The position numbers and the translations under genes are program-made. This document shows, one piece after another, positions 1 through 64,000 of a stretch of 64,000 nt of DNA. Source of the DNA: Mycobacterium sp. Z3061 (lineage in GTDB: Bacteria; Actinomycetota; Actinomycetes; Mycobacteriales; Mycobacteriaceae); contig NZ_CP134062.1 of NCBI RefSeq assembly GCF_031583025.1, positions 5,677,234-5,741,233 on the forward strand. Direction: 5' to 3'. Below the pieces are notes generated by a model, which saw nothing but the letters and a program-made list of their open reading frames with translations, searched no databases and was not told the origin of the DNA. Position 1 is the stretch's first letter. The number at the start of each line of letters is the position of its first letter.

Positions 1-538
1 AGTTGGGTAACGGAGAAGCGTTCAGCGTGCGTCGGCCCACCCTGGACCAGACGCCGATCGCGGCCCCGATGGCGTGCACCACCAGCACGCTGGTGAACGC
101 CCGCAACGCACTGGGCGTCTGCAGCTCGGTCAGCACCGACGACGCGTCGTGGATGACCGCCAGCGCGATGGCCGCGATCAACAACGGACCGCCCAGCGCC
201 GACGCGATGACCCACCGGATCACCAGCCAGGACGAGTACGGCGACGTCGCTCGCGCCGTGGTGCGCGCGGTGCCCCACACCATCAACAGGACCGGCAACA
301 GTGGCATGACGCCGAGTTCCCGGCCACCGATCGAGACGGGCACCTGATGTACGCCCAGCCACATGCTCGCGATGGCGCCCAGGGCACCGGTCATGTCGCT
401 GTTGGCGATCAGCAACTCCAGCAGCGTGACCGCCGCGATGACGACCAGCGCCACAACCGCGGGTGCGAAAGCCACCCGGACCAGGTCACGAGCCTGCCGG
501 GCGCCCGTTTCTCCGTTTCTTGCCGACACCCTTGTCAC
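1..538 (-). CDS. perM: PerM-type integral membrane protein, N-terminal part
   Basis: The reverse strand is open from a GTG at 538 (alternative GTG at 529) to the window edge, so only about the first 179 residues are seen. Four hydrophobic segments are visible: one rich in Val and Ala near the N terminus, one around [15 protein letters not shown], one around [14 protein letters not shown], and one around [15 protein letters not shown]. The gene follows an Rv0954-type gene by about 50 bases on the same strand, which is the order of Rv0954-Rv0955 in M. tuberculosis. Rv0955 is PerM, a membrane protein needed for cell division and persistence. The identification rests on position and membrane topology. 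No strong ribosome binding site marks the start. Confidence 0.7.
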
Positions 539-590
539 TCTTGCGGGTCACTCTTCGCGCACGAGACTCACCAAGCGCGAGAGCGCGCGA

Positions 591-1499
591 TTAGACCGGC
601 GCCGAACCAGGCGACTGCTGCTGGCCCTGGCCGTAGGACGACTGCTGACCACCACCGGAGGCGTTGCCGTAGTTGACGGGAGCGGAACCGCCCTGCGATC
701 CGGTTCCTGCGCTGACCGGCGGCGGCGGACTGAAGCTCGGGAAACCGGTGGGCGGGGTGTGGGCCGGACCCTGCTGTTGCTGGGGCACCTGCTGCGTGGG
801 CTGTGCCGAGAATCCCCCGGACTGGGGGTTCGGGTTCGACGAGTAGCCCCCGCCGTACTGTGAGCCGTACCCGGACGACTGAGCCGGGTTCTGGGCGGGC
901 TGCTGTGCACCCGGCTGACCGTAGTACCCGCCCTGCTGGCCCCCGTACTGGCCGTACTGTCCGTACTGTCCGTAACCGCCGCCGAACGGGTCGTACTTGG
1001 GACGCGGCGTCGGCGCGGTGATCACGCCCGACTCCAGCAGTAGCGCACCGACGGCGGCAACCGCCTGGAACACAATGCACACCAGCACGATCCACAGCGC
1101 CCAGCCGGTGGAGAACGAACTCGGCTTGTTGAACGTCGCAGCGATGATCAGCAGCACCCCCAGCACCGAGAGCACCGCCGAGATGGGCACGTAGCTCTTG
1201 GCCTTGGGCAGCAGCCCGAGCCCGGCCAGCATCCCAGCCACCAGGGCAACGGCCACCGACAGGCCGGTGTCACCGGACACCTCAGCGCCGGACCCACTGA
1301 TTTCGGAGTTATAGGTGAACATCGGGCCGAAGCTGAAGAAGTACGCCAACAAGCCCAAAGCCGCGACCGCGATAGCCAGGTACAGCCCCAGCTTGCTTTC
1401 GCCGGGCTCAGTCGGGGCTGCGGCCGGTGCGGCGGCGCCGTACGAGCCGGACGCCTGCTGCCCCGACGGATATCCGGGACTACCGGGCGGGTAGGTCAT
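591..1499 (-). CDS. 34 kDa antigen-like membrane protein (Rv0954 type)
   Basis: Protein of 302 residues. The N terminus is Pro/Gly/Ala-rich and begins [13 protein letters not shown]. It is followed by four hydrophobic segments at about residues 37-58, 79-98, 103-122 and 130-155, then a long Gly/Tyr/Gln/Pro-rich tail with repeats of GQYGQYG. The start is the ATG preceded by AGGAGG five bases upstream; a longer open frame exists but has no such site. The architecture matches the mycobacterial 34 kDa antigenic protein homologues (DUF5336), which belong to the cell-envelope and division protein network. The downstream perM-like gene is probably co-transcribed. Exact function is not known from the sequence. 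Confidence 0.85.
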
Positions 1500-1643
1500 A
1501 AGTCCTCCTGTTGCTTCCGGTGCCGTCACGGCCCCTCTGCTGCGGTGCGACGCGATGCCGCGTGCGACGCATTCGATCAACCACGCTAGCGCACCTGTGA
1601 GAACTAATGCCCGCCCGCCGCAGGGGCCGCCTGCGGCCAAAAG

Positions 1644-1657
1644 TAGAACACGTTCTA
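1644..1657. promoter_or_regulatory. KstR-like operator
   Basis: The 14 bases TAGAACACGTTCTA fit the palindromic KstR consensus TnnAACnnGTTnnA at every fixed position. KstR is the TetR-family repressor of mycobacterial cholesterol catabolism. The box ends 9 bases before the ATG of the following oxidoreductase, close enough to block transcription or initiation. KstR binding itself is inferred. Confidence 0.7.
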
Positions 1658-1666
1658 AATTGGGGC

Positions 1667-2515
1667 ATGGACTTCGGCCTCGTTCTGTTCACCAGCGATC
1701 GCGGCATCTCCCCGGCGGCCGCCGCAAAACTCGCCGACACACATGGTTTTCACACGTTCTACGTGCCTGAACACACACACATTCCGATAAAGCGCGAGGC
1801 GGCACATCCCACCACCGGTGACGAGACCCTGCCCGACGACCGCTACATGCGGACGCTCGATCCCTGGGTGAGCCTGGGTGCGGCATGCGCGGTGACCTCC
1901 CGGGTCCGGCTGTCGACGGCCGTGGCCCTCCCGGTCGAGCACGACCCGATCACGCTGGCGAAAAGTATCGCCACGCTGGACCACCTGTCCGGCGGGCGCG
2001 TCAGTCTCGGTGTCGGGTTCGGCTGGAACACCGACGAACTGGCCGATCACAACGTGCCGCCCGGCCGTCGTCGCACCATGCTCCGGGAGTACCTCGAGGC
2101 AATGCGGGCGCTGTGGACCCAGGAAGAAGCCGAGTACGACGGCGAGTTTGTGAAGTTCGGTCCCAGCTGGGCCTGGCCCAAGCCGGTGCAGGCGCACATT
2201 CCCGTGTTGGTGGGAGCCGCAGGCAACGAGAAGAACTTCAAGTGGATCGCACGCAGCGCCGACGGCTGGATCACCACGCCGCGCGACTTCGACATCGACG
2301 CGCCGGTGAAGCTGTTGCAGGACACCTGGGCCGCGGCGGGCCGTGACGGCGCTCCACAGATCGTGGCGCTGGACTTCAAGCCCGATCCGGACAAGTTGGC
2401 GCGCTGGGCAGAGCTGGGCGTGACCGAAGTGCTGTTCGGCATGCCGGACAGCGACGAGGACAAGGTGGCCGCGTACGTGGAGCGGCTGGCCGGCAAGCTG
2501 GCGTCGTTCGCTTAG
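1667..2515 (+). CDS. LLM class F420-dependent oxidoreductase (Rv0953c type)
   Basis: Protein of 282 residues with the bacterial-luciferase-like TIM barrel pattern: [11 protein letters not shown] at the start, then the [29 protein letters not shown] stretch that lines the flavin/F420 pocket in this family, and a C-terminal segment ending in helices. Such enzymes transfer hydride between reduced F420 (sometimes FMN) and a substrate; the substrate is unknown. The ATG at 1667 was chosen because MDFG is the normal family start and the KstR-like box sits directly before it; a longer open frame begins upstream. The gene is monocistronic and convergent with the next gene. Control by KstR would link it to sterol breakdown. 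Confidence 0.85.
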
Positions 2516-2634
2516 CCGGGGTTGGGCACGGCCGCGCACGCATTTGCACTTACCGTTGCGCCGAAACTGACACCAGGGCGACGGTTTACGGCGTGTCGTG
2601 TACCGGGTTGCAGTGTCGCTGATGCCGTTCGGGA

Positions 2635-4161
2635 TCAGGCGAGAGTGCAGCGGTTGCCGTAGTCGAACGAGCGCACCCGCACCGGTTGGCCGAGCGGGTC
2701 CCCGTCGATCAGTACGGACACCAGTTCGTCGTCCTCGGTGGTGGCCAGAAAACGGCTGTCGTCGGCGGCGAGCCGGCCGATGATGACGCCGGTGGGACGA
2801 CCGTTATCGCGGCGCACCGTGTAGGTCTCGATGGTGGCCGGGCCGTCGGGGTTTTCGATGACCGGCACCGTAGGGCCGCTGTTGACCTGCGCCTGCAACT
2901 CGGCGCTGCGATCCGGCTTCCACTGCGCCGGCGCTGTGGAGTAGATCCCGACCGAATACTTGCTCTGGATGCCGCCGTTAGCCCCGACAAAGCCGAATTG
3001 ACCTGGGGCGGCGCGCATTCGATCGATGGTTTCGGCGATGCCGTGCATCGAGTAGTTGTTGCCGGCGCCTCCGAAGAACGGCAAGCCACCCGTCAGTGTC
3101 AACCCGCGTAGATCGTCGGGTGCGATACCCAGCCCGTCGCAGATGTTGAACACCGGCACTGGGAAGCAGCTGTACAGATCGAAGGTGGCGACATCGTCGA
3201 CGCCGATGCCCGCCACCTCGAGCGCCTCGCGGGCGGCGAGCACCGCCGACGGCGCGTGCCCGAGGTCCGGACGTTGCATGAACGCCTGCGCTTCCAGGTC
3301 GGCGTGGCCGCGCAGATACACCCATTTGTCCTCGGGGACACCCAGGCGACGCGCGGCCGCCACCGACATCAGCACTGCCGCCGCACCCTGGTTCACCTGA
3401 TCGCGGGCTACCAACAACCGTGGATAGGGCTCGGCGATCATCCGGTTGCTCTCGGTCACGGTAATCAGTTCCTCGACCGTCCGCTCCACCGGCGCGGCAG
3501 AGAAGGGGTTGCCCGCGGCAACCTTGCTGAACGGCGCGAACAGCTCGGCCATCCGCCGCAGATACGCGGCCGGACCCAGACCGGTTGTGGCGCGCCGGGC
3601 ATTCTCCATCAGGGCGTACTGCGTCGGCGCATCCACCAGTCCGTGGATCACCGTGTAGCGCGAGATGTATTTCTCGATGCCCGGTCCGCGGTCTTCCAGG
3701 TCGCCGGCGACGGTTTCGCTGAAGTCCGGCTTGTCCTCGCGACCCGCGAAATACCGCAGAGTGGACGTGGCGTCGGAGCCGAAGACCAGCGCGACCTCGG
3801 ATCGCCCGGCGGCGATCTCCCCGGCCAGTTCGGTGATCAGGTGCTGGGGGCCCTGACCGCCGACGATCTCCAGGATCGCGCGACGCGGTTCGGCGCCGAC
3901 GCGCTTGGCCACCGAGCGCGGGTAGTTGTTGGACCGGCCCAGCGGTGCGTTGGCCACCGGTCCGGAGATCTCGAACTGCCGCAGGGCTGCGATGGTGTCG
4001 ATGTCGGCGGCGACCGCGGTAGCGCCGCAATCATCAAGGGCGGCCTGGGCCGCGGCAGCAGCCAGCTCGACGGGCGACATGGCCCGGTAACCGGGGTCGT
4101 CGATACGCTCGGCGGCCTGCCCGACACCCACGATCACGGGCGTCCGCGCATCAAGATTCAT
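2635..4161 (-). CDS. Thiolase-like acetyl-CoA acetyltransferase family protein
   Basis: Protein of 508 residues. The N-terminal two thirds has a thiolase fold: TPVIVGVGQ at the start, VGGQGPQHLITELA where the nucleophile loop lies, and FDLYSCFPVPVF plus GGLPFFGGAGNNYSMHGIAE in the C-terminal core. The last 90 residues (TYTVRRDNGRPTGVIIGRL) look like the OB-fold-like extension found on long thiolase-like proteins. No cysteine is visible in the nucleophile loop, so classical thiolysis or condensation is doubtful; lipid-transfer or acyl-CoA binding roles are alternatives. It is convergent with the upstream LLM gene. I do not expect this gene at this point in the M. tuberculosis order, so it is probably an insertion relative to that genome. 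Confidence 0.75.
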   Translation of the reverse strand: MNLDARTPVIVGVGQAAERIDDPGYRAMSPVELAAAAAQAALDDCGATAVAADIDTIAALRQFEISGPVANAPLGRSNNYPRSVAKRVGAEPRRAILEIVGGQGPQHLITELAGEIAAGRSEVALVFGSDATSTLRYFAGREDKPDFSETVAGDLEDRGPGIEKYISRYTVIHGLVDAPTQYALMENARRATTGLGPAAYLRRMAELFAPFSKVAAGNPFSAAPVERTVEELITVTESNRMIAEPYPRLLVARDQVNQGAAAVLMSVAAARRLGVPEDKWVYLRGHADLEAQAFMQRPDLGHAPSAVLAAREALEVAGIGVDDVATFDLYSCFPVPVFNICDGLGIAPDDLRGLTLTGGLPFFGGAGNNYSMHGIAETIDRMRAAPGQFGFVGANGGIQSKYSVGIYSTAPAQWKPDRSAELQAQVNSGPTVPVIENPDGPATIETYTVRRDNGRPTGVIIGRLAADDSRFLATTEDDELVSVLIDGDPLGQPVRVRSFDYGNRCTLA

Positions 4162-4309
4162 AGCCTTACTATCTACCGGACCTGCCGCCGGACGCCTGCA
4201 GCGGGTCCTCCGAAACCGCGCCCACCTGCAGCGTCGTCGAGATACGCTGGGCGCCTCTAGAACATGCGTCTAGCAGGGACGCCTCATTCCCCATCGGGGA
4301 GGTGACCAC

Positions 4310-5744
4310 ATGTCATTTGTCACCACGGTGCCTGACTTCGTCACGGCGGCCGCCGCCGATCTGGCCAACATCGGCTCGACGATCAGCGAGGCCAACGCGC
4401 TGGCTCTCGCCCCCACCTCGGCGGTGTTGGCCGCCGGCGCTGACGAAGTGTCGGCGGCCGTCGCCGCCTTGTTCGGAGCCCACGCCCAGTCCTATCAGGC
4501 GCTGAGCACGGCCGCCGCGGCGTTTCACAACCAATTCGTGCAGCTCATGAGCGCGGGCGCGGCGCAGTATACCGCCGCCGAGGCGGCGGCCGCTTCGCCG
4601 CTGCAACTGGTGCAACAGCAGATACTCGGCGTGATCAATGCGCCTACCCAGTTGCTGCTGGGCCGCCCGCTGATCGGCAACGGGGCCAACGCCGCGCCGG
4701 CGAGCGGCGCCAACGGTGGGGACGGCGGGCTGCTGTGGGGCAACGGCGGTGCCGGTGGGAGCGGCTCGACGCTGCGCAACGGCGGAAACGGCGGCGCCGC
4801 AGGACTTTTCGGTAACGGCGGGCCTGGTGGTAACGGCGGCGACGGCGGCAACGGCGGAAACGGCGGCGCGGGCGGTCTGCTTTTCGGCGCCGGCGGCGCG
4901 GGCGGCGTCGGCGGCGGTTCCCAGACGTGTGCTCTTCCGATCTATTCCCGGCGGCACGGGCGGGGCCGGCGGCGCTGCCGGGTTGTTCGGCATCGGCGGC
5001 GCGGGTGGCATCGGCGGGACCGGCCAAGTTGCCGTCGGCGGCATCGGCGGCACCGGTGGTGCGGGTGGCGCCGGCGGAGTGCTGTTCGGCGCGGGTGGCA
5101 GCGGAGGGGCCGGGGGAACCGGCGGGGTCGTTTCAGGGGTCGCCGGTGCCGGCGGGGCCGGCGGCAATGCCGGTCTGACCGGTTTCGGGGGCAGCGGCGG
5201 GGCCGGCGGCTTCGGCCCGCTGGGCAACGGCGGAGCGGGCGGCAACGGCGGCAACGGCGGCGCCCTGCTCGGCATCGGAGGCCACGGCGGCGACGGGGGC
5301 TCCACCCCGATCGCCAACGCGGGCTTCCGCGCCGGCAATGGCGGTGCGGGTGGCAACGGTGGTTTCGTCATCGGCATGGGCGGGGCCGGTGGGGCCGGTG
5401 GTGCCAGCGACGCCGGCGGAACGGGCGGGAACGGCGGCGCCGGCGCCATCTTGTCCGGCTCGGGTGGAGCCGGCGGCGCTGGCGGGTTCGGCACCACCTT
5501 CGGGGGCGCCGGCGGCAACGGCGGTGACGGCGGCATCCTCGCCGGCGACGGCGGCGATGCCGGGGCCGGCGGCAGGAAAGCCGCCCCCGCCGGCGTCTTC
5601 GGGGCGGGAGGCACCGGCGGTTCGGCCAAGGTGATCGGCAATGGGGGTAACGGCGGCAACGCCGGTGGCACCGGCGGTGTGGTCGGTCAGGGCGGCACGG
5701 CGGGTCTGCTCCTGGGCGCCGACGGGCTCCCCGGCCGGAACTGA
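4310..5744 (+). CDS. PE_PGRS protein, frame broken by an adapter-like 22-base insert
   Basis: Begins [20 protein letters not shown], a typical PE domain of about 95 residues, followed by the [20 protein letters not shown] linker and Gly-Ala-rich PGRS repeats ([14 protein letters not shown]). An AGGTG-containing ribosome site lies upstream of the ATG. PE_PGRS proteins are exported by ESX systems and act at the cell surface or in host interaction. The frame used by the PE domain is lost at 4922, where 22 bases match an Illumina adapter; the PGRS continues in the next frame to a stop at 5744. Removing exactly those 22 bases restores one open frame of 470 residues, so the disruption is best read as an assembly artefact. 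Confidence 0.85.
4922..4943 (+). other. Illumina adapter sequence embedded in the assembly
   Basis: Bases 4922-4943 begin CAGACGTGTGC and end TCTTCCGATCT, identical to the 3' end of the TruSeq read-2 adapter. Its reverse-strand translation gives RSEEHTS, a peptide familiar from adapter-contaminated database entries. The length, 22, is 1 modulo 3, which is the size of the frame shift seen in the surrounding PE_PGRS gene. It is a sequencing or assembly residue, not biology. Confidence 0.93.
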
Positions 5745-5761
5745 CGCGCGACTTCCTTGCG

Positions 5762-5819
5762 CGAGCAGACACAAAATCACTCTGGAACACGCGCTCCAAC
5801 GCGATTTTGCGTCTGCTCG
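5762..5819. terminator. Inverted repeat, family A, copy 1
   Basis: Arms CGAGCAGACACAAAATC and GATTTTGCGTCTGCTCG pair over 17 bases with one mismatch around a loop that itself contains GGAACACGCGCTCC. It follows the stop of the first PE_PGRS gene by 17 bases. Two more copies with the same arm core lie at 7222-7286 and 15973-16030. Position after genes suggests a terminator; the loop is long, so another role is possible. Confidence 0.6.
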
Positions 5820-5885
5820 GAACTGGGCCGAGACATGCCGTGAGCGCGTACGATTGAGCTTCCCTGAGGTTGGGGAGGTGGCCAC

Positions 5886-7218
5886 ATGTCATTCGTCACC
5901 ACGGCGCCCGATACGGTCGCGGCAGCCGCGTCAGATCTCGCATCCATCCAGACGGCGGTCACCCGGGCCAATTCCGCGGCCCTGCCACCGACCGCCAACC
6001 TCTTGGCCGCCGGCGCCGACGAGGTCTCAGCGGCCGTCGCTGCGCTTTTCACCCAGTACGGTCTGGGCTACCAGGCACTGAGCGAGCAAGCGGCCGCATT
6101 TCATAGGCAGTTCGTCCAGCTTCTGAGCGCGAGTGCGGGGCAGTACGCCGTCGCCGAGGCGGCCGCCGCCACGCCGCTGCAAAGCCTCGAGCAGCAGCTG
6201 CTCGACGTCATCAACTTGCCGACCCAGTCGCTGCTGGGGCGTCCGCTGATCGGAAACGGTGCCAACGGTGCGCCGGGCGCCGACGGCCAGGCCGGCGGCT
6301 TGTTGATCGGCAACGGCGGCGCGGGCGGGGCGGGTACGGCCGCTCATCCCGCCGGCGGGAACGGTGGCGCCGCCGGGCTTTTCGGCAACGGCGGGGCCGG
6401 CGGACCCGGCAAGGTCAACAGCAATGCCGCCCCGGGCGGGAACGGTGGGGCCGGTGGCCTGCTATTCGGCACCGGCGGGGCCGGCGGCACCGGCGGGTCC
6501 GGAATCGGGGGCACCGGCGGCACGGGAGGCGCCGCCGGTCTGTTCGGCACCGGCGGTGTCGGGGGCACCGGCGGGACGTCGGTCACCGGCTCTGCCGGCG
6601 GCACTGGCGGTGCAGGTGGCGCTGGCGGATTATTCGGCACTGGCGGCGCCGGTGGTCACGGCGGCGGTTCGCCAACCGGGTTGGGGCCGGGCGGTAACGG
6701 TGGCGCGGGTGGAGCGGGTGGCGCTGGCGGCATCCTGCTCGGCTCCGGCGGGGTCGGCGGGGCCGGCGGGGACGCGACCACGGTGGCTACTACCGGCGGC
6801 GCCGGCGGCATCGGTGGTCATGGTGGATTCCTCAATGGGGCCGGCGGTGCCGGCGGCACCGGCGGATTCGGCCCGACCGGCGGGGTTGGCGGGGCCGGTG
6901 GGGCCGGCGGCACGCTGTCCGGCTCCGGCGGGTGCGGGCGGGTTCGGCGGGTTCGGCGGCGGGAGCGCCGGTGGTGCCGGTGGCGCCGGGGGCGACGCGG
7001 GTCTGCTGTTTGGCGACGGCGGGGCCGGCGGCTCCGGAGGACCTACCTCCGCTGCGCAACCCGGCGGCAACGGCGGCAAGGGCGGACGCGCTGGATTCCT
7101 GATCGGTTTCGGCGGCAACGGTGGAAACGGGGCACCCGGGACGCCGAACGGAACCGGCGGCCAAGGCGGCGACGGCGGGCAACTGATCGGCGTGCCCGGC
7201 GCGCCCGGCCTCCCCTGA
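5886..7218 (+). CDS. PE_PGRS protein with a +1 frameshift in the PGRS region
   Basis: Starts [20 protein letters not shown], a PE domain, with the ribosome site GGGGAGGTGG just upstream. The [18 protein letters not shown] linker leads into Gly-Ala-rich PGRS repeats. In the frame of the PE domain the repeats turn into an Arg-rich stretch at about 6930 and run to 7349. In the next frame perfect PGRS sequence resumes ([15 protein letters not shown]) and stops at 7218, 67 bases before sucD. One extra G in the run at 6930-6932 explains this, and removing it gives 443 residues. Sequencing error in a repetitive GC-rich region is the simplest reading, though a real phase-variable or dead gene cannot be excluded. 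Confidence 0.8.
6930..6932 (+). other. Probable single-base insertion causing a frameshift
   Basis: The context GGC GGG TGC GGG CGG becomes the normal PGRS pattern GGC GGT GCG GGC GGG if one G of this GGG run is dropped. Gly-Ala repeats are intact on both sides in their respective frames. Confidence 0.65.
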
Positions 7219-7221
7219 CCC

Positions 7222-7286
7222 GCGTGAGCAGACGCAAACGCCCCTCATTTCGGCAGGAAATGGGGGCGTCTGCGTCTGCTCGCGCT
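7222..7286. terminator. Inverted repeat, family A, copy 2, between convergent genes
   Basis: Left arm GCGTGAGCAGACGCAAACG continues CCCCTCATTT; the right arm AAATGGGGGCGTC continues TGCGTCTGCTCGCGC. Together they form an almost perfect hairpin of nearly 30 bp with a loop of a few bases. It fills the gap between the PE_PGRS stop and the sucD stop, and its right end touches the sucD stop codon, so it could terminate both transcripts. Confidence 0.7.
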
Positions 7287-8187
7287 ACAGCGTCTTCAGG
7301 ATCTCCCGAGCCAGCGCCGCAGTCTCCGACGGCGTCTTGCCCACCTTGACACCGGCGGCTTCCAATGCGTCCTTCTTGGCGGCCGCGGTGCCCGACGAGC
7401 CGGACACGATGGCGCCCGCGTGACCCATCGTCTTGCCCTCCGGCGCGGTGAATCCCGCGACGTAGCCGACGACCGGCTTGGTGACGTTCGCCTTGATGAA
7501 GTCGGCCGCGCGCTCCTCGGCGTCACCGCCGATCTCACCGATCATCACGATGAGCTTGGTGTCGGGGTCCTTCTCGAAGGCCTCGATGGCGTCGATGTGG
7601 GTGGTGCCGATGATCGGGTCGCCGCCGATGCCGATCGAGGTGGTGAACCCGAAATCGCGCAACTCGTACATCATCTGGTAGGTCAGCGTGCCGGACTTGG
7701 ACACCAGCCCGACCGGACCGGGGCCGCTGATGTTGGCCGGGGTGATTCCGACCAACGACTGCCCGGGGCTGATGATGCCCGGGCAGTTCGGCCCGATGAT
7801 GCGGGTCTTCTGGCCTTTTTGGACGTTGTAGGCCCACGCATAGGCGCTGTCCTGCACCGGGATTCCCTCGGTGATGACCACCAGCAGCGGGATCTCCGAG
7901 TCGATGGCCTCGATCATCGCGTCCTTGGCGAACACCGGCGGCACGAAGATGATCGACACGTCGGCGCCGGTCTTCTCGATGGCCTCCACGACGCTGCCGA
8001 ACACCGGCAACTCGACCGGATTCCCGTCGACGTCCTTGTGCGCGACCGTGGTGCCCGCCTTGCGCGCGTTGACGCCGCCGACGATCTGGGTGCCGGCCGC
8101 CAACATCCGCGCGGTGTGCTTGGTCGCCTCCGCGCCGGTGATGCCCTGGACGACGACCTTGTTCTCAGAAGTCAGGAAGATAGCCAT
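7285..8187 (-). CDS. sucD: Succinyl-CoA synthetase (ADP-forming) alpha subunit
   Basis: Protein of 300 residues, the usual length. It starts [18 protein letters not shown], the CoA-binding Rossmann domain, and carries the phosphohistidine motif [12 protein letters not shown] with the active-site His at residue 256. With SucC it interconverts succinyl-CoA, ADP and phosphate with succinate, CoA and ATP in the TCA cycle. The start lies 17 bases after the sucC stop, with GAAAGGACCCC upstream as ribosome site, so sucCD is one operon. A much longer upstream-extended frame exists across sucC but is out of register with it and was rejected. Confidence 0.97.
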
Positions 8188-8204
8188 TGCTCTCAGGGGT
8201 CCTT

Positions 8205-9368
8205 TCAGGCGCTCGCCAGCTCGGCGGCTTTGTCGGCACCGGCGTCCATGGTCTCGGCCTGAATCACCAGCGGGTGGTTGGCCTCGGCCAGGATGCGACG
8301 GCCCTCTTCGACGTTGTTGCCGTCCAACCGGACCACCAGGGGCTTGTTGGCCTCGTCGCCCAGGATTTCCAGGGCCTTGACGATCCCGGCCGCCACCGCG
8401 TCGCACGACGTGATGCCGCCGAAGACATTGACGAACACGCTCTTGACTTCCGGGTCGCCCAGGATCACGTCCAGGCCGGCCGCCATGATCTCGGCCGACG
8501 CGCCGCCGCCGATGTCCAGGAAGTTGGCCGGCTTCACGCCGCCGTGCTTCTCGCCGGCGTAGGCGACCACGTCCAGCGTCGACATCACCAATCCCGCGCC
8601 GTTGCCGATGATTCCGACCTCGCCGCTGAGCTTGACGTAGTTGAGGTCGTGTTCCTTGGCTTTGAGCTCGAGCGGGTCGGTGGACGCGCGGTCCTCGAAC
8701 TCGGCGTGCCCGGGCTGACGGAAGTCGGCGTTGGCGTCCAGGGTGACCTTGCCGTCCAGAGCCAGGATCTTGTCGTCCGGCGTGCGCACCAACGGGTTGA
8801 CCTCGACCAGAGTGGCGTCCTCGCCGACGAACACGCCCCAGAGCTTCTCGATCGTCACAGCGGCCGCGTCCAGCACGTCGGCCGGCAGGTGGCCCTGTTC
8901 GGCGATGGAACGCGCGAAGGCCAGGTCGACGCCCTCGACGGCGTTCACCGGCACCTTCGCCAGCCGGTCGGGCTTGGTCGCGGCGACCTCCTCGATCTCC
9001 ATGCCGCCCTCGACCGAGCACATCGCCAGATAGGTGCGGTTGGCGCGGTCGAGCAGGAACGAGAGGTAGTACTCCTCGGCGATGTCACTGGCCTCGGCGA
9101 CCAGCAGTTTCTTCACGATGTGGCCCTTGATGTCCAGGCCCAGGATGTTCTTGGCGTGCTCGTAGGCTTCCTCGGCGTTCGCGGCGTACTTCACGCCACC
9201 CGCCTTGCCCCGGCCACCGGTCTTGACCTGGGCCTTCACCATCACGGGTGCGCCGATCTCCTCCGCGATGGCCTTCGCGCCTTCAGCGGTGTCGGTGACC
9301 CGGCCCTGCGTGCCGGGTACACCGTGCTTGGCGAACAGTTCCTTAGCTTGATACTCGAACAGATCCAT
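8205..9368 (-). CDS. sucC: Succinyl-CoA synthetase (ADP-forming) beta subunit
   Basis: Protein of 387 residues, matching the family. The N terminus [18 protein letters not shown] is the ATP-grasp domain start; [17 protein letters not shown] is the nucleotide-binding loop; the C-terminal ligase-CoA domain includes [20 protein letters not shown]. It forms the heterotetramer with SucD in the TCA cycle. The gene is divergent from the M23 peptidase gene, with about 250 bases between them. A CRP-like site at 9531-9546 in that gap could serve both directions, which would tie TCA flux to cAMP. Confidence 0.97.
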
Positions 9369-9530
9369 GGGGCGTCACTGCCTTTGCTCGGCTTGCTTGC
9401 TAGGGCCAACAGGGTGGCGGTGCCGGTACTCGGCAACTCGCACGGAGGAACTGTATCGACCCCGGAAATCAGCCCTGCCGCCGCATCCCACAGCTGTGGC
9501 ATACGTCACGCCATGGACTGAAACATGAAA

Positions 9531-9546
9531 CGTGACCCAAGTCACA
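9531..9546. promoter_or_regulatory. CRP/FNR-like binding site
   Basis: CGTGACCCAAGTCACA fits the mycobacterial cAMP receptor protein motif (C/T)GTGA-N6-TCAC(A/G) at all fixed positions. It sits between the divergent sucC and M23 peptidase genes, about 160 bases before the sucC start and 76 bases before the chosen peptidase start. Binding is inferred from sequence only. Confidence 0.65.
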
Positions 9547-9621
9547 AAAATGGCCGGATTTGATACTGAGGTTGCCAGCCACCTACGTTTGTGGATACCT
9601 TCTCAAGGTCCAGATAACGTT

Positions 9622-10713
9622 ATGGTCACGATCCGAGGACATTTCAGCTTGTCCCAGCACCTTTTCGCTCGCTCTGCCGCCGCAGTATCTGCGCGCGCAT
9701 CCCGGGAACGCTGGCCCCATCACCGCAACGAAGTCACCGAGATCATCCCGTTAGACGGGTTTGATGAACTCGATGACATGGAGCTGGCCGACCTCGACGA
9801 GTTGGATTTCGGCGAGTCCGAGTTCGCGTTCGACGACCTGCTGCTGCAGGCCCCGGAGCTCGACGACCTCGACGACACCGACGATCTGACGCCGATGTGG
9901 CTGGCGGCCCCGGCCACCGAGGTCCTGCCCCGCGTCTCCGTTGAGACAGCGCACGCGATCACCGAGGTCATCAACGTCACGCCCGTCCCGCGTCGCGGCG
10001 GCAGCCACCGCAAGCAGCCGACCAGTGCCGCCAAGGGACGTCTGCTGATCGGCGCGATGGCCGCCGGGGCGGCAGCCGCGGCGACCCACACCGCCGTCAG
10101 CCAGACCGACAACAACACCAAGATCGAGACGGTGCTCACCGCCAACGCCTCGACGCTCACCGGTGGGTCCGGTAACGCCGGCACCAGCACACCGCGAGGC
10201 GTGCAGGTCATCGCCGCCCAGCCGGCCAATGCGGCGCTGCACAACGAAGAACTCGCCCGCGGCGTGGCCTTCGCGCAGGAGCGCGCCCAGCGCGAGGCGC
10301 GTCTGCAGCAGCCGCTGTACGTCATGCCCACCAAGGGCATCTACACCTCGAACTTCGGCTACCGCTGGGGCGTCCTGCACGCCGGCATCGACCTGGCCAA
10401 CTCGATCGGGACCCCGATCTACGCGGTTTCCGATGGTGTCGTGATCGACGCGGGCCCCACCGCGGGCTACGGAGCGTGGGTCAAGCTGCTGCACGCCGAT
10501 GGCACCGTCACGCTGTACGGCCACGTGAACACCACACTGGTCGGCGTCGGCGAACGCGTGATGGCGGGCGACCAGATCGCCACCATGGGCAATCGGGGCA
10601 ACTCCACCGGCCCGCACCTGCACTTCGAGGTGCTGCTGAACGGCAGTGAGCGGATCGACCCGGTGCCGTGGCTGGCCAAGCGGGGATTGTCCGTCGGCAA
10701 CTACGCCGGCTGA
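9622..10713 (+). CDS. M23-family peptidoglycan endopeptidase (Rv0950c type)
   Basis: Protein of 363 residues from this ATG. The order is an acidic N-terminal region rich in Asp/Glu/Leu (residues about 40-100), a basic stretch, a hydrophobic segment [17 protein letters not shown] that can anchor it in the membrane, a helical linker ([21 protein letters not shown]), and a C-terminal M23/LytM domain. Zinc ligands are visible as HAGID (His 253, Asp 257) and HLHFEV (His 334). Family members cut peptidoglycan cross-bridges. In-frame ATGs at 9532 and 9550 would give longer proteins, but 9532 falls inside the CRP-like site, so 9622 is preferred; this start remains uncertain. It is divergent from sucC. 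Confidence 0.88.
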
Positions 10714-10716
10714 CCG

Positions 10717-11256
10717 GTGACCGGGCCGAACGATCCCCCTACCAGCGAGAGCCCGCCTGAGCCCACCGAGTCCCGGACCCGCATCATCCGGCGGGCCCCG
10801 ACCGGCCCGCTGCCCCCGATAGTCGCTCAGCCAACCACCCAAATCCCGCGTGGCACCGGCCTTCCGCCGCTGCCCGCTGTCCTCCGGCACGAGCCGAGTC
10901 CCCGGACGGCGATAGCCGCCAGCGCCGTCAGCATCGTCAGCGGATGGGCCACCTCGGTGGTGACCACCGATCTGATCGCCGGCTGGTGGCAGACCGACCG
11001 CCTGTTCTGCATCGCCGTCGGATTCCTGGCTCTGGTCTTCGCGCTCACCACGGTCTCGGGCGTCATCATGCTGCTGTTGCGCCGCCCGTTCGCCCGCTAC
11101 CTGATCGTGGCCGGGGCAGTTGTTGCGCTGTTGACCTACCTCGGGGTGTTCATCGCGGGAGCGCGGGTGGGATGGATCGTGCATGCGCTGCCGCTGCTGC
11201 CGATCGCCAGCTTGGTGCTGGCGCTGCTGCCGGACACCAGGCGCTGGGCCGAATAG
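10717..11256 (+). CDS. Proline-rich membrane protein, function unknown
   Basis: Protein of 179 residues starting with GTG three bases after the M23 peptidase stop, so it is probably translated from the same mRNA. Residues 1-60 are rich in Pro, Thr and Arg without hydrophobic segments. The rest has about four membrane helices, including AIAASAVSIVSGWATSVV, FCIAVGFLALVFALTTVSGVI, YLIVAGAVVALLTYLGVFIAG and IVHALPLLPIASLVLALL. No catalytic motif is seen. Coupling to the peptidase suggests an envelope role, but that is inference. Confidence 0.75.
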   Translation: MTGPNDPPTSESPPEPTESRTRIIRRAPTGPLPPIVAQPTTQIPRGTGLPPLPAVLRHEPSPRTAIAASAVSIVSGWATSVVTTDLIAGWWQTDRLFCIAVGFLALVFALTTVSGVIMLLLRRPFARYLIVAGAVVALLTYLGVFIAGARVGWIVHALPLLPIASLVLALLPDTRRWAE

Positions 11257-11266
11257 GACCCCTCGT

Positions 11267-11330
11267 GCGCCGAAAGTGAACTGAGGGTGGCGTTTTCGCG
11301 ATAGCGCCGCCCTGAGAGCACGCTCGGCGA
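11267..11330. terminator. Inverted repeat, family B, copy 1, between convergent genes
   Basis: Left arm GCGCCGAAAGTGAACTGAGG continues GTGGCG and right arm CGCCGCCCTGAG continues AGCACGCTCGGCGA; they pair imperfectly over about 26 bases around a TTTTCGCGATAG loop. It lies between the stops of the membrane protein gene and uvrD1. A close relative is at 53233-53296. Confidence 0.55.
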
Positions 11331-11337
11331 CGCCGAC

Positions 11338-13671
11338 TCAGAGCTTGCTGATCGGCGCGTGGTTGTGCATCAGTTTGACCCGCCCGGCACTCCCGAAGTC
11401 GATCAGCGACATCGCGGATTCGCCGACGCCGGAGACCTCCTCGACGCGCCCCAGTCCGTATTTGTCGTGGGTCACCCGATCACCCGGCTCCAGCACCACC
11501 AGTGGCCGCTTGCTCGCCCCGGAACGCGTGGGTGCCGACCGTGGGGTGCCGAAACGCCCGGCGCCGCTCACCGGCGCACTGAACGACGGCTTGGGCGCGA
11601 CCCGGCGCCAGTCGATGAGCTGCTGCGGAATCTCGCGCAGGAAGCGCGATTCCGGGTTCAGCATGGGCTGCCCCCAGGATGACCGGACGATGGCCCGGCT
11701 CACGTACAGCCGTTGCCGGGCGCGGGTGATGCCGACGTAAGCCAGGCGCCGTTCCTCGGACAGCTCCATCGGGTCGTCCAGCGCCCGCATGTGCGGGAAC
11801 ATGCCGTCCTCCCAGCCCGTCACGAACACCACCGGGAACTCCAGCCCCTTCGCGGTGTGCAGGGTCATCAGCGTGACCATTCCGGCGCCGTGCTCCGGTA
11901 TCTCATCGGAATCGGCGACCAGCGACACCCGCTCCAGGAACGCCGCCAGCACACCGGTGTCCGGGACATCCTCGTCCTCCGGCGCGTCTTCGGCCAGGGC
12001 GGCCGCGTTCGCCAGATCGGTGCTGAATTCGTGTGCGACGCTGACCAATTCGTTGAGGTTGTCCAGCCGCGCCAATTCCTGCGGATCGGTCGACGACTCC
12101 AGCTCGCGGCGGTAGCCGGTGCGTTCCAGCACCGCCTCGACCAACTCGCCCAGGTCGTCATCGAGATGCCCGCGCAACTCGTCGAGCAGTTCGACGAAAC
12201 CGGCAATGCACTTCTCGGCGCGGGTGTTGAGCATCGGCACCTTGCCCTCGGCGGCCGCCTGCAGGGCGTCGGCGAAGCTGGCGCCGGTGTTCTCGGCGTA
12301 CACCGCGACACACGCCTCGGCACGGTCGCCGATACCGCGGCGCGGGGTGTTGAGGATGCGCCGCATGCTGACCGCGTCGCCGGGGTTGTCCAGCACCCGC
12401 AGGTAAGCCACGATGTCCCGGATCTCCTTGCGCTCGTAAAAGCGCACGCCCCCAACGACTTTGTACGGGATGCCGGCGCGGATGAAGACCTCTTCCAGCG
12501 AGCGCGACGAGTTGTTGGTGCGGTAGAAGACGGCGACGTCGTTGTAGGTGATCTCGCCACGGTCGGCCAGCGCGTCGATCTCGTCGGCCACGAACCTGGC
12601 CTCGTCGTGCTCGTTGTCGGCGACGTACCCGACGATCAGTTCGCCTTCGCCCGCGTCGGTCCACAACCGCTTTTCGCGACGCCCGGAATTGCGGGCGATC
12701 ACCGAGTTGGCCGCCGACAGGATGTTCTGCGTCGAGCGGTAATTCTGTTCCAGCAGAATCGTTGTGGCGTCCGGATAGTCGCGTTCGAAGTCTTCGATGT
12801 TGCGGATCGTGGCGCCGCGGAAGGCGTAGATGGACTGGTCGGCGTCACCGACCACACACAACTCGGCCGGCGGCACCTCATCTTCCGCGTCGACAGAGCC
12901 GTGCCCGACCAGCTCCCGCACCAGCATGTACTGGGCGTGGTTGGTGTCCTGGTACTCGTCGACCAGCACATGGCGGAACCGGCGCCGGTAGTACTGGGCG
13001 ATGTCCGGAAAGGTCTGCAGCACCGCGACGGTCTCGCCGATCAGGTCGTCGAAGTCCAGCGCGTTGGCCGCCCGCAGCCGGCGCTGGTACTCGCCGAAGA
13101 CGGATGCGACGGTGCGGGCCAGGTCGTCGGACTCGTCGGTGAGGTTGGACACCGCCTGATGCGGGTCGATCAGCTCGTTCTTGAGGTTCGAGATGGCGTT
13201 GGCAAGCAGTCGCGGAGAGTAGCGCTTGATGTCGAGGCCCATGTCGCGGCCGATCATCTGCAACAGCCGCCGCGAATCGTCGGCGTCGTAGATGGAGAAA
13301 TTGGAGTTGAGCCCCTCGATCAGCGACGCCTGATTGCGCAGGATCCGCACGCAGGACGAGTGGAAGGTGGACACCCACATGTACCGGGCTCGGTCGCCGA
13401 CCAGACTGACCACCCGTTCGCGCATTTCGGCGGCGGCCTTGTTGGTGAAGGTGATGGCCAGGATCTGACCGACGCCGACGCCGCGTTCGGCGATCAGGTA
13501 GGCGATACGGCGGGTCAGCACCGCGGTCTTACCCGAACCTGCGCCGGCGACGATCAGCAGCGGCGAGCCTTCGTGCACCACCGCCTGGCGCTGTTGTGGG
13601 TTCAGCCCGTCCAGGAGTTCGTCGACCGCGCTGGGACGGGGGTACTTGGCTTGGGTTACGTGCACACTCAT
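11338..13671 (-). CDS. uvrD1: ATP-dependent DNA helicase UvrD1 (SF1A)
   Basis: Protein of 777 residues with the full UvrD/PcrA motif set: Q-motif LNPQQRQAV, Walker A GAGSGKT (residues 43-49), Walker B LVDEYQDTN, motif III GDADQSIYAFRGA, QNYRST, and VTLMTLHTAKGLEFPVVF near the C-terminal third. The last 50 residues (LEPGDRVTHDKYGLGRVEEV) form the Tudor-like domain known to contact RNA polymerase in PcrA/UvrD. In mycobacteria UvrD1 unwinds DNA in nucleotide excision repair and is stimulated by Ku. mku and ligD lie in this same window about 23 kb away. The ATG at 13671 is followed by MSVHVTQAKYPRPS. It is divergent from the chorismate mutase leader. Confidence 0.96.
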   Translation of the reverse strand: MSVHVTQAKYPRPSAVDELLDGLNPQQRQAVVHEGSPLLIVAGAGSGKTAVLTRRIAYLIAERGVGVGQILAITFTNKAAAEMRERVVSLVGDRARYMWVSTFHSSCVRILRNQASLIEGLNSNFSIYDADDSRRLLQMIGRDMGLDIKRYSPRLLANAISNLKNELIDPHQAVSNLTDESDDLARTVASVFGEYQRRLRAANALDFDDLIGETVAVLQTFPDIAQYYRRRFRHVLVDEYQDTNHAQYMLVRELVGHGSVDAEDEVPPAELCVVGDADQSIYAFRGATIRNIEDFERDYPDATTILLEQNYRSTQNILSAANSVIARNSGRREKRLWTDAGEGELIVGYVADNEHDEARFVADEIDALADRGEITYNDVAVFYRTNNSSRSLEEVFIRAGIPYKVVGGVRFYERKEIRDIVAYLRVLDNPGDAVSMRRILNTPRRGIGDRAEACVAVYAENTGASFADALQAAAEGKVPMLNTRAEKCIAGFVELLDELRGHLDDDLGELVEAVLERTGYRRELESSTDPQELARLDNLNELVSVAHEFSTDLANAAALAEDAPEDEDVPDTGVLAAFLERVSLVADSDEIPEHGAGMVTLMTLHTAKGLEFPVVFVTGWEDGMFPHMRALDDPMELSEERRLAYVGITRARQRLYVSRAIVRSSWGQPMLNPESRFLREIPQQLIDWRRVAPKPSFSAPVSGAGRFGTPRSAPTRSGASKRPLVVLEPGDRVTHDKYGLGRVEEVSGVGESAMSLIDFGSAGRVKLMHNHAPISKL

Positions 13672-13740
13672 GTCGGTCCAAACTTACCGCTGCCGGCTGA
13701 CAGTGCGCCGGTGGCTGTGCGGCAGTTCCATGCGAGGTTT

Positions 13741-13770
13741 TTGCGCACGTCCACCACTTGGTGGCACACT
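13741..13770 (+). promoter_or_regulatory. Putative promoter of the chorismate mutase leader transcript
   Basis: A -35-like TTGCGC and a -10-like CACACT are separated by 18 bases. The -10 keeps the A2 and T6 positions that matter most in mycobacterial promoters but lacks the leading T. Transcription would begin about seven bases after the -10, which is the GTG of the leader peptide at 13777, giving a leaderless message. Transcript start data are needed to confirm this. Confidence 0.4.
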
Positions 13771-13776
13771 CGGTGC

Positions 13777-13836
13777 GTGCTCAACACGCAGCCCCGATTT
13801 TTCTACGGGTACCGGCCAGCGGTGCCCGTGGTCTAG
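13777..13836 (+). CDS. Aromatic-rich leader peptide of a putative attenuator
   Basis: The 20-codon frame GTG...TAG encodes VLNTQPRFFYGYRPAVPVV. Four of five consecutive residues, Phe-Phe-Tyr-Gly-Tyr, are products of the pathway that the downstream gene, chorismate mutase, starts. This is the classic logic of a ribosome-stalling leader such as pheL. No Shine-Dalgarno sequence precedes the GTG, but the promoter-like element places the transcript start at the GTG, and leaderless translation is common in mycobacteria. The frame remains open further upstream and includes a Trp-Trp pair, so a longer leader is possible. Translation is inferred. Confidence 0.55.
   Translation: MLNTQPRFFYGYRPAVPVV
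13805..13829 (+). promoter_or_regulatory. Leader hairpin over the peptide codons
   Basis: ACGGGTACC (13805-13813) pairs with GGTGCCCGT (13821-13829) over nine positions with one G-U, leaving a 7-base loop. It begins inside the Phe/Tyr codon run, so a ribosome stalled there would prevent it from forming. Confidence 0.5.
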
Positions 13837-13847
13837 CTGCTTTCGCA

Positions 13848-13890
13848 GAGCCCCGTGGTCCGCTTCCGGATTCGGGGCTCGTTTCTTGTG
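13848..13890 (+). terminator. Intrinsic terminator in the chorismate mutase leader
   Basis: GAGCCCCG (13848-13855) pairs with CGGGGCTC (13873-13880); the apex contains a second small stem TCCG-CTTC-CGGA, and the hairpin is followed by the T-rich GTTTCTTGTG. It starts 11 bases after the leader stop codon and ends 60 bases before the chorismate mutase ATG. A second copy of the 5' arm core, AGCCCCGA at 13790-13797, could pair with TCGGGGCT at 13872-13879 and compete with the terminator. Confidence 0.6.
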
Positions 13891-13950
13891 TGAGGCCGAA
13901 ACCGGATGAGACCAGAACCACCACCTCACGAGAACGCGGAGATTGCAGAA

Positions 13951-14220
13951 ATGAACACAGAGACGATCGGCACAGATCAGCTCAGCATCGACGAGTTGCG
14001 CCAGGAGATCGACCGGCTGGACGCCGAGATCCTGGCCGCGGTCAAACGACGCGCCGAAGTGTCCCAGGCGATCGGCAAAGTCCGGATGGCCTCCGGCGGC
14101 ACCCGGCTGGTGCACAGCCGCGAGATGAAGGTGATCGAACGCTACAGCGAACTGGGTCCCGAGGGTAAAGACCTGGCGATGCTGCTGTTGCGTCTGGGCC
14201 GGGGACGACTCGGCCACTAG
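13951..14220 (+). CDS. Chorismate mutase, AroQ type (Rv0948c type)
   Basis: Protein of 89 residues from ATG 13951, preceded by GCGGAGATTGC as ribosome site. An ATG at 13906 would give 104 residues and keeps an N terminus (MRPEPPPHENAE) resembling the longer annotated Rv0948c. The all-helical AroQ pattern is clear: DELRQEIDRLDAEILAAVKRRAEVSQAIG, then TRLVHSREMKVIERYSELG, and the C-terminal LLRLGRGRLGH tail. It converts chorismate to prephenate, the first step specific to Phe and Tyr. In M. tuberculosis this small enzyme is weak alone and activated by the DAHP synthase AroG, with the C-terminal tail involved. The leader upstream suggests transcription attenuation by aromatic amino acids. Confidence 0.92.
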   Translation: MNTETIGTDQLSIDELRQEIDRLDAEILAAVKRRAEVSQAIGKVRMASGGTRLVHSREMKVIERYSELGPEGKDLAMLLLRLGRGRLGH

Positions 14221-14300
14221 GTGCGCGCGGCGCCCCCGCCATCGGTACCTGGTGGAGCGCACCACGACCAACCCCCGTCGCCCGGCACTAGGGTCGAAAT

Positions 14301-15962
14301 ATGACCTCCGAATCCATTCCCGACATCACCGGCACTGCGGCGTGGGACGCCCTGCGCAAGCATCACGATCAGATCGGAGCCACCCACCTTCGCGAACTCT
14401 TCGCCGACGACCCGAACCGCGGCCGCGACCTCACCCTCACCGTCGGTGATCTCTACATCGACTACAGCAAACATCGCGTCACGCGCGAGACGGTGCGGCT
14501 GCTGATCGACCTGGCCCGTGCGGCCAACCTGGAAGAGCGCCGTGACGCCATGTTCGCCGGGGCTCACATCAACACTTCCGAGGACCGCGCGGTGCTGCAC
14601 ACCGCGCTGCGACTGCCCCGCAACGCCGAGCTGACGGTCGACGGCCAGGACGTCGTCAAAGACGTGCACGAAGTACTCGACGCAATGGGTGACTTCACCG
14701 ATCGGTTGCGCAGCGGTGACTGGAAAGGCGCCACCGGCGAGCGCATCAAGACCGTGGTCAACATCGGGATCGGCGGGTCGGACCTGGGTCCGGTGATGGT
14801 CTACCAGGCGTTGCGTCACTACGCCGACGCAGGCATCTCCGCGCGCTTCGTCTCCAACGTGGACCCGGCCGACCTGGTCGCCACCCTGGCCGATTTAGAG
14901 CCTGCCACAACACTTTTCGTCATCGCGTCGAAGACGTTCTCCACCCTGGAGACGCTGACCAACGCAACCGCCGCGCGCCGCTGGCTGACCGACGCACTCG
15001 GCGACTCCGCGGTGGCCAAGCACTTCGTCGCCGTCTCCACCAACAAGCGACTGGTCGACGAATTCGGGATCAACACCGACAACATGTTCGGGTTCTGGGA
15101 CTGGGTCGGCGGGCGCTACTCGGTGGACTCGGCGATCGGGCTCTCGGTGATGGCCGTGATCGGCCGAGAGGCGTTCGCCGACTTCCTTTCCGGCTTCCAC
15201 ATCGTCGACGAGCATTTCCGGACCGCACCGCTCGAGTCGAATGCGCCTGCGCTGCTTGGTCTTATCGGCCTGTGGTACAACAACTTCTTCGACGCGCAAT
15301 CGCGCGCGGTGTTGCCGTACTCCAACGACCTGGCCCGCTTCGCCGCATATCTGCAACAGCTGACCATGGAATCCAACGGCAAGTCGACCCGGGCCGACGG
15401 TACGCCGGTTACCACCGATACTGGTGAAATCTATTGGGGCGAGCCGGGAACGAACGGCCAGCACGCGTTCTACCAGCTCCTGCACCAAGGCACGCGGCTG
15501 ATACCGGCGGACTTCATCGGCTTCAGCCAACCCCTTGACGACCTGCCGACCGCCGAGGGCACCGGCAGCATGCACGACCTGTTGATGAGCAACTTCTTCG
15601 CCCAGACCCAGGTGCTGGCCTTCGGCAAGACCGCCGAGGAGATCGCCGGCGAAGGCACCCCGGCCGACGTGGTGCCACACAAGGTGATGCCCGGAAACCG
15701 GCCGTCCACTTCAATTTTGGCCACGAGGCTAACGCCGTCGGTGCTGGGCCAACTGATCGCGCTCTACGAGCATCAGGTGTTCACCGAGGGCGTGGTGTGG
15801 GGCATCGACTCGTTCGACCAGTGGGGTGTGGAACTCGGCAAGACGCAGGCCAAGGCGCTGCTGCCGGTGATCACCAGCGACACTTCGCCGGAGAAGCAAT
15901 CGGACAGCTCGACCGATGCGCTGGTGCGCCACTACCGCGCCGAACGGGGCCGCGCCGGCTGA
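14301..15962 (+). CDS. pgi: Glucose-6-phosphate isomerase
   Basis: Protein of 553 residues, the length of mycobacterial Pgi. The sugar-phosphate isomerase signatures are visible: [20 protein letters not shown] near residue 153, the [17 protein letters not shown] phosphate loop, [13 protein letters not shown], and [18 protein letters not shown] near the C terminus. It interconverts glucose-6-phosphate and fructose-6-phosphate in the cytosol. The ATG is 80 bases after the chorismate mutase stop on the same strand, so read-through is possible. A family A hairpin follows the stop codon. Confidence 0.97.
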
Positions 15963-15972
15963 CTTTCCACGG

Positions 15973-16030
15973 CGAGCAGACGCAAAGTCCCCCGTTTCAC
16001 CGGCGTGTCGGGGGATTTTGCGTCTGCTCG
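15973..16030. terminator. Inverted repeat, family A, copy 3, between convergent genes
   Basis: Arms CGAGCAGACGCAAAGTCCCCC and GGGGGATTTTGCGTCTGCTCG pair over about 21 bases with few mismatches and a 16-base loop. It fills the gap between the pgi stop and the SDR stop and could terminate both genes. Confidence 0.7.
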
Positions 16031-16036
16031 GCGGGT

Positions 16037-16786
16037 TCAGGCGAAGCGCTTGGTCAGCGGCGGTGGCAGCACCCGCATCAGCTGAACCAGCGGCGCCCAC
16101 GGCCACCACGGCACAGCCGCGCGGCCAGGTTCGCGCTCGATGGCGGCGACGAGCTTCCTCACACCAGTTTCGTTGTCCACCATCAACATTGTGGTGCCCG
16201 ACTTGGCGGTCATCTCCGACTCGATGTAACCGGGCTCCATCACCGACACCTTGATGGGGCCTTTGGCGTATTCGGCGCGCAGCGATTCACCGAGCGAGCT
16301 CACGCCGGCTTTGCTTGCGGCGTAGGCGGCCTTGACACCGGGTACGCCCTTGTTGCCCAGCACCGAAGAGATGAGCACCAGATGACCGGATCCGCGCTGG
16401 TTGAACATTTCCAGCGCAGCTTCGATCTGCACCAGCGCCGCGATGAGATTGGTTTCCAGGGTCGCCTTGTTGGCCCATAACTTGCCGGAGCCGAGCCGCG
16501 CCCCCTTGCCGATGCCGGCGTTGACGATGATGCGGTCGATTCCGCCCAATTCGTCGCTCAACTCCCCGAACACTTTCGGCACCTGGTCATGGTCGTTGAC
16601 GTCGAGCTGAGCCACCGCGATCTTGATTGACGGATACTGTTGCGAGAGTTCAGCTTTCAGCTCTTCCAGGCGGTCGGTGCGGCGGGCGCAGAGCGCCAGG
16701 TCACGGCCCTGGGCGGCGAAGGCGCGGGCCATCCCGGCGCCCAGGCCGGAACTTGCTCCGGTGATGAGGATTTTCTGGCGGGTCAC
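16037..16786 (-). CDS. Short-chain dehydrogenase/reductase (Rv0945 type)
   Basis: Protein of 249 residues, classical SDR. The NAD(P)-binding TGASSGLGAGMA is at the N terminus, CARR after the second strand favours NADPH, IIVNAGIG is the central motif, and catalytic Ser (LISSV) and YAASK are present. The C-terminal 40 residues contain a hydrophobic WPWAPLVQLMRVLPPP segment, so it may associate with membranes or lipid substrates. Substrate is unknown. It is 16 bases downstream of the Fpg/Nei-type glycosylase gene on the same strand, so the two form an operon. Confidence 0.9.
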   Translation of the reverse strand: MTRQKILITGASSGLGAGMARAFAAQGRDLALCARRTDRLEELKAELSQQYPSIKIAVAQLDVNDHDQVPKVFGELSDELGGIDRIIVNAGIGKGARLGSGKLWANKATLETNLIAALVQIEAALEMFNQRGSGHLVLISSVLGNKGVPGVKAAYAASKAGVSSLGESLRAEYAKGPIKVSVMEPGYIESEMTAKSGTTMLMVDNETGVRKLVAAIEREPGRAAVPWWPWAPLVQLMRVLPPPLTKRFA

Positions 16787-16802
16787 CCAGGCAGCATATC
16801 TA

Positions 16803-17666
16803 TCACTTCAGCAGCCGCGACATGCGCCGGTCGGCCAGCACCTTACCGCCGGTCTGACACGTCGGGCAGTACTGAAAAGACTTGTCCGCGAACGACACTT
16901 CGCGCACGGTGTCCCCGCACACCGGGCACGGCAACCCGGTGCGGGCGTGCACCCGCAGCCCGGAGCGCTTTTCGCCTTTGAGCGTGGCCGCGCCCTGGCC
17001 TACCGATCGGCTCACCGCGTCGGTGAGGACGGAGATCATCGCGTCGTGCAGGGTAGAGAGCTGCTCGGCGGACAGTTTCGCGGCGGTGGCGAACGGCGAC
17101 AGACGCGCGACGTGCAGGATCTCGTCGCTGTAGGCGTTGCCGATGCCGGCGATCACCTTCTGGTCGGTGATGACGGTCTTGATCCGGCCGGTGTTGCCGG
17201 CCAGTACGCGGGCGAGATCGTCGGGGCCGAGTTCCAGCGCGTCCGGGCCCAGGGAGGCGATCTGCGGAACTTGCTGTGGGTCGTTGACCAGCCATACCGC
17301 CAGCCGTTTCTGGGTGCCGGCCTCGGTGAGGTCGAAGCCCGGCGCCTCGCCGGGTGTGCCCAGGTGCACGCGCAGGGCGATCGGTCCCTTGCCGGGCCGC
17401 AGCGGCGCCGCGGCCAGCTTGTCCGACCAGCGCAACCAGCCCGCGCGGGACAGGTGGGTGATCAGCCACAGATCGCCGGCCTGCAAGCCCAGATATTTGC
17501 CCCACCGGGCGGCGCCGACGACGGTCTGGCCGTGCAGGGCGTTGATCGGCGGGGCGAAGGTCTTGAGCACCGACAGCGCGGCGACGTCGGCGCGGCCGAC
17601 CGTCAGACCCACGGCGTGCCGGCGCAGGTGGTCGGCCAGCGCTTCGATCTCGGGGAGTTCGGGCAC
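16803..17666 (-). CDS. Fpg/Nei-family DNA glycosylase, full length
   Basis: Protein of 287 residues starting MPELPEIEALADHL; Pro2 and Glu3 are the catalytic residues of Fpg/Nei bifunctional glycosylases. The helix-two-turn-helix region (ITDQKVIAGIGNAYSDEIL) and the C-terminal zinc finger with CPVC and CPTC (Cys4) are intact. These enzymes excise oxidised bases and cleave the abasic site. As I recall, the M. tuberculosis equivalent Rv0944 is a short remnant, whereas this one looks complete. It is followed by an SDR gene on the same strand. Confidence 0.92.
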   Translation of the reverse strand: MPELPEIEALADHLRRHAVGLTVGRADVAALSVLKTFAPPINALHGQTVVGAARWGKYLGLQAGDLWLITHLSRAGWLRWSDKLAAAPLRPGKGPIALRVHLGTPGEAPGFDLTEAGTQKRLAVWLVNDPQQVPQIASLGPDALELGPDDLARVLAGNTGRIKTVITDQKVIAGIGNAYSDEILHVARLSPFATAAKLSAEQLSTLHDAMISVLTDAVSRSVGQGAATLKGEKRSGLRVHARTGLPCPVCGDTVREVSFADKSFQYCPTCQTGGKVLADRRMSRLLK

Positions 17667-17690
17667 GTGTTCAGTGTGCCGGACGTGGCG

Positions 17691-19181
17691 TTATAGCGGA
17701 GCGCCCGGCGTGCCGGGCGTGCCCGAGATCTGGCCCTTGGTGCCCCCGGAGCCGGGGATGAAGCCGTCGCCGCCGTCCCCGCCGTTGCCGTAGAGGGTGG
17801 CGTTGCCGCCCGCGCCGCCGCTGCCGTTGGTACCTGACACAGGAGTCGGGAGGCCGGTCCCCAGGCCAGGCGGGCCGCCGTAGCCGCCGGTGCCGCCTGC
17901 GCCGCCGTTACCGGTCAGCCCAGCGGCACCGCCGGAGCCACCGGATCCGCCCGCACCGCCATCGCCCGCGACATTGGACAGCGCGGCAACGCCCATGTTC
18001 CCCCCACGCCCGCCGTCGCCGCCGAGCCCGCCGGCACCGCCGTCGCCGAGGAAGAACCCACCGCGACCGCCCACACCACCGAAGCCGCCCGCTCCACCGT
18101 CGCCGCCGTCGTAGTAACGGGCGCTCCCACCGAAACCACCACGGCCACCGTCACCGCCTGCGCCACCCCTGCCGAACAGCCCGGAGTCACCGCCGGCGCC
18201 GGCGGTCAGACCGGCCGAGCCGCCGTTGGCACCCTTGAAGACCTGCGGCCCGCCGCCGACCATTCCGCCCCCGTCCCCACTGTCGCCGCCGTTGCCCCCA
18301 TTGCCGGACAGCCAACCGGCGTGGCCGCCGTTACCGCCCAGGCCGCCGCCGCCACTGATGCCGACAGCGGCATCCGGTGCGGCGGTCGTCGTGCCGGTCG
18401 CCTGTCCCCCGCCGCCGCCCGCCGCGCCGTTGCCGCCATCGCCTAACAGCAGGCCGCCTCGGCCGCCGACCCCGCCATTGCCGCCCGCGCCGCCATTGGC
18501 GCCCGGTCCGCCGGGACCACCGGCAAGCGCACCCGCATTTCCGCCGACGCCGCCGATACCCCCCGCCCCGCCGTTGCCCCAGATCCAACCGCCGGCCCCT
18601 CCAGCGCCGCCACTGCCGCCGGCCAGACCCGCCGCACCCGCGGCACCGTTCGCACCTGCCCCGCCGGCGCCACCGGCGCCGCCATGGCCGAACAACCCGG
18701 CCGACCCGCCGCTACCGCCGTTCTGGCCAGCGGCACCCGCGGCCCCATTGCCGCCGTTGCCCCACAGCAGGCCACCGTCCTGTCCGTTGGCACCCGCAGT
18801 CGCGCCATCCATGCCATCGCCGATCAGTGGACGGTTCAGCAGCGCCTGCGTGGGTGCGTTGATCGCGCCGAGAGCTTGCTCGGCAACCGTCTGCAGCGCA
18901 TTGGTCGCCTCGGCGCTCGCGTACTGCGCGGCGCCTCCGCTCATCAGCGCGACGAACTGCTCATGGAACTGCGCGGCTTGGGCACTCAGCGCCTGATACG
19001 CCTGCGCGTGACCGGCGAACAGCGCGGCGATCATGGCCGACACCTCGTCGCCACCGGCCGCGACGACCGCCGACGTCGGAAACGCGGCTGTCAGATTGGC
19101 TTGGCTGATCGTGGACCCGAGACTGGCCAGATCCGACGCGGCGGCAGTCACAAACTCCGGCGATGCGATCACAAAAGACAC
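17691..19181 (-). CDS. PE_PGRS protein
   Basis: Protein of 496 residues with an intact frame. The PE domain ([20 protein letters not shown] to about residue 95) is followed by [22 protein letters not shown] and about 370 residues of Gly-Ala-Asn-rich PGRS. The start is GTG with AGGGGGGTC upstream. The frame ends only 24 bases before the glycosylase start on the same strand. PE_PGRS proteins are ESX-exported; the specific role is unknown. Gly/Asn-rich repeats such as LLWGNGGNG and LFGHGGAGG recur without exact tandem units. Confidence 0.93.
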
Positions 19182-19348
19182 TGCCTGACCCCCCTAGGCT
19201 GGCCGCGCCTCCCCCGGGCGGTACGGCCATGCTACTGCGATCAAGATCACATTTTGCCGTTTTGGGGCCGACTCCACTTGGGAGCGAATCAAATCCACCG
19301 ACGGCTAAGGAGACCGCGCCGTGGAATGAGGTTCAGCTAAACCAGAGA

Positions 19349-20221
19349 TCAAGCCTGCGCGGCTACACCCGGCTCGCCGAGGACGCCGGAACCACCGGCT
19401 GCGCTGTGTCCGAACAATCCGGCACCGCGACCCTCGGGCGCGAAGAAACTGTCTCCGCCGCGGAGTGTGTGACCGGCGAGGGCAGCCCCTTCGCCGTGGA
19501 GCCAGCCACCGCGGTCGCCCTCCACCACACCACCGGGTTCGGCGTGCGGCACGTGGGCAGTGCCGGCCGGGTGCGCTTCGTTAGCGCCCTTGGCAGGCTG
19601 CGCGGCGGATGATCCATTCGCGGCGACGGCCAGCGGGGCGCCGCCGAAGAAGCCCGGGGCGAATGCTTGCGCCGCGCCCGCCTCCGCGGCCGACGCGTCG
19701 ACAGCGGGCGCACCGGCGCACAACGCGCCCACACCGCCACCACCGCCACTGCCGAATAGCCCTGCCGAACCGCCGGCCGGTGCCAGAGCGGTAGCCGCGC
19801 GCGTGCCGAACAGCGACGCACCGCCGCGGGCCGCGCCCACAGCGGCACCGACTCGGCCGACGTTCATCGACTGTGCGGCGGCGGCCGTGGCCACAGCCGC
19901 TTCGGTCGAGGGGGCCGCGCCCTGCTGCATCGGCATCGCGTTGGCCGCTTCGGCACCTGCATACAGATTGGCGCCCGCGCTCATCAGTTGCACGAACTGG
20001 TCGTGGAACAGAGCCGCCTGTGCGCTGAGCTGCTGGTAGGCCTGGGCGTGCGCGCCGAACAGTGCTGCGATCACGGCCGAGACGTCGTCAGCTCCGGCTG
20101 CCATCACCGAAGATGTGGGTGCTGCCGCCGCCGCGCTGGCCGCGTTGATCGTGGAACCGATGCTCGCCAAATCCGAGGCCGCTGCGGCAACCCACTCTGG
20201 ACTGGCGAACACATACGACAT
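19349..20221 (-). CDS. PE family protein with Ala/Gly-rich non-PGRS tail
   Basis: Protein of 290 residues from ATG 20221 ([20 protein letters not shown]), with AAAGGTTG upstream. Residues 1-95 are a PE domain. The tail is rich in Ala and Gly but lacks the regular GGA/GGN triplets of PGRS; it has SLFGTRA and GLFGSGGGGG stretches and a His-rich segment HVPHAEPGG. It may be a decayed or diverging relative of PE_PGRS proteins. Export by ESX-5 is expected for the family. A palindrome lies 33-47 bases upstream of the start. Confidence 0.88.
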   Translation of the reverse strand: MSYVFASPEWVAAAASDLASIGSTINAASAAAAAPTSSVMAAGADDVSAVIAALFGAHAQAYQQLSAQAALFHDQFVQLMSAGANLYAGAEAANAMPMQQGAAPSTEAAVATAAAAQSMNVGRVGAAVGAARGGASLFGTRAATALAPAGGSAGLFGSGGGGGVGALCAGAPAVDASAAEAGAAQAFAPGFFGGAPLAVAANGSSAAQPAKGANEAHPAGTAHVPHAEPGGVVEGDRGGWLHGEGAALAGHTLRGGDSFFAPEGRGAGLFGHSAAGGSGVLGEPGVAAQA

Positions 20222-20253
20222 TCGGCAACCTTTCCCGACCGGTGCTGTGATTA

Positions 20254-20268
20254 CTAACACGTGTTTAG
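20254..20268. promoter_or_regulatory. Palindromic operator-like site
   Basis: CTAACACGTGTTTAG contains the perfect 10-base palindrome AACACGTGTT and is nearly symmetrical over 15 bases. It lies just upstream of the PE gene start at 20221, in a short AT-rich patch, as expected for a TetR-type operator. The spacing does not fit KstR. Confidence 0.4.
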
Positions 20269-20344
20269 CACGTGAGATGGAATCGTAGCGCGAGAATAGG
20301 TGCCCCAAGCGCACCTCTTTTGCCGACGTACCCCTCAGCCGCCC

Positions 20345-22039
20345 TCAGAGGGTCACGCCGGGGACGCCGGGCTGACCCAGAAGCCCGCCGTCGCCGCCCG
20401 GCCCGGGGTCGCCCGGACCGTGGGTGTTACCGCCGTTGCCCCCGTTGCCGATGAAGGTGGCGCTCCCGCCTCCGCCGCCGTCACCACCGAAGGCGCCGTT
20501 CAGACCCCCGTCACCGCCATTTCCGCCGTTGCCGAACAGCAAACCGCCGTTGCCGCCGAAACCGCCCATACCGCCCGCCTGGCCCTTGTCCGGGTCCGGG
20601 CTGACGGCGGCGTTTCCCGCCAGGCCGCCGTTGCCGCCATTGCCGATCAGTTTGGCGTCAGCCCCTTGACCCGCATTGCCGCCCTGACCTGCGTAGCCGT
20701 AGCCGACGTGCGGACTGGGTTGGGCAATGTTTCCGTGGCCCGCGACTCCGCCGTTACCGCCGTTGCCGCCCCCGCCGCCATTACCGAAGATCCCCGACTC
20801 GCCACCGGCGCCGCCCCAGCCGCCGGCTCCGCCGTTGCCGGAAGTGTTCAGGATGAACGCGTCGCCCATGTTGCCGCCGGTTCCGCCGTTGCCGGCGTTG
20901 CCCCCGACCCCACCATCGCCCCAGATCAGGCCGCCGGTCCCGCCTTGGCCGCCCCAGCCGCCGCCGCCCCCGTCACCGCCGCTGTTGGAACCGGACAAGC
21001 CGTTGGCGCCCGTGCCGCCGTGACCACCCGCCCCGCCGTGGCCGAAGAACCCGGCATTGCCGCCCGTCCCGCCGGTGCCGGACGACCCGCCGTCGGCGCC
21101 ACCGTATGCGGGCTGGTTGATGTAGCCGCCACCGTCGCCGCTGTTGCCGCCGGCACCGCCGTTGCCGTACAGCCACCCGCCCTGGCCGCCGTCGCCGCCG
21201 TTGCCGCCGAACCCACCGACACCTTGCGTCTGGAATCCCGGATTGACGCCGATGCTGCTGGTGCCCAGTCCCCCGGCACCGCCGGCCCCGCCGGTCCCAC
21301 CGTCGCCGAACAGCAACCCGCCGCGGCCGCCAAAGCCCCCGTTGCCGCCGGCGCCGCCGTTCTGACCCACGGCCTGGGCGCCGAACGGGATCGTCGCGCT
21401 GCCACCCAGGCCACCCGCCGCGCCGTTTCCGCCGGTGCCCCAGATCCAGCCGCCGGTGCCGCCGTTACCGCCGTTACCGGCATTGCCACCGGCCAGGCCG
21501 GAACCCGCTGGGGTGATGCCCGCCCCGCCGGCGCCGCCGTTGCCCCCGTTGCCGAAGAAAGCCGCAGATCCGCCGTTGCCACCGTTCTGGCCAGCCGCGC
21601 CGGGTGCTCCATTGCCGCCGTTGCCGAACAGCCAGCCCCCGTCACCTCCGTTACCGCCGGGCGTGGTGGCGTCGGCGCCGTTGCCGATCAGCGGGCGTCC
21701 GGTGAGCGCAACGAACGGATCGGTCGTCGCAGCAGCAAGTGCCTGCAGCGGCGACGTGTTGAGAGCCTCGGCAGCGGCGTATTGGCTTGCGCCCGCGCTC
21801 ATCAGCGCGACGAACTGCTGGTGAAACGCCGCTGCCTGGGCGCTGACGAGTTGATAGGCCTGGGCGTGCGAACCGAACAGCGTGGCTATCGCCGCCGAGA
21901 TCTCGTCGGCGCCGGCGGCCAGGATCGCAGAAGTAGGCAACGCCGCCGCCGCGTTCGCCGAGCCGATCGCCGACCCGATGCCCGACAGATCGTCAGCCGC
22001 GGCCAGCACGTATTCGGGAGTTGCGAACACCCATGACAT
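20345..22039 (-). CDS. PE_PGRS protein
   Basis: Protein of 564 residues from ATG 22039 (MSWVFATPEYVLAAADDLSG); an ATG 15 bases upstream is also possible and neither has a strong ribosome site. PE domain to about residue 95, then [20 protein letters not shown] and a long PGRS with many aromatic insertions (GGWLFGNGG, GGWIWGTGG, GGLIWGDGG). The frame is intact. It lies downstream of cobF on the same strand. This is the third of three PE genes in a row. Confidence 0.92.
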   Translation of the reverse strand: MSWVFATPEYVLAAADDLSGIGSAIGSANAAAALPTSAILAAGADEISAAIATLFGSHAQAYQLVSAQAAAFHQQFVALMSAGASQYAAAEALNTSPLQALAAATTDPFVALTGRPLIGNGADATTPGGNGGDGGWLFGNGGNGAPGAAGQNGGNGGSAAFFGNGGNGGAGGAGITPAGSGLAGGNAGNGGNGGTGGWIWGTGGNGAAGGLGGSATIPFGAQAVGQNGGAGGNGGFGGRGGLLFGDGGTGGAGGAGGLGTSSIGVNPGFQTQGVGGFGGNGGDGGQGGWLYGNGGAGGNSGDGGGYINQPAYGGADGGSSGTGGTGGNAGFFGHGGAGGHGGTGANGLSGSNSGGDGGGGGWGGQGGTGGLIWGDGGVGGNAGNGGTGGNMGDAFILNTSGNGGAGGWGGAGGESGIFGNGGGGGNGGNGGVAGHGNIAQPSPHVGYGYAGQGGNAGQGADAKLIGNGGNGGLAGNAAVSPDPDKGQAGGMGGFGGNGGLLFGNGGNGGDGGLNGAFGGDGGGGGSATFIGNGGNGGNTHGPGDPGPGGDGGLLGQPGVPGVTL

Positions 22040-22127
22040 CGTCACGGAGCACATGTTCGCAGACTGTTGGATGGATGTGCAATAAGGCGCTAGAACACCA
22101 AAACTCCTGATGAAAGTGGGTTTTTGA

Positions 22128-22871
22128 TCAGTCCGCCGGCCACAGCAGGTAGGTGTCCATGATCCAGCCGTGCCGTGCGCGGGCCTGCGCGCGCAGCGTC
22201 ACGATCTCGGCGGCCACCGCCCCGACCGTCCCGGAGATCAGCAACTCGTCGGCAGTGCCGAGGTAGGCGCCCCACCAGATCCGGGTGCCGGGCGGACACG
22301 TCTGGAACGAACAGTCCGCGTCGAGCATCACCACGGCCGCGCCGGACAGTCCGCCGGCGCGCAGCTGACGGCCGGTGGTGATCAGGACCGGCGCACCTAT
22401 GTCGTTGAGCGGAATGCGGTGCCTGGCGGTCAATGCCTGTATCGCGGTGATGCCCGGGATCACGTCGAAGGTGAAATCCACCTCGGCGGCCACCGCCTCC
22501 AGGATGCGCAGCGTGCTGTCGTACAGCGACGGATCACCCCAGGCCAGAAACGCGCCCACGCCGTCGGGCGGCAGTTCCGCGGTGATCGCGTCCGCCCAGA
22601 CCCGGGCCCGCGCGGCGTGCCAGTCGGACACCGCCTGTCGGTAGTCACCACCGGCGGCCCGCTGTGGGTCCTCCAGTTCGACGAACCGGTAACCCGGCTC
22701 GCGGATGAACCGCGCGCAGATCTGCCGGCGCAACGCCACCAGATCGCTCTTCGCCTCCCCCTTGTCCATCGCGAAGAACACCTGCGTGTCGTTCAGCGCG
22801 TCGATCGCCTGGACGGTCACATAGTCGGGGCCGCCGGCGCCGACGCCGATGACGTGGATGTGACGGGTCAT
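22128..22871 (-). CDS. cobF: Precorrin-6A synthase (deacetylating)
   Basis: Protein of 247 residues. The tetrapyrrole methylase fold is shown by HVIGVGAGGPDYVTVQAI at the N terminus, FLAWGDPSLYDSTLRIL, and VIPGITAIQALTARHRIPL (SAM and substrate loops), with TTGRQL in the C-terminal half. CobF methylates C1 of precorrin-5 with loss of acetate in aerobic cobalamin synthesis. The ATG at 22871 was preferred over an in-frame TTG at 22880. From memory, cobF is absent from the M. tuberculosis complex at the equivalent site between Rv0943c and Rv0944, so its presence argues for an environmental species. Confidence 0.92.
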   Translation of the reverse strand: MTRHIHVIGVGAGGPDYVTVQAIDALNDTQVFFAMDKGEAKSDLVALRRQICARFIREPGYRFVELEDPQRAAGGDYRQAVSDWHAARARVWADAITAELPPDGVGAFLAWGDPSLYDSTLRILEAVAAEVDFTFDVIPGITAIQALTARHRIPLNDIGAPVLITTGRQLRAGGLSGAAVVMLDADCSFQTCPPGTRIWWGAYLGTADELLISGTVGAVAAEIVTLRAQARARHGWIMDTYLLWPAD

Positions 22872-22937
22872 GTCGCTCAAGCTAATTCAGAAAGTGGCAT
22901 TTCTACCCAGAACCGCCGGTACCCGGTACCAAGGGTA

Positions 22938-22966
22938 TTGACTAGCCGGTGTGATCTGCCTAACGT
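22938..22966 (+). promoter_or_regulatory. Sigma-A-like promoter for the diiron oxygenase gene
   Basis: TTGACT and TAACGT are separated by exactly 17 bases, a good match to the housekeeping promoter consensus. The -10 lies about 31 bases before the ATG at 22998. A GGTACCCGGTACC direct repeat/palindrome lies just upstream. Confidence 0.6.
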
Positions 22967-22997
22967 TGGAGCTACGCGATCGAAGGGACGGTCAACG

Positions 22998-23903
22998 ATG
23001 ACCACTGCGGTGCGCCCGGGCGGGCCCAGTCGTGAAGAATTCTCCGAGCGTCTGCTCAAGGGCTCGGTCAAGAAGTCCTATGAACCTGTCGTGGACATCG
23101 ACTGGGACGCCCCGCTGGACCCGGACAAGTTCTTCCTGCCGCCGCGGCTGGTGTCCCTGTACGGCACTCCGATGTGGGACGAAATGACCCGCGAGCAGCA
23201 GATCGAGCTGTCCCGCCAGGAACTGGTCAACACGCTCTCGGCGGGAATCTGGTTCGAGAACATGCTCAATCAGTCGCTGTTGCGGACCATACTGCACGAG
23301 GATCCCACCAGCCGGTCGACGCACTACAAGCTGACCGAACTGGGTGACGAAACCCGGCACATGGTCATGTTCGGCAAAGCGATCGAGCGGATCGGCGCGA
23401 AACCTGTACAGCCCAAGCGTTTTCACCGCTACGTCATCAACGCGCTGCCGCTGGCGTTCCAGCGCGGTTCGATGCTGTGGGTGGCCGCGCTGATCGGTGA
23501 GGAGATCTTCGACTCGCTGCAACGGCAGATGATGGATGACCCGGAGCTGCAGCCGATCATCCAGCGGCTCATGCGAATTCACGTCACCGAAGAAGCCCGC
23601 CACATCCAGTTCGCCCGGGACGGCGCGCGCAAGCGGGTGGCCGAAATGCCGCGCGTCAATCGCTGGTTCATGGCCAATATCAACGGCGTCGGCGGGTACT
23701 TCTTCAACTATCTGTTCAGCAACCCGGTGCCTTATGCGCGCACCGGACTGGACCCGATCCGGGCCCGGCGCGCCGCTCGCACCAGCGAGCACCGCCGTGA
23801 GATCCAGGTCGCCGGATTTGCGCCCCTGGCAGCGTTTTTGACCGAGGTGGGGCTGATGGGACGGATTGCCCGCCGGGGCTGGAAGCGCAGCAGGTTTCTG
23901 TGA
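22998..23903 (+). CDS. AurF-like diiron oxygenase
   Basis: Protein of 301 residues starting MTTAVRPGGPSREEFSER, with GAAGGGACGG upstream. It is mostly helical and carries carboxylate-His iron motifs DETRHMVMFG and EEARHIQFARDG plus a GEEIFD helix, as in the AurF / p-aminobenzoate N-oxygenase family (PF11583). Such enzymes use two irons and oxygen to oxidise amines or alkyl groups; the substrate here is unknown. Its stop overlaps the GTG start of the next gene (GTGA), so translation of the two is coupled, suggesting they act in one reaction. Confidence 0.85.
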   Translation: MTTAVRPGGPSREEFSERLLKGSVKKSYEPVVDIDWDAPLDPDKFFLPPRLVSLYGTPMWDEMTREQQIELSRQELVNTLSAGIWFENMLNQSLLRTILHEDPTSRSTHYKLTELGDETRHMVMFGKAIERIGAKPVQPKRFHRYVINALPLAFQRGSMLWVAALIGEEIFDSLQRQMMDDPELQPIIQRLMRIHVTEEARHIQFARDGARKRVAEMPRVNRWFMANINGVGGYFFNYLFSNPVPYARTGLDPIRARRAARTSEHRREIQVAGFAPLAAFLTEVGLMGRIARRGWKRSRFL

Positions 23904-25063
23904 GCACGCCACATGCGGTGGTGATCGTTGGCGCGGGAACCTACGGCCGCAGCGTGCAGGACGCCCTGCAGGCGTCCGGTGTCCACGGCATCGAGGTGCG
24001 CGACGAGGTACATCGTGCGGCGTTCGACGATGACACCGACAGCTGGGTGCTGCACACCGACAACGACGTCGTCCGGGCGCGGGTGGTGGTGGCCGCGGCG
24101 CCGGCGCCCGTCGTCACCTGGACTCCAGAACTGAAGGGAAGCTCGGCTTTTCGCGGTGAGTCGTTTCACGCGGGCCAGTGGGACGAGAACTTCCATCCTG
24201 CCGGCAAACGAATCGCTGTGGTAGGGACCGACTCTTTCGCCGGCCACCACCTGAGCCGGCTTCGTGAATCAGCAAGAACGCTGACCGTTTTCCCGCTCGC
24301 ACCGCGGCGCGTGACCATCGAGATCCAGCGCTGGCCGACCCGCGCCAGGCGCCGGATACTGCGCCGAACACCCAGCGGACCGCGGGTCGCGCCGACGATC
24401 GAGGCCATCACGGCCACCGGCATCCGCACCGTCGACGGCACGGAGCACCCCGTCGACGCCATCATCTACGGCACCGGCTTCACGATTGAGAACGACCCGC
24501 CGCTCACCGGGACCGGTGGCCTGACTCTGCGCCAGGCCTGGACCGACGGCATGGAGCCGTTCTTCGGGGTAGCGGTCCGCGGGTTCCCCAACTATTTCTT
24601 CCTCGCGGGCCCGGATATCGGTGCCCAGGCCCGGTACATAGCGGAATGCGTGGCAATGATGCGCCGCAGCGGCAGCCGCCGCATCGAGGTGCGCCACAGC
24701 AGCCAGCAGGTGTACAACGAACGCGCCCAACTCGGGCCGGTTCCGCCGCCACCGGCGGAGTCGGCATTCGACCTGTCGTCCCACGCGCCGGATTACGAAG
24801 ACACCTACGACGGCGAAGCGACGCTGGAGATCGGCGGGACCCGCCATCCGGTGCGCGTGCGACTGGTCGGCCACCTGGACCCGCTCGACGGCAACTATCA
24901 CTGGCAAGGGACTGTTTTCGACGCGGCGGAACTCTCCCGGGAGCGGGTCGGAACGTTGTCGGTGGGCCGGCACAGCGCACCCGCCCGCATCGTCGAGCAG
25001 ACGCCGTGGGGGACCCATTCGGTTTCCGGCGTCGGGGCACCTCCCTACGCCCGCAACGGCTGA
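23900..25063 (+). CDS. Flavin monooxygenase-like protein with DUF4873 domain
   Basis: Protein of 387 residues, GTG start overlapping the previous stop by four bases. The N terminus VVIVGAGTYGRSVQ is an FAD-binding GxGxxG. The middle (FRGESFHAGQWDENF, RIAVVGTDSFAGHH, DAIIYGTGF) follows Baeyer-Villiger/flavin monooxygenases. However, the usual region between the first Rossmann strand and the VVVAAAP strand is much shortened and the second nucleotide motif reads GTDSFAG rather than GxGxxG. The C-terminal 100 residues (DYEDTYDGEATLEIGGT to the end) resemble DUF4873. It corresponds by position to Rv0943c. Activity may be altered or dependent on the coupled diiron protein. Confidence 0.75.
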   Translation: MSTPHAVVIVGAGTYGRSVQDALQASGVHGIEVRDEVHRAAFDDDTDSWVLHTDNDVVRARVVVAAAPAPVVTWTPELKGSSAFRGESFHAGQWDENFHPAGKRIAVVGTDSFAGHHLSRLRESARTLTVFPLAPRRVTIEIQRWPTRARRRILRRTPSGPRVAPTIEAITATGIRTVDGTEHPVDAIIYGTGFTIENDPPLTGTGGLTLRQAWTDGMEPFFGVAVRGFPNYFFLAGPDIGAQARYIAECVAMMRRSGSRRIEVRHSSQQVYNERAQLGPVPPPPAESAFDLSSHAPDYEDTYDGEATLEIGGTRHPVRVRLVGHLDPLDGNYHWQGTVFDAAELSRERVGTLSVGRHSAPARIVEQTPWGTHSVSGVGAPPYARNG

Positions 25064-25394
25064 CCACCGAAATTCCTGCGTCTGCACCACTCGTACTGCA
25101 CGTAGGCTGGGAATCTCGCCGATTGCAGGTTGACCGCGCGCACTGAATGGGTACTACCCCCTCGTGGTGCATGCCGCGGCAGGTGACCAAACGGCGAAAA
25201 ACGGCATGTGCGGCATTGTGATGGCCGGCGCATCGCGGCCGCCCGGTCCCCTCCCGGGCTTCGCCGGCAGCGCCGCACTTTCGCAAAACGGTGCGCTTGC
25301 CCGAAGATAGGTTCTCTTGGCGGCGTTTGACGACGGGGCAGAAGTTCGAGGAGCGGGACATGGAACCGGACGACACGATCGGACTGGCATCCCG
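25064..25394. other. Intergenic region, no convincing gene
   Basis: 331 bases. It includes TAGGTT at about 25307 that could serve as a -10 for the next gene. A reverse-strand frame of 77 codons (25045-25278), very Arg-rich, lies where M. tuberculosis has the small hypothetical Rv0942. I see no ribosome site or conserved motif in it and do not call it. Confidence 0.5.
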
Positions 25395-26159
25395 ATGAGC
25401 GCGGTCGCCAAGTCCTCCAACTCGCTGGCTATGGCATCGCGGACCGAAGATTCGGTGGTGGTGCTGACGGCTGAAGGCGTGATCGACGCCAAGAACTCCA
25501 CGGAGCTGCGCGACTGCATCACTAAAGCCACAATCGACGTGCCTGCCGCCGTCATCGTTGATGTCAGCGCACTTCAGGTGCCCGACGAAGCCGCGTGGTC
25601 GGCGTTCGTGAGCGCCCGGTGGCAGTTGGACACCCGGCCGGACGTGCCGATCCTCCTGGTTTCTTCCAACCGCGCGGCGCGTGACGCGATCACCCGCAGC
25701 GGCGTGGCCCGCTTCATGCCCGTCTACCCGACCGAGAAAGGGGCGATGAAGGGTGTCGCCAAGCTCGGCCGCCGCAAGCTGCAGCACGCGCAGGCCAAAC
25801 TGCCCGCCAACCTGACCAGTCTGCGTGAATCCCGCCAGCTGGTCCGGGAATGGCTGACCACTTGGTCCAAGCCCGGGCTGATCCCGGTCGCACTCGTGGT
25901 GGTCAACGTCTTCATCGAGAATGTTCTGGAGCACACCGGCAGCGACCCGGTGATGCGCATCGAATGCGAGGGTCAGACAGCGACCATCGCCGTATCGGAC
26001 ACCAGCGGCGCACCGGCACTGCGATTGACGTCGCCCTCCAAGGGCATCGACGTCTCGGGACTCGCCATCGTCGAGGCATTGTCGCGGGCCTGGGGCAGCA
26101 CCCCGACCTCGTCGGGCAAGACGGTGTGGGCGGTCATCGGGCCGGAGAACCAGCTGTAA
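25395..26159 (+). CDS. STAS plus HATPase regulator (Rv0941c type)
   Basis: Protein of 254 residues from ATG 25395; a longer frame upstream is compositionally unlike the rest. Residues about 15-115 form a STAS/anti-anti-sigma-like domain (VVLTAEGVIDAKNSTELRD, VIVDVSALQVPDEAAWSAFV). Residues about 145-250 form an RsbW-type ATPase with the N-box VVNVFIENVLEHTG and a GKTVWAVIG end. Proteins with both halves in one chain can combine antagonist and kinase functions in partner-switching control of sigma factors. No sigma factor gene is adjacent, so the target is unknown. Confidence 0.75.
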   Translation: MSAVAKSSNSLAMASRTEDSVVVLTAEGVIDAKNSTELRDCITKATIDVPAAVIVDVSALQVPDEAAWSAFVSARWQLDTRPDVPILLVSSNRAARDAITRSGVARFMPVYPTEKGAMKGVAKLGRRKLQHAQAKLPANLTSLRESRQLVREWLTTWSKPGLIPVALVVVNVFIENVLEHTGSDPVMRIECEGQTATIAVSDTSGAPALRLTSPSKGIDVSGLAIVEALSRAWGSTPTSSGKTVWAVIGPENQL

Positions 26160-26213
26160 CGACCCAGGTTCTAATGTCGGGGGACGCAACCCTTCGACGA
26201 AAGCAGACGTGAC

Positions 26214-27083
26214 GTGCGGTTCAGCTACGCCGAGTCGATGACCGACCCCGCCTTCTACATCCCGCTGGCCAAAGCCGCCGAGACGGCCGGGTACCACAGC
26301 ATGACCATCGCCGACAGCCTTGCCTATCCCTACGAATCCGACTCGAAGTACCCGTACACGCCCGACGGTAACCGCGAGTTCCTCGACGGCAAGGAAATGA
26401 TCGAAACGTTCGTCCTGACAGCGGCTTTGGGGGCGGTGACCACGACGCTGCGGTTCAACTTCTTCGTCCTCAAGCTGCCGGTGCGGCACCCGGCGCTGAC
26501 GGCCAAGCAGGCCGGATCACTGGCCGCGTTGATCGGCAACCGGGTGGGCCTGGGCGTAGGCACCAGCCCGTGGCCGGAAGACTACGAGCTGATGGGTTTG
26601 CCATTCGCCAAGCGGGGCAAGCGAATCGACGAATGCATCGAGATCGTGCAGGGGCTGACCACCGGCGATTATTTCGAATTCCACGGCGAGTTCTACGACA
26701 TTCCCAAGACGAAGATGAGTCCGGCTCCGTCGCAGCCGATCCCGATCCTGGTGGGTGGTCACGCCGACGCCGCGCTACGACGGGCGGCGCGACTCGACGG
26801 CTGGATGCACGGCGGTGGCAGCGACCCGGCCGAGCTCGACCGACTTATCGCTCGCGTCAGGCAGTTTCGCGAGGAGGAGGGCAAGACCGGTCCGTTCGAG
26901 ATCCACGTCATCTCCGCAGACGCCTACACCGTCGACGGGATCAGGCGCCTCGAGGACAAGGGTGTCACCGATGTCATCGTGGGCTTCCGCTGGCCCTACA
27001 TCAAGGGACCGGACCTCGAGCCGCTGGACGTCAAAATCCGGCACCTGGAGAAGTACGCCGACAAGGTGATGTCGAAAGTCTAG
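26214..27083 (+). CDS. LLM class F420-dependent oxidoreductase (Rv0940c type)
   Basis: Protein of 289 residues, GTG start. Luciferase-like motifs: MRFSYAESMTDPAFYIPLA, the LPVRHPALTAKQAGSLAALIGNRVGLGVGTS stretch, PIPILVGGHADAALRRAAR, and a C-terminal helix. It probably uses F420; substrate is unknown. It starts 54 bases after the STAS/ATPase gene on the same strand and is convergent with the crotonase gene three bases away. The position after the Rv0941c-type gene matches Rv0940c. Confidence 0.85.
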   Translation: MRFSYAESMTDPAFYIPLAKAAETAGYHSMTIADSLAYPYESDSKYPYTPDGNREFLDGKEMIETFVLTAALGAVTTTLRFNFFVLKLPVRHPALTAKQAGSLAALIGNRVGLGVGTSPWPEDYELMGLPFAKRGKRIDECIEIVQGLTTGDYFEFHGEFYDIPKTKMSPAPSQPIPILVGGHADAALRRAARLDGWMHGGGSDPAELDRLIARVRQFREEEGKTGPFEIHVISADAYTVDGIRRLEDKGVTDVIVGFRWPYIKGPDLEPLDVKIRHLEKYADKVMSKV

Positions 27084-27086
27084 TTC

Positions 27087-27902
27087 TCACAGCGGGTCCC
27101 ATTTCGGGGCGCGCTTCTCGCGGTGCGCCAGCGCGGCCTCGGTGGGATTGTTGGTGAAGCCGGTCAGGATCTGGGTGCGGTTCTCGATCTCGATGGCGTG
27201 CCGCAGACTCGGCGCGTCCAGCGCCGCATTGAGCCCGATCTTGGTCTGCCAGACGCCGAATGCGTTGTTCGCGGCGATCTCGCGCGCCTTGTTCAGCGCG
27301 GCGGTCATGAGGTCGTCGGGTGAAACCACTTCGTGGACGAGCCTGATGCGGTAGGCCTCCTCCGCGTCGATGATGCGACCGGTCAGCATCAGTTCGCGCG
27401 CGACACCGGCGCCAACGATCTTGGGCAGCAGATAACTGGTACCCATGTCCATCGACGAGAAGCCGGCCTTGATGAACACCGAGCCGAACCGCGCATTCTC
27501 GGAAGCGATCCGGATGTCGGAATGCAGTGCGAACGCCAGCCCGCCCCCGACCGCGACGCCGTTCACCGCGGCGATCACCGGAATGGGCAGCTCGTACATC
27601 CGGAGGTAGAGCTCGGCCAGCCGCACTTGGGCGTCGTAGGTGACCTTGAACGGCGGTGTAGCCGGTTTGACGTCGGTCCAGGCTGCACCGGTGCCGCTCA
27701 GGTCCGCCCCCGCGCAGAACCCGCGGCCGGCTCCGGTCAGGATCGCGACCCGAAAGTCACCGTGGCTCAACGTGTTCAGCGCCTCGTCAACCCCGTCGAT
27801 CAACGATCCGTCGATTGCGTTCAACAGCCGGGGCCGGTTCAGCGTGATGCAGGCGATGTCGTCCTCGAGGGTTTCCATGGTGACTGCGGGTTCGGGTGCC
27901 AT
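27087..27902 (-). CDS. Enoyl-CoA hydratase/isomerase family protein
   Basis: Protein of 271 residues from ATG 27902; in-frame codons further upstream lie inside the neighbouring promoter region. Crotonase features: [29 protein letters not shown] (first oxyanion-hole region), [25 protein letters not shown] (second), and a C-terminal trimerisation segment. The catalytic position usually held by Glu reads [12 protein letters not shown], so classical hydration is uncertain. It acts on acyl-CoA thioesters. It is divergent from the methyltransferase gene and belongs to a block not expected here from the M. tuberculosis order. Confidence 0.88.
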
Positions 27903-27958
27903 ACCCGAACGGTAGGCGAGTTCAGCGGACTTCCAGGTACCGGGCTTACGGTGAGTCC

Positions 27959-28876
27959 ATGGCACGCGCCGACGACGACAGCTGGGACCTGGCCAACAGT
28001 GTGGGGGCCACGGCCACCATGGTCGCTGCCGCCCGGGCGGCGGCCAGCCGACGCCACAACATCGTCGTCAACGATCCGTTCGCCGAGCCACTGGTGCGGG
28101 CCGTCGGAGTGGAGCTGTTCGTGCGGCTGGCGGCGGGTGAACTCGACGATGTCGACGCCGAGGGCAACCTGGGCTTCCCGCGGATGATCGACACGTTCGC
28201 GGCCCGCGCGAAATACTTCGACGACTACTTCGCCGAGGCCGGCAGTATGGGCGTGCAGCAGTTCGTGATCCTGGCTTCCGGACTGGACTGCCGCCCTTAC
28301 CGACTGCCGTGGCCCGGCCGCAGCAGGGTGTTCGAGATCGACCAGCCCGAAGTCATCGAGTTCAAGACTTCGACGCTGCGGGCGCTCGGTGTCACTGCCG
28401 ACGTGGAACACCGCACCGTCGGCATCGACCTCCGCGACGATTGGCCGGCGGCGCTGTTGGCCGCGGGGTTCGACACCGACCAACCTACGGCGTGGCTCGC
28501 CGAGGGCTTGTTGATCGGCTTCCTGCCGCAGGAAGCCGAAGTCCGATTACTGGACAACGTCATATCGCTCAGTGATTCCGGTAGTTGGCTGGCGGCCGAC
28601 TACGGACAGGTGGCAGGCCGTTCCGCTGCCGATCAGCAGCAGGCGCAGCGGATGACCGATTCGTGGCGCGAGCTCGGGCTCGATATGGACATCGCCGACC
28701 TGACCTACCCCGGTGAGCACACCGACGTGGCGGCGCACCTCTGGGCGAACCGGTGGAACACGATGACGTCAGATCTCGCCGAATTGTTCAGTGCTGCGGG
28801 GCTGGCGCCGTTGGGCGAGGCGGGGGTCAGTGGGCCGGCGCAGTCGATCGGGTTTGTGCGGGCGTCATCGGGGTAG
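27959..28876 (+). CDS. SAM-dependent methyltransferase (mycobacterial LCMT-like family)
   Basis: Protein of 305 residues, starting [20 protein letters not shown], which is the signature start of the large mycobacterial family of putative S-adenosylmethionine-dependent methyltransferases (TIGR00027, Rv0725c/Rv0893c type). [18 protein letters not shown] is the SAM motif, [13 protein letters not shown] the acidic loop, and [13 protein letters not shown] a conserved downstream motif. Targets of the family are mostly unknown. The upstream gap to the divergent crotonase is 56 bases. Confidence 0.92.
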
Positions 28877-28941
28877 TTCGCCGATTCGGCACCACAGCGC
28901 AAAATTCTCTGTACGCGCTGATTTCCGGCGAGGGCAATTCG

Positions 28942-29601
28942 TCAGCCAGCGTCGCGCGGCAAGCTTGATTTGCTCCCGGGGGATTCTTCGCGCTGGGTCA
29001 ATTCATCGAAAATTTCTTTGCTTCGAGGTGTCAGGCCTAGGCGCTCGGTTCGCGGCCAGTTCTTGATCTCCGCTTCGGCTAAGTCACTGAAAGTCGTGAT
29101 GGTGCTGAAGAAGTCCGAGATGAACCGTGCGCCGAGCGCAGCGATGTGCAGCCGATCTGGAAACGGAGCCTCACCTGCCTGATATTGGCCAAGGATGTCG
29201 TTGAGGCTGTCGATGTGATCCTGCGCCCAGCTCCGTAAGACCGTGATTGCGCGGATTGCATCCTCGCGATCGCCGTGGTCGGCGAACAGAAGGCGCAAGC
29301 AGGGCTCCAGCTCGATCCGTGGCGGGCTGCTGGGTTCCCCGAGCCATTCCCGCAGTGCCCGCCGGCCCTCGTCGGTGATCTCGTAACGGTTGCGGGAGCG
29401 GCCACCGTTTTGTTCCCGCACTGCCGAGGCCAATCCGCGTGCAACAAGACGGCGCGGCTCCTCGTAGAGCACGCTGTCTTCCTTGGGCCAGCAGAACCGT
29501 AGGCTCCGGCGACCCTGCTGCGCCAGTTCGTAGCCCGTCCACGACCGCAGGCTCAGCAGCCCCAGAACCGCGTACGACGTCGTTGACAAGCCCTCTCTCA
29601 C
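28942..29601 (-). CDS. PadR-family transcriptional regulator
   Basis: Protein of 219 residues with GTG start. The N-terminal winged helix is clear: STTSYAVLGLLSLRSWTGYELAQQG, LYEEPRRLVARGLASAV, and RNRYEITDEGRRALREWL. The C-terminal 120 residues are the Vir-like helical dimerisation domain. PadR proteins usually repress a neighbouring gene and are released by a small phenolic or drug-like ligand. Two near-perfect palindromes lie between this gene and the divergent isomerase-like gene, so it most likely represses both. The ligand is unknown. Confidence 0.92.
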   Translation of the reverse strand: MREGLSTTSYAVLGLLSLRSWTGYELAQQGRRSLRFCWPKEDSVLYEEPRRLVARGLASAVREQNGGRSRNRYEITDEGRRALREWLGEPSSPPRIELEPCLRLLFADHGDREDAIRAITVLRSWAQDHIDSLNDILGQYQAGEAPFPDRLHIAALGARFISDFFSTITTFSDLAEAEIKNWPRTERLGLTPRSKEIFDELTQREESPGSKSSLPRDAG

Positions 29602-29632
29602 GCCAAAAAGCCCTTCTTCACGCGAAATACTT

Positions 29633-29650
29633 TACTCCGGTACCGGAGTA
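29633..29650. promoter_or_regulatory. PadR operator palindrome 1
   Basis: TACTCCGGTACCGGAGTA is a perfect 18-base palindrome in the gap between padR and its divergent neighbour. TAAAGT at 29627-29632 on the reverse strand, directly next to it, could be the padR -10. Confidence 0.8.
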
Positions 29651-29658
29651 AGCAATAC

Positions 29659-29676
29659 TACTCCGGTATCGGAGTA
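29659..29676. promoter_or_regulatory. PadR operator palindrome 2
   Basis: TACTCCGGTATCGGAGTA repeats the first operator with a single base change. The two centres are 26 bases apart, about two and a half helical turns, as for paired dimer sites. It ends 17 bases before the ATG at 29694. Confidence 0.8.
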
Positions 29677-29693
29677 TGGATTGGGGGTCAGGC

Positions 29694-30533
29694 ATGACCA
29701 GCAATAGGGCCCGCACCCCCACGGAGTTCAGCCACCCTGTGGCGCCGCCTGATAAGTCCAGCGCCTCGGCGGACTTGCCCGCCGCCATGGAACAATTCTG
29801 TGCCTTGCTCCTGCGTGGCGATGACCTCAGCGTTCACAGCATCGGGCAGTGGTCGGCATCGGACGTCGCCGCGCACGTGGCCACGACGTTGGAGATCAAC
29901 GTCGACGTTGCGTGCGGGCGGGGCTCACCGGTGAACGCCCTCGAGGACGTGCCCGCCGTGTGCCAGTCCGCGCTGGAAAGCGTCGTGGATCGATCACCCC
30001 AAGTACTCGTCGAGCGAATACACCGGGCGGTAGGTGAACTGACCAACGCGGTAAGCAGTCGGGACGGTAATCCCCTAATCCCATGGCACACGGGTCTGCA
30101 AGTTCCCCTCTCCACCGTGCCCGCACTCATGGTGGGCGAAGCGATGATCCACGGCTATGACATCGCCCGCGCGCACGGCCGCCAGTGGCACATCCCGACG
30201 CGATGGGCGGAGACCATCCTGCGCGGCATGGTCCAGGGGATAAGCCCGTATTTTCTCCCGGAGAAGGCCGCGGGTCTGAATGCTCAGATTGAGGTACGGA
30301 TTCGCGGTAGCCAGACTCGCGCGCTGTTCGGCGTCGCAGACGGGAACCTACAGATCGCTGAACCCGGGAATGCGCGAGCCGACTGCTACGTCTCAGGCGA
30401 GCCAACAGCGCTTCTCCTCCTCCTGTACGGCCGGACCAGTCCACTACGACCTGCTCTCACCGGACGCGTGGTCGCGTGGGGCCGAAGACCGTGGCTCGCG
30501 TTGCGCTTTCCAGGCTTGTTTCGCAACCCGTAG
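29694..30533 (+). CDS. Mycothiol-dependent maleylpyruvate isomerase-like (DinB-fold) protein
   Basis: Protein of 279 residues from ATG 29694, with GGGGGTCAGG upstream; an ATG at 29676 overlaps the operator and is less likely. The N-terminal region (MEQFCALLLRGDDLSVHSIGQWSASDVAAHVATTLE, then a later GEAMIHGYDIARAHG) fits the DinB/MDMPI fold with metal-binding His residues. The last 80 residues (EVRIRGSQTRALFGVADGNLQ onward) resemble an SCP2-like domain, as in several actinobacterial members. These proteins often use mycothiol as cofactor in isomerisation or detoxification. It is the likely target of the divergent PadR. Confidence 0.75.
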   Translation: MTSNRARTPTEFSHPVAPPDKSSASADLPAAMEQFCALLLRGDDLSVHSIGQWSASDVAAHVATTLEINVDVACGRGSPVNALEDVPAVCQSALESVVDRSPQVLVERIHRAVGELTNAVSSRDGNPLIPWHTGLQVPLSTVPALMVGEAMIHGYDIARAHGRQWHIPTRWAETILRGMVQGISPYFLPEKAAGLNAQIEVRIRGSQTRALFGVADGNLQIAEPGNARADCYVSGEPTALLLLLYGRTSPLRPALTGRVVAWGRRPWLALRFPGLFRNP

Positions 30534-30620
30534 AACTGCCGCCGAAGCGAAGCGCCACATACCGCACCAGAGGGACCGGCAGCGGAAAGGTCCGCCAGAA
30601 GGGAAAGGGGCAAGGTTGCA

Positions 30621-31169
30621 ATGACCGCAATAGTGGACGCGGGCCTACGCCAATCACGCGAGGCGACCGTCCTTGCTCACCTGGAAGCCGAGAAGCACCG
30701 AGACCTCGAAGCCACGCTCGCCACGTTCAAGGCGGGCGCTGCGCGGCTGGAGTTGCCCGGAGGGGAAGTTGCCAATGGGCCCGCCGAGGTAGCCGCCACC
30801 TATCGTGATCTGTTCCAAGCCTTTCCGGACCTGAGCTTTCCCGAACTCAAGCCGGGCTCGTTCTGCCACCACGGCGACGTGGTGATCGGCGAAACACGGC
30901 TGCAGGGCACTCAAGTGGGGACATTCCGCGGCCTTCCGCCGACAGGGCGCCGGATCGACATGCCGCTGGTCGCGATCTTCGTGTTCGACGGTCCCGACCT
31001 GCTCTGCGAACGCGTGTATTGGGACCGGCTCACTCTATTCACCCAGCTGGGTGTCGCACGAGACCCGAACACGCGAGCCGGCAAGCTCGCGACACTACTC
31101 AACCATCCAATTACGCTCGCTCGCGCCACTATTCGGGCGCGCAGACAGGCAGCAGATAGACCCGCGTAG
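30621..31169 (+). CDS. SnoaL-like / ester cyclase family protein
   Basis: Protein of 182 residues. The central 120 residues have the NTF2-like cone pattern: HLEAEKHRDLEATLATFKAGAARLELPGGEVANGPAEVAATYRDLFQAFPD, then VVIGETRLQGTQVGTFRGLPPTGRRIDMPLVAIFVFDGPDLLCERVYWD. SnoaL-like enzymes cyclise or hydrolyse small substrates without cofactors. It lies 87 bases after the isomerase-like gene on the same strand and is probably in the PadR-controlled unit. GGGGCAAGG lies upstream of the ATG. Confidence 0.82.
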   Translation: MTAIVDAGLRQSREATVLAHLEAEKHRDLEATLATFKAGAARLELPGGEVANGPAEVAATYRDLFQAFPDLSFPELKPGSFCHHGDVVIGETRLQGTQVGTFRGLPPTGRRIDMPLVAIFVFDGPDLLCERVYWDRLTLFTQLGVARDPNTRAGKLATLLNHPITLARATIRARRQAADRPA

Positions 31170-31253
31170 CGCCGGCTTGTGCCGCGCCACGCTCAGGAAG
31201 GGGCTGTGGGGAGGTAACGCGCCCGGTGCGTTGAGGCAGGCTTTCTTGAGCTT

Positions 31254-33191
31254 TCAGCCACGCTGCCGCTTGGCCAGCCACTCCGCCTGCATCACCACCA
31301 ACCCCAGCACCTCCTGTGCCGGAGTCTCCGGATCCAGCTCGCAATACCGCTTGTACATATTGACGACGACGCGTTCGCAGTCCAGCCACGACGCGTACTC
31401 ACCGAGGTCAACCGCGTCAACGGCCTCCGCGAACGACAGTCCCTTCGCATAAAGAGCGTCGGTCTGCTCGGTGATGTAGACGAAGTAGTCGCGGACGGCG
31501 CGAATTCCGTCAGGGTCGGTGACCGGGCCGTGGCCGGGTACCACGGTTGACGCATCTAAAGCGATCATCGTGTCGCATGCCGCAATCCAATTGGCGATCG
31601 GGCCGTTCCACACGATCGGCGTGCAGCCGATGAACAACAGGTCCCCACCGAACAGCACACCCGCGTCCGGCACGTGCACTACCGAGTCGGCCGCGGTGTG
31701 CGCGGGACCCAGGTTGATCAGATCGACCCTGCGGCCGCCGACGTCGACACTGAGCTCGGTCTCGAAAGTCTGGTCGGCGTTGCGCACCTTGATGCCGCGG
31801 AAGTCGAAGTGCCCGAAGCGGTCCCGCACGAACGGCGTCGCGACCGGGCCGAGGTCGGCGACCTGGATGGTGACCAGCCGGTCCGCGGTGTCGTCGTGGG
31901 CGATCTCCTCGGCGGTGCCGGTCGCGGCGATGATCCGGACGCCCGGGTCCAGCAGCTGGTTGCCGTGCGTGTGGTCACCGTTGGAATGCGTGATCAGCGC
32001 CTGAGTGATCGGGGCGCCGTCGGTGACGGGCCGCATCGCGTCCAGCATCTCGCGCGTCAGCGGCAGGTCGAACAACGTGTCCACCAATAGCGACGCACCG
32101 TCACCGGCGACCAAACCGGCGTTGCTCCAACCGAACCCGCCGTCCGGCAGCGTCCAGGCCCATACCCGCTCACCCACCTCGTGCAGTCCGCGCGTGTAGG
32201 GCACCTTCGCGCGTGCCGGATTAACACGCACCGCCTCAGCAGCGGCAGCAGGATTCCGCCGCGGCGCCAGCGGAACCGGCGCCGGCGTGGATCGCACGGT
32301 CTGGCGGGTCTCCCCCAGCCCTTGCACCTGAAGAGTCACCACGTCCCCGTCGCGCAACCAGCCCGGGAAGGACTCCGGCTCCCTCAGGTGCTCGACGAGC
32401 GTGCAGGTGGGCACCGTGCCGGACCCTATGACATCGCCGGGCCGCAACGTCACGCCGCGCGAGGCGTAGGAAATGACCTCCCCGAAGGTCCAGTCCATGG
32501 TCCCGGTGGATCCGGTCCCGATCACGTTGTCGTTGACCAGTGCCTTCACGTCGAGGCTGAGCTTGCCGCCCTCGCGGAAACCCTCCAGTTCGTCGGGGGT
32601 GACCAGATACGGGCCCAGCGTGACTCCGCTGTCCTTGCCCTTGGCCTGCCCGATCCGGAGTTGACCTTCCAGCATCTGCAGGTCCCGCGCCGACCAGTCG
32701 TTGAAGATCGTGTAGCCGATGATCGACTCCTCGGCCTGCTCGATCGTCAAGTCGCGGCCGGAAACCCCGATCACCGCGGCGATCTCCAGTTCGAAGTCCT
32801 GCCAGGCGCTGCCGGGCGCCGACGGCGCATCGTCGTAAGGCCCCAAGACCGTTGCCGGACAGGCGAAGTAGAAGGCCGGGATCCGGTACCACGTGTCCGC
32901 CAGCACCCGGCCGGCACCCGTCGCTTCCTGACAGTTGCGCATGTGGTCCAGGAAGCACAGGCTGTCCCGGACCGACGGCGGCCGCGGGATCGGCGCTGCC
33001 AGTGACACATCGGCCAGCGCCACCACCGCCGCCGGGGACGCTAACGCCGCCTCTCCGGCCGAACGCAGGCCATCCGGACCGCCACCGATCAGGTCGAGCA
33101 GCGTCGTTCCCGGCGGCACGGCGTAGATCTCGTCACCGGAGAGCACCCCGGTTCGCTCGCCCTCGGGACTGCGGTAGGTAACCCATTTCAT
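31254..33191 (-). CDS. FAH-domain / metallo-beta-lactamase fusion (Rv0939 type)
   Basis: Protein of 645 residues with two enzymes in one chain. Residues 1 to about 315 are a fumarylacetoacetate hydrolase-type domain with metal ligands in FELEIA (Glu134, Glu136) and FNDWSARD. Residues about 325-645 are a metallo-beta-lactamase fold with HSNGDHTHGN (His402, Asp406, His407), GPAHTAADS, GGDLLFIG and PGHGP; Asn replaces the second His of the usual HxHxDH. The start ATGA overlaps the ligD stop, so the two genes are translationally coupled. Rv0939 in M. tuberculosis sits next to ligD and is annotated as a bifunctional enzyme, so the arrangement appears conserved. Substrate is unknown. Confidence 0.88.
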   Translation of the reverse strand: MKWVTYRSPEGERTGVLSGDEIYAVPPGTTLLDLIGGGPDGLRSAGEAALASPAAVVALADVSLAAPIPRPPSVRDSLCFLDHMRNCQEATGAGRVLADTWYRIPAFYFACPATVLGPYDDAPSAPGSAWQDFELEIAAVIGVSGRDLTIEQAEESIIGYTIFNDWSARDLQMLEGQLRIGQAKGKDSGVTLGPYLVTPDELEGFREGGKLSLDVKALVNDNVIGTGSTGTMDWTFGEVISYASRGVTLRPGDVIGSGTVPTCTLVEHLREPESFPGWLRDGDVVTLQVQGLGETRQTVRSTPAPVPLAPRRNPAAAAEAVRVNPARAKVPYTRGLHEVGERVWAWTLPDGGFGWSNAGLVAGDGASLLVDTLFDLPLTREMLDAMRPVTDGAPITQALITHSNGDHTHGNQLLDPGVRIIAATGTAEEIAHDDTADRLVTIQVADLGPVATPFVRDRFGHFDFRGIKVRNADQTFETELSVDVGGRRVDLINLGPAHTAADSVVHVPDAGVLFGGDLLFIGCTPIVWNGPIANWIAACDTMIALDASTVVPGHGPVTDPDGIRAVRDYFVYITEQTDALYAKGLSFAEAVDAVDLGEYASWLDCERVVVNMYKRYCELDPETPAQEVLGLVVMQAEWLAKRQRG

Positions 33192-35452
33192 TCGCGCACC
33201 ACCTCATTCGGATTCTTGTCGGGCCGTAACCCGCGCCAACTGGGCTGGCGGAGCCTGTTGTCCGGCGTCCACTCGCTGTAGCGCACCTCGCCGACCAGAT
33301 TTGGCCGCACAAAGGTAACTCCGCGGGCGTCCCGGGCGGGAAGTTTGGCGCTGAACGGCGATTCGTCCGTGTGCAGCGGTTCCAGCGTCTTCTTCAGGTT
33401 CGCCAGGTCGCGGTCGGTGAAGCCGGTGCCGACCCGACCGGCGAACTGCAACCCGTCCGGGCCGGGAATGCCGACCACCAGCGCGCCGATGCCCCCACCG
33501 CGGCCCCCCTCGCCCTGCCGCCAGCCGCCGATGACGACCTCCTGGGTGTTCCAGTGCTTGTCCTTGATCCAAGACGCGGAGCGCCGGCCGGGCTGGTAAG
33601 TCGAGTCGCGCTTCTTGGCGACCACGCCCTCCCAGCCGCGCTCGGCCGAATATTCCAGCGCCTGGGAACCGTCACCGGGCAGCAGCTCGGGAACGATGAG
33701 ATCACCTGCCTCGCCCAGGGTTTCCAGCAACCGCCGCCGATCGGAATACTTGGCCCGCAGCAGCGACCGGCCGTCCAGGTACAGCAGGTCGAAGGCCCAG
33801 AACTCGATGCGGGTGGCGCGCACCCGGTTCTGCATCTGGTGGAAGCTGGGGACACCGTGCTCGTCGAGCGCCACCACCTCGCCGTCGAGCACCACGTGAT
33901 GATCGGCGAGATCCGCTGCCACCGAACGCAATTGCGGGAATTCGCCCGTGACGTCACGCCCACTGCGGGACCGCAGTGCAAGGTCGCCGTGGTCGGCGTT
34001 GACCAGCAGTCGGTACCCGTCCCACTTGCCTTCGAACGCCCACGGGCCCTTCTTCAGACCAGCGACCGATCCGTGGGTGGTGAGCATGGGCGCGAGTCCG
34101 TCGAAATCGAAGACCTTCTGGTCTTTCATCCGGTGCGCCAGCCATTGGTCACCGTTGGTCTGAATCAGCGCGTAGCGTCCGGAGATCCGGTTGCCGTGCA
34201 GGGTGACGATCACTTCATCGTCACGGAACTTTTCGGTTTCATAGGTGCCGGCATCCCAGATGACCACCTTGCCCGCACCGTACTCACCTTTGGGAATGGT
34301 GCCCTCGAAGCCGCCGTACTCCAGCGGGTGGTCTTCGGTGTGCACCGCCAGGTGATTCACCGACGTGGTCTCGGGCAGATTCTTCGGGATCGCCCAGGAC
34401 ACCAGCACCCCGTCACGTTCCAGCCGAAAGTCGTAGTGCAACCGGCGGGCGTGGTGTTCCTGGATGACGAACGTATTGTCATGTCCGGTCGCGGGTTTCG
34501 CCGACGGCACCGGCTCGGGAGTCTTGGACGCATCGCGCATGCTGCGGTACTTGCTCAACCGGTCCGCCACTGGTGCGTCCGCGTCGAGTTCGGCCAGCAG
34601 GTCTCCGTCGCGCGCTACCCGCTCCAGCACCTCGTCGTAGCTGAGCTGGCGCACCTCCGGGTCGTCGAGTTCCTCCCAGGTGCGCGGCGCGGCGACCGTC
34701 GGATGTTCGCGCCCGCGCAGCGAATACGGCGCGATCGTGGTCTTGGCGCCGCTGTTCTGGCTCCAGTCCACGAACACCTTGCCGGCCCGCAGGCTCTTGG
34801 TCATGGTCGAGGTGACCAGTTTCGGCATGGTCTTTTCCAGTTGTTGCGCAACGCGTTTGGCCAGCACACTGGCGCCGCGGCTACTCACCGGCTCGTCCAG
34901 CGGGCTGTAGAGGTGCAGGCCCTTGCTGCCGCTGGTCAGCGGATAGGTCCGCAACCCGATGTCGGCGATCAGGTCGCGCACTTCCCGTGCCACGTCAGCC
35001 AACTGCGCCATCGTCACGCCTTCGCCGGGGTCCAGGTCGAACACCAGCCGGGTGGCCGGGCCCGGTTTGAGACTTTCACCGGCCCGGGTCCACTCCGCGA
35101 CAAATCGCCACTGCGGAACGTGCACTTCCAGCGCCGCCTGCTGCGCGATCCAAGCCAGCCCGTCGACGCTGTCGATGATCGGGTAGGTGGTGGTTCCGGA
35201 GCGGTGGCTGACGCTCGCGCGGGGCAGCCAGTCCGGCGCCGAGGAGGCCAGTTGCTTCTCGAAGAACGAATCGTGGTCCACACCGTTGGGCCAGCGCTTG
35301 CGGGTGGCCGGACGACCGGCGATGTGCGGCAGCATCACCTCGGCGATGCCGGTGTAATAGTCGAAGATGTCGGCCTTGGTGGTGCCGGTGGCCGGATACA
35401 GCACCTTGTCGGCGTTGGTCAGCTTGACCTGCTGAGGAGACGCCGCACCCAT
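33188..35452 (-). CDS. ligD: ATP-dependent DNA ligase D (polymerase-phosphoesterase-ligase)
   Basis: Protein of 754 residues, matching mycobacterial LigD. Residues 1 to about 290 form the archaeo-eukaryotic-primase-type polymerase with catalytic Asp139 and Asp141 in VFDLDPGEG. The phosphoesterase follows, with QEHHARRLHYDFRLE and HTEDHPLEYGGFEG. The C-terminal ligase has the adenylated Lys in FEGKWDGYR and the OB-fold end YSEWTPDNRLRQPSW. It fills and seals double-strand breaks in non-homologous end joining with Ku. The start at ATG 35452 gives the MGAAS N terminus of the family; a TTG lies three codons upstream. Only 24 bases separate it from the divergent PfkB gene. Confidence 0.97.
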   Translation of the reverse strand: MGAASPQQVKLTNADKVLYPATGTTKADIFDYYTGIAEVMLPHIAGRPATRKRWPNGVDHDSFFEKQLASSAPDWLPRASVSHRSGTTTYPIIDSVDGLAWIAQQAALEVHVPQWRFVAEWTRAGESLKPGPATRLVFDLDPGEGVTMAQLADVAREVRDLIADIGLRTYPLTSGSKGLHLYSPLDEPVSSRGASVLAKRVAQQLEKTMPKLVTSTMTKSLRAGKVFVDWSQNSGAKTTIAPYSLRGREHPTVAAPRTWEELDDPEVRQLSYDEVLERVARDGDLLAELDADAPVADRLSKYRSMRDASKTPEPVPSAKPATGHDNTFVIQEHHARRLHYDFRLERDGVLVSWAIPKNLPETTSVNHLAVHTEDHPLEYGGFEGTIPKGEYGAGKVVIWDAGTYETEKFRDDEVIVTLHGNRISGRYALIQTNGDQWLAHRMKDQKVFDFDGLAPMLTTHGSVAGLKKGPWAFEGKWDGYRLLVNADHGDLALRSRSGRDVTGEFPQLRSVAADLADHHVVLDGEVVALDEHGVPSFHQMQNRVRATRIEFWAFDLLYLDGRSLLRAKYSDRRRLLETLGEAGDLIVPELLPGDGSQALEYSAERGWEGVVAKKRDSTYQPGRRSASWIKDKHWNTQEVVIGGWRQGEGGRGGGIGALVVGIPGPDGLQFAGRVGTGFTDRDLANLKKTLEPLHTDESPFSAKLPARDARGVTFVRPNLVGEVRYSEWTPDNRLRQPSWRGLRPDKNPNEVVRE

Positions 35453-35476
35453 GCTTCTCAACGTAACGTGTCAGAC

Positions 35477-36427
35477 ATGGCGCGTGGGCTGGTCATCGGT
35501 GAAGCGCTGATCGACATCGTCGACGGGCGCTCCGAGCATGTCGGCGGCAGCCCGCTGAATGTCGCCGTCGGACTGGCAAGGTTGGGCCGCGACGTCGACT
35601 TCCTGACCCACATCGGCACCGACGCCTACGGCCGCACAATCGCTGAATACCTCAAAGACGCTGGGGTGCAACTGGTCCCGGGCAGCGCCGATGCCGACAA
35701 GACATCGACCGCGATGGCCACCATTGCGGCGGACGGCTCGGCCACATACGAGTTCGACCTGGACTGGCGACTCGAAGGTACCCCGCCCGTCCCGCCGCCC
35801 CTGTTCGTGCACACCGGGTCCATCGCCGCCGTTCGCGAGCCGGGTTGCCTGGCCGTCGCGGCGCTGCTGGATGCCTACCGAATTTCGGCGACCATCACCT
35901 TCGACCCCAACGTGCGGCCGTCGCTGATCGCCGACCGCGACCAAGCCCGCCAACGCATCGACAAACTGATCGCCCTCGCAGACGTCATCAAGGTCAGTGA
36001 CGAAGACCTGCGCTGGCTGGTGCCCGAGCGCGCGCCGTTGGACACGGCGCGCAGCTGGCTGGGCTGTGGACCGGCGATCGTGGCAGTGACGCAGGGCGCC
36101 CACGGGGCGTCGGCGTTCTGCGCGGCCGGTGACACCGCGGTGTCCGCCAAGCCGGTCGACGTCGTCGACACCGTCGGCGCCGGCGACGCGTTCATGGTCG
36201 GCCTGATCGACAGCCTCTGGGAACTCGGCCTGCTCGGCGGCGACCGGAAGAATGAGCTACGCGGCATCGGACTCGACCTGCTGACCTCAGCGCTGGATGT
36301 CGCGGCCACCGCGTCGGCGCTGACGGTCGCGCGCGCCGGGGCGGACCTACCGGATCGGGCCGCGTTGCGCGCGGGAACTCACCCTCGGGTGTCACCGGGT
36401 TACCCGGATACCCACGGGGCATACTGA
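35477..36427 (+). CDS. PfkB-family sugar kinase
   Basis: Protein of 316 residues starting MARGLVIGEALIDIVDG. PfkB motifs are clear: GGSPLNVAVGLARLGRDVDFLTHIGTD (substrate side), TFDPNVRPSLI, and the catalytic DTVGAGDAFMVGL. The closest families are fructokinase and 5-dehydro-2-deoxygluconokinase; I cannot choose. The gene is divergent from ligD and ends four bases before mku, so mku may be transcribed from the same promoter. From memory no sugar kinase lies between ligD and mku in M. tuberculosis. An open frame of 1018 codons that extends this gene backwards through ligD antisense is a GC artefact. Confidence 0.9.
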   Translation: MARGLVIGEALIDIVDGRSEHVGGSPLNVAVGLARLGRDVDFLTHIGTDAYGRTIAEYLKDAGVQLVPGSADADKTSTAMATIAADGSATYEFDLDWRLEGTPPVPPPLFVHTGSIAAVREPGCLAVAALLDAYRISATITFDPNVRPSLIADRDQARQRIDKLIALADVIKVSDEDLRWLVPERAPLDTARSWLGCGPAIVAVTQGAHGASAFCAAGDTAVSAKPVDVVDTVGAGDAFMVGLIDSLWELGLLGGDRKNELRGIGLDLLTSALDVAATASALTVARAGADLPDRAALRAGTHPRVSPGYPDTHGAY

Positions 36428-36431
36428 CAAA

Positions 36432-37373
36432 ATGCGCTCCATCTGGAAAGGCTCGATCGCTTTCGGGCTCGTGAACGTGCCGGTCAAGGTGTACAGCGCC
36501 ACCCAGGACCACGACATCAAGTTTCACCAGGTACACGACAAGGACAACGGCCGCATCCGATACAAGCGAGTGTGCGAGGTGTGCGGAGAGGTCGTCGAAT
36601 ACAGCCATATCGCCCGAGCCTTCGAATCCGACGACGGCAAGAGTGTGATCATCACCGACGACGACATCGCGACCCTGCCCGAGGAACGCAGCCGGGAGAT
36701 CGAAGTACTGGAGTTCGTTCCGGCCAGCGAGGTCGACCCGATGTTGTTCGACCGCAGCTACTTTCTGGAGCCCGATTCGAAATCCTCCAAATCCTATGTG
36801 CTGCTGGCCAAGACGCTCGCCGAGACGGACCGCATGGCGATCGTGCACTTCTCGCTGCGCAACAAGACGCGGCTGGCGGCCTTGCGGGTCAAGGATTTCG
36901 GCAAGCGTGACGTCATGGTGATCCACACCCTGCTGTGGCCGGACGAGATCCGCGACCCGGATTTCCCGGTGCTCGACAAAGAGGTGGAGATCAAACCGGC
37001 CGAGCTGAAGATGGCCGGACAGGTGGTGGAGTCGATGGCCGACGACTTCGACCCGGACCGCTACCACGACACGTACCAGGAGCAGTTGCAGGAACTGGTC
37101 GACGCCAAACTCGAAGGCGAAGAAGCGTTTACGGTCGAAGAACAACCGACCGAACTCGACGAGACCGAAGATGTCTCCGATCTACTCGCCAAGCTGGAGG
37201 CCAGCGTCAAGGCGCGCTCGGGCGCCGCGAAGGAACCGGCTGACAAAGAGCCGGCGAAAAAGGAACCGGCGAAGAAGGCACCCGCCAAAGCGGCGAAGAA
37301 GACTCCGGCAAAGAAGGCTCCCGCCAAGAAGTCTGCGGCCAAGAAGGCCGGCACCAAAGCCACCAGCAAATGA
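36432..37373 (+). CDS. mku: Ku protein with long Lys/Ala/Pro tail
   Basis: Protein of 313 residues. The Ku core runs from [21 protein letters not shown] to about residue 250, including the [19 protein letters not shown] region and the [17 protein letters not shown] segment near its end. Residues about 255-313 are a basic tail made of PAKK, PADK and PAKKA units like those of the histone-like protein HupB. M. tuberculosis Ku is about 40 residues shorter, while some other mycobacterial Ku proteins carry such a tail. Homodimeric Ku binds DNA ends and recruits LigD; UvrD1, also in this window, is stimulated by it. It lies four bases after the PfkB stop. Confidence 0.96.
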
Positions 37374-37420
37374 GCATCCGGAGTAGGCTCATCGTGCTGC
37401 CGACCCCTCGAGGAGTTGCC

Positions 37421-38545
37421 GTGAAGTCCACTCGATTTGGCGTCGCGCTCAGCCTGCTAGTTGTCAGCGCACTGGTGCTGTCGGGATGTGGCGGCAATTC
37501 CGGGAAATCGGCGTCGTCGTCATCGAGTGCCGCGCCGGTCGTCCCGGTCAACTGCGGCGGCAAGAAGAAGATCCTGGCCGGTGGCTCGACCGCGCAGAAG
37601 AACGCGATGGAGCAGTTCGTCTACGCATACATCCATGCCTGTCCCGGCCACACCCTGGACTATGCCGCCAACGGCTCGGGCGCCGGCATGAAAGCGTTCC
37701 TCGGCAACGAAACCGACTTCGCCGGCTCCGACTCCCCGATGAATCCCGACAAGGGCGAACCGGACCGGGCCCGCGAGCGGTGCGGCTCGGCGGCGTGGGA
37801 CATCCCGGTCGTCTTCGGCCCGATCGCGGTGACCTACAACATCAACGGGGTCAATTCGCTCAGCCTGGACGGACCCACCATCGCCAGGATCTTCAACGGC
37901 GCGATCACCAGGTGGGACGACCCGGCCATCAAGGCACTCAACCAGAGCACCAACCTGCCGCCGACGCCGATCCACGTCGTGTTCCGCGGCGACCAGTCCG
38001 GCACCACCGACAACTTCCAGCGCTACCTCGACGCCGCCTCCAACGGCGCCTGGGGCAAAGGCACGGGGCAGGCGTTCAACGGCGGCGTCGGTGAAGGCGC
38101 TGCCGGCAACGACGGTACGTCGCAGGCCATGAAACGAACCGACGGGTCAATCACCTACAACGAATGGTCCTTCGCGGTGGGGCATCAGTTGAACATGGCC
38201 CAGGTCATCACCTCGGCCGGCCCGCAGGCGGTGTCGATCAGCGCCGAGACGGTGGGCAAGACGATCGCCGGGGCCACCTTCAAACCCGGCAGCGACACCA
38301 ACGACCTGATTGTCGACACGTCGTCCTTCTACAAGCCGACCCAGGCCGGCGCCTACCCGATCGTGTTGGTCACCTACGAGATCGTCTGCTCGAAGTATCC
38401 AGACAGCCCAACGGGCCAGGCGGTTAAGGCGTTCATGCAAGCCACAATTGGCGACGGCCAAATCGGTTTGGATGAGTATGGATACATCCCGCTGCCCAAC
38501 TCGTTCCAATCGAAATTGGTGCCGGTCGTCAACGCCATCGCGTGA
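37421..38545 (+). CDS. pstS: Phosphate-binding lipoprotein PstS (PstS2 position)
   Basis: Protein of 374 residues from GTG 37421, which has AGGAG eight bases upstream. An ATG at 37370 overlapping the mku stop would add 17 residues before the signal peptide and is less likely. Signal peptide with lipobox LSGC ([10 protein letters not shown]), then the PstS binding domain: [43 protein letters not shown] and [20 protein letters not shown] line the phosphate site. It delivers phosphate to a PstCA permease. Its place beside pknD matches pstS2 in M. tuberculosis. No permease gene is in the same operon. Confidence 0.93.
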
Positions 38546-38807
38546 CCGTCGGTGACCGGGACGCGTTGCGTCACCGCCGCTTCCACCGCGGGCAGCGACT
38601 GTCATTGGCCGGCAACGGATTTCGACGCGTAAATTTGCCGGCGGCAAGCCCCCCGCCGGGCGCGCCGTTACTCACTCGTGATTCAAAATTCATGCTGAGT
38701 CGCCGGATTTTGTTGTGTGCCTCCTCTCGGAGGATTTACCGTGTGTTAACCATCAGTTTCAGCGCGGCGGCGCCGGTGGCGTCGGCCGGGCGGAGGAGGC
38801 ATCGACG

Positions 38808-40931
38808 GTGACCAACACCGGGTCGGAATCGCGGGTCGGGTCACTCTTTGGTCCCTATCAGTTGGTGCGCCTGATCGGCCGCGGCGGGATGGGTGAGGTC
38901 TACGAAGCCGAAGACACCCGCAAGCACCGGGTGGTGGCGCTCAAGCTCATCTCGACGCAGTTCTCCAACAACCCGGTGTTCCGATCCCGGATGCAGCGGG
39001 AGGCCGACATCGCCGGCCGGCTCAATGAGCCGCACATCGTGCCGATTCATGACTACGGCGAACTCGACGGGCACTTCTTCGTGGAGATGCGCCTCATCGA
39101 CGGCGTGTCACTGCGGTCCATGCTGACCCAGTTCGGGCCCCTCACCCCGGCCCGGACGGTCGCGATCATCCGGCAGGTCGCGGCGGCACTGGACGCCGCG
39201 CACGCCAGCGGCATCACTCACCGCGACGTCAAGCCGGAGAACATCCTGGTGGCCCAGAACGACTTCGCCTACCTCGTGGACTTCGGCATCGCCCGCGCGG
39301 CGCACGACCCCAACCTGACCCAGAGCGGGATGGCCGTCGGCACCTACAACTACATGGCTCCGGAACGGTTCACCGGCGACGACGTCACGTACCGGGCAGA
39401 CATCTACGCGCTGGCCTGCGTGCTGGGCGAGTGCCTGACCGGGGCGCCGCCCTACCGAGCCGACAGCGTCGAGCGCCTGATCGCCTCGCACCTGATGGAG
39501 CCGGTGCCGCGGCCCAGCATCCTGCGCCCGGGCCGCGTCCCCGCGGCACTCGACCACGTGATCGCCAAGGGCATGGCCAAGAACCCCAACGACCGGTACA
39601 TGACCGCCGGCGACCTCGCGATCGCCGCGCACGAGGCGCTCAGCACGCCCGAACAGCGCCAGGAAGCCACCATCCTGCGCCAGGGTGACAACGAAACGCT
39701 GATGCTTCCCGCGGTCGACCCGGGTGCGGGCGGCTGGTCCAGCCAGGGCGGCTCGGGTTCCTACCCGAGCAGTCCTGCGACCATGCGGGCCCCGGTTCCG
39801 CAGTTCCGCACCGGCGACGAGACGATGGCGCAGCCACTGCCGTCCAACACCGGCGGCTGGCGGGAGAGGCCCCAGAACAACTCGGATCAGTTCACCCAGG
39901 CCGCCCCGGTTCCGCCCGCGGGATGGGCCAGTCACCCCGGCGTCGCCAACCCCTCGGGACCGGTCCCCATGGGCCCTCCGCCCTATCAGCAGCATTCCCA
40001 GCCGCACCCGGCCGCCGCTCCGGCACCGCCACCGAAGCCGAAGAAGTCACGCAAGGCGCTGATCATCGGCGCCGCCGCCGCGGCCGTCCTGCTGGTCGTC
40101 ATCGCGGCCACGGCATTCTTCCTCAGCGGCTCCGACGGCAACGGATCCTCGACCCAGAGCGCGACCGGCCAGCAGGTGATGCCGTTCAACGGCCTCAATT
40201 TCCGCTTTGCCCCGGGCGGGGTCGCGGTCGACCCCAGCGGCACCGTCTACGTGACCAACCAGACCATGTACGGCCGCGTCGTGACGTTGCCGGACGGATC
40301 CACCTCGCCGACGGTCAAGCCGTTCAACGGGCTGTACGAACCGCAGGGTATCGCCGTGGATGCGGCCGGCAAGATCTATGTCAGTGACTTCAACAACCGG
40401 GTGGTGGCGCTGGCGGGCGGGTCGAACAACCAGGTGGTGCTGCCCTTCAACGGGCTCAACTACCCCGAGGGTGTGGCGGTCGACCCGCAGGGCAACGTCT
40501 ACGTCGCCGACCGCGGCAACAACCGGGTGCTCAAGCTGGCGGCGGGCAGCAACGCGCAGACGGAGTTGCCGTTCAACGGGCTGAAGAATCCCGACGGGGT
40601 GGCCGTCGACAGCGACGGCAACATCTACGTCACCGACACCGACAACAACCGGGTACTGAAGCTGGACGCCGGAACCAGCAACCAGTCCGAGTTGCCGTTC
40701 ACCGGCATGAGCGCGCCGTGGGGGATCACCGTCGACGGCGCGGGCAACGTCTACGTCACCGAGCACGACAACAACGTGGTGGCGAAGTTGCCGGCCGGCG
40801 CGACCGCCTCGGTTGAGTTGCCGTTCAACGGCCTGAACACCCCGCTGTCGGTGGCCGTGGACAAGAAGGGCAACGTCTACGTCGCCGACCGCGGCAACGG
40901 CCGGGTGTTGCGTCTCCCGCCCGGCTCGTGA
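38808..40931 (+). CDS. pknD: Ser/Thr protein kinase PknD with NHL propeller sensor
   Basis: Protein of 707 residues from GTG 38808, preceded by GGAGGAGG. Residues about 15-275 are the kinase: LIGRGGMGEVYEA, VALKLI, HRDVKPENILV, DFGIAR, and the activation loop up to YMAPERF. A Pro/Gly-rich linker of about 140 residues is followed by one membrane helix (417-439) and an extracellular six-bladed NHL beta-propeller (440-707) with repeats of PFNGLN...GVAVD..GNVYVAD..NNRVLKL. The protein is longer than M. tuberculosis PknD (about 664), mainly in the linker. Linked in position to pst genes, it is thought to sense envelope or phosphate signals. Confidence 0.96.
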   Translation: MTNTGSESRVGSLFGPYQLVRLIGRGGMGEVYEAEDTRKHRVVALKLISTQFSNNPVFRSRMQREADIAGRLNEPHIVPIHDYGELDGHFFVEMRLIDGVSLRSMLTQFGPLTPARTVAIIRQVAAALDAAHASGITHRDVKPENILVAQNDFAYLVDFGIARAAHDPNLTQSGMAVGTYNYMAPERFTGDDVTYRADIYALACVLGECLTGAPPYRADSVERLIASHLMEPVPRPSILRPGRVPAALDHVIAKGMAKNPNDRYMTAGDLAIAAHEALSTPEQRQEATILRQGDNETLMLPAVDPGAGGWSSQGGSGSYPSSPATMRAPVPQFRTGDETMAQPLPSNTGGWRERPQNNSDQFTQAAPVPPAGWASHPGVANPSGPVPMGPPPYQQHSQPHPAAAPAPPPKPKKSRKALIIGAAAAAVLLVVIAATAFFLSGSDGNGSSTQSATGQQVMPFNGLNFRFAPGGVAVDPSGTVYVTNQTMYGRVVTLPDGSTSPTVKPFNGLYEPQGIAVDAAGKIYVSDFNNRVVALAGGSNNQVVLPFNGLNYPEGVAVDPQGNVYVADRGNNRVLKLAAGSNAQTELPFNGLKNPDGVAVDSDGNIYVTDTDNNRVLKLDAGTSNQSELPFTGMSAPWGITVDGAGNVYVTEHDNNVVAKLPAGATASVELPFNGLNTPLSVAVDKKGNVYVADRGNGRVLRLPPGS

Positions 40932-40937
40932 GCCGGC

Positions 40938-41849
40938 TCAGCGCCGCCGGGTGGCCAGGAACCGCATCCCCGCCGCCGACAGGTTGATCACGGCGACGAT
41001 GATGATCAGGGTCAGCGCCGCACCCCAGACACGCAGGAAACCGGCGTGTTCGGGGTTGGTGAGCTCGGTGTAGATCAGTAGCGGCAGCGATGCCATGTTG
41101 CCGTTGAAGATGTCGTAGTTGATCGACCGGCTGTAGCCCACCAGCACCAGCACCGGGGCGGTCTCGCCGATCACCCGGGCGACCGCCAGCAGTACGCCGG
41201 AGATGATGCCCGGAGTCGCGATCGGCGCCACGATCCGCACGATCGTCTTCCACTTCGGAACGCCCAGTGCGTAACTGGCTTCGCGCAATTCGTCGGGCAC
41301 CAGTCGCAGCATCTCCTCGGTGGAGCGCACCACCACCGGCAGCATCAGCAGCACCAGTGCCAACGACACGGCGAAGGCGCTCTGCTGCAACCCGAGGGTG
41401 GCGATCCAGAGGCTGAAGATGAACAGCGCGGCCACGATCGACGGGACCCCGGCCAGCACGTCCACCATGAACGTCGTCACCCGCGCCATCCGACTGGTCC
41501 CGTATTCGACCAGATAGACCGCGGTCATCAGACCCAGCGGCACCGCGATCACCGCCGCCACACCGGCCTGCGCCACGGTCCCGTACAAGGCCTGGTACAC
41601 ACCGCCGGTGAATTCCTCGGGCAACACACCCCGCAGCGAGTGCGTCCACCAGTCCATCTGTACGACCGCGTGCCAGCCGCGCGCGATCACCACCGCCAGC
41701 AGCCATACCAGCGGCACCAGCGCGATAAGGAACGAGGCGACGAAGAAGCCGGTCGCGACGTTGTTGGTGATCCGGCGCCGCAGACTCAGGTGCCGGTACA
41801 ACATCGCCTTGACCGGCTGTTCGAGCGCGGTGGCACTGACCTGGCTCAC
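40938..41849 (-). CDS. pstA: Phosphate ABC transporter permease PstA
   Basis: Protein of 303 residues, GTG start overlapping the pstC stop by four bases (GTGA). Six membrane helices are visible, beginning [26 protein letters not shown], and the cytoplasmic EAA-like loop [34 protein letters not shown] that contacts the ATPase. With PstC it forms the channel for phosphate import. It ends six bases from the convergent pknD stop. A longer open frame continues upstream through pstC and was rejected in favour of the overlap start. No pstB ATPase gene is present in the window. Confidence 0.95.
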
Positions 41850-42817
41850 CCGTTGACCTTTCCGCCGGCGATCGCGCGTGCCGCGGCGTTGACCATGAAG
41901 GTCAGCACGAACAGTGCGAATCCGGCCGAAATGTAGGCGCCGGTCGGCAGCGGCGCGCTGAATTCTGATGCGGCAGAGGCGATTTTGGAGGCAAACGTGT
42001 AGCCGCCGTCGAACAGCGACCAATTCCCGGGCTTGGCGGCCGATCTCAGAATGATCAGCACCGCCACCGTTTCGCCCAGCGCGCGTCCCAGACCCAGCAT
42101 CGAGGCAGCGATTACCCCGCTGCGGCCGAACGGCAGCACGGTCATCCGTATTACTTCCCACTTCGTCGCGCCCAGGGCCTGCGCGGCTTCGATCTGCATC
42201 GGGGGGGTCTGGCGAAACACCTCCCGCGACACCGAGGTGACGATCGGCAGGATCATCACCGCCAGGACGATGCCTGCGGTGAAGATCGTGCCGCCCCCGG
42301 CGAGCGAGACGTTGCCGCTTTTGAACAGAAACAGCCAGCCCAGGTTCTTGTTGAGGACGGTGGCAACCGGCAGCAGTTTCGGCGCCAACACGAAGATGCC
42401 CCACAAACCGAAGATGATCGACGGGACCGCGGCCAGCAGATCGACCATCGCCCCGAACGGCCGGGCCAGCCGCTTCGGGGCGTACTGGGTGACGAACACG
42501 GCGATACCGACGGCGATCGGGACCGCCAGCGCCAGGGCAGTGATCGAACTGAGCACGGTGACCATGAACAGATCGCGGATCCCGAAGGCCAGCTTGTTGG
42601 CGGAGGTGTCGAACTGCGCGCTGGTGAAGAAGTTGGCTTGGTTCGCCTGCAGCGACGGAATCGCCTTGATCAGCAGGAACACCGCGATCAGCACGATCGC
42701 TACCACGATGGTGCTCCCGGCCGCCGAGGCGACCAGCTGAAACAGGCGGTCCGCCCGCCGTGCCGCGCGCGCGTCTACCTCCGCTAGCGCATGCTTAGCT
42801 AGCGGGGCTTTGACCAC
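41846..42817 (-). CDS. pstC: Phosphate ABC transporter permease PstC
   Basis: Protein of 323 residues, GTG start 12 bases after the pstS stop. Membrane helices include [22 protein letters not shown] and [28 protein letters not shown]. The EAA-like loop reads [41 protein letters not shown]. It pairs with PstA. The order pstS-pstC-pstA on one strand, convergent to pknD, matches pstS3-pstC2-pstA1 of M. tuberculosis. Confidence 0.96.
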
Positions 42818-42829
42818 GTGAACCTCAGA

Positions 42830-43948
42830 TCAGGAGATCGCGTTGACCGCGGTCGACAGCCTCGACTTGAACGAGTCCGGGATAGGGACGTAACCGTTGT
42901 CACCCAGCCCATTCTGGCCACCGCCGATGGTCGACTGCAGGAACGCCTTCACCGCCGTCCCGACCTGCGCGTCCGGGTACTTCGAGCAGACGATCTCGTA
43001 GGTGGCCAGCACGATCGGGTACGAACCGGGCTGCGTGGGCCGGTAGAACGAGAGCGTGTCGAGTACCAGGTCGTTGCCCTGACCAGAGATCGTGGCGCCG
43101 GCGATCGTCTTGCCGACGGAGTCGGTGCCGATGGCAACCGGCTCCGGACCGGCCGAGGTGATGATCTTAGCGATGTTCAGTCTCTGCCCTTGGGCGAACG
43201 ACCACTCGTTGTAGGTGATGGACCCCTCGGTGCTCTTGATGGCCGCCGAGGTGCCGTCGTTGCCTTTGGCGCCTTCGCCGACGCCGCCCTTGAAGGCCTT
43301 ACCGGCGCCCTTGCCCCACGCGCCGTTGGAGGCGGCGTCGAGGTAGCGCTGGAAGTTGTCCGTGGTCCCGGACTCGTCGCTGCGGAACACGACGTGGATC
43401 GGCGTAGCGGGCAGGTTGGTGCCCGAGTTGATGGCCGCGATCGCCGGGTCGTTCCAGGTGGTGATGGCGCCGCTGAAGATCTTGGCCAGGGTGGTCCCGT
43501 CGAGGTTCAGCGAACTGACGCCGCCGATGTTGTAGGTCACCGCGATGGGGCCGAACACCACCGGCAGGTTCCAGGCCGGCGCGTCGCCGCAACGCTTCTG
43601 CGCCGCCGCCGCCTCGTCCTTGCCGAGCGGAGAGTCAGAGCCACCGAAATCGGTTTGGTTGCCGTTGAATTCGCTGATTCCCGCACCCGAGCCGTTGCCG
43701 GTGTAGTTCAGCGTCTGGCCGGGGCAGGCCGATTCGAACGCCTTGACGAACCGGGTCATCGCGTTGGCCTGCGCGGTGGAGCCGCTGGCCTTCAGCGTCT
43801 TCTTGCCACCGCAGCTCACGCTGCCCGACGAGCCGCCCGACGTTCCTTGACCTCCCCCACCAGCGTTGTTGTCACTACCGCACGCAGACAACACCAGAGC
43901 ACCCGAGGCCAGCACTCCGAGCGCGGCGCCAAATCGGTTGAGTTTCAA
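42830..43948 (-). CDS. pstS: Phosphate-binding lipoprotein PstS (PstS3 position)
   Basis: Protein of 372 residues. Signal peptide and lipobox LSAC ([10 protein letters not shown]), then the binding domain with [42 protein letters not shown] and [20 protein letters not shown]. It shares the same layout as the PstS at 37421, so the two are paralogues. AGGAAGTG lies before the ATG, and TAGTAT at 43976-43981 on the reverse strand is a plausible -10 within a short leader. It heads the pstSCA operon and is probably induced by phosphate starvation through SenX3-RegX3, although I could not identify a clear RegX3 box. Confidence 0.95.
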
Positions 43949-44977
43949 TTCACTTCCTATCGGTAGACATGAAACATACTAACCGCCGCCCCTCCGCCAC
44001 GGCTTGTCCGACCAGACCCTTTCCTCACTCCCTTGCCGCTACATTAACAACAGGTAACGGCCGGTGAAAGAGTCGACGAAAGCGACGTTGCGCCACTGGC
44101 CACCTTGCGCCTGCACCAGCAGGCTCGCTGGAGCCGCACCGAGCCGGCCTGTCCGCGTTATCCAAAGATATTGCCGTTCATAGCTTTTCGTCGCCACCAA
44201 CTGAAGGCCGAGTGGGAACGAACGAAGCCGGCGAGCCGCGACGCCGTCCCGGCCCCGGGTGCCTCGACCTACAACATTGCCGTTGAGTTTCGTCGAATGA
44301 CCCATTGTTTTCGTTCCCCCGAGGTTTCCGATTCCACGGTCCCGAGGATGCTGACGACACCATCTGAGAATGAGCCGATCCGACCCAATTCATTTCCGGG
44401 AATGTATTGGCACCCGACATTAACAGAGGCGCCGTTGTTGTCGCTTCGATCGCCCGTGCCGACCCCGCAGCAACGCGCGCGTTCCACGATCGGATTTCGG
44501 GTAGCCCACGAAACTTGCTGGATCAGAGCCGATTCACCCACATCACCGTCAGGGGCCGACGGATGGAGGCGCTCCCACAGCGGTGCGGGAAGGTGAGTGA
44601 CCCGCGGGCGACTTTACTTTGCCAGTACTTTTGTCCAGCGTCTGTGCATCGTATTTGTGGACCCGCACTAATGTCCGCCGTAATGCAGTGCACCCTTCTG
44701 CATATATCGTGTCCATTAGTTTTACAGTGACCGCTGGTCACATAACGTTTCGATAACAAAGCCATTCTTGGGTGCCGTTATTCGCGCCTTCCCCGCTAGC
44801 TTGGGCGCTTACACGCTCGGCTCAAAGACGACCGGCAAGAGCCTCGCTGTCGGGTTTCTTCGCGGCGCCCCGGCATTGCCCGCCGGCGGCGAACTGTCGG
44901 CACGGGCAACCAACGATGGTCGAAAAATGCTTTTACGGAGGGGGTTTCGTGATGCGCACCGACACGGGAGGCTCAGC
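43949..44977. other. About 1 kb without a supported gene
   Basis: The region upstream of the pstS operon is less GC-rich than its surroundings and contains only short frames with no ribosome sites or family motifs. Reverse-strand frames at 44039-44305 and 44269-44541 are open but show no recognisable domain. An imperfect palindrome GTGACCGCTGGTCAC lies near 44728. It may hold remnants of a decayed gene, or an antitoxin that once preceded vapC. Confidence 0.5.
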
Positions 44978-45400
44978 GTGGCACTGGTAGGACGCTACCT
45001 CATCGACACCAGCGCCGCAGCCAGAATGTCCCACCCGGAGGTGTCACGCCGGTTGCGCGCACTGCTCGCCACCGGGGTCGTCGCCACCACCGCGTCGCTG
45101 GACGCCGAAGCGCTCGCCGCGGTTCCCGGACATGACGAATACGAGGAGCGGTTGGCAGACCACCGCGCAACCCGGGAATACCTGCCCACCAATGACGAGC
45201 ACTGGCACACCGCCCTGGGCGCGCAGCGAGCGCTGGCGAAGACCGGCGCGCACCAAACGGTCGACATCGCCGATCTGCTGACCGCCGCGCTCGCGTCGGC
45301 TCACAAACTCGTCGTGGTGCACTACGACGAGTGTTTCGAAACGGCCGCAACGGTATTGACGTTCCAGCACCGGTGGGTGATGCCGCGCGGCTCTCTTTAG
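44978..45400 (+). CDS. vapC: VapC-type PIN-domain ribonuclease, no antitoxin visible
   Basis: Protein of 140 residues from GTG 44978, preceded by GGGAGGCTCAGC. PIN residues are present: Asp10 in YLIDTSA, Glu44 in SLDAEALAAV, Asp96 and Asp99 in TVDIADLL, and Asp117 in VVHYDECFE. VapC toxins cleave tRNA or rRNA using Mg2+ held by these acids. A vapB antitoxin gene normally precedes and overlaps vapC; here the upstream bases encode no ribbon-helix-helix or AbrB-like frame, only a 12-codon remnant-like frame overlapping the start. It may be an orphan, or pair with a distant antitoxin. Confidence 0.85.
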   Translation: MALVGRYLIDTSAAARMSHPEVSRRLRALLATGVVATTASLDAEALAAVPGHDEYEERLADHRATREYLPTNDEHWHTALGAQRALAKTGAHQTVDIADLLTAALASAHKLVVVHYDECFETAATVLTFQHRWVMPRGSL

Positions 45401-45439
45401 GGGCCTGCTGCGTTACGTTTCCGGGACAGTGTGACAAAC

Positions 45440-45453
45440 TAGAACCTGTTACA
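45440..45453. promoter_or_regulatory. KstR-like operator
   Basis: TAGAACCTGTTACA matches TnnAACnnGTTnnA at all fixed positions. It lies 55 bases before the GTG of the SDR gene, where it could control that gene and those behind it. Confidence 0.65.
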
Positions 45454-45507
45454 GAAATCTCCCGGGACGGCGCCCCCGTTTCGGCCGTCAACTGAAACGA
45501 GGCCCTC

Positions 45508-46299
45508 GTGATCCTCGACAGGTTCCGTCTGGACGACAAAGTCGCAGTCATCACCGGAGGCGGTCGCGGCCTGGGTGCGGCCATGGCCGTGGCGTTCGCC
45601 GAAGCCGGTGCCGACGTCGTCATTTCGTCCCGAACCCAATCCCAGTTGGACGAAGTGGCCGAGCAGGTTCGCGCGACCGGGCGCCGCGCCCACGTCGTCA
45701 CCGCCGACCTGGCGCATCCAGAGGACACCGCCAAGTTGGCCGGTGCGGCCGTCGAAGCATTCGGGAAACTAGACATCGTCGTCAACAATGTCGGCGGCAC
45801 GATGCCCAACACGCTGCTGACCACGTCGACCAAGGACCTCAAGGACGCCTTCACGTTCAACGTCGCCACCGCGCACGCCCTCACCGTCGCGGCCGTGCCG
45901 TTGATGCTCGAGCACTCCGGCGGCGGCAGCATCATCAACATCACCTCGGCCATCGGCCGGTTGGCCGGGCGGGGCTTCGCCGCCTATGGCACCGCCAAGG
46001 CCGCCCTGTCCCACTACACCCGGCTGACAGCGCTGGACCTGTGCCCCCGCATCCGGGTGAACGCGATCGCGCCCGGATCGATCCTGACCTCGGCGCTCGA
46101 CGTCGTGGCAGGCAACGAAGAGCTGCGGGCCCCGATGGAGAAGGCGACACCACTGCGCCGTCTCGGTGATCCGCTCGATATCGCCGCTGCCGCAGTCTAT
46201 TTGGCCTCACCCGCCGGCGGCTTCCTGACCGGGAAGACGCTCGAGGTCGACGGTGGCCTCACCTACCCCAACCTCGACATCCCCGTCCCGGATCTGTAA
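45508..46299 (+). CDS. Short-chain dehydrogenase/reductase (Rv0927c type)
   Basis: Protein of 263 residues, GTG start. SDR motifs: [22 protein letters not shown], catalytic Ser in ITSAIG and Tyr-Lys in YGTAKAAL, and a C-terminal [14 protein letters not shown] typical of FabG-like members. Substrate unknown; family members reduce 3-oxo or hydroxy compounds including steroids. It is the first gene of a same-strand run to 51402 and the KstR-like box just upstream suggests sterol-linked control. The length and neighbours match Rv0927c. Confidence 0.9.
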
Positions 46300-46309
46300 G
46301 GAGCCGATA

Positions 46310-47389
46310 ATGGCAATACGCGTCGCCCAACTCGGCACCGGCAACGTCGGCGTTCATTCACTCAAGGCTCTGATCAGCAACCCGGAATTCGAGCTCACCG
46401 GCGTCTGGGTGTCCTCAGATGCCAAGGCGGGCAAGGACGCAGCCGAGCTTGCCGGCCTCGACGGGTCCACTGGCATACTGGCGACGACCGATCTGGATGC
46501 CGTGCTGGCCACGCACCCGCAGTGTGCCGTCTACAACGCCATGGCGGACAACCGACTGCCCGAAGCGCTTGAAGACTACCGACGTGTCCTGGCGGCCGGG
46601 GTCAATATCGTGGGCAGCGGCCCGGTCTTCCTGCAGTACCCATGGCAGGTGCTGCCCGAGGAGTTGATCAAGCCGATCGAAGACGCTGCGCGCGAGGGCA
46701 ATTCGAGCCTGTTCGTCGGCGGCATCGATCCCGGCTTCGCCAACGACTTGTTGCCCATGGCCTTGGCCGGCACCTGTCAGAGCGTCGAGCAGGTCCGTTG
46801 CATGGAGATCGTCGACTACGCCACCTACGACAGCGCCGTCGTCATGTTCGACGTGATGGGCTTCGGCAAGCCGCTCGATGAAACTCCGATCCTGCTGCAA
46901 CCCGGGGTGCTGAGCCTGGCCTGGGGTTCGGTTGTCCGGCAACTTGCTGCGGGACTTGGTATTTCCCTCGATGAGGTCACCGAGAAATATGAACGGGTGC
47001 CGGCGCCCGAAGCCTTCGACATCGCGTCGGGCCACGTCCCCGAGGGCAGTGCCGCGGCGTTACGGTTCGAGGTGCTGGGCATGGTCGGTGGCCGGCCCGC
47101 GGTAGTGCTCGAACACATCACCCGATTGCGTGAGGATCTGTGCCCGGAGTGGCCGCAGCCCGCGCAGCCCGGGGGTTCCTATCGGGTCGAGATCACCGGT
47201 GAGCCGTCGTACGCCATGGACATCTGCCTGAGTAGCAGGCGCGGCGACCACAATCATGCGGGGCTGGTCGCGACCGCGATGCGGGTGGTCAACGCGATTC
47301 CTGCGGTGGTCGCTGCCGCGCCCGGCATTCGGACCACCCTGGATCTGCCACTGATCCCGGGGCGGGGTCTTTACCTGCCGGCTGACTGA
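46310..47389 (+). CDS. NAD(P)-dependent dehydrogenase of the 2,4-diaminopentanoate/DapB-like family (Rv0926c type)
   Basis: Protein of 359 residues, ATG with AAGGAG seven bases upstream and 10 bases after the SDR stop. The N-terminal Rossmann domain reads IRVAQLGTGNVGVHSLKAL, followed by ELTGVWVSSDAKAGKDA. The middle and C-terminal parts (VGGIDPGFANDLLPMALAG and later) follow the dihydrodipicolinate reductase-like proteins common in actinobacteria. The precise substrate is not known. Close spacing says it is co-transcribed with the SDR, so the two may catalyse successive oxidoreductions. Confidence 0.85.
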   Translation: MAIRVAQLGTGNVGVHSLKALISNPEFELTGVWVSSDAKAGKDAAELAGLDGSTGILATTDLDAVLATHPQCAVYNAMADNRLPEALEDYRRVLAAGVNIVGSGPVFLQYPWQVLPEELIKPIEDAAREGNSSLFVGGIDPGFANDLLPMALAGTCQSVEQVRCMEIVDYATYDSAVVMFDVMGFGKPLDETPILLQPGVLSLAWGSVVRQLAAGLGISLDEVTEKYERVPAPEAFDIASGHVPEGSAAALRFEVLGMVGGRPAVVLEHITRLREDLCPEWPQPAQPGGSYRVEITGEPSYAMDICLSSRRGDHNHAGLVATAMRVVNAIPAVVAAAPGIRTTLDLPLIPGRGLYLPAD

Positions 47390-47473
47390 TCGCCCCCGGC
47401 GGTGGCAGTTGCTGACGGCGGTATTCTCACCGCGAAAACGCCACCACCAACCCGGACGGGCAGGTAAACAACC

Positions 47474-48181
47474 TTGACTTCAGCAGACGGTCTCCGCGCC
47501 CTGTTCATCAACGCCACCCTCAAGCGTTCTCCCGAACTCAGCCATACCGACGGCCTGATCGAGCGTAGCGCGGGCATCATGCGTGAGCAGGGCGTCGAGG
47601 TCGACACCCTGCGCGCGATCGACCACGACATCGCCACCGGCGTGTGGCCTGACATGACCGAACATGGCTGGCAGACAGACGAATGGCCCACTCTGTACGA
47701 ACGGGTGCTGGCCGCCGACATTCTGGTGCTGTGCGGACCAATCTGGTTGGGCGACAACAGCTCAGTGATGAAGCGGGTGATCGAGCGTCTCTACTCGTGC
47801 TCGCATCTGCTCAACGACGCCGGGCAGTACGCCTACTACGGACGGGTCGGCGGATGTCTGATCACCGGCAATGAAGACGGCGTCAAGCATTGCGCGATGA
47901 ACATCCTGTACAGCCTGCAGCACCTCGGGTACACGATCCCACCGCAGGCCGACGCGGGGTGGATCGGGCCGGCCGGCCCGGGACCGTCGTACCTCGACCC
48001 GGGATCGGGCGGTCCGGAGAATGACTTCACCAACCGCAACACCACCTTCATGACCTACAACCTGATACACGTCGCGCGGATGCTGAAGGCCAACGGCGGC
48101 ATCCCGGCCGAGGGAAACCAGCGCACGCAGTGGGACGCCGGCTGCCGCCCGACTTTCGCCAACCCGGAATACCGCAGCTAG
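47474..48181 (+). CDS. NADPH-dependent FMN reductase / flavodoxin-fold protein (Rv0925c type)
   Basis: Protein of 235 residues from TTG 47474, preceded by GGGCAGG. Flavodoxin-like features: LRALFINATLKRSPELSHTDGLIE (phosphate loop), LAADILVLCGPIWLGDNSSVMKRVIERL (flavin contact), and GCLITGNEDGVKHC. It probably reduces flavin or quinone using NAD(P)H. It lies 84 bases after the dehydrogenase on the same strand. No better start codon with a ribosome site is visible. Confidence 0.85.
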   Translation: MTSADGLRALFINATLKRSPELSHTDGLIERSAGIMREQGVEVDTLRAIDHDIATGVWPDMTEHGWQTDEWPTLYERVLAADILVLCGPIWLGDNSSVMKRVIERLYSCSHLLNDAGQYAYYGRVGGCLITGNEDGVKHCAMNILYSLQHLGYTIPPQADAGWIGPAGPGPSYLDPGSGGPENDFTNRNTTFMTYNLIHVARMLKANGGIPAEGNQRTQWDAGCRPTFANPEYRS

Positions 48182-48204
48182 GACGGGCGATGCCGGCGGC
48201 GAAC

Positions 48205-48223
48205 CAGGTTTCGGTTAACCTAA
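48205..48223. promoter_or_regulatory. MntR/IdeR-like operator upstream of mntH
   Basis: The 19 bases CAGGTTTCGGTTAACCTAA agree with the DtxR-family box TTAGGTTAGGCTAACCTAA at 13 positions, with a near-complete right half (TTAACCTAA) and a central GGTTAACC palindrome. MntR controls mntH in M. tuberculosis; the site lies 36 bases before the mntH start. Confidence 0.45.
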
Positions 48224-48258
48224 CTTTTTACTTCGAACAGTAGGGATAGGTCGCGACC

Positions 48259-49500
48259 TTGGCGCAGGAGACCACTGTCACGGACAAGGCAGGCTCGGAC
48301 CGCGCGGGCTGGTATCTGCTGGGGCCTGCGTTCGTCGCCGCGATCGCCTATGTCGACCCGGGAAACGTCGCGGCCAACGTGAGCTCGGGCTCGAAGTTCG
48401 GGTATCTGCTGCTGTGGGTCATCGTCGCCGCGAATGTGATGGCCGGCCTGGTGCAGTATTTGTCGGCCAAGCTCGGGCTGGTCACCGGGCATTCGCTGCC
48501 CGAGGCGATCGGCCGGGGCATGGGCCGTCCGGCCCGGCTGGCCTACTGGGCCCAGGCCGAGATCGTCGCCATGTCAACCGATGTCGCCGAAGTGATCGGC
48601 GGGGCCATCGCGTTGCGCATCCTGTTCGGGCTGCCGCTGCCGATCGGCGGACTGATCACCGGTGCCATCTCCCTGGTGCTGCTGCTGATCAAAGACCGGC
48701 GCGGCCAGCGCCTGTTCGAGGTGGTCATCACGGGCTTGCTGCTGGTGATCGCCCTGGGGTTCACGGCCAGCTTCTTCGTCGCCACGCCGCCGGCCGGGGA
48801 GGTGATGTCCGGCTTGGTGCCGCGCTTCCAGGGAACCGAAAGCGTCTTGCTGGCCGCCGCCATCCTGGGCGCCACCGTGATGCCGCACGCGGTCTATCTG
48901 CATTCCGGCCTGTCCCGCGACCGGCACGGGCAGCCCGAGGCGGGTGCCGCCCGGCGGCGGTTGCTGCGTGTCACCCGCTGGGACGTCGGGGTGGCCATGG
49001 TGATCGCCGGCGGGGTGAATGCCGCGATGCTGCTGGTCGCTGCCTTCAACATGCGCGGCCACGGAGACGTGGCCTCCATTGACGACGCGTACGCCGCGGT
49101 CCGCGACACGATGGGGCCGATCATCGCGGTGCTGTTCGCGATCGGGTTGCTCGCCTCGGGGTTGGCGTCGTCCTCGGTGGGCGCCTACGCAGGGGCGATG
49201 ATCATGCAAGGGCTGCTGCACTGGTCGGTGCCGATGGTGGTGCGACGCCTCGTCACCTTGGGTCCGGCGATAGCGCTGCTGGCATTGAACGTCGACCCCA
49301 CGAGAACCCTGGTGCTCTCCCAGGTGGTGCTGTCGTTCGGGATCCCGTTCGCGGTGCTGCCACTGGTCCGTCTGACCGCCAACCGAAAGCTGATGGGCGG
49401 CGATGCCAATCATCCCGCCACGACGGTCGTTGGTTGGGTGGTCGCGGTGATGATTAGTCTGCTTAACGTGGCACTGATCTATCTGACGGTGACGGGCTGA
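48259..49500 (+). CDS. mntH: Nramp divalent metal transporter MntH
   Basis: Protein of 413 residues, TTG start. Nramp signatures: AYVDPGNVAANVSSGSKFGY (metal-binding DPGN of helix 1) and ATVMPHAVYLHSGL (MPH of helix 6), with about 11 membrane helices ending MISLLNVALIYLTVTG. It imports Mn2+ or Fe2+ with protons across the inner membrane. A DtxR-type box lies upstream, so it may have its own metal-regulated promoter inside the run. The following gene begins at the next base after the stop, so translation is coupled. Confidence 0.95.
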   Translation: MAQETTVTDKAGSDRAGWYLLGPAFVAAIAYVDPGNVAANVSSGSKFGYLLLWVIVAANVMAGLVQYLSAKLGLVTGHSLPEAIGRGMGRPARLAYWAQAEIVAMSTDVAEVIGGAIALRILFGLPLPIGGLITGAISLVLLLIKDRRGQRLFEVVITGLLLVIALGFTASFFVATPPAGEVMSGLVPRFQGTESVLLAAAILGATVMPHAVYLHSGLSRDRHGQPEAGAARRRLLRVTRWDVGVAMVIAGGVNAAMLLVAAFNMRGHGDVASIDDAYAAVRDTMGPIIAVLFAIGLLASGLASSSVGAYAGAMIMQGLLHWSVPMVVRRLVTLGPAIALLALNVDPTRTLVLSQVVLSFGIPFAVLPLVRLTANRKLMGGDANHPATTVVGWVVAVMISLLNVALIYLTVTG

Positions 49501-50571
49501 ATGCCGGTCCGCCGGCACCTTTACTTCGCATACGGATCCAACCTGTGCGTGCGACAGATGGCGGCACGCTGTCCCGATGCCGGTGACCCGCGCCCGGCGG
49601 TGCTGTCCGATCACGACTGGCTTATCAACGAGCGCGGCGTGGCCACGGTCGAACCGTGCCCGGGAAGCGAAGTGCACGGCGTGCTGTGGCGGCTTTCCGA
49701 CCGTGACCTGACCGTCCTGGACAGCGCCGAGGGTGTGCCGGTGCGTTACCGCCGGGATCAGCTGGATGTGCACACCCCATCGGGACCCTCGCCGGCGTGG
49801 GTGTACATCGACCATCGGGTGACCCCCGGACCTCCCCGGCCCGGTTACCTGTCGCGCATCATCGATGGCGCCAATCACCATGGGCTGCCGCAACGCTGGA
49901 TCGACTTTCTGCACCGCTGGGATCCGACGCGGTGGCCGCATCCCTTGTCCTCCAACGGGGATGGGCCGCAGTCGCTTTCAGAGTTATTGGCCGAGCCGGG
50001 CATGGTGGAGCTGAGCCGGTTGCGGTCGCGGTTCGGATTTCTCGCCATCCACGGCGGCGGTCTGGAGCAGATGACCGACGTGATCGCCGAGCGGGCCGCC
50101 CGGGACGCGGACGCGTCGGTGTACGTGCTGCGCCACCCCGACCGCTATCCGCACCACCTGCCGTCGTCGCGGTTCGATCCGGCCGAGTCTGCCCAGCTGG
50201 CGGCGTTCCTCGACCACGTCGACGTCGCTGTCTCGCTGCACGGGTACGGCCGCATCGGGCGCAGCACACAACTGCTGGCCGGCGGCCGTAACCGTGCACT
50301 CGCGTCGCACGTGGCAGGACATGTCCAGTTGTCGGGGTATGAGGTGGTCACCGATCTCGACGCCATCCCTGCGGCGCTGCGGGGCCTGCACCCGGACAAC
50401 CCGGTGAACCGGGTACGGGACGGTGGGACGCAGCTGGAACTGCCGGTTCGGGTCCGGGGTTTGAGCCCACGCAGCCCCCTCCCGGGCGCTGATGGTTGGT
50501 CACCGGTGACGGTCAGTTTGGCGCAAGGTTTGGCAGCGGCGGCCCGTTCGTGGCAGTCGTCTTCGGAGTGA
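49501..50571 (+). CDS. Gamma-glutamylcyclotransferase-like / poly-gamma-glutamate hydrolase-like fusion (Rv0923c type)
   Basis: Protein of 356 residues with two domains. Residues 1 to about 150 are a GGCT/BrtG-fold domain: HLYFAYGSNLCVRQMAARCP, HGVLWRLSDRDLTVLDSAEGVP, VYIDHR. Residues about 165-345 resemble the zinc-dependent poly-gamma-glutamate hydrolase family (PF05908): AIHGGGLEQMTDVIAE with likely ligands His184 and Glu189, and VAVSLHGYGRIGR with His247. Both families act on gamma-glutamyl bonds, so the fusion suggests degradation of a gamma-glutamyl compound. Its ATG starts directly after the mntH stop. Domain assignment is from motif recall and not checked by search. Confidence 0.75.
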   Translation: MPVRRHLYFAYGSNLCVRQMAARCPDAGDPRPAVLSDHDWLINERGVATVEPCPGSEVHGVLWRLSDRDLTVLDSAEGVPVRYRRDQLDVHTPSGPSPAWVYIDHRVTPGPPRPGYLSRIIDGANHHGLPQRWIDFLHRWDPTRWPHPLSSNGDGPQSLSELLAEPGMVELSRLRSRFGFLAIHGGGLEQMTDVIAERAARDADASVYVLRHPDRYPHHLPSSRFDPAESAQLAAFLDHVDVAVSLHGYGRIGRSTQLLAGGRNRALASHVAGHVQLSGYEVVTDLDAIPAALRGLHPDNPVNRVRDGGTQLELPVRVRGLSPRSPLPGADGWSPVTVSLAQGLAAAARSWQSSSE

Positions 50572-50583
50572 TGGAGGTTGTTG

Positions 50584-51402
50584 GTGGACAAGGATTTCCG
50601 ATTCGGCTTGAGCATCCGCTACTTCAGGTCGCGGGAGGCGCTGGTGGAAATCGCCAAGCGGGCCGAGGATCTCGGATTCGACGTGCTCTGCGTGCCCGAC
50701 CATCTCGGTGCGGCCGCGCCGTTTCCCACGTTGACGGCGGCGGCCATGGTCACCGAGCGGATCCACCTGAGCATGTACGTGCTCAATGCCGCGTTCTACA
50801 AGCCGGCGCTGTTGAGCCGCGACATCGGGGCACTGGACATTCTCAGCGACGGACGCCTGGAGGTGGGACTCGGAACCGGTTATGTCCGTGAGGAATTCGA
50901 AGCTGCCGAGTTGCCGTACCCGAGCGCCGGAGCGCGCGTCGACTATCTGCAACACATGACCGAATACTTGACCGAGCATCACCCGCGGGTGCCGATCATG
51001 ATCGCCGGCAGCGGCGACCGGGTGATGACGCTGGCCGCCCGGCACGCCGACATCATCGGGCTCACCGGCGCGAAGGTGCGCGACGTGGAAGACCCGCTGG
51101 CCGAGCGCATCGAGTTCGTCCGCGACGCGGCGGGTGATCGGTTCAGCGCGCTCGAGCTGAACCTGGTCATCACCGCCGTGCCCGGTCCGGACGAGACCAT
51201 TCCCAACCTGTCTTTGACCAGGCGCAACGCGCCCGATCGCTCCGACGAGGAGTTGCTGGCGATGCACTCGGTGCTGAGCGGATCCCCGCGCGAGATGGCG
51301 GAGAAGTTGGCAGGGCATCGGGAGAAATACGGCGTCACCCACTTCACGGTGCAGGACAACCACATCGACAACTTCGCCAATGTGATCGCCGAACTGCGCT
51401 GA
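50584..51402 (+). CDS. LLM class F420-dependent oxidoreductase
   Basis: Protein of 272 residues from GTG 50584, with GGAGG six bases before it; TTG codons at 50578 and 50581 are closer to that site and less likely. Luciferase-like motifs: FRFGLSIRYFRSREALVEIAKRAEDLGFDVLCVPDHLG, then ALDILSDGRLEVGLGTGYVREEFEAA, and PIMIAGSGDRVMTLAARHADIIGL. It fits the TIGR03621 family of F420-dependent enzymes. Substrate unknown. Last gene of the same-strand run that begins with the KstR-like box; tRNA-Arg follows 49 bases later. Confidence 0.85.
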   Translation: MDKDFRFGLSIRYFRSREALVEIAKRAEDLGFDVLCVPDHLGAAAPFPTLTAAAMVTERIHLSMYVLNAAFYKPALLSRDIGALDILSDGRLEVGLGTGYVREEFEAAELPYPSAGARVDYLQHMTEYLTEHHPRVPIMIAGSGDRVMTLAARHADIIGLTGAKVRDVEDPLAERIEFVRDAAGDRFSALELNLVITAVPGPDETIPNLSLTRRNAPDRSDEELLAMHSVLSGSPREMAEKLAGHREKYGVTHFTVQDNHIDNFANVIAELR

Positions 51403-51451
51403 TCAGTGAGCGGTCTCCGGTCGGGGCCGCGCCCGGTAAGCTCAGCCCGTC

Positions 51452-51524
51452 GCCCCCGTAGCTCAGGGGATAGAGCACGGCTCTCCTAAAGCCGGTGTCG
51501 CAGGTTCGAATCCTGCCGGGGGCA
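51452..51524 (+). tRNA. tRNA-Arg (anticodon CCT)
   Basis: All four arms fold: acceptor GCCCCCG/CGGGGGC, D arm GCTC/GAGC, anticodon stem CGGCT/AGCCG with loop CTCCTAA (anticodon CCT), T arm GCAGG/CCTGC with TTCGAAT, and discriminator A. CCA is not encoded. Length is 73 bases. A CTTTTT run follows and may terminate it. tRNA genes of this type often serve as integration sites, and genes outside the expected synteny follow. Confidence 0.97.
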
Positions 51525-51584
51525 CTTTTTGCGTGTATGACGTCGGGTGATGCTTGACGCTTCTGTTTCGGTTGATCCCTGACG

Positions 51585-51658
51585 TCACGCTCGGCGCGGA
51601 GATCGGTTTGCGAGCGAGTCGGGGGACCGCGATGCGCCGACAACCGCGCCGAGCGTGA
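51585..51658. terminator. Inverted repeat, family B, copy 2
   Basis: TCACGCTCGGCGCGG (51585-51599) pairs perfectly with CCGCGCCGAGCGTGA (51644-51658); flanking ATCCCTGACG and TCTGAGGGAT extend the symmetry. A further single arm TCACGCTCGGCG recurs at about 51696. The loop of 44 bases is long for a simple terminator. Confidence 0.5.
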
Positions 51659-51724
51659 TCTGAGGGATGAAATCCGGCCGGAAACGCACCGTCACGTCAC
51701 GCTCGGCGAGGTGAGAGGAGCGGA

Positions 51725-51742
51725 GGGGAGGGGAGGGGAGGG
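51725..51742 (+). other. G-quadruplex-forming motif
   Basis: Four G-tracts, GGGG, GGGG, GGGG and GGG, are separated by single A residues. One-base loops make this a very stable quadruplex candidate. It lies about 115 bases before the secreted-protein gene, in DNA otherwise holding only palindromes. Confidence 0.6.
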
Positions 51743-51856
51743 AAAAGCGTCCCTGATACCTGACTGGGCAAGAAAATCGCAAGAATCACGCGAAGATTCG
51801 GCATGCACGCGCGGCCAAGCTGGCCCCATAGCCAACCGCGCAAGGAGGAATCACTG

Positions 51857-52195
51857 ATGCACGCCACGTTGAAGCGAATGTCGACCTGGGCGGTGCTGGC
51901 AGCCGCTGCCGCGAGCCTGGGCCTAGGCCTGACCCAGGCCACTGCCGGCGCCGACCCCTCCCCCATGGTGTGTCCGGACCCGAACTCGCCGCCCAGCCAA
52001 ACCAACCGCTGCGCCTACCAGTGGTGCCCAGGCTCGCCTGAACTCAAAAACATGCCCAACTGGGATCGCAGCGTCTGCCATGCCTGGTACTTCGACGACA
52101 ACAGCCCGGTGACCAATTCGACGATCATCGAAGGCTTCCCGCCGCCGTGGCCGCCGGGGCTGCAGTGCATCCCCCTGTTGACCTGCCGGCCTTGA
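51857..52195 (+). CDS. Small secreted cysteine-containing protein, function unknown
   Basis: Protein of 112 residues with AAGGAGGAA before the ATG. The Sec signal peptide (MHATLKRMSTWAVLAAAAASLGLG...) most likely ends at the ATAGA/DPSP junction, leaving a mature N terminus DPSP as in many mycobacterial secreted proteins. The mature part is rich in Pro and Trp and has six Cys (VCPDP, RCAY, WCPG, VCHAW, QCIP, TCRP), which suggests disulfides. The family resembles short conserved mycobacterial exported proteins, but I cannot name a function. Confidence 0.85.
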   Translation: MHATLKRMSTWAVLAAAAASLGLGLTQATAGADPSPMVCPDPNSPPSQTNRCAYQWCPGSPELKNMPNWDRSVCHAWYFDDNSPVTNSTIIEGFPPPWPPGLQCIPLLTCRP

Positions 52196-52210
52196 CCGCC
52201 GGACCCCACC

Positions 52211-52250
52211 CGGTGGCTTAATTTACTATTATAGGAAAATTGAGTCACCG
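52211..52250. promoter_or_regulatory. AT-rich inverted repeat before the Rieske oxygenase
   Basis: CGGTGGCTTAATTT and AAATTGAGTCACCG are complementary at 12 of 14 positions around ACTATTATAGGA, which contains TATTAT and TATAGG as possible -10 elements. It sits 18 bases before the next start and 16 after the previous stop, so it may be an operator over the promoter or, less likely, a terminator. Confidence 0.5.
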
Positions 52251-52267
52251 GCCGGAAGGGTCCCACC

Positions 52268-53245
52268 ATGCCGCAGCGGTTTCCCTTCGCGGACTATCCC
52301 AGCGGATGGTTTCAGGTCGCCTACAGCCACGAGGTAGGCCGGGGTGACGTGATCGGCCTGCACTACTTCGGCCGCCAATTGATCTGCTACCGGGGCGACT
52401 CCGGCACCGCCTACGTCCTCGACGCATACTGCCCACATCTGGGCGCCGACATCGGAGTCGGCGGCTCGGTACGCGAGGACTGTGTCGTATGCCCCTTCCA
52501 CGGCTGGTCCTTCGACGGCGCCGGGAGCAACGTCGCCATCCCATATACCAAGCGGCCCAACCCGACTGCCAAACTCCGCAGCTGGCACACCGTTGAACGT
52601 GCCGGCATCATCTTCGTCTGGTACGCCCAGCGCGGCGGGGATCCTGAGTGGGAGTTGCCCAAGATACCGGAAAGCGACGACGCGGCTTTCGCCTTCTATG
52701 CCCCCGATGACGCGCGGTGGAGGTTTCGCTCACACCCACAGGAGGTGTTCGAAAACACCGTCGACATAGCCCATTTCGCCACGGTGCACGGGGTCTCGGC
52801 GTTCGGGGCACTCGATGTCGAGCAGGACGGGCACCTGTTTCGCGCCATCGCCGAGGTGAACTTCGAGACACCACGCGGACCGGTCTCGGGCGCGGTCGAC
52901 TCCGAGCTGTTCGGGATGGGTGTCGACGTGGTGCGGCACCGCGGCCTGGGGCGCTCGTGCACCATCCTGACGGTCACGCCTGTCGACGGTGAATACGTCG
53001 AGGCGCGATACACGTTCTTCGTGGCCCTCGACCCCGATACGGGTGAAATGACCAGGATGGGAAAGGGATTCGCGCGCGACTTCTGCAAGCAGATCGAACA
53101 GGACATTCCCATCTGGGAGAATAAGATCTACCGCGACCGGCCCAAACTGGCCCAAGGCGAATCTGCGATCATGCAGTTTCGCGACTGGGCACAGCTTTCC
53201 TATGAACCCGGCACCGAGGAAACGCCATCACCTCGCCGAACGTGA
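52268..53245 (+). CDS. Rieske-type oxygenase, KshA/ring-hydroxylase-like
   Basis: Protein of 325 residues, ATG with GGAAGGG upstream. The Rieske [2Fe-2S] site is CPHLGADIG...CPFHGW (Cys55, His57, Cys75, His78). The mononuclear iron region reads NTVDIAHFATVHG (His169 and His174). The rest follows the shorter alpha-subunit oxygenases related to KshA and to cholesterol 7-desaturases. It hydroxylates or desaturates a substrate with electrons from a separate reductase; the reductase next to desA at 55356 is one candidate, but this is inference. Its stop codon lies in the left arm of a family B palindrome. Confidence 0.88.
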   Translation: MPQRFPFADYPSGWFQVAYSHEVGRGDVIGLHYFGRQLICYRGDSGTAYVLDAYCPHLGADIGVGGSVREDCVVCPFHGWSFDGAGSNVAIPYTKRPNPTAKLRSWHTVERAGIIFVWYAQRGGDPEWELPKIPESDDAAFAFYAPDDARWRFRSHPQEVFENTVDIAHFATVHGVSAFGALDVEQDGHLFRAIAEVNFETPRGPVSGAVDSELFGMGVDVVRHRGLGRSCTILTVTPVDGEYVEARYTFFVALDPDTGEMTRMGKGFARDFCKQIEQDIPIWENKIYRDRPKLAQGESAIMQFRDWAQLSYEPGTEETPSPRRT

Positions 53246-53296
53246 ACTCACGGCGAGAATTCCGGCGAAAAGCCGCCGCCAGTGCACGCTCGGCGC
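53233..53296. terminator. Inverted repeat, family B, copy 3, between convergent genes
   Basis: TCGCCGAACGTGAACTCACG followed by GCG pairs imperfectly with CGCCGCCAGTGCACGCTCGG followed by CG, through an 18-base loop. The Rieske stop TGA falls inside the left arm and the DUF1275 gene ends a few bases beyond the right arm. The arms share GCCGAA(A/C)GTGAACT and GCACGCTCGGCG with the copy at 11267-11330. Confidence 0.6.
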
Positions 53297-53302
53297 CCTG
53301 AG

Positions 53303-54064
53303 TCAGGCGTGCACGGACTCCGCGCTCGCATCCTCCGATTCGTCGCGGCGATTACGGGTGTGCAGCAGGCAACCGGCCGCCACGGCCAGGCATGTGACGG
53401 CGGGAATCACCAGCGCCCACCCGCCCAGCCGCGAACCGACGAGCAGACCGATCACGCCGCCTGCCAGGAACAGGACGAAAGTCACCGTGAGCACCGTGCC
53501 CTTCCACTTCTCCAAGCCGTGCTCGCGGCTGCGGCCAAGCATCAGGCCCAGGTCGGTGATGGTGCCGGTGAAGTGGGTGGTCCGCACGGCCATCCCGCGA
53601 AAGCTCGACGTCAACCCGTTCTGCATGCCGAGCGCCGTCGCGGCGCAGACTGCCTGCAGGATGGGTTGCTCCATCCCGAGCGTGGACAGGAGCGCCCTGA
53701 CCGGGGTGTCTTCCAGGCCGGCCGCGGCCAGACCCAGCAGCGTCGCCTCGAAGATCAACAGCGCCGCATGCCGCGGCCCGGCCTGGGCACGCGTCGGCGC
53801 CAGCACCGCCCCCGCGATCGCCGCCCCGAACAGGAACCCGAAGATGATGGCAGCCAACAGGTGCCCTTCGTAGAGCCAGGGATTGGCCGTATTCATCCCG
53901 AGCTGGGTCGTGGCTGCCGTCACATTCGCGACCGGAAACGCCAGCAACAAGATGGCCACGGCGTTGACGAACCCCGCCGTCAACGCGAGCACGGCGCTGT
54001 ACCCGAGGACAACCCAGCGGGGGAGCGGCCCGCCTTCCTCGGCAGGTTGCATCCACCATTGCAT
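53303..54064 (-). CDS. DUF1275 (YoaK-type) membrane protein
   Basis: Protein of 253 residues from ATG 54064; a TTG 51 bases upstream is possible. Six hydrophobic segments, starting WVVLGYSAVLALTAGFVNAVAILL, with the family motif MAVRTTHFTGTITDLGLMLGR in the second half and AVCAATALGMQNGL before it. DUF1275 proteins are widespread inner-membrane proteins of unknown function. The C-terminal 20 residues are charged and cytoplasmic. It is convergent with the Rieske gene and transcribed in the same direction as the desaturase pair upstream. Confidence 0.88.
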   Translation of the reverse strand: MQWWMQPAEEGGPLPRWVVLGYSAVLALTAGFVNAVAILLLAFPVANVTAATTQLGMNTANPWLYEGHLLAAIIFGFLFGAAIAGAVLAPTRAQAGPRHAALLIFEATLLGLAAAGLEDTPVRALLSTLGMEQPILQAVCAATALGMQNGLTSSFRGMAVRTTHFTGTITDLGLMLGRSREHGLEKWKGTVLTVTFVLFLAGGVIGLLVGSRLGGWALVIPAVTCLAVAAGCLLHTRNRRDESEDASAESVHA

Positions 54065-54185
54065 TGTCGTCAGATACCCACGTGGGTTGTGACCTAATCG
54101 CTTTCGGTCAAACAACCTTCGGTAAACGGCCCGTTAACCAAAAATCGGAATTTGGCCTGAATTAATTGACGCGGGGATGTCCCGC

Positions 54186-55346
54186 TCAAGCGGCTTGGGC
54201 TTCCCGACGCGGCCGGGCGAAAATCACCTCGCGGATGGCCGACGGCTGCATGGCTTCCGACGCCTTGCGTCCGAAGTCGTTGGGCAGCGACAGCCGGAAG
54301 ACCTTCTTCCACGCCGAGGCGACCTGGCGTGGCAGCGAACCGGTGGTGTAGGTCAACCCGTACCGCTCGAACAACTCCTGCACCTTCGGTGCGATCTCCT
54401 GATACCGGTTGCTTGGCAGATCCGGATACAGGTGATGCTCGATCTGAAACGAGAGGTTGCCACTCATGAAGTGCAGGAAGGCATTTCCTGAAATATTGGC
54501 CGACCCGAGCATCTGCCGCAGGTACCACTGACCGCGGGTCTCACCCTCGATAGAGGTCTTCTCATAGGTCTGGACGCCCTCGGGGAAGTGCCCGCACATG
54601 ATCACCGAGTGGGTCCACAGGTTACGGACGAGGTTTGCGGTGAGGTTCGCGGTCACCGTCGTGACGGCCGAGGGGCCCGACAGCAGTGGGTGCAGCACGT
54701 AGTCGCGCATCACGTGCTTGCGCACTTTGGCCAGCACCTTCTTGCCCTGCTGCCGGAATTGTTCTTTATCGCTACGGCCCTGCAAATACTTCCCGATTTC
54801 GAGATCGTATGCGGCGATTCCGTATTGAAAAAGGCAGGCATTGATGAAATTCCACAGCGGCTGCGCCAGATAAAATGGCTTCCAGCGTTGATCTTCGTCG
54901 ACCCGCATGATCCCGTACCCCAAGTCATGGTCCTTGCCAAGGACATTGGTGTAGGTGTGGTGGACCTCATTGTGCGAGTGCTTCCACATCTCCGACGGCG
55001 AGGCGTTGTCCCATTCCCAGGTGGTGGAGTGGATCTTCGGGTCCCGCATCCAGTCCCACTGGCCGTGCATCACGTTGTGGCCGATCTCCATGTTTTCGAC
55101 GATCTTCGAGATCGACAGTCCGGCGGTGCCGATCAGCCACGCCGGCGGGAATAGGGAGAACAGCAGGACCGCGCGACTGGCCAGCTCCAGACGGCGCTGG
55201 CCGTCGATGACGGCGCGGATGTACGCGGCGTCGCGCTCGCCGCGGCCGGCCAGTACGTTCTCGCGGATCGCGTCCAGTTCACGCCCCAGGTTCTCGATGT
55301 CCTCGTCGGACAGGTGGGCGGTCGGGTTCGGTTGTGTAGCGGTCAT
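54186..55346 (-). CDS. desA3: Membrane fatty acid (stearoyl-CoA) desaturase, DesA3 type
   Basis: Protein of 386 residues with the three histidine boxes of membrane desaturases: GHNVMHG (His90, His94), WKHSHNEVHH (His123-His130) and FQIEHHLYP near residue 305, plus paired membrane helices (LLFSLFPPAWLIG and others). DesA3 introduces the delta-9 double bond into stearoyl-CoA to make oleate, using electrons from a ferredoxin reductase. The reductase gene lies nine bases upstream on the same strand. The C terminus ends AQAA, resembling the Leu-Ala-Ala degron reported for M. tuberculosis DesA3. In M. tuberculosis this pair is at Rv3229c-Rv3230c, far from this region, so this may be a paralogue. 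Confidence 0.9.
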   Translation of the reverse strand: MTATQPNPTAHLSDEDIENLGRELDAIRENVLAGRGERDAAYIRAVIDGQRRLELASRAVLLFSLFPPAWLIGTAGLSISKIVENMEIGHNVMHGQWDWMRDPKIHSTTWEWDNASPSEMWKHSHNEVHHTYTNVLGKDHDLGYGIMRVDEDQRWKPFYLAQPLWNFINACLFQYGIAAYDLEIGKYLQGRSDKEQFRQQGKKVLAKVRKHVMRDYVLHPLLSGPSAVTTVTANLTANLVRNLWTHSVIMCGHFPEGVQTYEKTSIEGETRGQWYLRQMLGSANISGNAFLHFMSGNLSFQIEHHLYPDLPSNRYQEIAPKVQELFERYGLTYTTGSLPRQVASAWKKVFRLSLPNDFGRKASEAMQPSAIREVIFARPRREAQAA

Positions 55347-55355
55347 TTCGGCTCC

Positions 55356-56456
55356 TCAGAGGTCGAGCTCGCAGGCACCCGCAGCAGCGGACACGCAGGT
55401 CTGAATTTGTACGTTGTCGCCCGGGTTGGCGGTGGTGACTTCGCCGTTGCGCAGGTCGCGCACCGCGCCCTGACGCAACGGCACGACGCACCCGAAGCAG
55501 ACGCCCATCCGGCAACCCGACGGCATCAACACCCCGGCGGCCTCTCCGGTGTCCAGCAGCGTCTGGGATCCGTCGGCTTCCACGACGCTGCCGCTCTTGG
55601 CGAACGTCACGGTGCCACCTTCGCCGGCGGTGATGACGGCCGGGCGGAAGCGCTCGATGTGCAGCAGGTCGGCGATGCCGTCTGCGGCCCAGCTGTGTTC
55701 GATCGCGTCGAGCAGACCGGCCGGCCCGCATGCCCACGTTTCGCGTTCGGCGAGGTCGGGGACCAGGTCGGCCAGGCGCGTCACGTCGAGCATGCCGTCG
55801 GCGTCAGTGTGCTTCTCCACCAGACGGATTCGGCCCTCCCGGGCCAGCATGCGCAGTTCCCAACCGAATATGACGTCGTCTGCGGTGGGCGCGGAGTGCA
55901 CCACCACGACGTCCGTGGCCGGCCCGGATAGACCTGCCATGTTGCGCAACATCCCCATCACCGGGGTGATGCCGCTGCCCGCCGTGACGAACAGCACCTT
56001 CGCCGGCACCTGGTCGCCCAGGGTGAACTCACCCGCCGCCTGGTCCAGCTGAATCACGGTCCCGACGGTGGCGCGCCGAACCAGGTAGTTGCTGACCACG
56101 CCATCGGGGATCGCCTTCACGGTGACCGCGATGCAACCGTCCCTGCGCTGGGTCTTCGAGGTCAGCGAGTAGGCCCGCCACTGACGGACCCCGTCCACGT
56201 CCACGCCGATGCGCACATACTGGCCCGGCACATGGGGGCGCCAGCCTCGTCCAGGCCGGATCACCACCGTGGCGGCGTCGCGGGTCTCAGGGTGGATAGC
56301 GACGATGCGCCCGCGCAAGTCGGCGCCGGACCGCAGCGGATCGATGATGTCGAGGTAGTCGTTGGGAACCAACGGCGTCGTTACCCGCTCGGCAAACTTC
56401 AGCACGCGCTCTCGCAATGCGCCGACGACATTGGGTCGGGTAGCCACTGTTGTCAT
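55356..56456 (-). CDS. Ferredoxin-NADP-type oxidoreductase, electron donor to the desaturase (Rv3230c type)
   Basis: Protein of 366 residues. FAD domain with RAYSLTSK, NAD(P) domain with FVTAGSGITPVMGMLRNMA and TWACGPAGLLDAI, and a C-terminal plant-type [2Fe-2S] ferredoxin domain with SGCRMGVCFGCVVPL and a final QTCVS. This order, FNR followed by ferredoxin, is that of Rv3230c, which drives DesA3. Nine bases separate it from the desaturase start, so they form an operon. The promoter region of 84 bases is shared with the divergent PucR-type regulator; TTGCAC and a TACAT element on the reverse strand may be its promoter. Confidence 0.92.
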   Translation of the reverse strand: MTTVATRPNVVGALRERVLKFAERVTTPLVPNDYLDIIDPLRSGADLRGRIVAIHPETRDAATVVIRPGRGWRPHVPGQYVRIGVDVDGVRQWRAYSLTSKTQRRDGCIAVTVKAIPDGVVSNYLVRRATVGTVIQLDQAAGEFTLGDQVPAKVLFVTAGSGITPVMGMLRNMAGLSGPATDVVVVHSAPTADDVIFGWELRMLAREGRIRLVEKHTDADGMLDVTRLADLVPDLAERETWACGPAGLLDAIEHSWAADGIADLLHIERFRPAVITAGEGGTVTFAKSGSVVEADGSQTLLDTGEAAGVLMPSGCRMGVCFGCVVPLRQGAVRDLRNGEVTTANPGDNVQIQTCVSAAAGACELDL

Positions 56457-56540
56457 GACTCCATCCTCGTTGTCACCGGATGTAAAGTCTTGACCTGTCC
56501 GTGCAAAAATATGGGCTCAATTTGTTCGAAAGGAATAGAT

Positions 56541-57743
56541 TTGGCCGATTCGTCGCTTCGGCTGAGCGGCTTGCAGCTCGACGAACCCGTGGTCAGGGCG
56601 TTGGAGTCCATCCTTCCGGGGATGGCAGAGCGAACAGTGACCGCGATCACGGTGGCGGTACCGAGTTATGCCGACGCCTTCAGCGGGCGGATGGGCCAGA
56701 TCATCGAGAATGCGGTGCAGACGTCGCTGGGCGTGTTCCTGCGACTGGCGACCCGACCCCGGGACACCGATCCCGGGACGTCCCTGCTGCAGGCCGTCGA
56801 CGGTGCTTATGAACTCGGGCGCGGCGAAGCGCGTCAGGGCCGGACGATCGATGCACTGCTGGCGGCCTATCGGGTGGGAGCTCAGGTCGCCTGGCAGGAA
56901 CTGTCGGCAACCGCCGTCGCAGGGGGACTCCCCGCGTCGACCATCGCGAGGTTCGCCGAGTTGGTGTTCGCCTACATCGACGAGTTGTCAGCGTCCAGCG
57001 TGTCCGGCCACGCCGACGAGCTGGCCACCACGGGCCGGGTCCGGCAGCGTTACCTCGACCGGTTGAGCCAGGATCTGCTGGCCGGGGAGGCCGCGGCAAC
57101 GCTGACCGCCGCGGCCGAGCAGGCCGGCTGGCAACCGCCTGACACGCTTACCGCAGTGCTGGTGCCGTTGACGCAAACCCGGGGTTTGGCAGCGCAATTC
57201 GGGCAGTCCACGCTGCAATTGGCCGAAGATCTACCCGGTGTGGACGCGGCGGAGGCGCTCGCAGTCCTGCTGGTCCCCGACGTAGCCGGCACCGCACGGC
57301 GCCAGTTGCTGTCGACGCTGGGCGCCAGAAAGGCTCTGGTAGGCCCGGCCCGTCCGTGGATGGACGTCCGGACGTCCTACCAACGCGCTCTGCGCGCCCG
57401 GGACCTGTTGCCGGCCGAAGCCGACAGCGCCGTCGACACCGACGACCATCTCGTCGAACTCGTGCTCGGCGCCGACCGGGAGGCTGCCGACGACCTGCGG
57501 GCCCGAGTGCTGGCGCCGCTGGCCGGCCTGCCGCCTAACACGGCCGACCGGCTCACCGAAACCCTGCGCTCTTGGGTGCTGCATCAGGGCCGGCGCGACG
57601 CCGTGGCGGCCGATCTCTTCATTCACGCTCAGACAGTCCGTTACCGGATGAGTCAGCTGCGCGAGCTGTACGGCGACCGACTGGGCGAGCCCCGGACCGT
57701 ACTGGAACTGACCGTCGCCCTGGGCCTCGAATCGACCGCCTGA
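56541..57743 (+). CDS. PucR/CdaR-type helix-turn-helix regulator
   Basis: Protein of 400 residues from TTG 56541, which has GAAAGGAA just upstream; a longer frame reaches back over the divergent promoter. The N-terminal half (VVRALESILPGMAERTVTAI onward) resembles the RsbRD-like or uncharacterised sensor part of actinobacterial PucR proteins. The C-terminal 60 residues (LTETLRSWVLHQGRRDAVAADLFIHAQTVRYRMSQLRELYGD) are the HTH_30 DNA-binding domain. Being divergent from the reductase-desaturase operon with an 84-base gap, it probably controls it, perhaps in response to acyl-CoA or redox state. The ligand is unknown. Confidence 0.85.
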   Translation: MADSSLRLSGLQLDEPVVRALESILPGMAERTVTAITVAVPSYADAFSGRMGQIIENAVQTSLGVFLRLATRPRDTDPGTSLLQAVDGAYELGRGEARQGRTIDALLAAYRVGAQVAWQELSATAVAGGLPASTIARFAELVFAYIDELSASSVSGHADELATTGRVRQRYLDRLSQDLLAGEAAATLTAAAEQAGWQPPDTLTAVLVPLTQTRGLAAQFGQSTLQLAEDLPGVDAAEALAVLLVPDVAGTARRQLLSTLGARKALVGPARPWMDVRTSYQRALRARDLLPAEADSAVDTDDHLVELVLGADREAADDLRARVLAPLAGLPPNTADRLTETLRSWVLHQGRRDAVAADLFIHAQTVRYRMSQLRELYGDRLGEPRTVLELTVALGLESTA

Positions 57744-57792
57744 CCATCGGCGAGGGCTTGCCCCGGTCCGGCTGAGCGATTATGGTGATCCG

Positions 57793-57825
57793 TAATACGG
57801 ATATTCGGGATTCGTATTGCGAATC
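57793..57825. promoter_or_regulatory. Nested inverted repeats before the small anchored protein gene
   Basis: TAATACG (57793-57799) is nearly complementary to CGTATTG (57813-57819), and GATTCG-TATTG-CGAATC (57809-57825) is a perfect 6-base palindrome with a 5-base spacer. They end 17 bases before the next ATG and include an AT-rich patch, as for an operator over a promoter. Confidence 0.45.
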
Positions 57826-57842
57826 AACCAAGGAGAAGTGTC

Positions 57843-58073
57843 ATGACAAGCCCCACGATCAAATACGTCGGCATCTATACCGCCTTCGCGGCGACCGCCA
57901 TCGCGCTGACGGCGACCCTGGGGTTGGACTCGGGAAGCCAACAGGCGACCTCGATGAACGACACCACGTCGGCCCCCACGACTACTCTCACCCCGCTGAC
58001 CACCCTCGCCCCGCCGTCGACCCTGGACGCTCCCCCGGCCCTGTCGGCTCCCCCGGCCCCGCCGCTTCCCTGA
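57843..58073 (+). CDS. Small Thr/Pro-rich exported or anchored protein
   Basis: Protein of 76 residues; AAGGAG lies before the ATG. Residues 7-28 (KYVGIYTAFAATAIALTATLG) form a signal anchor or signal peptide. The rest is low complexity, rich in Thr and Pro, ending [13 protein letters not shown]. It resembles short mycobacterial envelope proteins of unknown function. It precedes the PE-PPE pair by 185 bases and may not be co-transcribed with it. Confidence 0.7.
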   Translation: MTSPTIKYVGIYTAFAATAIALTATLGLDSGSQQATSMNDTTSAPTTTLTPLTTLAPPSTLDAPPALSAPPAPPLP

Positions 58074-58258
58074 CCGCGTCACGTCCCCGCCGGTCGATTT
58101 CTTTGAGAACATCGCGGTCAAACTTGAACCGTCAGGTCACCGAAGCAGTAACCTGCAGCTAGCACGTGCCGGCCCCCGGAATTGGTCATCACCGATGTGA
58201 TACCAATCCCCCTGGGGCACAGGCACTTCGGTTCGGCCATCGGTCAAAGGAGACGCGG

Positions 58259-58558
58259 ATGTCGTTTGTCGTCACCCATCCGGAGACGTTGGCGTCGGCA
58301 GCCGGCACCCTGCGGGGGATCGGGTCTGCGGTCGCCACTCAGAACAATGCCGCCCACGCGCCCACCACCGGAGTAGTTCCGGCTGCCGCTGACGAGGTCT
58401 CAGTGCTGACCGCCGCGCGATTCAACGGGCACGCCCAGACCTACCAGGCAATGAGCGCCCAGGCCGCGATGGTCCACGAGTTTTTCATCAGCACATTGGC
58501 TGCCAGCGCCGGCTCCTACGCGGTCACCGAGGCCGCCAATGCGCTCTCGGCACGGTAG
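58259..58558 (+). CDS. PE family protein (PE7-like)
   Basis: Protein of 99 residues, AGGAG nine bases before the ATG. It begins [20 protein letters not shown] and consists of the PE helix hairpin only. The C-terminal [12 protein letters not shown] contains the YxxxD/E type VII secretion signal (Tyr-Ala-Val-Thr-Glu). It pairs with the PPE protein encoded eight bases downstream and is exported through an ESX system as a heterodimer. Length and neighbours match PE7 (Rv0916c). Confidence 0.93.
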
Positions 58559-58566
58559 GAATCGGG

Positions 58567-59796
58567 TTGGGTACCGACTTCGGGCTGTTGCCGCCGGAGG
58601 TTAATTCGGCCCGGATGTATATGGGTCCAGGGGCGGGTTCGATGCTGGCCGCCGCCAACGCCTGGGATGGTGTAGCCGCGGTGCTGAACTCCGCGGCGGT
58701 GTCGTACGGGACAGTGATCGCCGGCCTCGCGGTCGAGTCATGGTTCGGCCCCGCGTCGGCGTCCATGGCTGCCGCGGCCACACCGTATGCGGCTTGGCTG
58801 AGTGCGGCCGCGATGCGGGCCGAGCGAACCGCAGCCCAGGCGCGTATTGCCGCCGGGGCGTATGAGACCGCCTATGCGATGACGGTGCCGCCGCCATTGA
58901 TCACGGCCAATCGCGAGCAGTTGATGTCGCTGGCCGCGACGAACCTGCTGGGTCAGAACAGCCCCGCGATCGAAGCGTTGCAGGCCGAATACGCCGAGAT
59001 GTGGGCTCAGGATGCCGCCGCAATGTTCGCCTACGCGGCCTCGTCCGAGACGGCCTCGACGCTGCTCCCGTTCACCGCACCGGCCCAGGCCGCCGATCCG
59101 GCGGGTCCGGCGGCCGCGGCGGCCGCGGTGAGCGGTCAACCAGCGCTGGATCTGATCTCGTCGATGTCTGCGCAGACGCTGCAGGGCCTGGCGGCTCTGA
59201 TATCGCCGGCTTCGACCGTGACGACAGCGACCGCCGCCGCCATCCCCACCCCGATCGGTGACCTGGACATCGCGGCCGCGTATATCGCGATCACCGCGAC
59301 CGCCAGCCTGTCGCTGTCCGCCGTGAACACCGCCCGGCCGTGGATCTTCGGTTACGGGAGCACCAGCAAGACTCCGGGCGACGACGCGGTGGAGCCCACC
59401 GGAGGCACCCCGCTCGGGTCGCACCAGGATGCCGGGCCGAGCGTGGGCGGGGTTGCGCCGAGCGCCGGCGTGGGTCAGGCCGCTCTGGTAGGAGCGTTGA
59501 CGGTCCCGCACAGCTGGACGGTGGCCGCTCCGGAGATCCGGCTGGCGGTCGAGTCACTGCCGAGCACGGGCGCCGGCGTCGGCCCCGCGCCGACGAACCT
59601 GGGCGCGGCGCCGGCGGCCATGCTGGGCGGCATGGCTCTGGCGAGCATGGCGGGCCGCGGCAGCACGGGCGCCGGTCCGGCGAGTACCGACGCCGCGGCC
59701 GAGGACGACGGCCAGCCCAAGCGCAAACCCACGGTCGTGGTGATCCAGCAGCCGCCGCCCGCCGGCCCGGGTCCGGCGGGCAACCGTCCGCAATAA
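58567..59796 (+). CDS. PPE family protein, SVP-like (PPE14-like)
   Basis: Protein of 409 residues from TTG 58567. It starts [26 protein letters not shown], the standard PPE N terminus, and has [10 protein letters not shown] at the WxG position and a 180-residue helical PPE domain. In the C-terminal half [15 protein letters not shown] corresponds to the GxxSVPxxW motif of the PPE-SVP group. The end is rich in Gly, Ala and Pro with a basic [10 protein letters not shown] stretch. It is translated with the PE gene. The PE-PPE-thiolase-carotenoid oxygenase order matches PE7-PPE14-Rv0914c-Rv0913c. Confidence 0.93.
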
Positions 59797-59950
59797 ATCA
59801 CAGCGGCCGTGTAGAAAATTTTGTCAACAATTGCTCCGCCCCAATGTTCTTCGCGTTTCAACTGTTCGGCGGAGCTTTCGCCGCGACGAGCCGGATGTTG
59901 TCAAGAAGAGATGTTTGCCTTCGACCAAGGATGGCAATGTGACAACGGAG

Positions 59951-59980
59951 GTGGGCGTATCGGCCGGCCTATATGCCCAC
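59951..59980 (+). ncRNA. Hairpin of a structured intergenic RNA element
   Basis: GTGGGCGTAT and ATATGCCCAC pair over ten positions (one G-U) around CGGCCGGCCT. It lies in the 301-base gap between the PPE gene and the thiolase gene, four bases before a strong terminator hairpin. The pair could be a small RNA with its terminator, or a regulatory leader of the thiolase gene. The rest of the gap shows nothing recognisable. Confidence 0.4.
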
Positions 59981-59983
59981 CCA

Positions 59984-60027
59984 GGTCCCGTCGGTTCAGC
60001 CCGAGAGCCGACGGGACCGCTTTATTT
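59984..60027 (+). terminator. Strong intrinsic terminator
   Basis: GGTCCCGTCGG and CCGACGGGACC form a perfect 11-base stem with a 13-base loop, followed by GCTTTATTT. It is about 190 bases beyond the PPE stop and 70 bases before the thiolase start, so it is more likely to end a separate short transcript or an attenuated leader than the PPE message. Confidence 0.75.
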
Positions 60028-60097
60028 CGGGCCTTTTCCGGTCCTGCTGGCGGCTCACCCAGATATGCCGTGATGCAACGTCCGACCTGGGAGTACC

Positions 60098-61336
60098 GTG
60101 CCGCGTATGGGTGGCTCGTCTGCTGGCGTCTGGATTCTGGGTGGCTATCAAAGTGACTTCGCTCGCAATCTCGCCCGGGAGAGGCGCGACTTCGCGGCCC
60201 TGACCGCCGAAGTGGTGGACGGCACGCTGGCGGCTGCCCGGGTGGACGCGGCAGCAATCGGAGTGGTCCATGTCGGCAACGCCTTCGGTGAGATGTTCGC
60301 CACACAAGGACATCTGGGGGCAATGCCGGCCACGGTCTGCGGTGACCTCTGGGATAAGCCCGCCTCACGCCACGAGGCGGCGTGCGCGTCGGGAAGTGTG
60401 GCGGCGCTGGCCGCGATGGCCGATCTGCGGTCGGGGGCCTACGACAGTGCGCTTGTCGTAGGCCTGGAACTGGAGAAGACCGTGCCCGGTGACACCGCCG
60501 CGCAGTATCTGGGGGCGGCGGCCTGGACCGGGCACGAGGGAGAGGGCGCGCGCTACCTGTGGCCGTCGATGTTCGCGGAGGTCGCCGACGAGTACGACCG
60601 ACGCTACGGATTGGACGACACCCATCTGCGGGCCATCGCCGCGGTCAATTACGCCAACGCGCGCCGTAACCCGAATGCCCAGACGCGCGCCTGGACGGTG
60701 CCGGACCCCATTACCGACGACGACGAAACCAACCCGATCACCGAGGGCCGGTTGCGTCGGCTGGACTGCAGCCAGATGACCGACGGCGGTGCCGGAGTGG
60801 TCCTGGTCAACGACGCGTATCTGCGCGATCACCCCGATGCGCGGCCGGTCGGTCGCATCGACGGTTGGGGGCATCGCACCGTCGGGTTGGGCTTGCGTCA
60901 GAAGCTGGACCGCTCGAGCGACGACCCGTACGTGTTGCCCCACGTGCGCGCGGCGGTGCTAGACGCACTGCGGCGTGCCGACGTGACCCTGGACGACGTG
61001 GACGGGTTCGAGGTGCATGACTGCTTCACCCCTAGCGAGTACCTCGCCATCGACCACATTGGCTTGACCGGGCCTGGGGAATCGTGGAAGGCCATTGAGA
61101 ACGGGGAGATCGAAATCGGCGGTCGGTTGCCGATCAACCCCAGTGGCGGCTTGATCGGCGGCGGCCATCCGGTCGGGGCGTCGGGAGTTCGCATGTTGCT
61201 CGACGCGGCCAAACAGGTCAGTGACGCGGCCGGCGACTACCAGGTGGAGGGCGCGAAGACCTTCGGCACGTTGAACTTCGGCGGCAGTACAGCCACCACG
61301 GTCAGTTTCGTTGTCAGCACTACGCGAGGAATGTGA
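60098..61336 (+). CDS. Thiolase / acetyl-CoA acetyltransferase family protein (Rv0914c type)
   Basis: Protein of 412 residues from GTG 60098, which has GGGAG five bases upstream; an ATG three codons on is the alternative. Thiolase features are complete: EAACASGSVAALAA with the nucleophilic Cys, VDGFEVHDCFTPSEYLAID, and NPSGGLIGGGHPVGASGVRMLLD. It belongs to the lipid-carrier/ketoacyl-CoA thiolase group of mycobacteria. It ends one base before the carotenoid oxygenase start, so both are in one operon. A terminator-like hairpin upstream may attenuate it. Confidence 0.9.
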   Translation: MPRMGGSSAGVWILGGYQSDFARNLARERRDFAALTAEVVDGTLAAARVDAAAIGVVHVGNAFGEMFATQGHLGAMPATVCGDLWDKPASRHEAACASGSVAALAAMADLRSGAYDSALVVGLELEKTVPGDTAAQYLGAAAWTGHEGEGARYLWPSMFAEVADEYDRRYGLDDTHLRAIAAVNYANARRNPNAQTRAWTVPDPITDDDETNPITEGRLRRLDCSQMTDGGAGVVLVNDAYLRDHPDARPVGRIDGWGHRTVGLGLRQKLDRSSDDPYVLPHVRAAVLDALRRADVTLDDVDGFEVHDCFTPSEYLAIDHIGLTGPGESWKAIENGEIEIGGRLPINPSGGLIGGGHPVGASGVRMLLDAAKQVSDAAGDYQVEGAKTFGTLNFGGSTATTVSFVVSTTRGM

Positions 61337-61337
61337 C

Positions 61338-62864
61338 ATGGACGTCGAGGTGATTGGCAAGTACCTGTCGACCCTCCCCGAGGATGACGACCACCCCTAC
61401 CGCACCGGCCCGTGGCGTCCGCAGACCACGGAGTGGAAAGCTGACGACCTGACCGCGGTGGAGGGTGAGGTTCCGTCGGATCTGGACGGCATCTATCTGC
61501 GGAACACCGAGAACCCGCTGCATCCGGCGTTCAAGACCTATCACCCGTTCGACGGCGACGGCATGCTGCACGTGGTGGGTTTCCGCGACGGGAAGGCGTT
61601 TTACCGCAACCGGTTCGTTCAGACCGACGGTTTCCTGGCCGAAAACGAAGCGGGTGCACCGCTATGGCCCGGACTGGCCGAGCCGGTCGAGTTCGCCAAA
61701 CGCGACAAAGGCTGGGGCGCACGCGAATTGATGAAAGACGCGTCGAGCACGGACGTCATCGTCCACCGCGGGGTCGCGTTGACCAGTTTCTACCAGTGCG
61801 GCGACCTGTATCGGGTGGATCCCTATTCGGGCACCACGCTGGGCAAGGAGAGCTGGAACGGCGGCTTTCCGGTCGACTGGGGCGTATCCGCACATCCCAA
61901 GGTGGACAACAAAACCGGCGAGCTGTTGTTCTTCAACTACAGCAAGCAGGACCCGTACATGCATTACGGCGTGGTCGACGAGAACAATGATCTGGCCCAC
62001 TATGTCGACATCCCACTGCCGGGACCCCGGCTGCCCCATGACATGGCGTTCACCGAAAACTACGCCATTCTCAACGATTTCCCGCTCTTCTGGGATCCGC
62101 AACTGCTCGAGCACAAGGTGCACCTGCCGCGCTTCTACCCCGATATGCCGTCCCGCTTCGCGGTGATTCCGCGCCGCGGGTCGAGCGCTGATATCCGTTG
62201 GTTCGAGGCGGATCCGACGTTCGTGTTGCACTTCACCAACGCATACGAGGACGGCGACGAAATCGTGCTGGACGGTTTCTACGAGGGCGCGCCGCAACCT
62301 CAGGAAAGTGGTGCGGGCCCAGCTGGCAAGTGGGAGAAGCTGTTTCGGTTCCTGGCGCTGGACCGGATGCAGGCCCGATTGCACCGGTGGCGGTTCAACC
62401 TGGTGACCGGTGCGGTCAAGGAAGAGCAGCTGTCGGACTCCATCACCGAGTTCGGCATGATCAACGCGGACTACGCGACGTCGCCCTACCGCTACGTGTA
62501 TGCCGCCAGCGGCAAGCCCGGCTGGTTCCTGTTCGACGGACTGGTCAAACACGATCTGCTCACCGGCGGCGAGGAGCGGCACTCATTCGGCGAAGGCGTC
62601 TACGGCAGTGAGACCGCGATGGCGCCCCGAACGGGCGGCAGCGGCGCGGAAGACGACGGCTACCTGGTGACCCTGACGACCGACATGAACGCGGACGCGT
62701 CGTACTGCCTGGTGTTCGACGCCGCCCGGGTCGGGGACGGTCCGGTGTGCAAACTGGCACTGCCGGAACGCATTTGCAGTGGTACCCATTCGACCTGGGT
62801 GCCCGGCACGGAGTTGAGGCGGTGGGATCGGGCCGAGACGGCGGCCGACGCCGTGGGGCTGTAG
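61338..62864 (+). CDS. Carotenoid cleavage oxygenase family protein (Rv0913c type)
   Basis: Protein of 508 residues, ATG one base after the thiolase stop. The seven-bladed propeller pattern of carotenoid/stilbene oxygenases is visible: LDGIYLRNTENPLHP near the start, YHPFDGDGMLH, SAHPKVDNKTGELLFF, PRLPHDMAFTENYAIL, and VLHFTNAYEDGDEI, carrying the Fe-binding His residues. These enzymes split double bonds of carotenoids, retinoids or stilbenes with oxygen. The coupling with a thiolase suggests use of a chain-shortened or CoA-linked product, which is inference. Confidence 0.92.
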   Translation: MDVEVIGKYLSTLPEDDDHPYRTGPWRPQTTEWKADDLTAVEGEVPSDLDGIYLRNTENPLHPAFKTYHPFDGDGMLHVVGFRDGKAFYRNRFVQTDGFLAENEAGAPLWPGLAEPVEFAKRDKGWGARELMKDASSTDVIVHRGVALTSFYQCGDLYRVDPYSGTTLGKESWNGGFPVDWGVSAHPKVDNKTGELLFFNYSKQDPYMHYGVVDENNDLAHYVDIPLPGPRLPHDMAFTENYAILNDFPLFWDPQLLEHKVHLPRFYPDMPSRFAVIPRRGSSADIRWFEADPTFVLHFTNAYEDGDEIVLDGFYEGAPQPQESGAGPAGKWEKLFRFLALDRMQARLHRWRFNLVTGAVKEEQLSDSITEFGMINADYATSPYRYVYAASGKPGWFLFDGLVKHDLLTGGEERHSFGEGVYGSETAMAPRTGGSGAEDDGYLVTLTTDMNADASYCLVFDAARVGDGPVCKLALPERICSGTHSTWVPGTELRRWDRAETAADAVGL

Positions 62865-62868
62865 ACGC

Positions 62869-63342
62869 ATGGGCAAGCACCGCACGACGCACTGGCCCCT
62901 GTCGTTGGCGTCGATCGGCTCCATCAGATTCGCCCGACGCTCATCAAACTTCGCCGCGACGGTGCGGTTCTACCGCGAACTGGTAGGGCTGCCACTGCAC
63001 GAGACCTTCGGCGACAGCTACGGCAGCAACGGCGCCATCTTCGGGCTGCCCAGCTGGAATCTGACGATGGAGATCGTCGAGTCGGTCGAGCCCGTCGCGG
63101 TGGACCCGCACGAACAGCTGTGCCTGTACTTCCCGGATCAACAATCCCAACAGGCGGCGATCGCGCGCCTAGAGGCGGCGTCGTGTCCGCGTGTCGAGCA
63201 GCACCCCTACTGGAGCGCGGTGGGCGCGGTCACCTACCGGGACCCCGACGGCCGCGAGATCGTGTTCGCGCCCTTCGTCTACGGCGTCAACGAGCCGGAG
63301 GGTAGTTCGGCCTCCGGCACGCACGAGTTCCCCTCGAACTGA
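62869..63342 (+). CDS. VOC (glyoxalase/bleomycin resistance-like) protein
   Basis: Protein of 157 residues starting five bases after the carotenoid oxygenase stop. It shows the paired beta-alpha-beta-beta-beta pattern: ATVRFYRELVGLPLHETFGDSYGSNGAIFGLP, then EQLCLYFPDQQSQQAAIARLE and AVTYRDPDGREIVFAPFV. VOC proteins bind a metal and act on small hydrophobic or electrophilic substrates. The gene is third in the thiolase-oxygenase unit and may process or sequester the cleavage product. Exact substrate unknown. Confidence 0.85.
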   Translation: MGKHRTTHWPLSLASIGSIRFARRSSNFAATVRFYRELVGLPLHETFGDSYGSNGAIFGLPSWNLTMEIVESVEPVAVDPHEQLCLYFPDQQSQQAAIARLEAASCPRVEQHPYWSAVGAVTYRDPDGREIVFAPFVYGVNEPEGSSASGTHEFPSN

Positions 63343-63405
63343 AACTTTTTGCCGTGCTTGTTCGCGGTTTGCGGCCATCGAACCTGCGGCTGCCGCCGCC
63401 GGACA

Positions 63406-63840
63406 CTACTCCTCCAAGGCACGCGCGCATCGGTCGAGAATCGCCCGGAAGTTCCAGGGGAACAGACGGGAGGTGACGGCCTCCATTGCCTTGCCGCCCG
63501 CGCGAACAGGATGGGTGTATTCCGTCAACCAGCTGACGTGAGTTCCTTCTGCTTCGGGGGTGAACGTCAGAGTGCCGCCCTCATGGTCGAAGACAGGGAA
63601 GGACCGAACGATCCGATACGAGTAACCGCGCGGTGGATCATATGCAGTGATTTCTTCTCGAAGCCACATGCCTGTGGCGATCGCCTCCCGCAGTCCACCG
63701 GCGCCATGGCCTGATGAGTTCTTCGCCCAACCGGCCTTGAGAATCAGAGGCGCCGCGGTCAAGTTAGCGGGGTCCGACAGCCAACCGAAGACTCGTTCGG
63801 GCGAAGCCCTGATCGTCCGCTCCACGTGAATCTTGACCAT
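63406..63840 (-). CDS. SRPBCC / polyketide cyclase-like protein (Rv0910 type)
   Basis: Protein of 144 residues, MVKIHVERTIRASPERVFGWLSDPANLTAAP, with the START-like pattern continuing through YSYRIVRSFPVFDHEGGTLTFTPEAEGTHVSW and a C-terminal helix. The fold binds hydrophobic ligands. Its length equals that of Rv0910, which has been proposed as the toxin of a Rv0909-Rv0910 pair. No Rv0909-like antitoxin frame is visible just upstream in the 66 bases to the next gene. It is convergent with the VOC gene. Confidence 0.85.
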   Translation of the reverse strand: MVKIHVERTIRASPERVFGWLSDPANLTAAPLILKAGWAKNSSGHGAGGLREAIATGMWLREEITAYDPPRGYSYRIVRSFPVFDHEGGTLTFTPEAEGTHVSWLTEYTHPVRAGGKAMEAVTSRLFPWNFRAILDRCARALEE

Positions 63841-63906
63841 CAGGAATCCCGCCCTTGTCGTCTGCGTACACCAGCAGGGAAACCTTAGACGGACGACTCC
63901 TACGTT

Positions 63907-64000
63907 CTAGCGCTCTCTGCCCAACGCAGCGGTCGCCACCGCCCACAGCGCACACAGCACCGCGCACCCGGCGGCGACCGCCCCCACGTACAACCCGTAT
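63907..64000 (-). CDS. C-terminal end of a membrane protein
   Basis: The reverse strand is open from the window edge to a TAG at 63909-63907. The last 30 codons read YGLYVGAVAAGCAVLCALWA followed by VATAALGRER, a single membrane helix with a short basic end. The rest lies outside the window. By position it may be the Rv0912-type membrane protein, but this cannot be verified. Confidence 0.5.
   Translation of the reverse strand, partial: YGLYVGAVAAGCAVLCALWAVATAALGRER

Follow-up and report, generated by a model that had tools for sequence, protein, structure and literature searches.

We found, upstream of the chorismate mutase gene of Mycobacterium sp. Z3061, what is very probably a leaderless, ribosome-mediated transcription attenuator of that gene, a putative switch responding to phenylalanine and tyrosine. 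The stretch of DNA analysed, here called the window, comprises 64,000 nucleotides of a 6.79-Mb genome in one contig, and all parts of the element lie on its forward strand. In related genomes the element is conserved, its stems carry compensating changes, its codons are retained, the spacing of promoter and start codon is kept, and the gene that follows is chorismate mutase. Our model adds to this a start site at the first leader codon, translation of the leader, ribosome stalling, termination and a response to Phe or Tyr, each of which we put forward as a prediction.

A sequence-only reading had described a 19-residue leader with Phe-Phe-Tyr-Gly-Tyr before chorismate mutase, and this description holds. 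The leader ORF (13777-13836) encodes MLNTQPRFFYGYRPAVPVV in 19 codons, opening with GTG at 13777, the putative +1 position, and closing with TAG at 13834-13836. Two Phe codons (13798-13803) are followed by Tyr (13804-13806), Gly and a further Tyr (13810-13812); the proposed sensor is Phe-Phe-Tyr (UUU UUC UAC, 13798-13806), whose aromatics are kept in leaders of the genus and of outgroups. The downstream gene (13951-14220) begins with ATG at 13951, has GGAG upstream of it at 13938-13941 and encodes a type II, AroQ-type chorismate mutase (PF01817, E 3.1e-12). Its neighbours are a divergent UvrD-type helicase gene and phosphoglucose isomerase. Upstream of the leader, a -10-like CACACT (13765-13770) sits inside a conserved TGGCACACT, 6 nt before the GTG, and a -35-like TTGCGC (13741-13746) lies 18 nt upstream of the -10. 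A fixed-consensus scan for sigma-70 promoters found none in 13680-13980. Three loci of the 64-kb window, the leader included, have short ORFs of 10-40 codons in which four or more aromatics fall within five codons.

Two hairpins follow the first Phe codon. Hairpin 1 (13803-13831; regions 1 and 2) is real and slightly longer than the 13805-13829 given earlier: in the minimum-energy fold its arms, 13803-13814 and 13820-13831, form 12 bp and overlap the Tyr codons of the leader. The hairpin previously called a terminator was confirmed as a candidate intrinsic terminator (13848-13889; regions 3 and 4), with a stem of 13848-13855 and 13873-13880, an inner helix and a U-rich tail, GTTTCTTGT, at 13881-13889. 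The proposed antiterminator (13827-13855; regions 2 and 3) would pair 13827-13840 with 13845-13855, taking in the stop codon and the 5' arm of the terminator. The folding energy of 13777-13890 is -55.7 kcal/mol; dinucleotide shuffles average -39.1 (z -4.9; 0/200 as low). A pattern scan of 13680-13980 returned two terminator-like sites where 0.3 were expected; both are inner parts of one hairpin, the full 13848-13880 stem being hidden by the loop limit of the scan. No Rfam 15 family, the Phe leader included, reached the gathering level at the leader locus, where the best weak match was sX15 (E 0.62, 18.7 bits vs 55 needed). The sole gathering-level match within the window was a tRNA gene at 51452-51524.

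The element is widespread in the genus. By protein search, 195 of 198 genus genomes have a chorismate mutase. An RNA model of the element (R1, E<=0.01) matched 350 of 396 genus genomes, or 324 of the 362 of good quality, counts in which the 81 sequences used to build the model match by construction. The genome of the window has one R1 match only; G164, G535 and other genus genomes have two or three each. Beyond the genus, presence is patchy: at E 0.01 R1 matched 80 of 251 genomes of the family, many of them weakly, with strong matches in genera g10, g12, g18, g22 and g24. Many other genera of the family to which the window belongs either lack the element or have it in a form that went unrecognised. 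Some family upstreams differ in kind. Four loci of one genus (L074, L075, L076, L113) have divergent leaders ending LWRYFTCPG.RCT and a terminator by the rule of our script. Four others (L057, L111, L114, L116) have a leaderless-type upstream ORF (MSSVL... or MSCVL...) with no similar aromatic run and no terminator by script, and these are possibly remnants.

Among the matches listed for a DNA pattern of the core were loci in Pseudonocardia, Actinomycetospora and Rhodococcus. Fifteen of 18 pattern-found loci reach the next gene, which was always chorismate mutase (in L303, identified from DNA). Across the order, a broader RNA model (R2, E<=1e-4) matched 227 of 397 genomes, representing 59 of 85 genera. 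Sixty loci were taken from the stronger matches among the 189 matching genomes of the order outside the family; in 59 of them chorismate mutase lies downstream on the same strand, and in the remaining one the contig ends too soon. A class-wide R2 search matched 25 of 296 genomes, six of these outside the order (one strongly: G1027:C77:9022-9120, E 9.9e-11). The element thus belongs mainly to one bacterial order, that of the mycobacteria.

The position of the leader relative to its promoter suggests a leaderless transcript. From the genus we extracted 132 upstream regions, about the better-listed two thirds. In 121 of them a -10 motif and a start codon (GTG in 111, ATG in 10) are separated by 6 nt (95), 7 nt (25) or 8 nt (1), under a script that accepted 5-8 nt only. 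Two further leaders with a variant -10, one of them stopping early, bring the genus set to 123, and the -35 stretch reads TTTGC in 112 of these and TTGC in nine. When the core set the reading frame and any distance was allowed, the first in-frame start codon after the -10 motif in 116 genus leaders (one other has no -10 motif) lies at 6 nt in 68, 7 nt in 24, 8 nt in one and 3 nt in 23, the last an in-frame TTG. The same test outside the family (n=58) gave 6 nt in 27 and 7 nt in 18, the motif being absent in 10 and three starts lying far off. When the best -10 of the script (5-8 nt accepted) was used for the 60 order loci, the spacing was 6 nt in 35, 7 nt in 21, 5 nt in three and 8 nt in one. 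We infer that the transcript would begin at the first codon of the leader, as had been supposed from the window alone; by this spacing, its 5' end would lie at or close to 13777, and a start beyond 13890 is disfavoured.

Both hairpins are conserved and compensated, so that the comparison with related species proposed in the sequence-only reading came out in favour of its stems. In the 81 sequences (74 from the genus), 96.5% of cells are paired in hairpin 1 and 93.1% in the terminator with its inner helix. Four pairs of hairpin 1 show double changes. Together the two stems hold 19 double-change cells, a number reached in 0/500 shuffles, and slid partners gave 3-10; the number of pairs with a double change, five, was reached by 75/500 shuffles. 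In 46 more diverse sequences (A2), seven pairs and 28 cells are double-changed (1 and 0 of 500 shuffles), with terminator pairs going from A-U to C-G and from G-C to A-U. Among 58 unique outgroup cores, pairing in hairpin 1 holds in 86.5% of cells and 35 cells are double-changed (0/500 shuffles each); slid versions of the hairpin pair in at most 39.2%. An all-pairs covariation analysis with a tree-based null, which has low power, gave nothing significant.

Four loci (L156, L161, L162, L192) carry four linked changes (A1 columns 15, 37, 70 and 93) that preserve hairpin 1, the antiterminator and the terminator, three mutually exclusive helices. They share a longer leader, MDN...LEWRRRF, and L170 has three of the four changes. 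As these loci look like one clade, the linked changes may be one history. In L164 the stretch with the 3' half of the terminator is duplicated in tandem.

The antiterminator first suggested for this leader paired 13790-13797 with 13872-13879. The copy of the terminator 5' arm core on which it rested, AGCCCCGA at 13790-13797, is present in the window, but it is not conserved (5/123 genus and 0/60 outgroup leaders), and an exact 7-nt complement of the terminator 3' arm precedes the core in only 5/116. Pairing of 13827-13840 with 13845-13855 takes its place in our model. A loop-loop pairing of hairpin 1 with the terminator (CCGG..AGCGG with CCGCU..CCGG) is 84% paired, with one pair unpaired in 32/79. 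It was dropped, though above slid and shuffled controls, because it would only make a pseudoknot.

Outside the mycobacteria, a predicted counterpart of this antiterminator is well supported. In the outgroups, the five bases that end hairpin 1 read CGUGG, CGUGA or CGCGG. Of 26 unique outgroup loci (L318, which looks mycobacterial, among them), 23 have the exact complement of these bases at the terminator base, whereas shuffled linkers give a mean of 3.1 and a maximum of 8 (500 shuffles). When the types were cross-compared, a locus had the complement of another type in 24 of 326 cases. Order-wide, with 72 unique pairs, 0/1000 swaps and 12/500 within-family swaps reach the native mean, in a test whose hairpin finder, for many loci of family f14, picked up no more than a short inner stem. 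Within mycobacteria the outgroup-type complement is nearly absent (2/136 exact). The best equivalent in the window, 13827-13840 with 13845-13855, has 87.2% of cells paired in A1. For the antiterminator energy of 162 mostly mycobacterial sequences, 15/40 swaps were as low and all 20 shuffles were lower; a half-swap of 106 mycobacterial segments was mildly favourable (1/60 as low, mean z -0.6, 58/106 below the shuffle mean). Thus, the pairing of 13827-13840 with 13845-13855 is a plausible antiterminator in the window, for which comparison within mycobacteria is weak.

We folded the transcript up to 13862 with the ribosome masked, by assumption, as 15 nt either side of the P site. With no ribosome and the 3' arm of the terminator absent, hairpin 1 forms at a probability of 0.98. 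The antiterminator reaches 0.80 when the ribosome stalls at Tyr3, 0.79 at Tyr5, 0.40 at Phe1 and 0.27 at Phe2; for the Phe2 stall the best fold is a competitor that also uses the terminator 5' arm. With the ribosome at the stop codon, neither hairpin 1 nor the antiterminator forms. Once the 3' arm is present, the terminator dominates at equilibrium whichever ribosome state is assumed (0.97-1.00), and the switch can therefore only be kinetic. The trp attenuators are taught as kinetic switches.

We propose the following model. When charged tRNA-Phe and tRNA-Tyr are ample, the ribosome would reach the stop codon at 13834-13836 and cover region 2 and part of region 3; the terminator (13848-13880) would then form, and transcription would stop at about 13889. 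Under a shortage of Phe or Tyr, the ribosome would wait at UUU-UUC-UAC (13798-13806), covering region 1. Region 2, that is, the 3' arm of hairpin 1 with the stop-codon stretch, could then pair with the terminator 5' arm, and polymerase would continue into chorismate mutase. With no ribosome on the leader, hairpin 1 would form between regions 1 and 2, and the terminator would form as well.

The persistence of the second hairpin in all ribosome states at equilibrium also fits a different reading, in which a leaderless upstream ORF acts on chorismate mutase translation or mRNA stability and the hairpin is merely a stabiliser or a processing site. The Cys leaders of mycobacteria offer a parallel: according to the available text of the sources, they have no conserved terminator hairpin (PMC1262725) and are termed translation attenuation (PMC13236596). 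Here, however, 116 of 123 genus leaders keep the second hairpin GC-rich in its stem and T-rich in its tail, as scored under a loose script rule with no shuffled control, and so do outgroups of different sequence. It also ends about 50 nt upstream of the chorismate mutase ribosome-binding site (13938-13953). We therefore consider an effect on translation or stability unlikely and prefer transcription attenuation.

Of the aromatic run in the leader, the part proposed as the sensor, Phe-Phe-Tyr, is largely kept among relatives. Phe1 is Phe in 116/117 genus and 67/67 outgroup leaders. Position 2 is aromatic in 99/117 and 50/67 (18 and 17 non-aromatic), position 3 in 102/117 and 58/67, and Gly4 is kept in 115/117 and 67/67. 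These tables leave out as unalignable 6/123 genus and 2/60 order leaders. The 67 outgroup leaders (58 from the order, nine from the family) exclude 16 pattern-found loci, because the DNA pattern itself fixes two codons. They were found with an RNA model containing these codons, related species among them are not independent, and their anchor, an aromatic or Leu three residues before Gly, favours conserved leaders.

The fourth aromatic, Tyr at 13810-13812, fared differently. This fifth-position Tyr is Tyr in 109/117 genus leaders and in only 32/67 outgroup leaders, where Asn, His, Pro, Ile, Thr, Cys or Val replaces it. Its codon lies in hairpin 1, whereas the Phe1 codon and two bases of Phe2 sit 5' of the hairpin. 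Across 69 unique cores, pattern-found ones included, the first base of the codon pairs as U-G in 37, A-U in 14, C-G in 10, U-A in three and G-C in one, and is unpaired in four. The hairpin largely sets the Tyr 13810-13812 codon, so that the sensor would be Phe-Phe-Tyr, which is kept for itself. The full FFYGY run is found in 81 of 116 genus leaders with a terminator and in two of seven without one, an association that is not clear. At the first Phe codon, 113/117 genus and 65/67 outgroup leaders use UUU, a preference for which the hairpin gives no reason. By comparison, UUU makes up 49 of the 424 Phe codons in 31 long ORFs selected from the window by base composition.

The same comparisons bear on the idea that the 19-residue peptide is itself functional, as a conserved small protein. 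The peptide end, RFFYGYRPAVPVV, is strongly kept within the genus. However, relatives differ in the length of the N-terminal half and in its sequence (whole peptide 10-34 residues), and outside the genus the end reads GNRTPAPV, GHRVPVSV, GPGTPAPV and so on, alongside compensating hairpin pairs, so that mainly Phe-Phe-Tyr-Gly is retained. We give the small-protein explanation very little weight beside an attenuator whose codons are read by the ribosome.

Some lineages have lost parts of the element. By script, the leader is absent in nine of 132 genus upstreams. In four loci (L041, L135, L188, L194) the promoter is kept and the chorismate mutase start lies 6 nt after the -10; in a fifth locus, L033, the first codons of the leader are fused to chorismate mutase. 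These five loci look like natural deletions that left a leaderless enzyme gene. A chorismate mutase start 6 nt from the -10 fits a transcript starting at the first codon of the leader. Such lineages would serve as natural controls in which the promoter is retained and the enzyme gene itself is leaderless. The leaders of L039 and L136 have early stops, and the terminator is absent by the rule of the script in L035, L045, L132, L133, L142, L151 and L172. In L034 and L035, both 3.27-Mb one-contig genomes, the leader peptide is still in frame; L035 is without a terminator by script. That some lineages without the leader transcribe chorismate mutase directly might suggest a plain leaderless promoter with a fortuitous hairpin and no regulation, but an element found in 59 of 85 order genera, with compensation in both stems, makes this highly improbable.

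The attenuator kind proposed here is already known; as far as we have searched, the chorismate mutase leader is a new member of it. In Escherichia coli, the pheL leader has its own ribosome-binding site and controls a bifunctional pheA. Both systems place a Phe-rich leader before chorismate mutase activity, and by our model the leader of the window would follow the 1:2, 2:3, 3:4 logic of pheL. They differ in that the E. coli target is bifunctional and its leader has a ribosome-binding site, whereas the leader of the window is putatively leaderless.

For the aroR-aroF attenuator of Corynebacterium glutamicum, leaderless leader transcripts were reportedly described by Neshat and colleagues in 2014. 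In the available text of the sources, the aroF leader peptide contains Phe-Tyr-Phe and transcription is raised on Phe limitation (PMC4046766, PMC11802643), and Tyr availability is without effect (PMC11802643). By that description, the system is like ours in having an aromatic leader peptide, it occurs in a relative of mycobacteria, and its Phe response is of the sort predicted here. Tyr sensing by the leader of the window is less sure, because this related leader responds to Phe and not to Tyr. The two leaders also differ in target: that of C. glutamicum controls a DAHP synthase (aroF), whereas that of the window precedes chorismate mutase. Read by eye, the genome of the window has no such leader within 420 nt of type II DAHP synthase and none before prephenate dehydratase; both genes (L347, L348) seem to start close after -10-like sequences.

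Mycobacteria themselves are said to use leaderless poly-Cys attenuators (Canestrari, 2020). In the parts of the literature available to us, such attenuators are described in mycobacteria (PMC4633059); they share with our element the genus, an upstream ORF that is leaderless (putatively so in our case) and codons specifying the amino acid whose pathway is regulated, and they differ in sensing cysteine and in having no conserved terminator (PMC1262725). The ilvB leader of Mycobacterium tuberculosis, in the available account, combines a leader peptide, a terminator and an antiterminator in the same genus, but it concerns branched-chain amino acids (PMC13236596). The main text of that paper, as far as available, never mentions chorismate, phenylalanine or aromatic. 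The mycobacterial leaders covered in the available texts of PMC4633059, PMC13236596 and PMC4974804 are those for Cys and branched-chain amino acids. Streptomyces lividans likewise has actinobacterial leaderless leader peptides before amino-acid genes, and the accessible text names eight leaders (Leu, Trp, Ala, Ile, Met, Thr), none for Phe or Tyr (PMC8079986). The 2005 survey of actinobacteria, in its available part, lists candidates for the metabolism of Trp, Cys and Leu together with ileS T-boxes; upstream of genes from other amino-acid pathways it reports no such structure (PMC1262725). Among the openly available papers searched, no account came up of an attenuator ahead of chorismate mutase in this group of bacteria; the short-ORF lists that supplement PMC4974804 and PMC9094748, to judge from the available text, may already include the leader ORF.

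A broader hypothesis follows the element through its order. It holds that an ancient Phe-Phe-Tyr switch, order-wide and older than the split of mycobacteria, Pseudonocardia and the other families, has controlled the chorismate mutase branch point ever since, has its first sensor codon locked to the rare, wobble-read UUU and works as a tuned sensor of charged tRNA-Phe with initiation at the 5' end of the transcript. We regard this as an even call.

In sum, the leader precedes the enzyme at the Phe/Tyr branch point in most of the mycobacterial genomes sampled and in much of their order. Because of this position and its wide distribution, we propose that it may be a control point, directly testable, in a pathway that is absent from animals.
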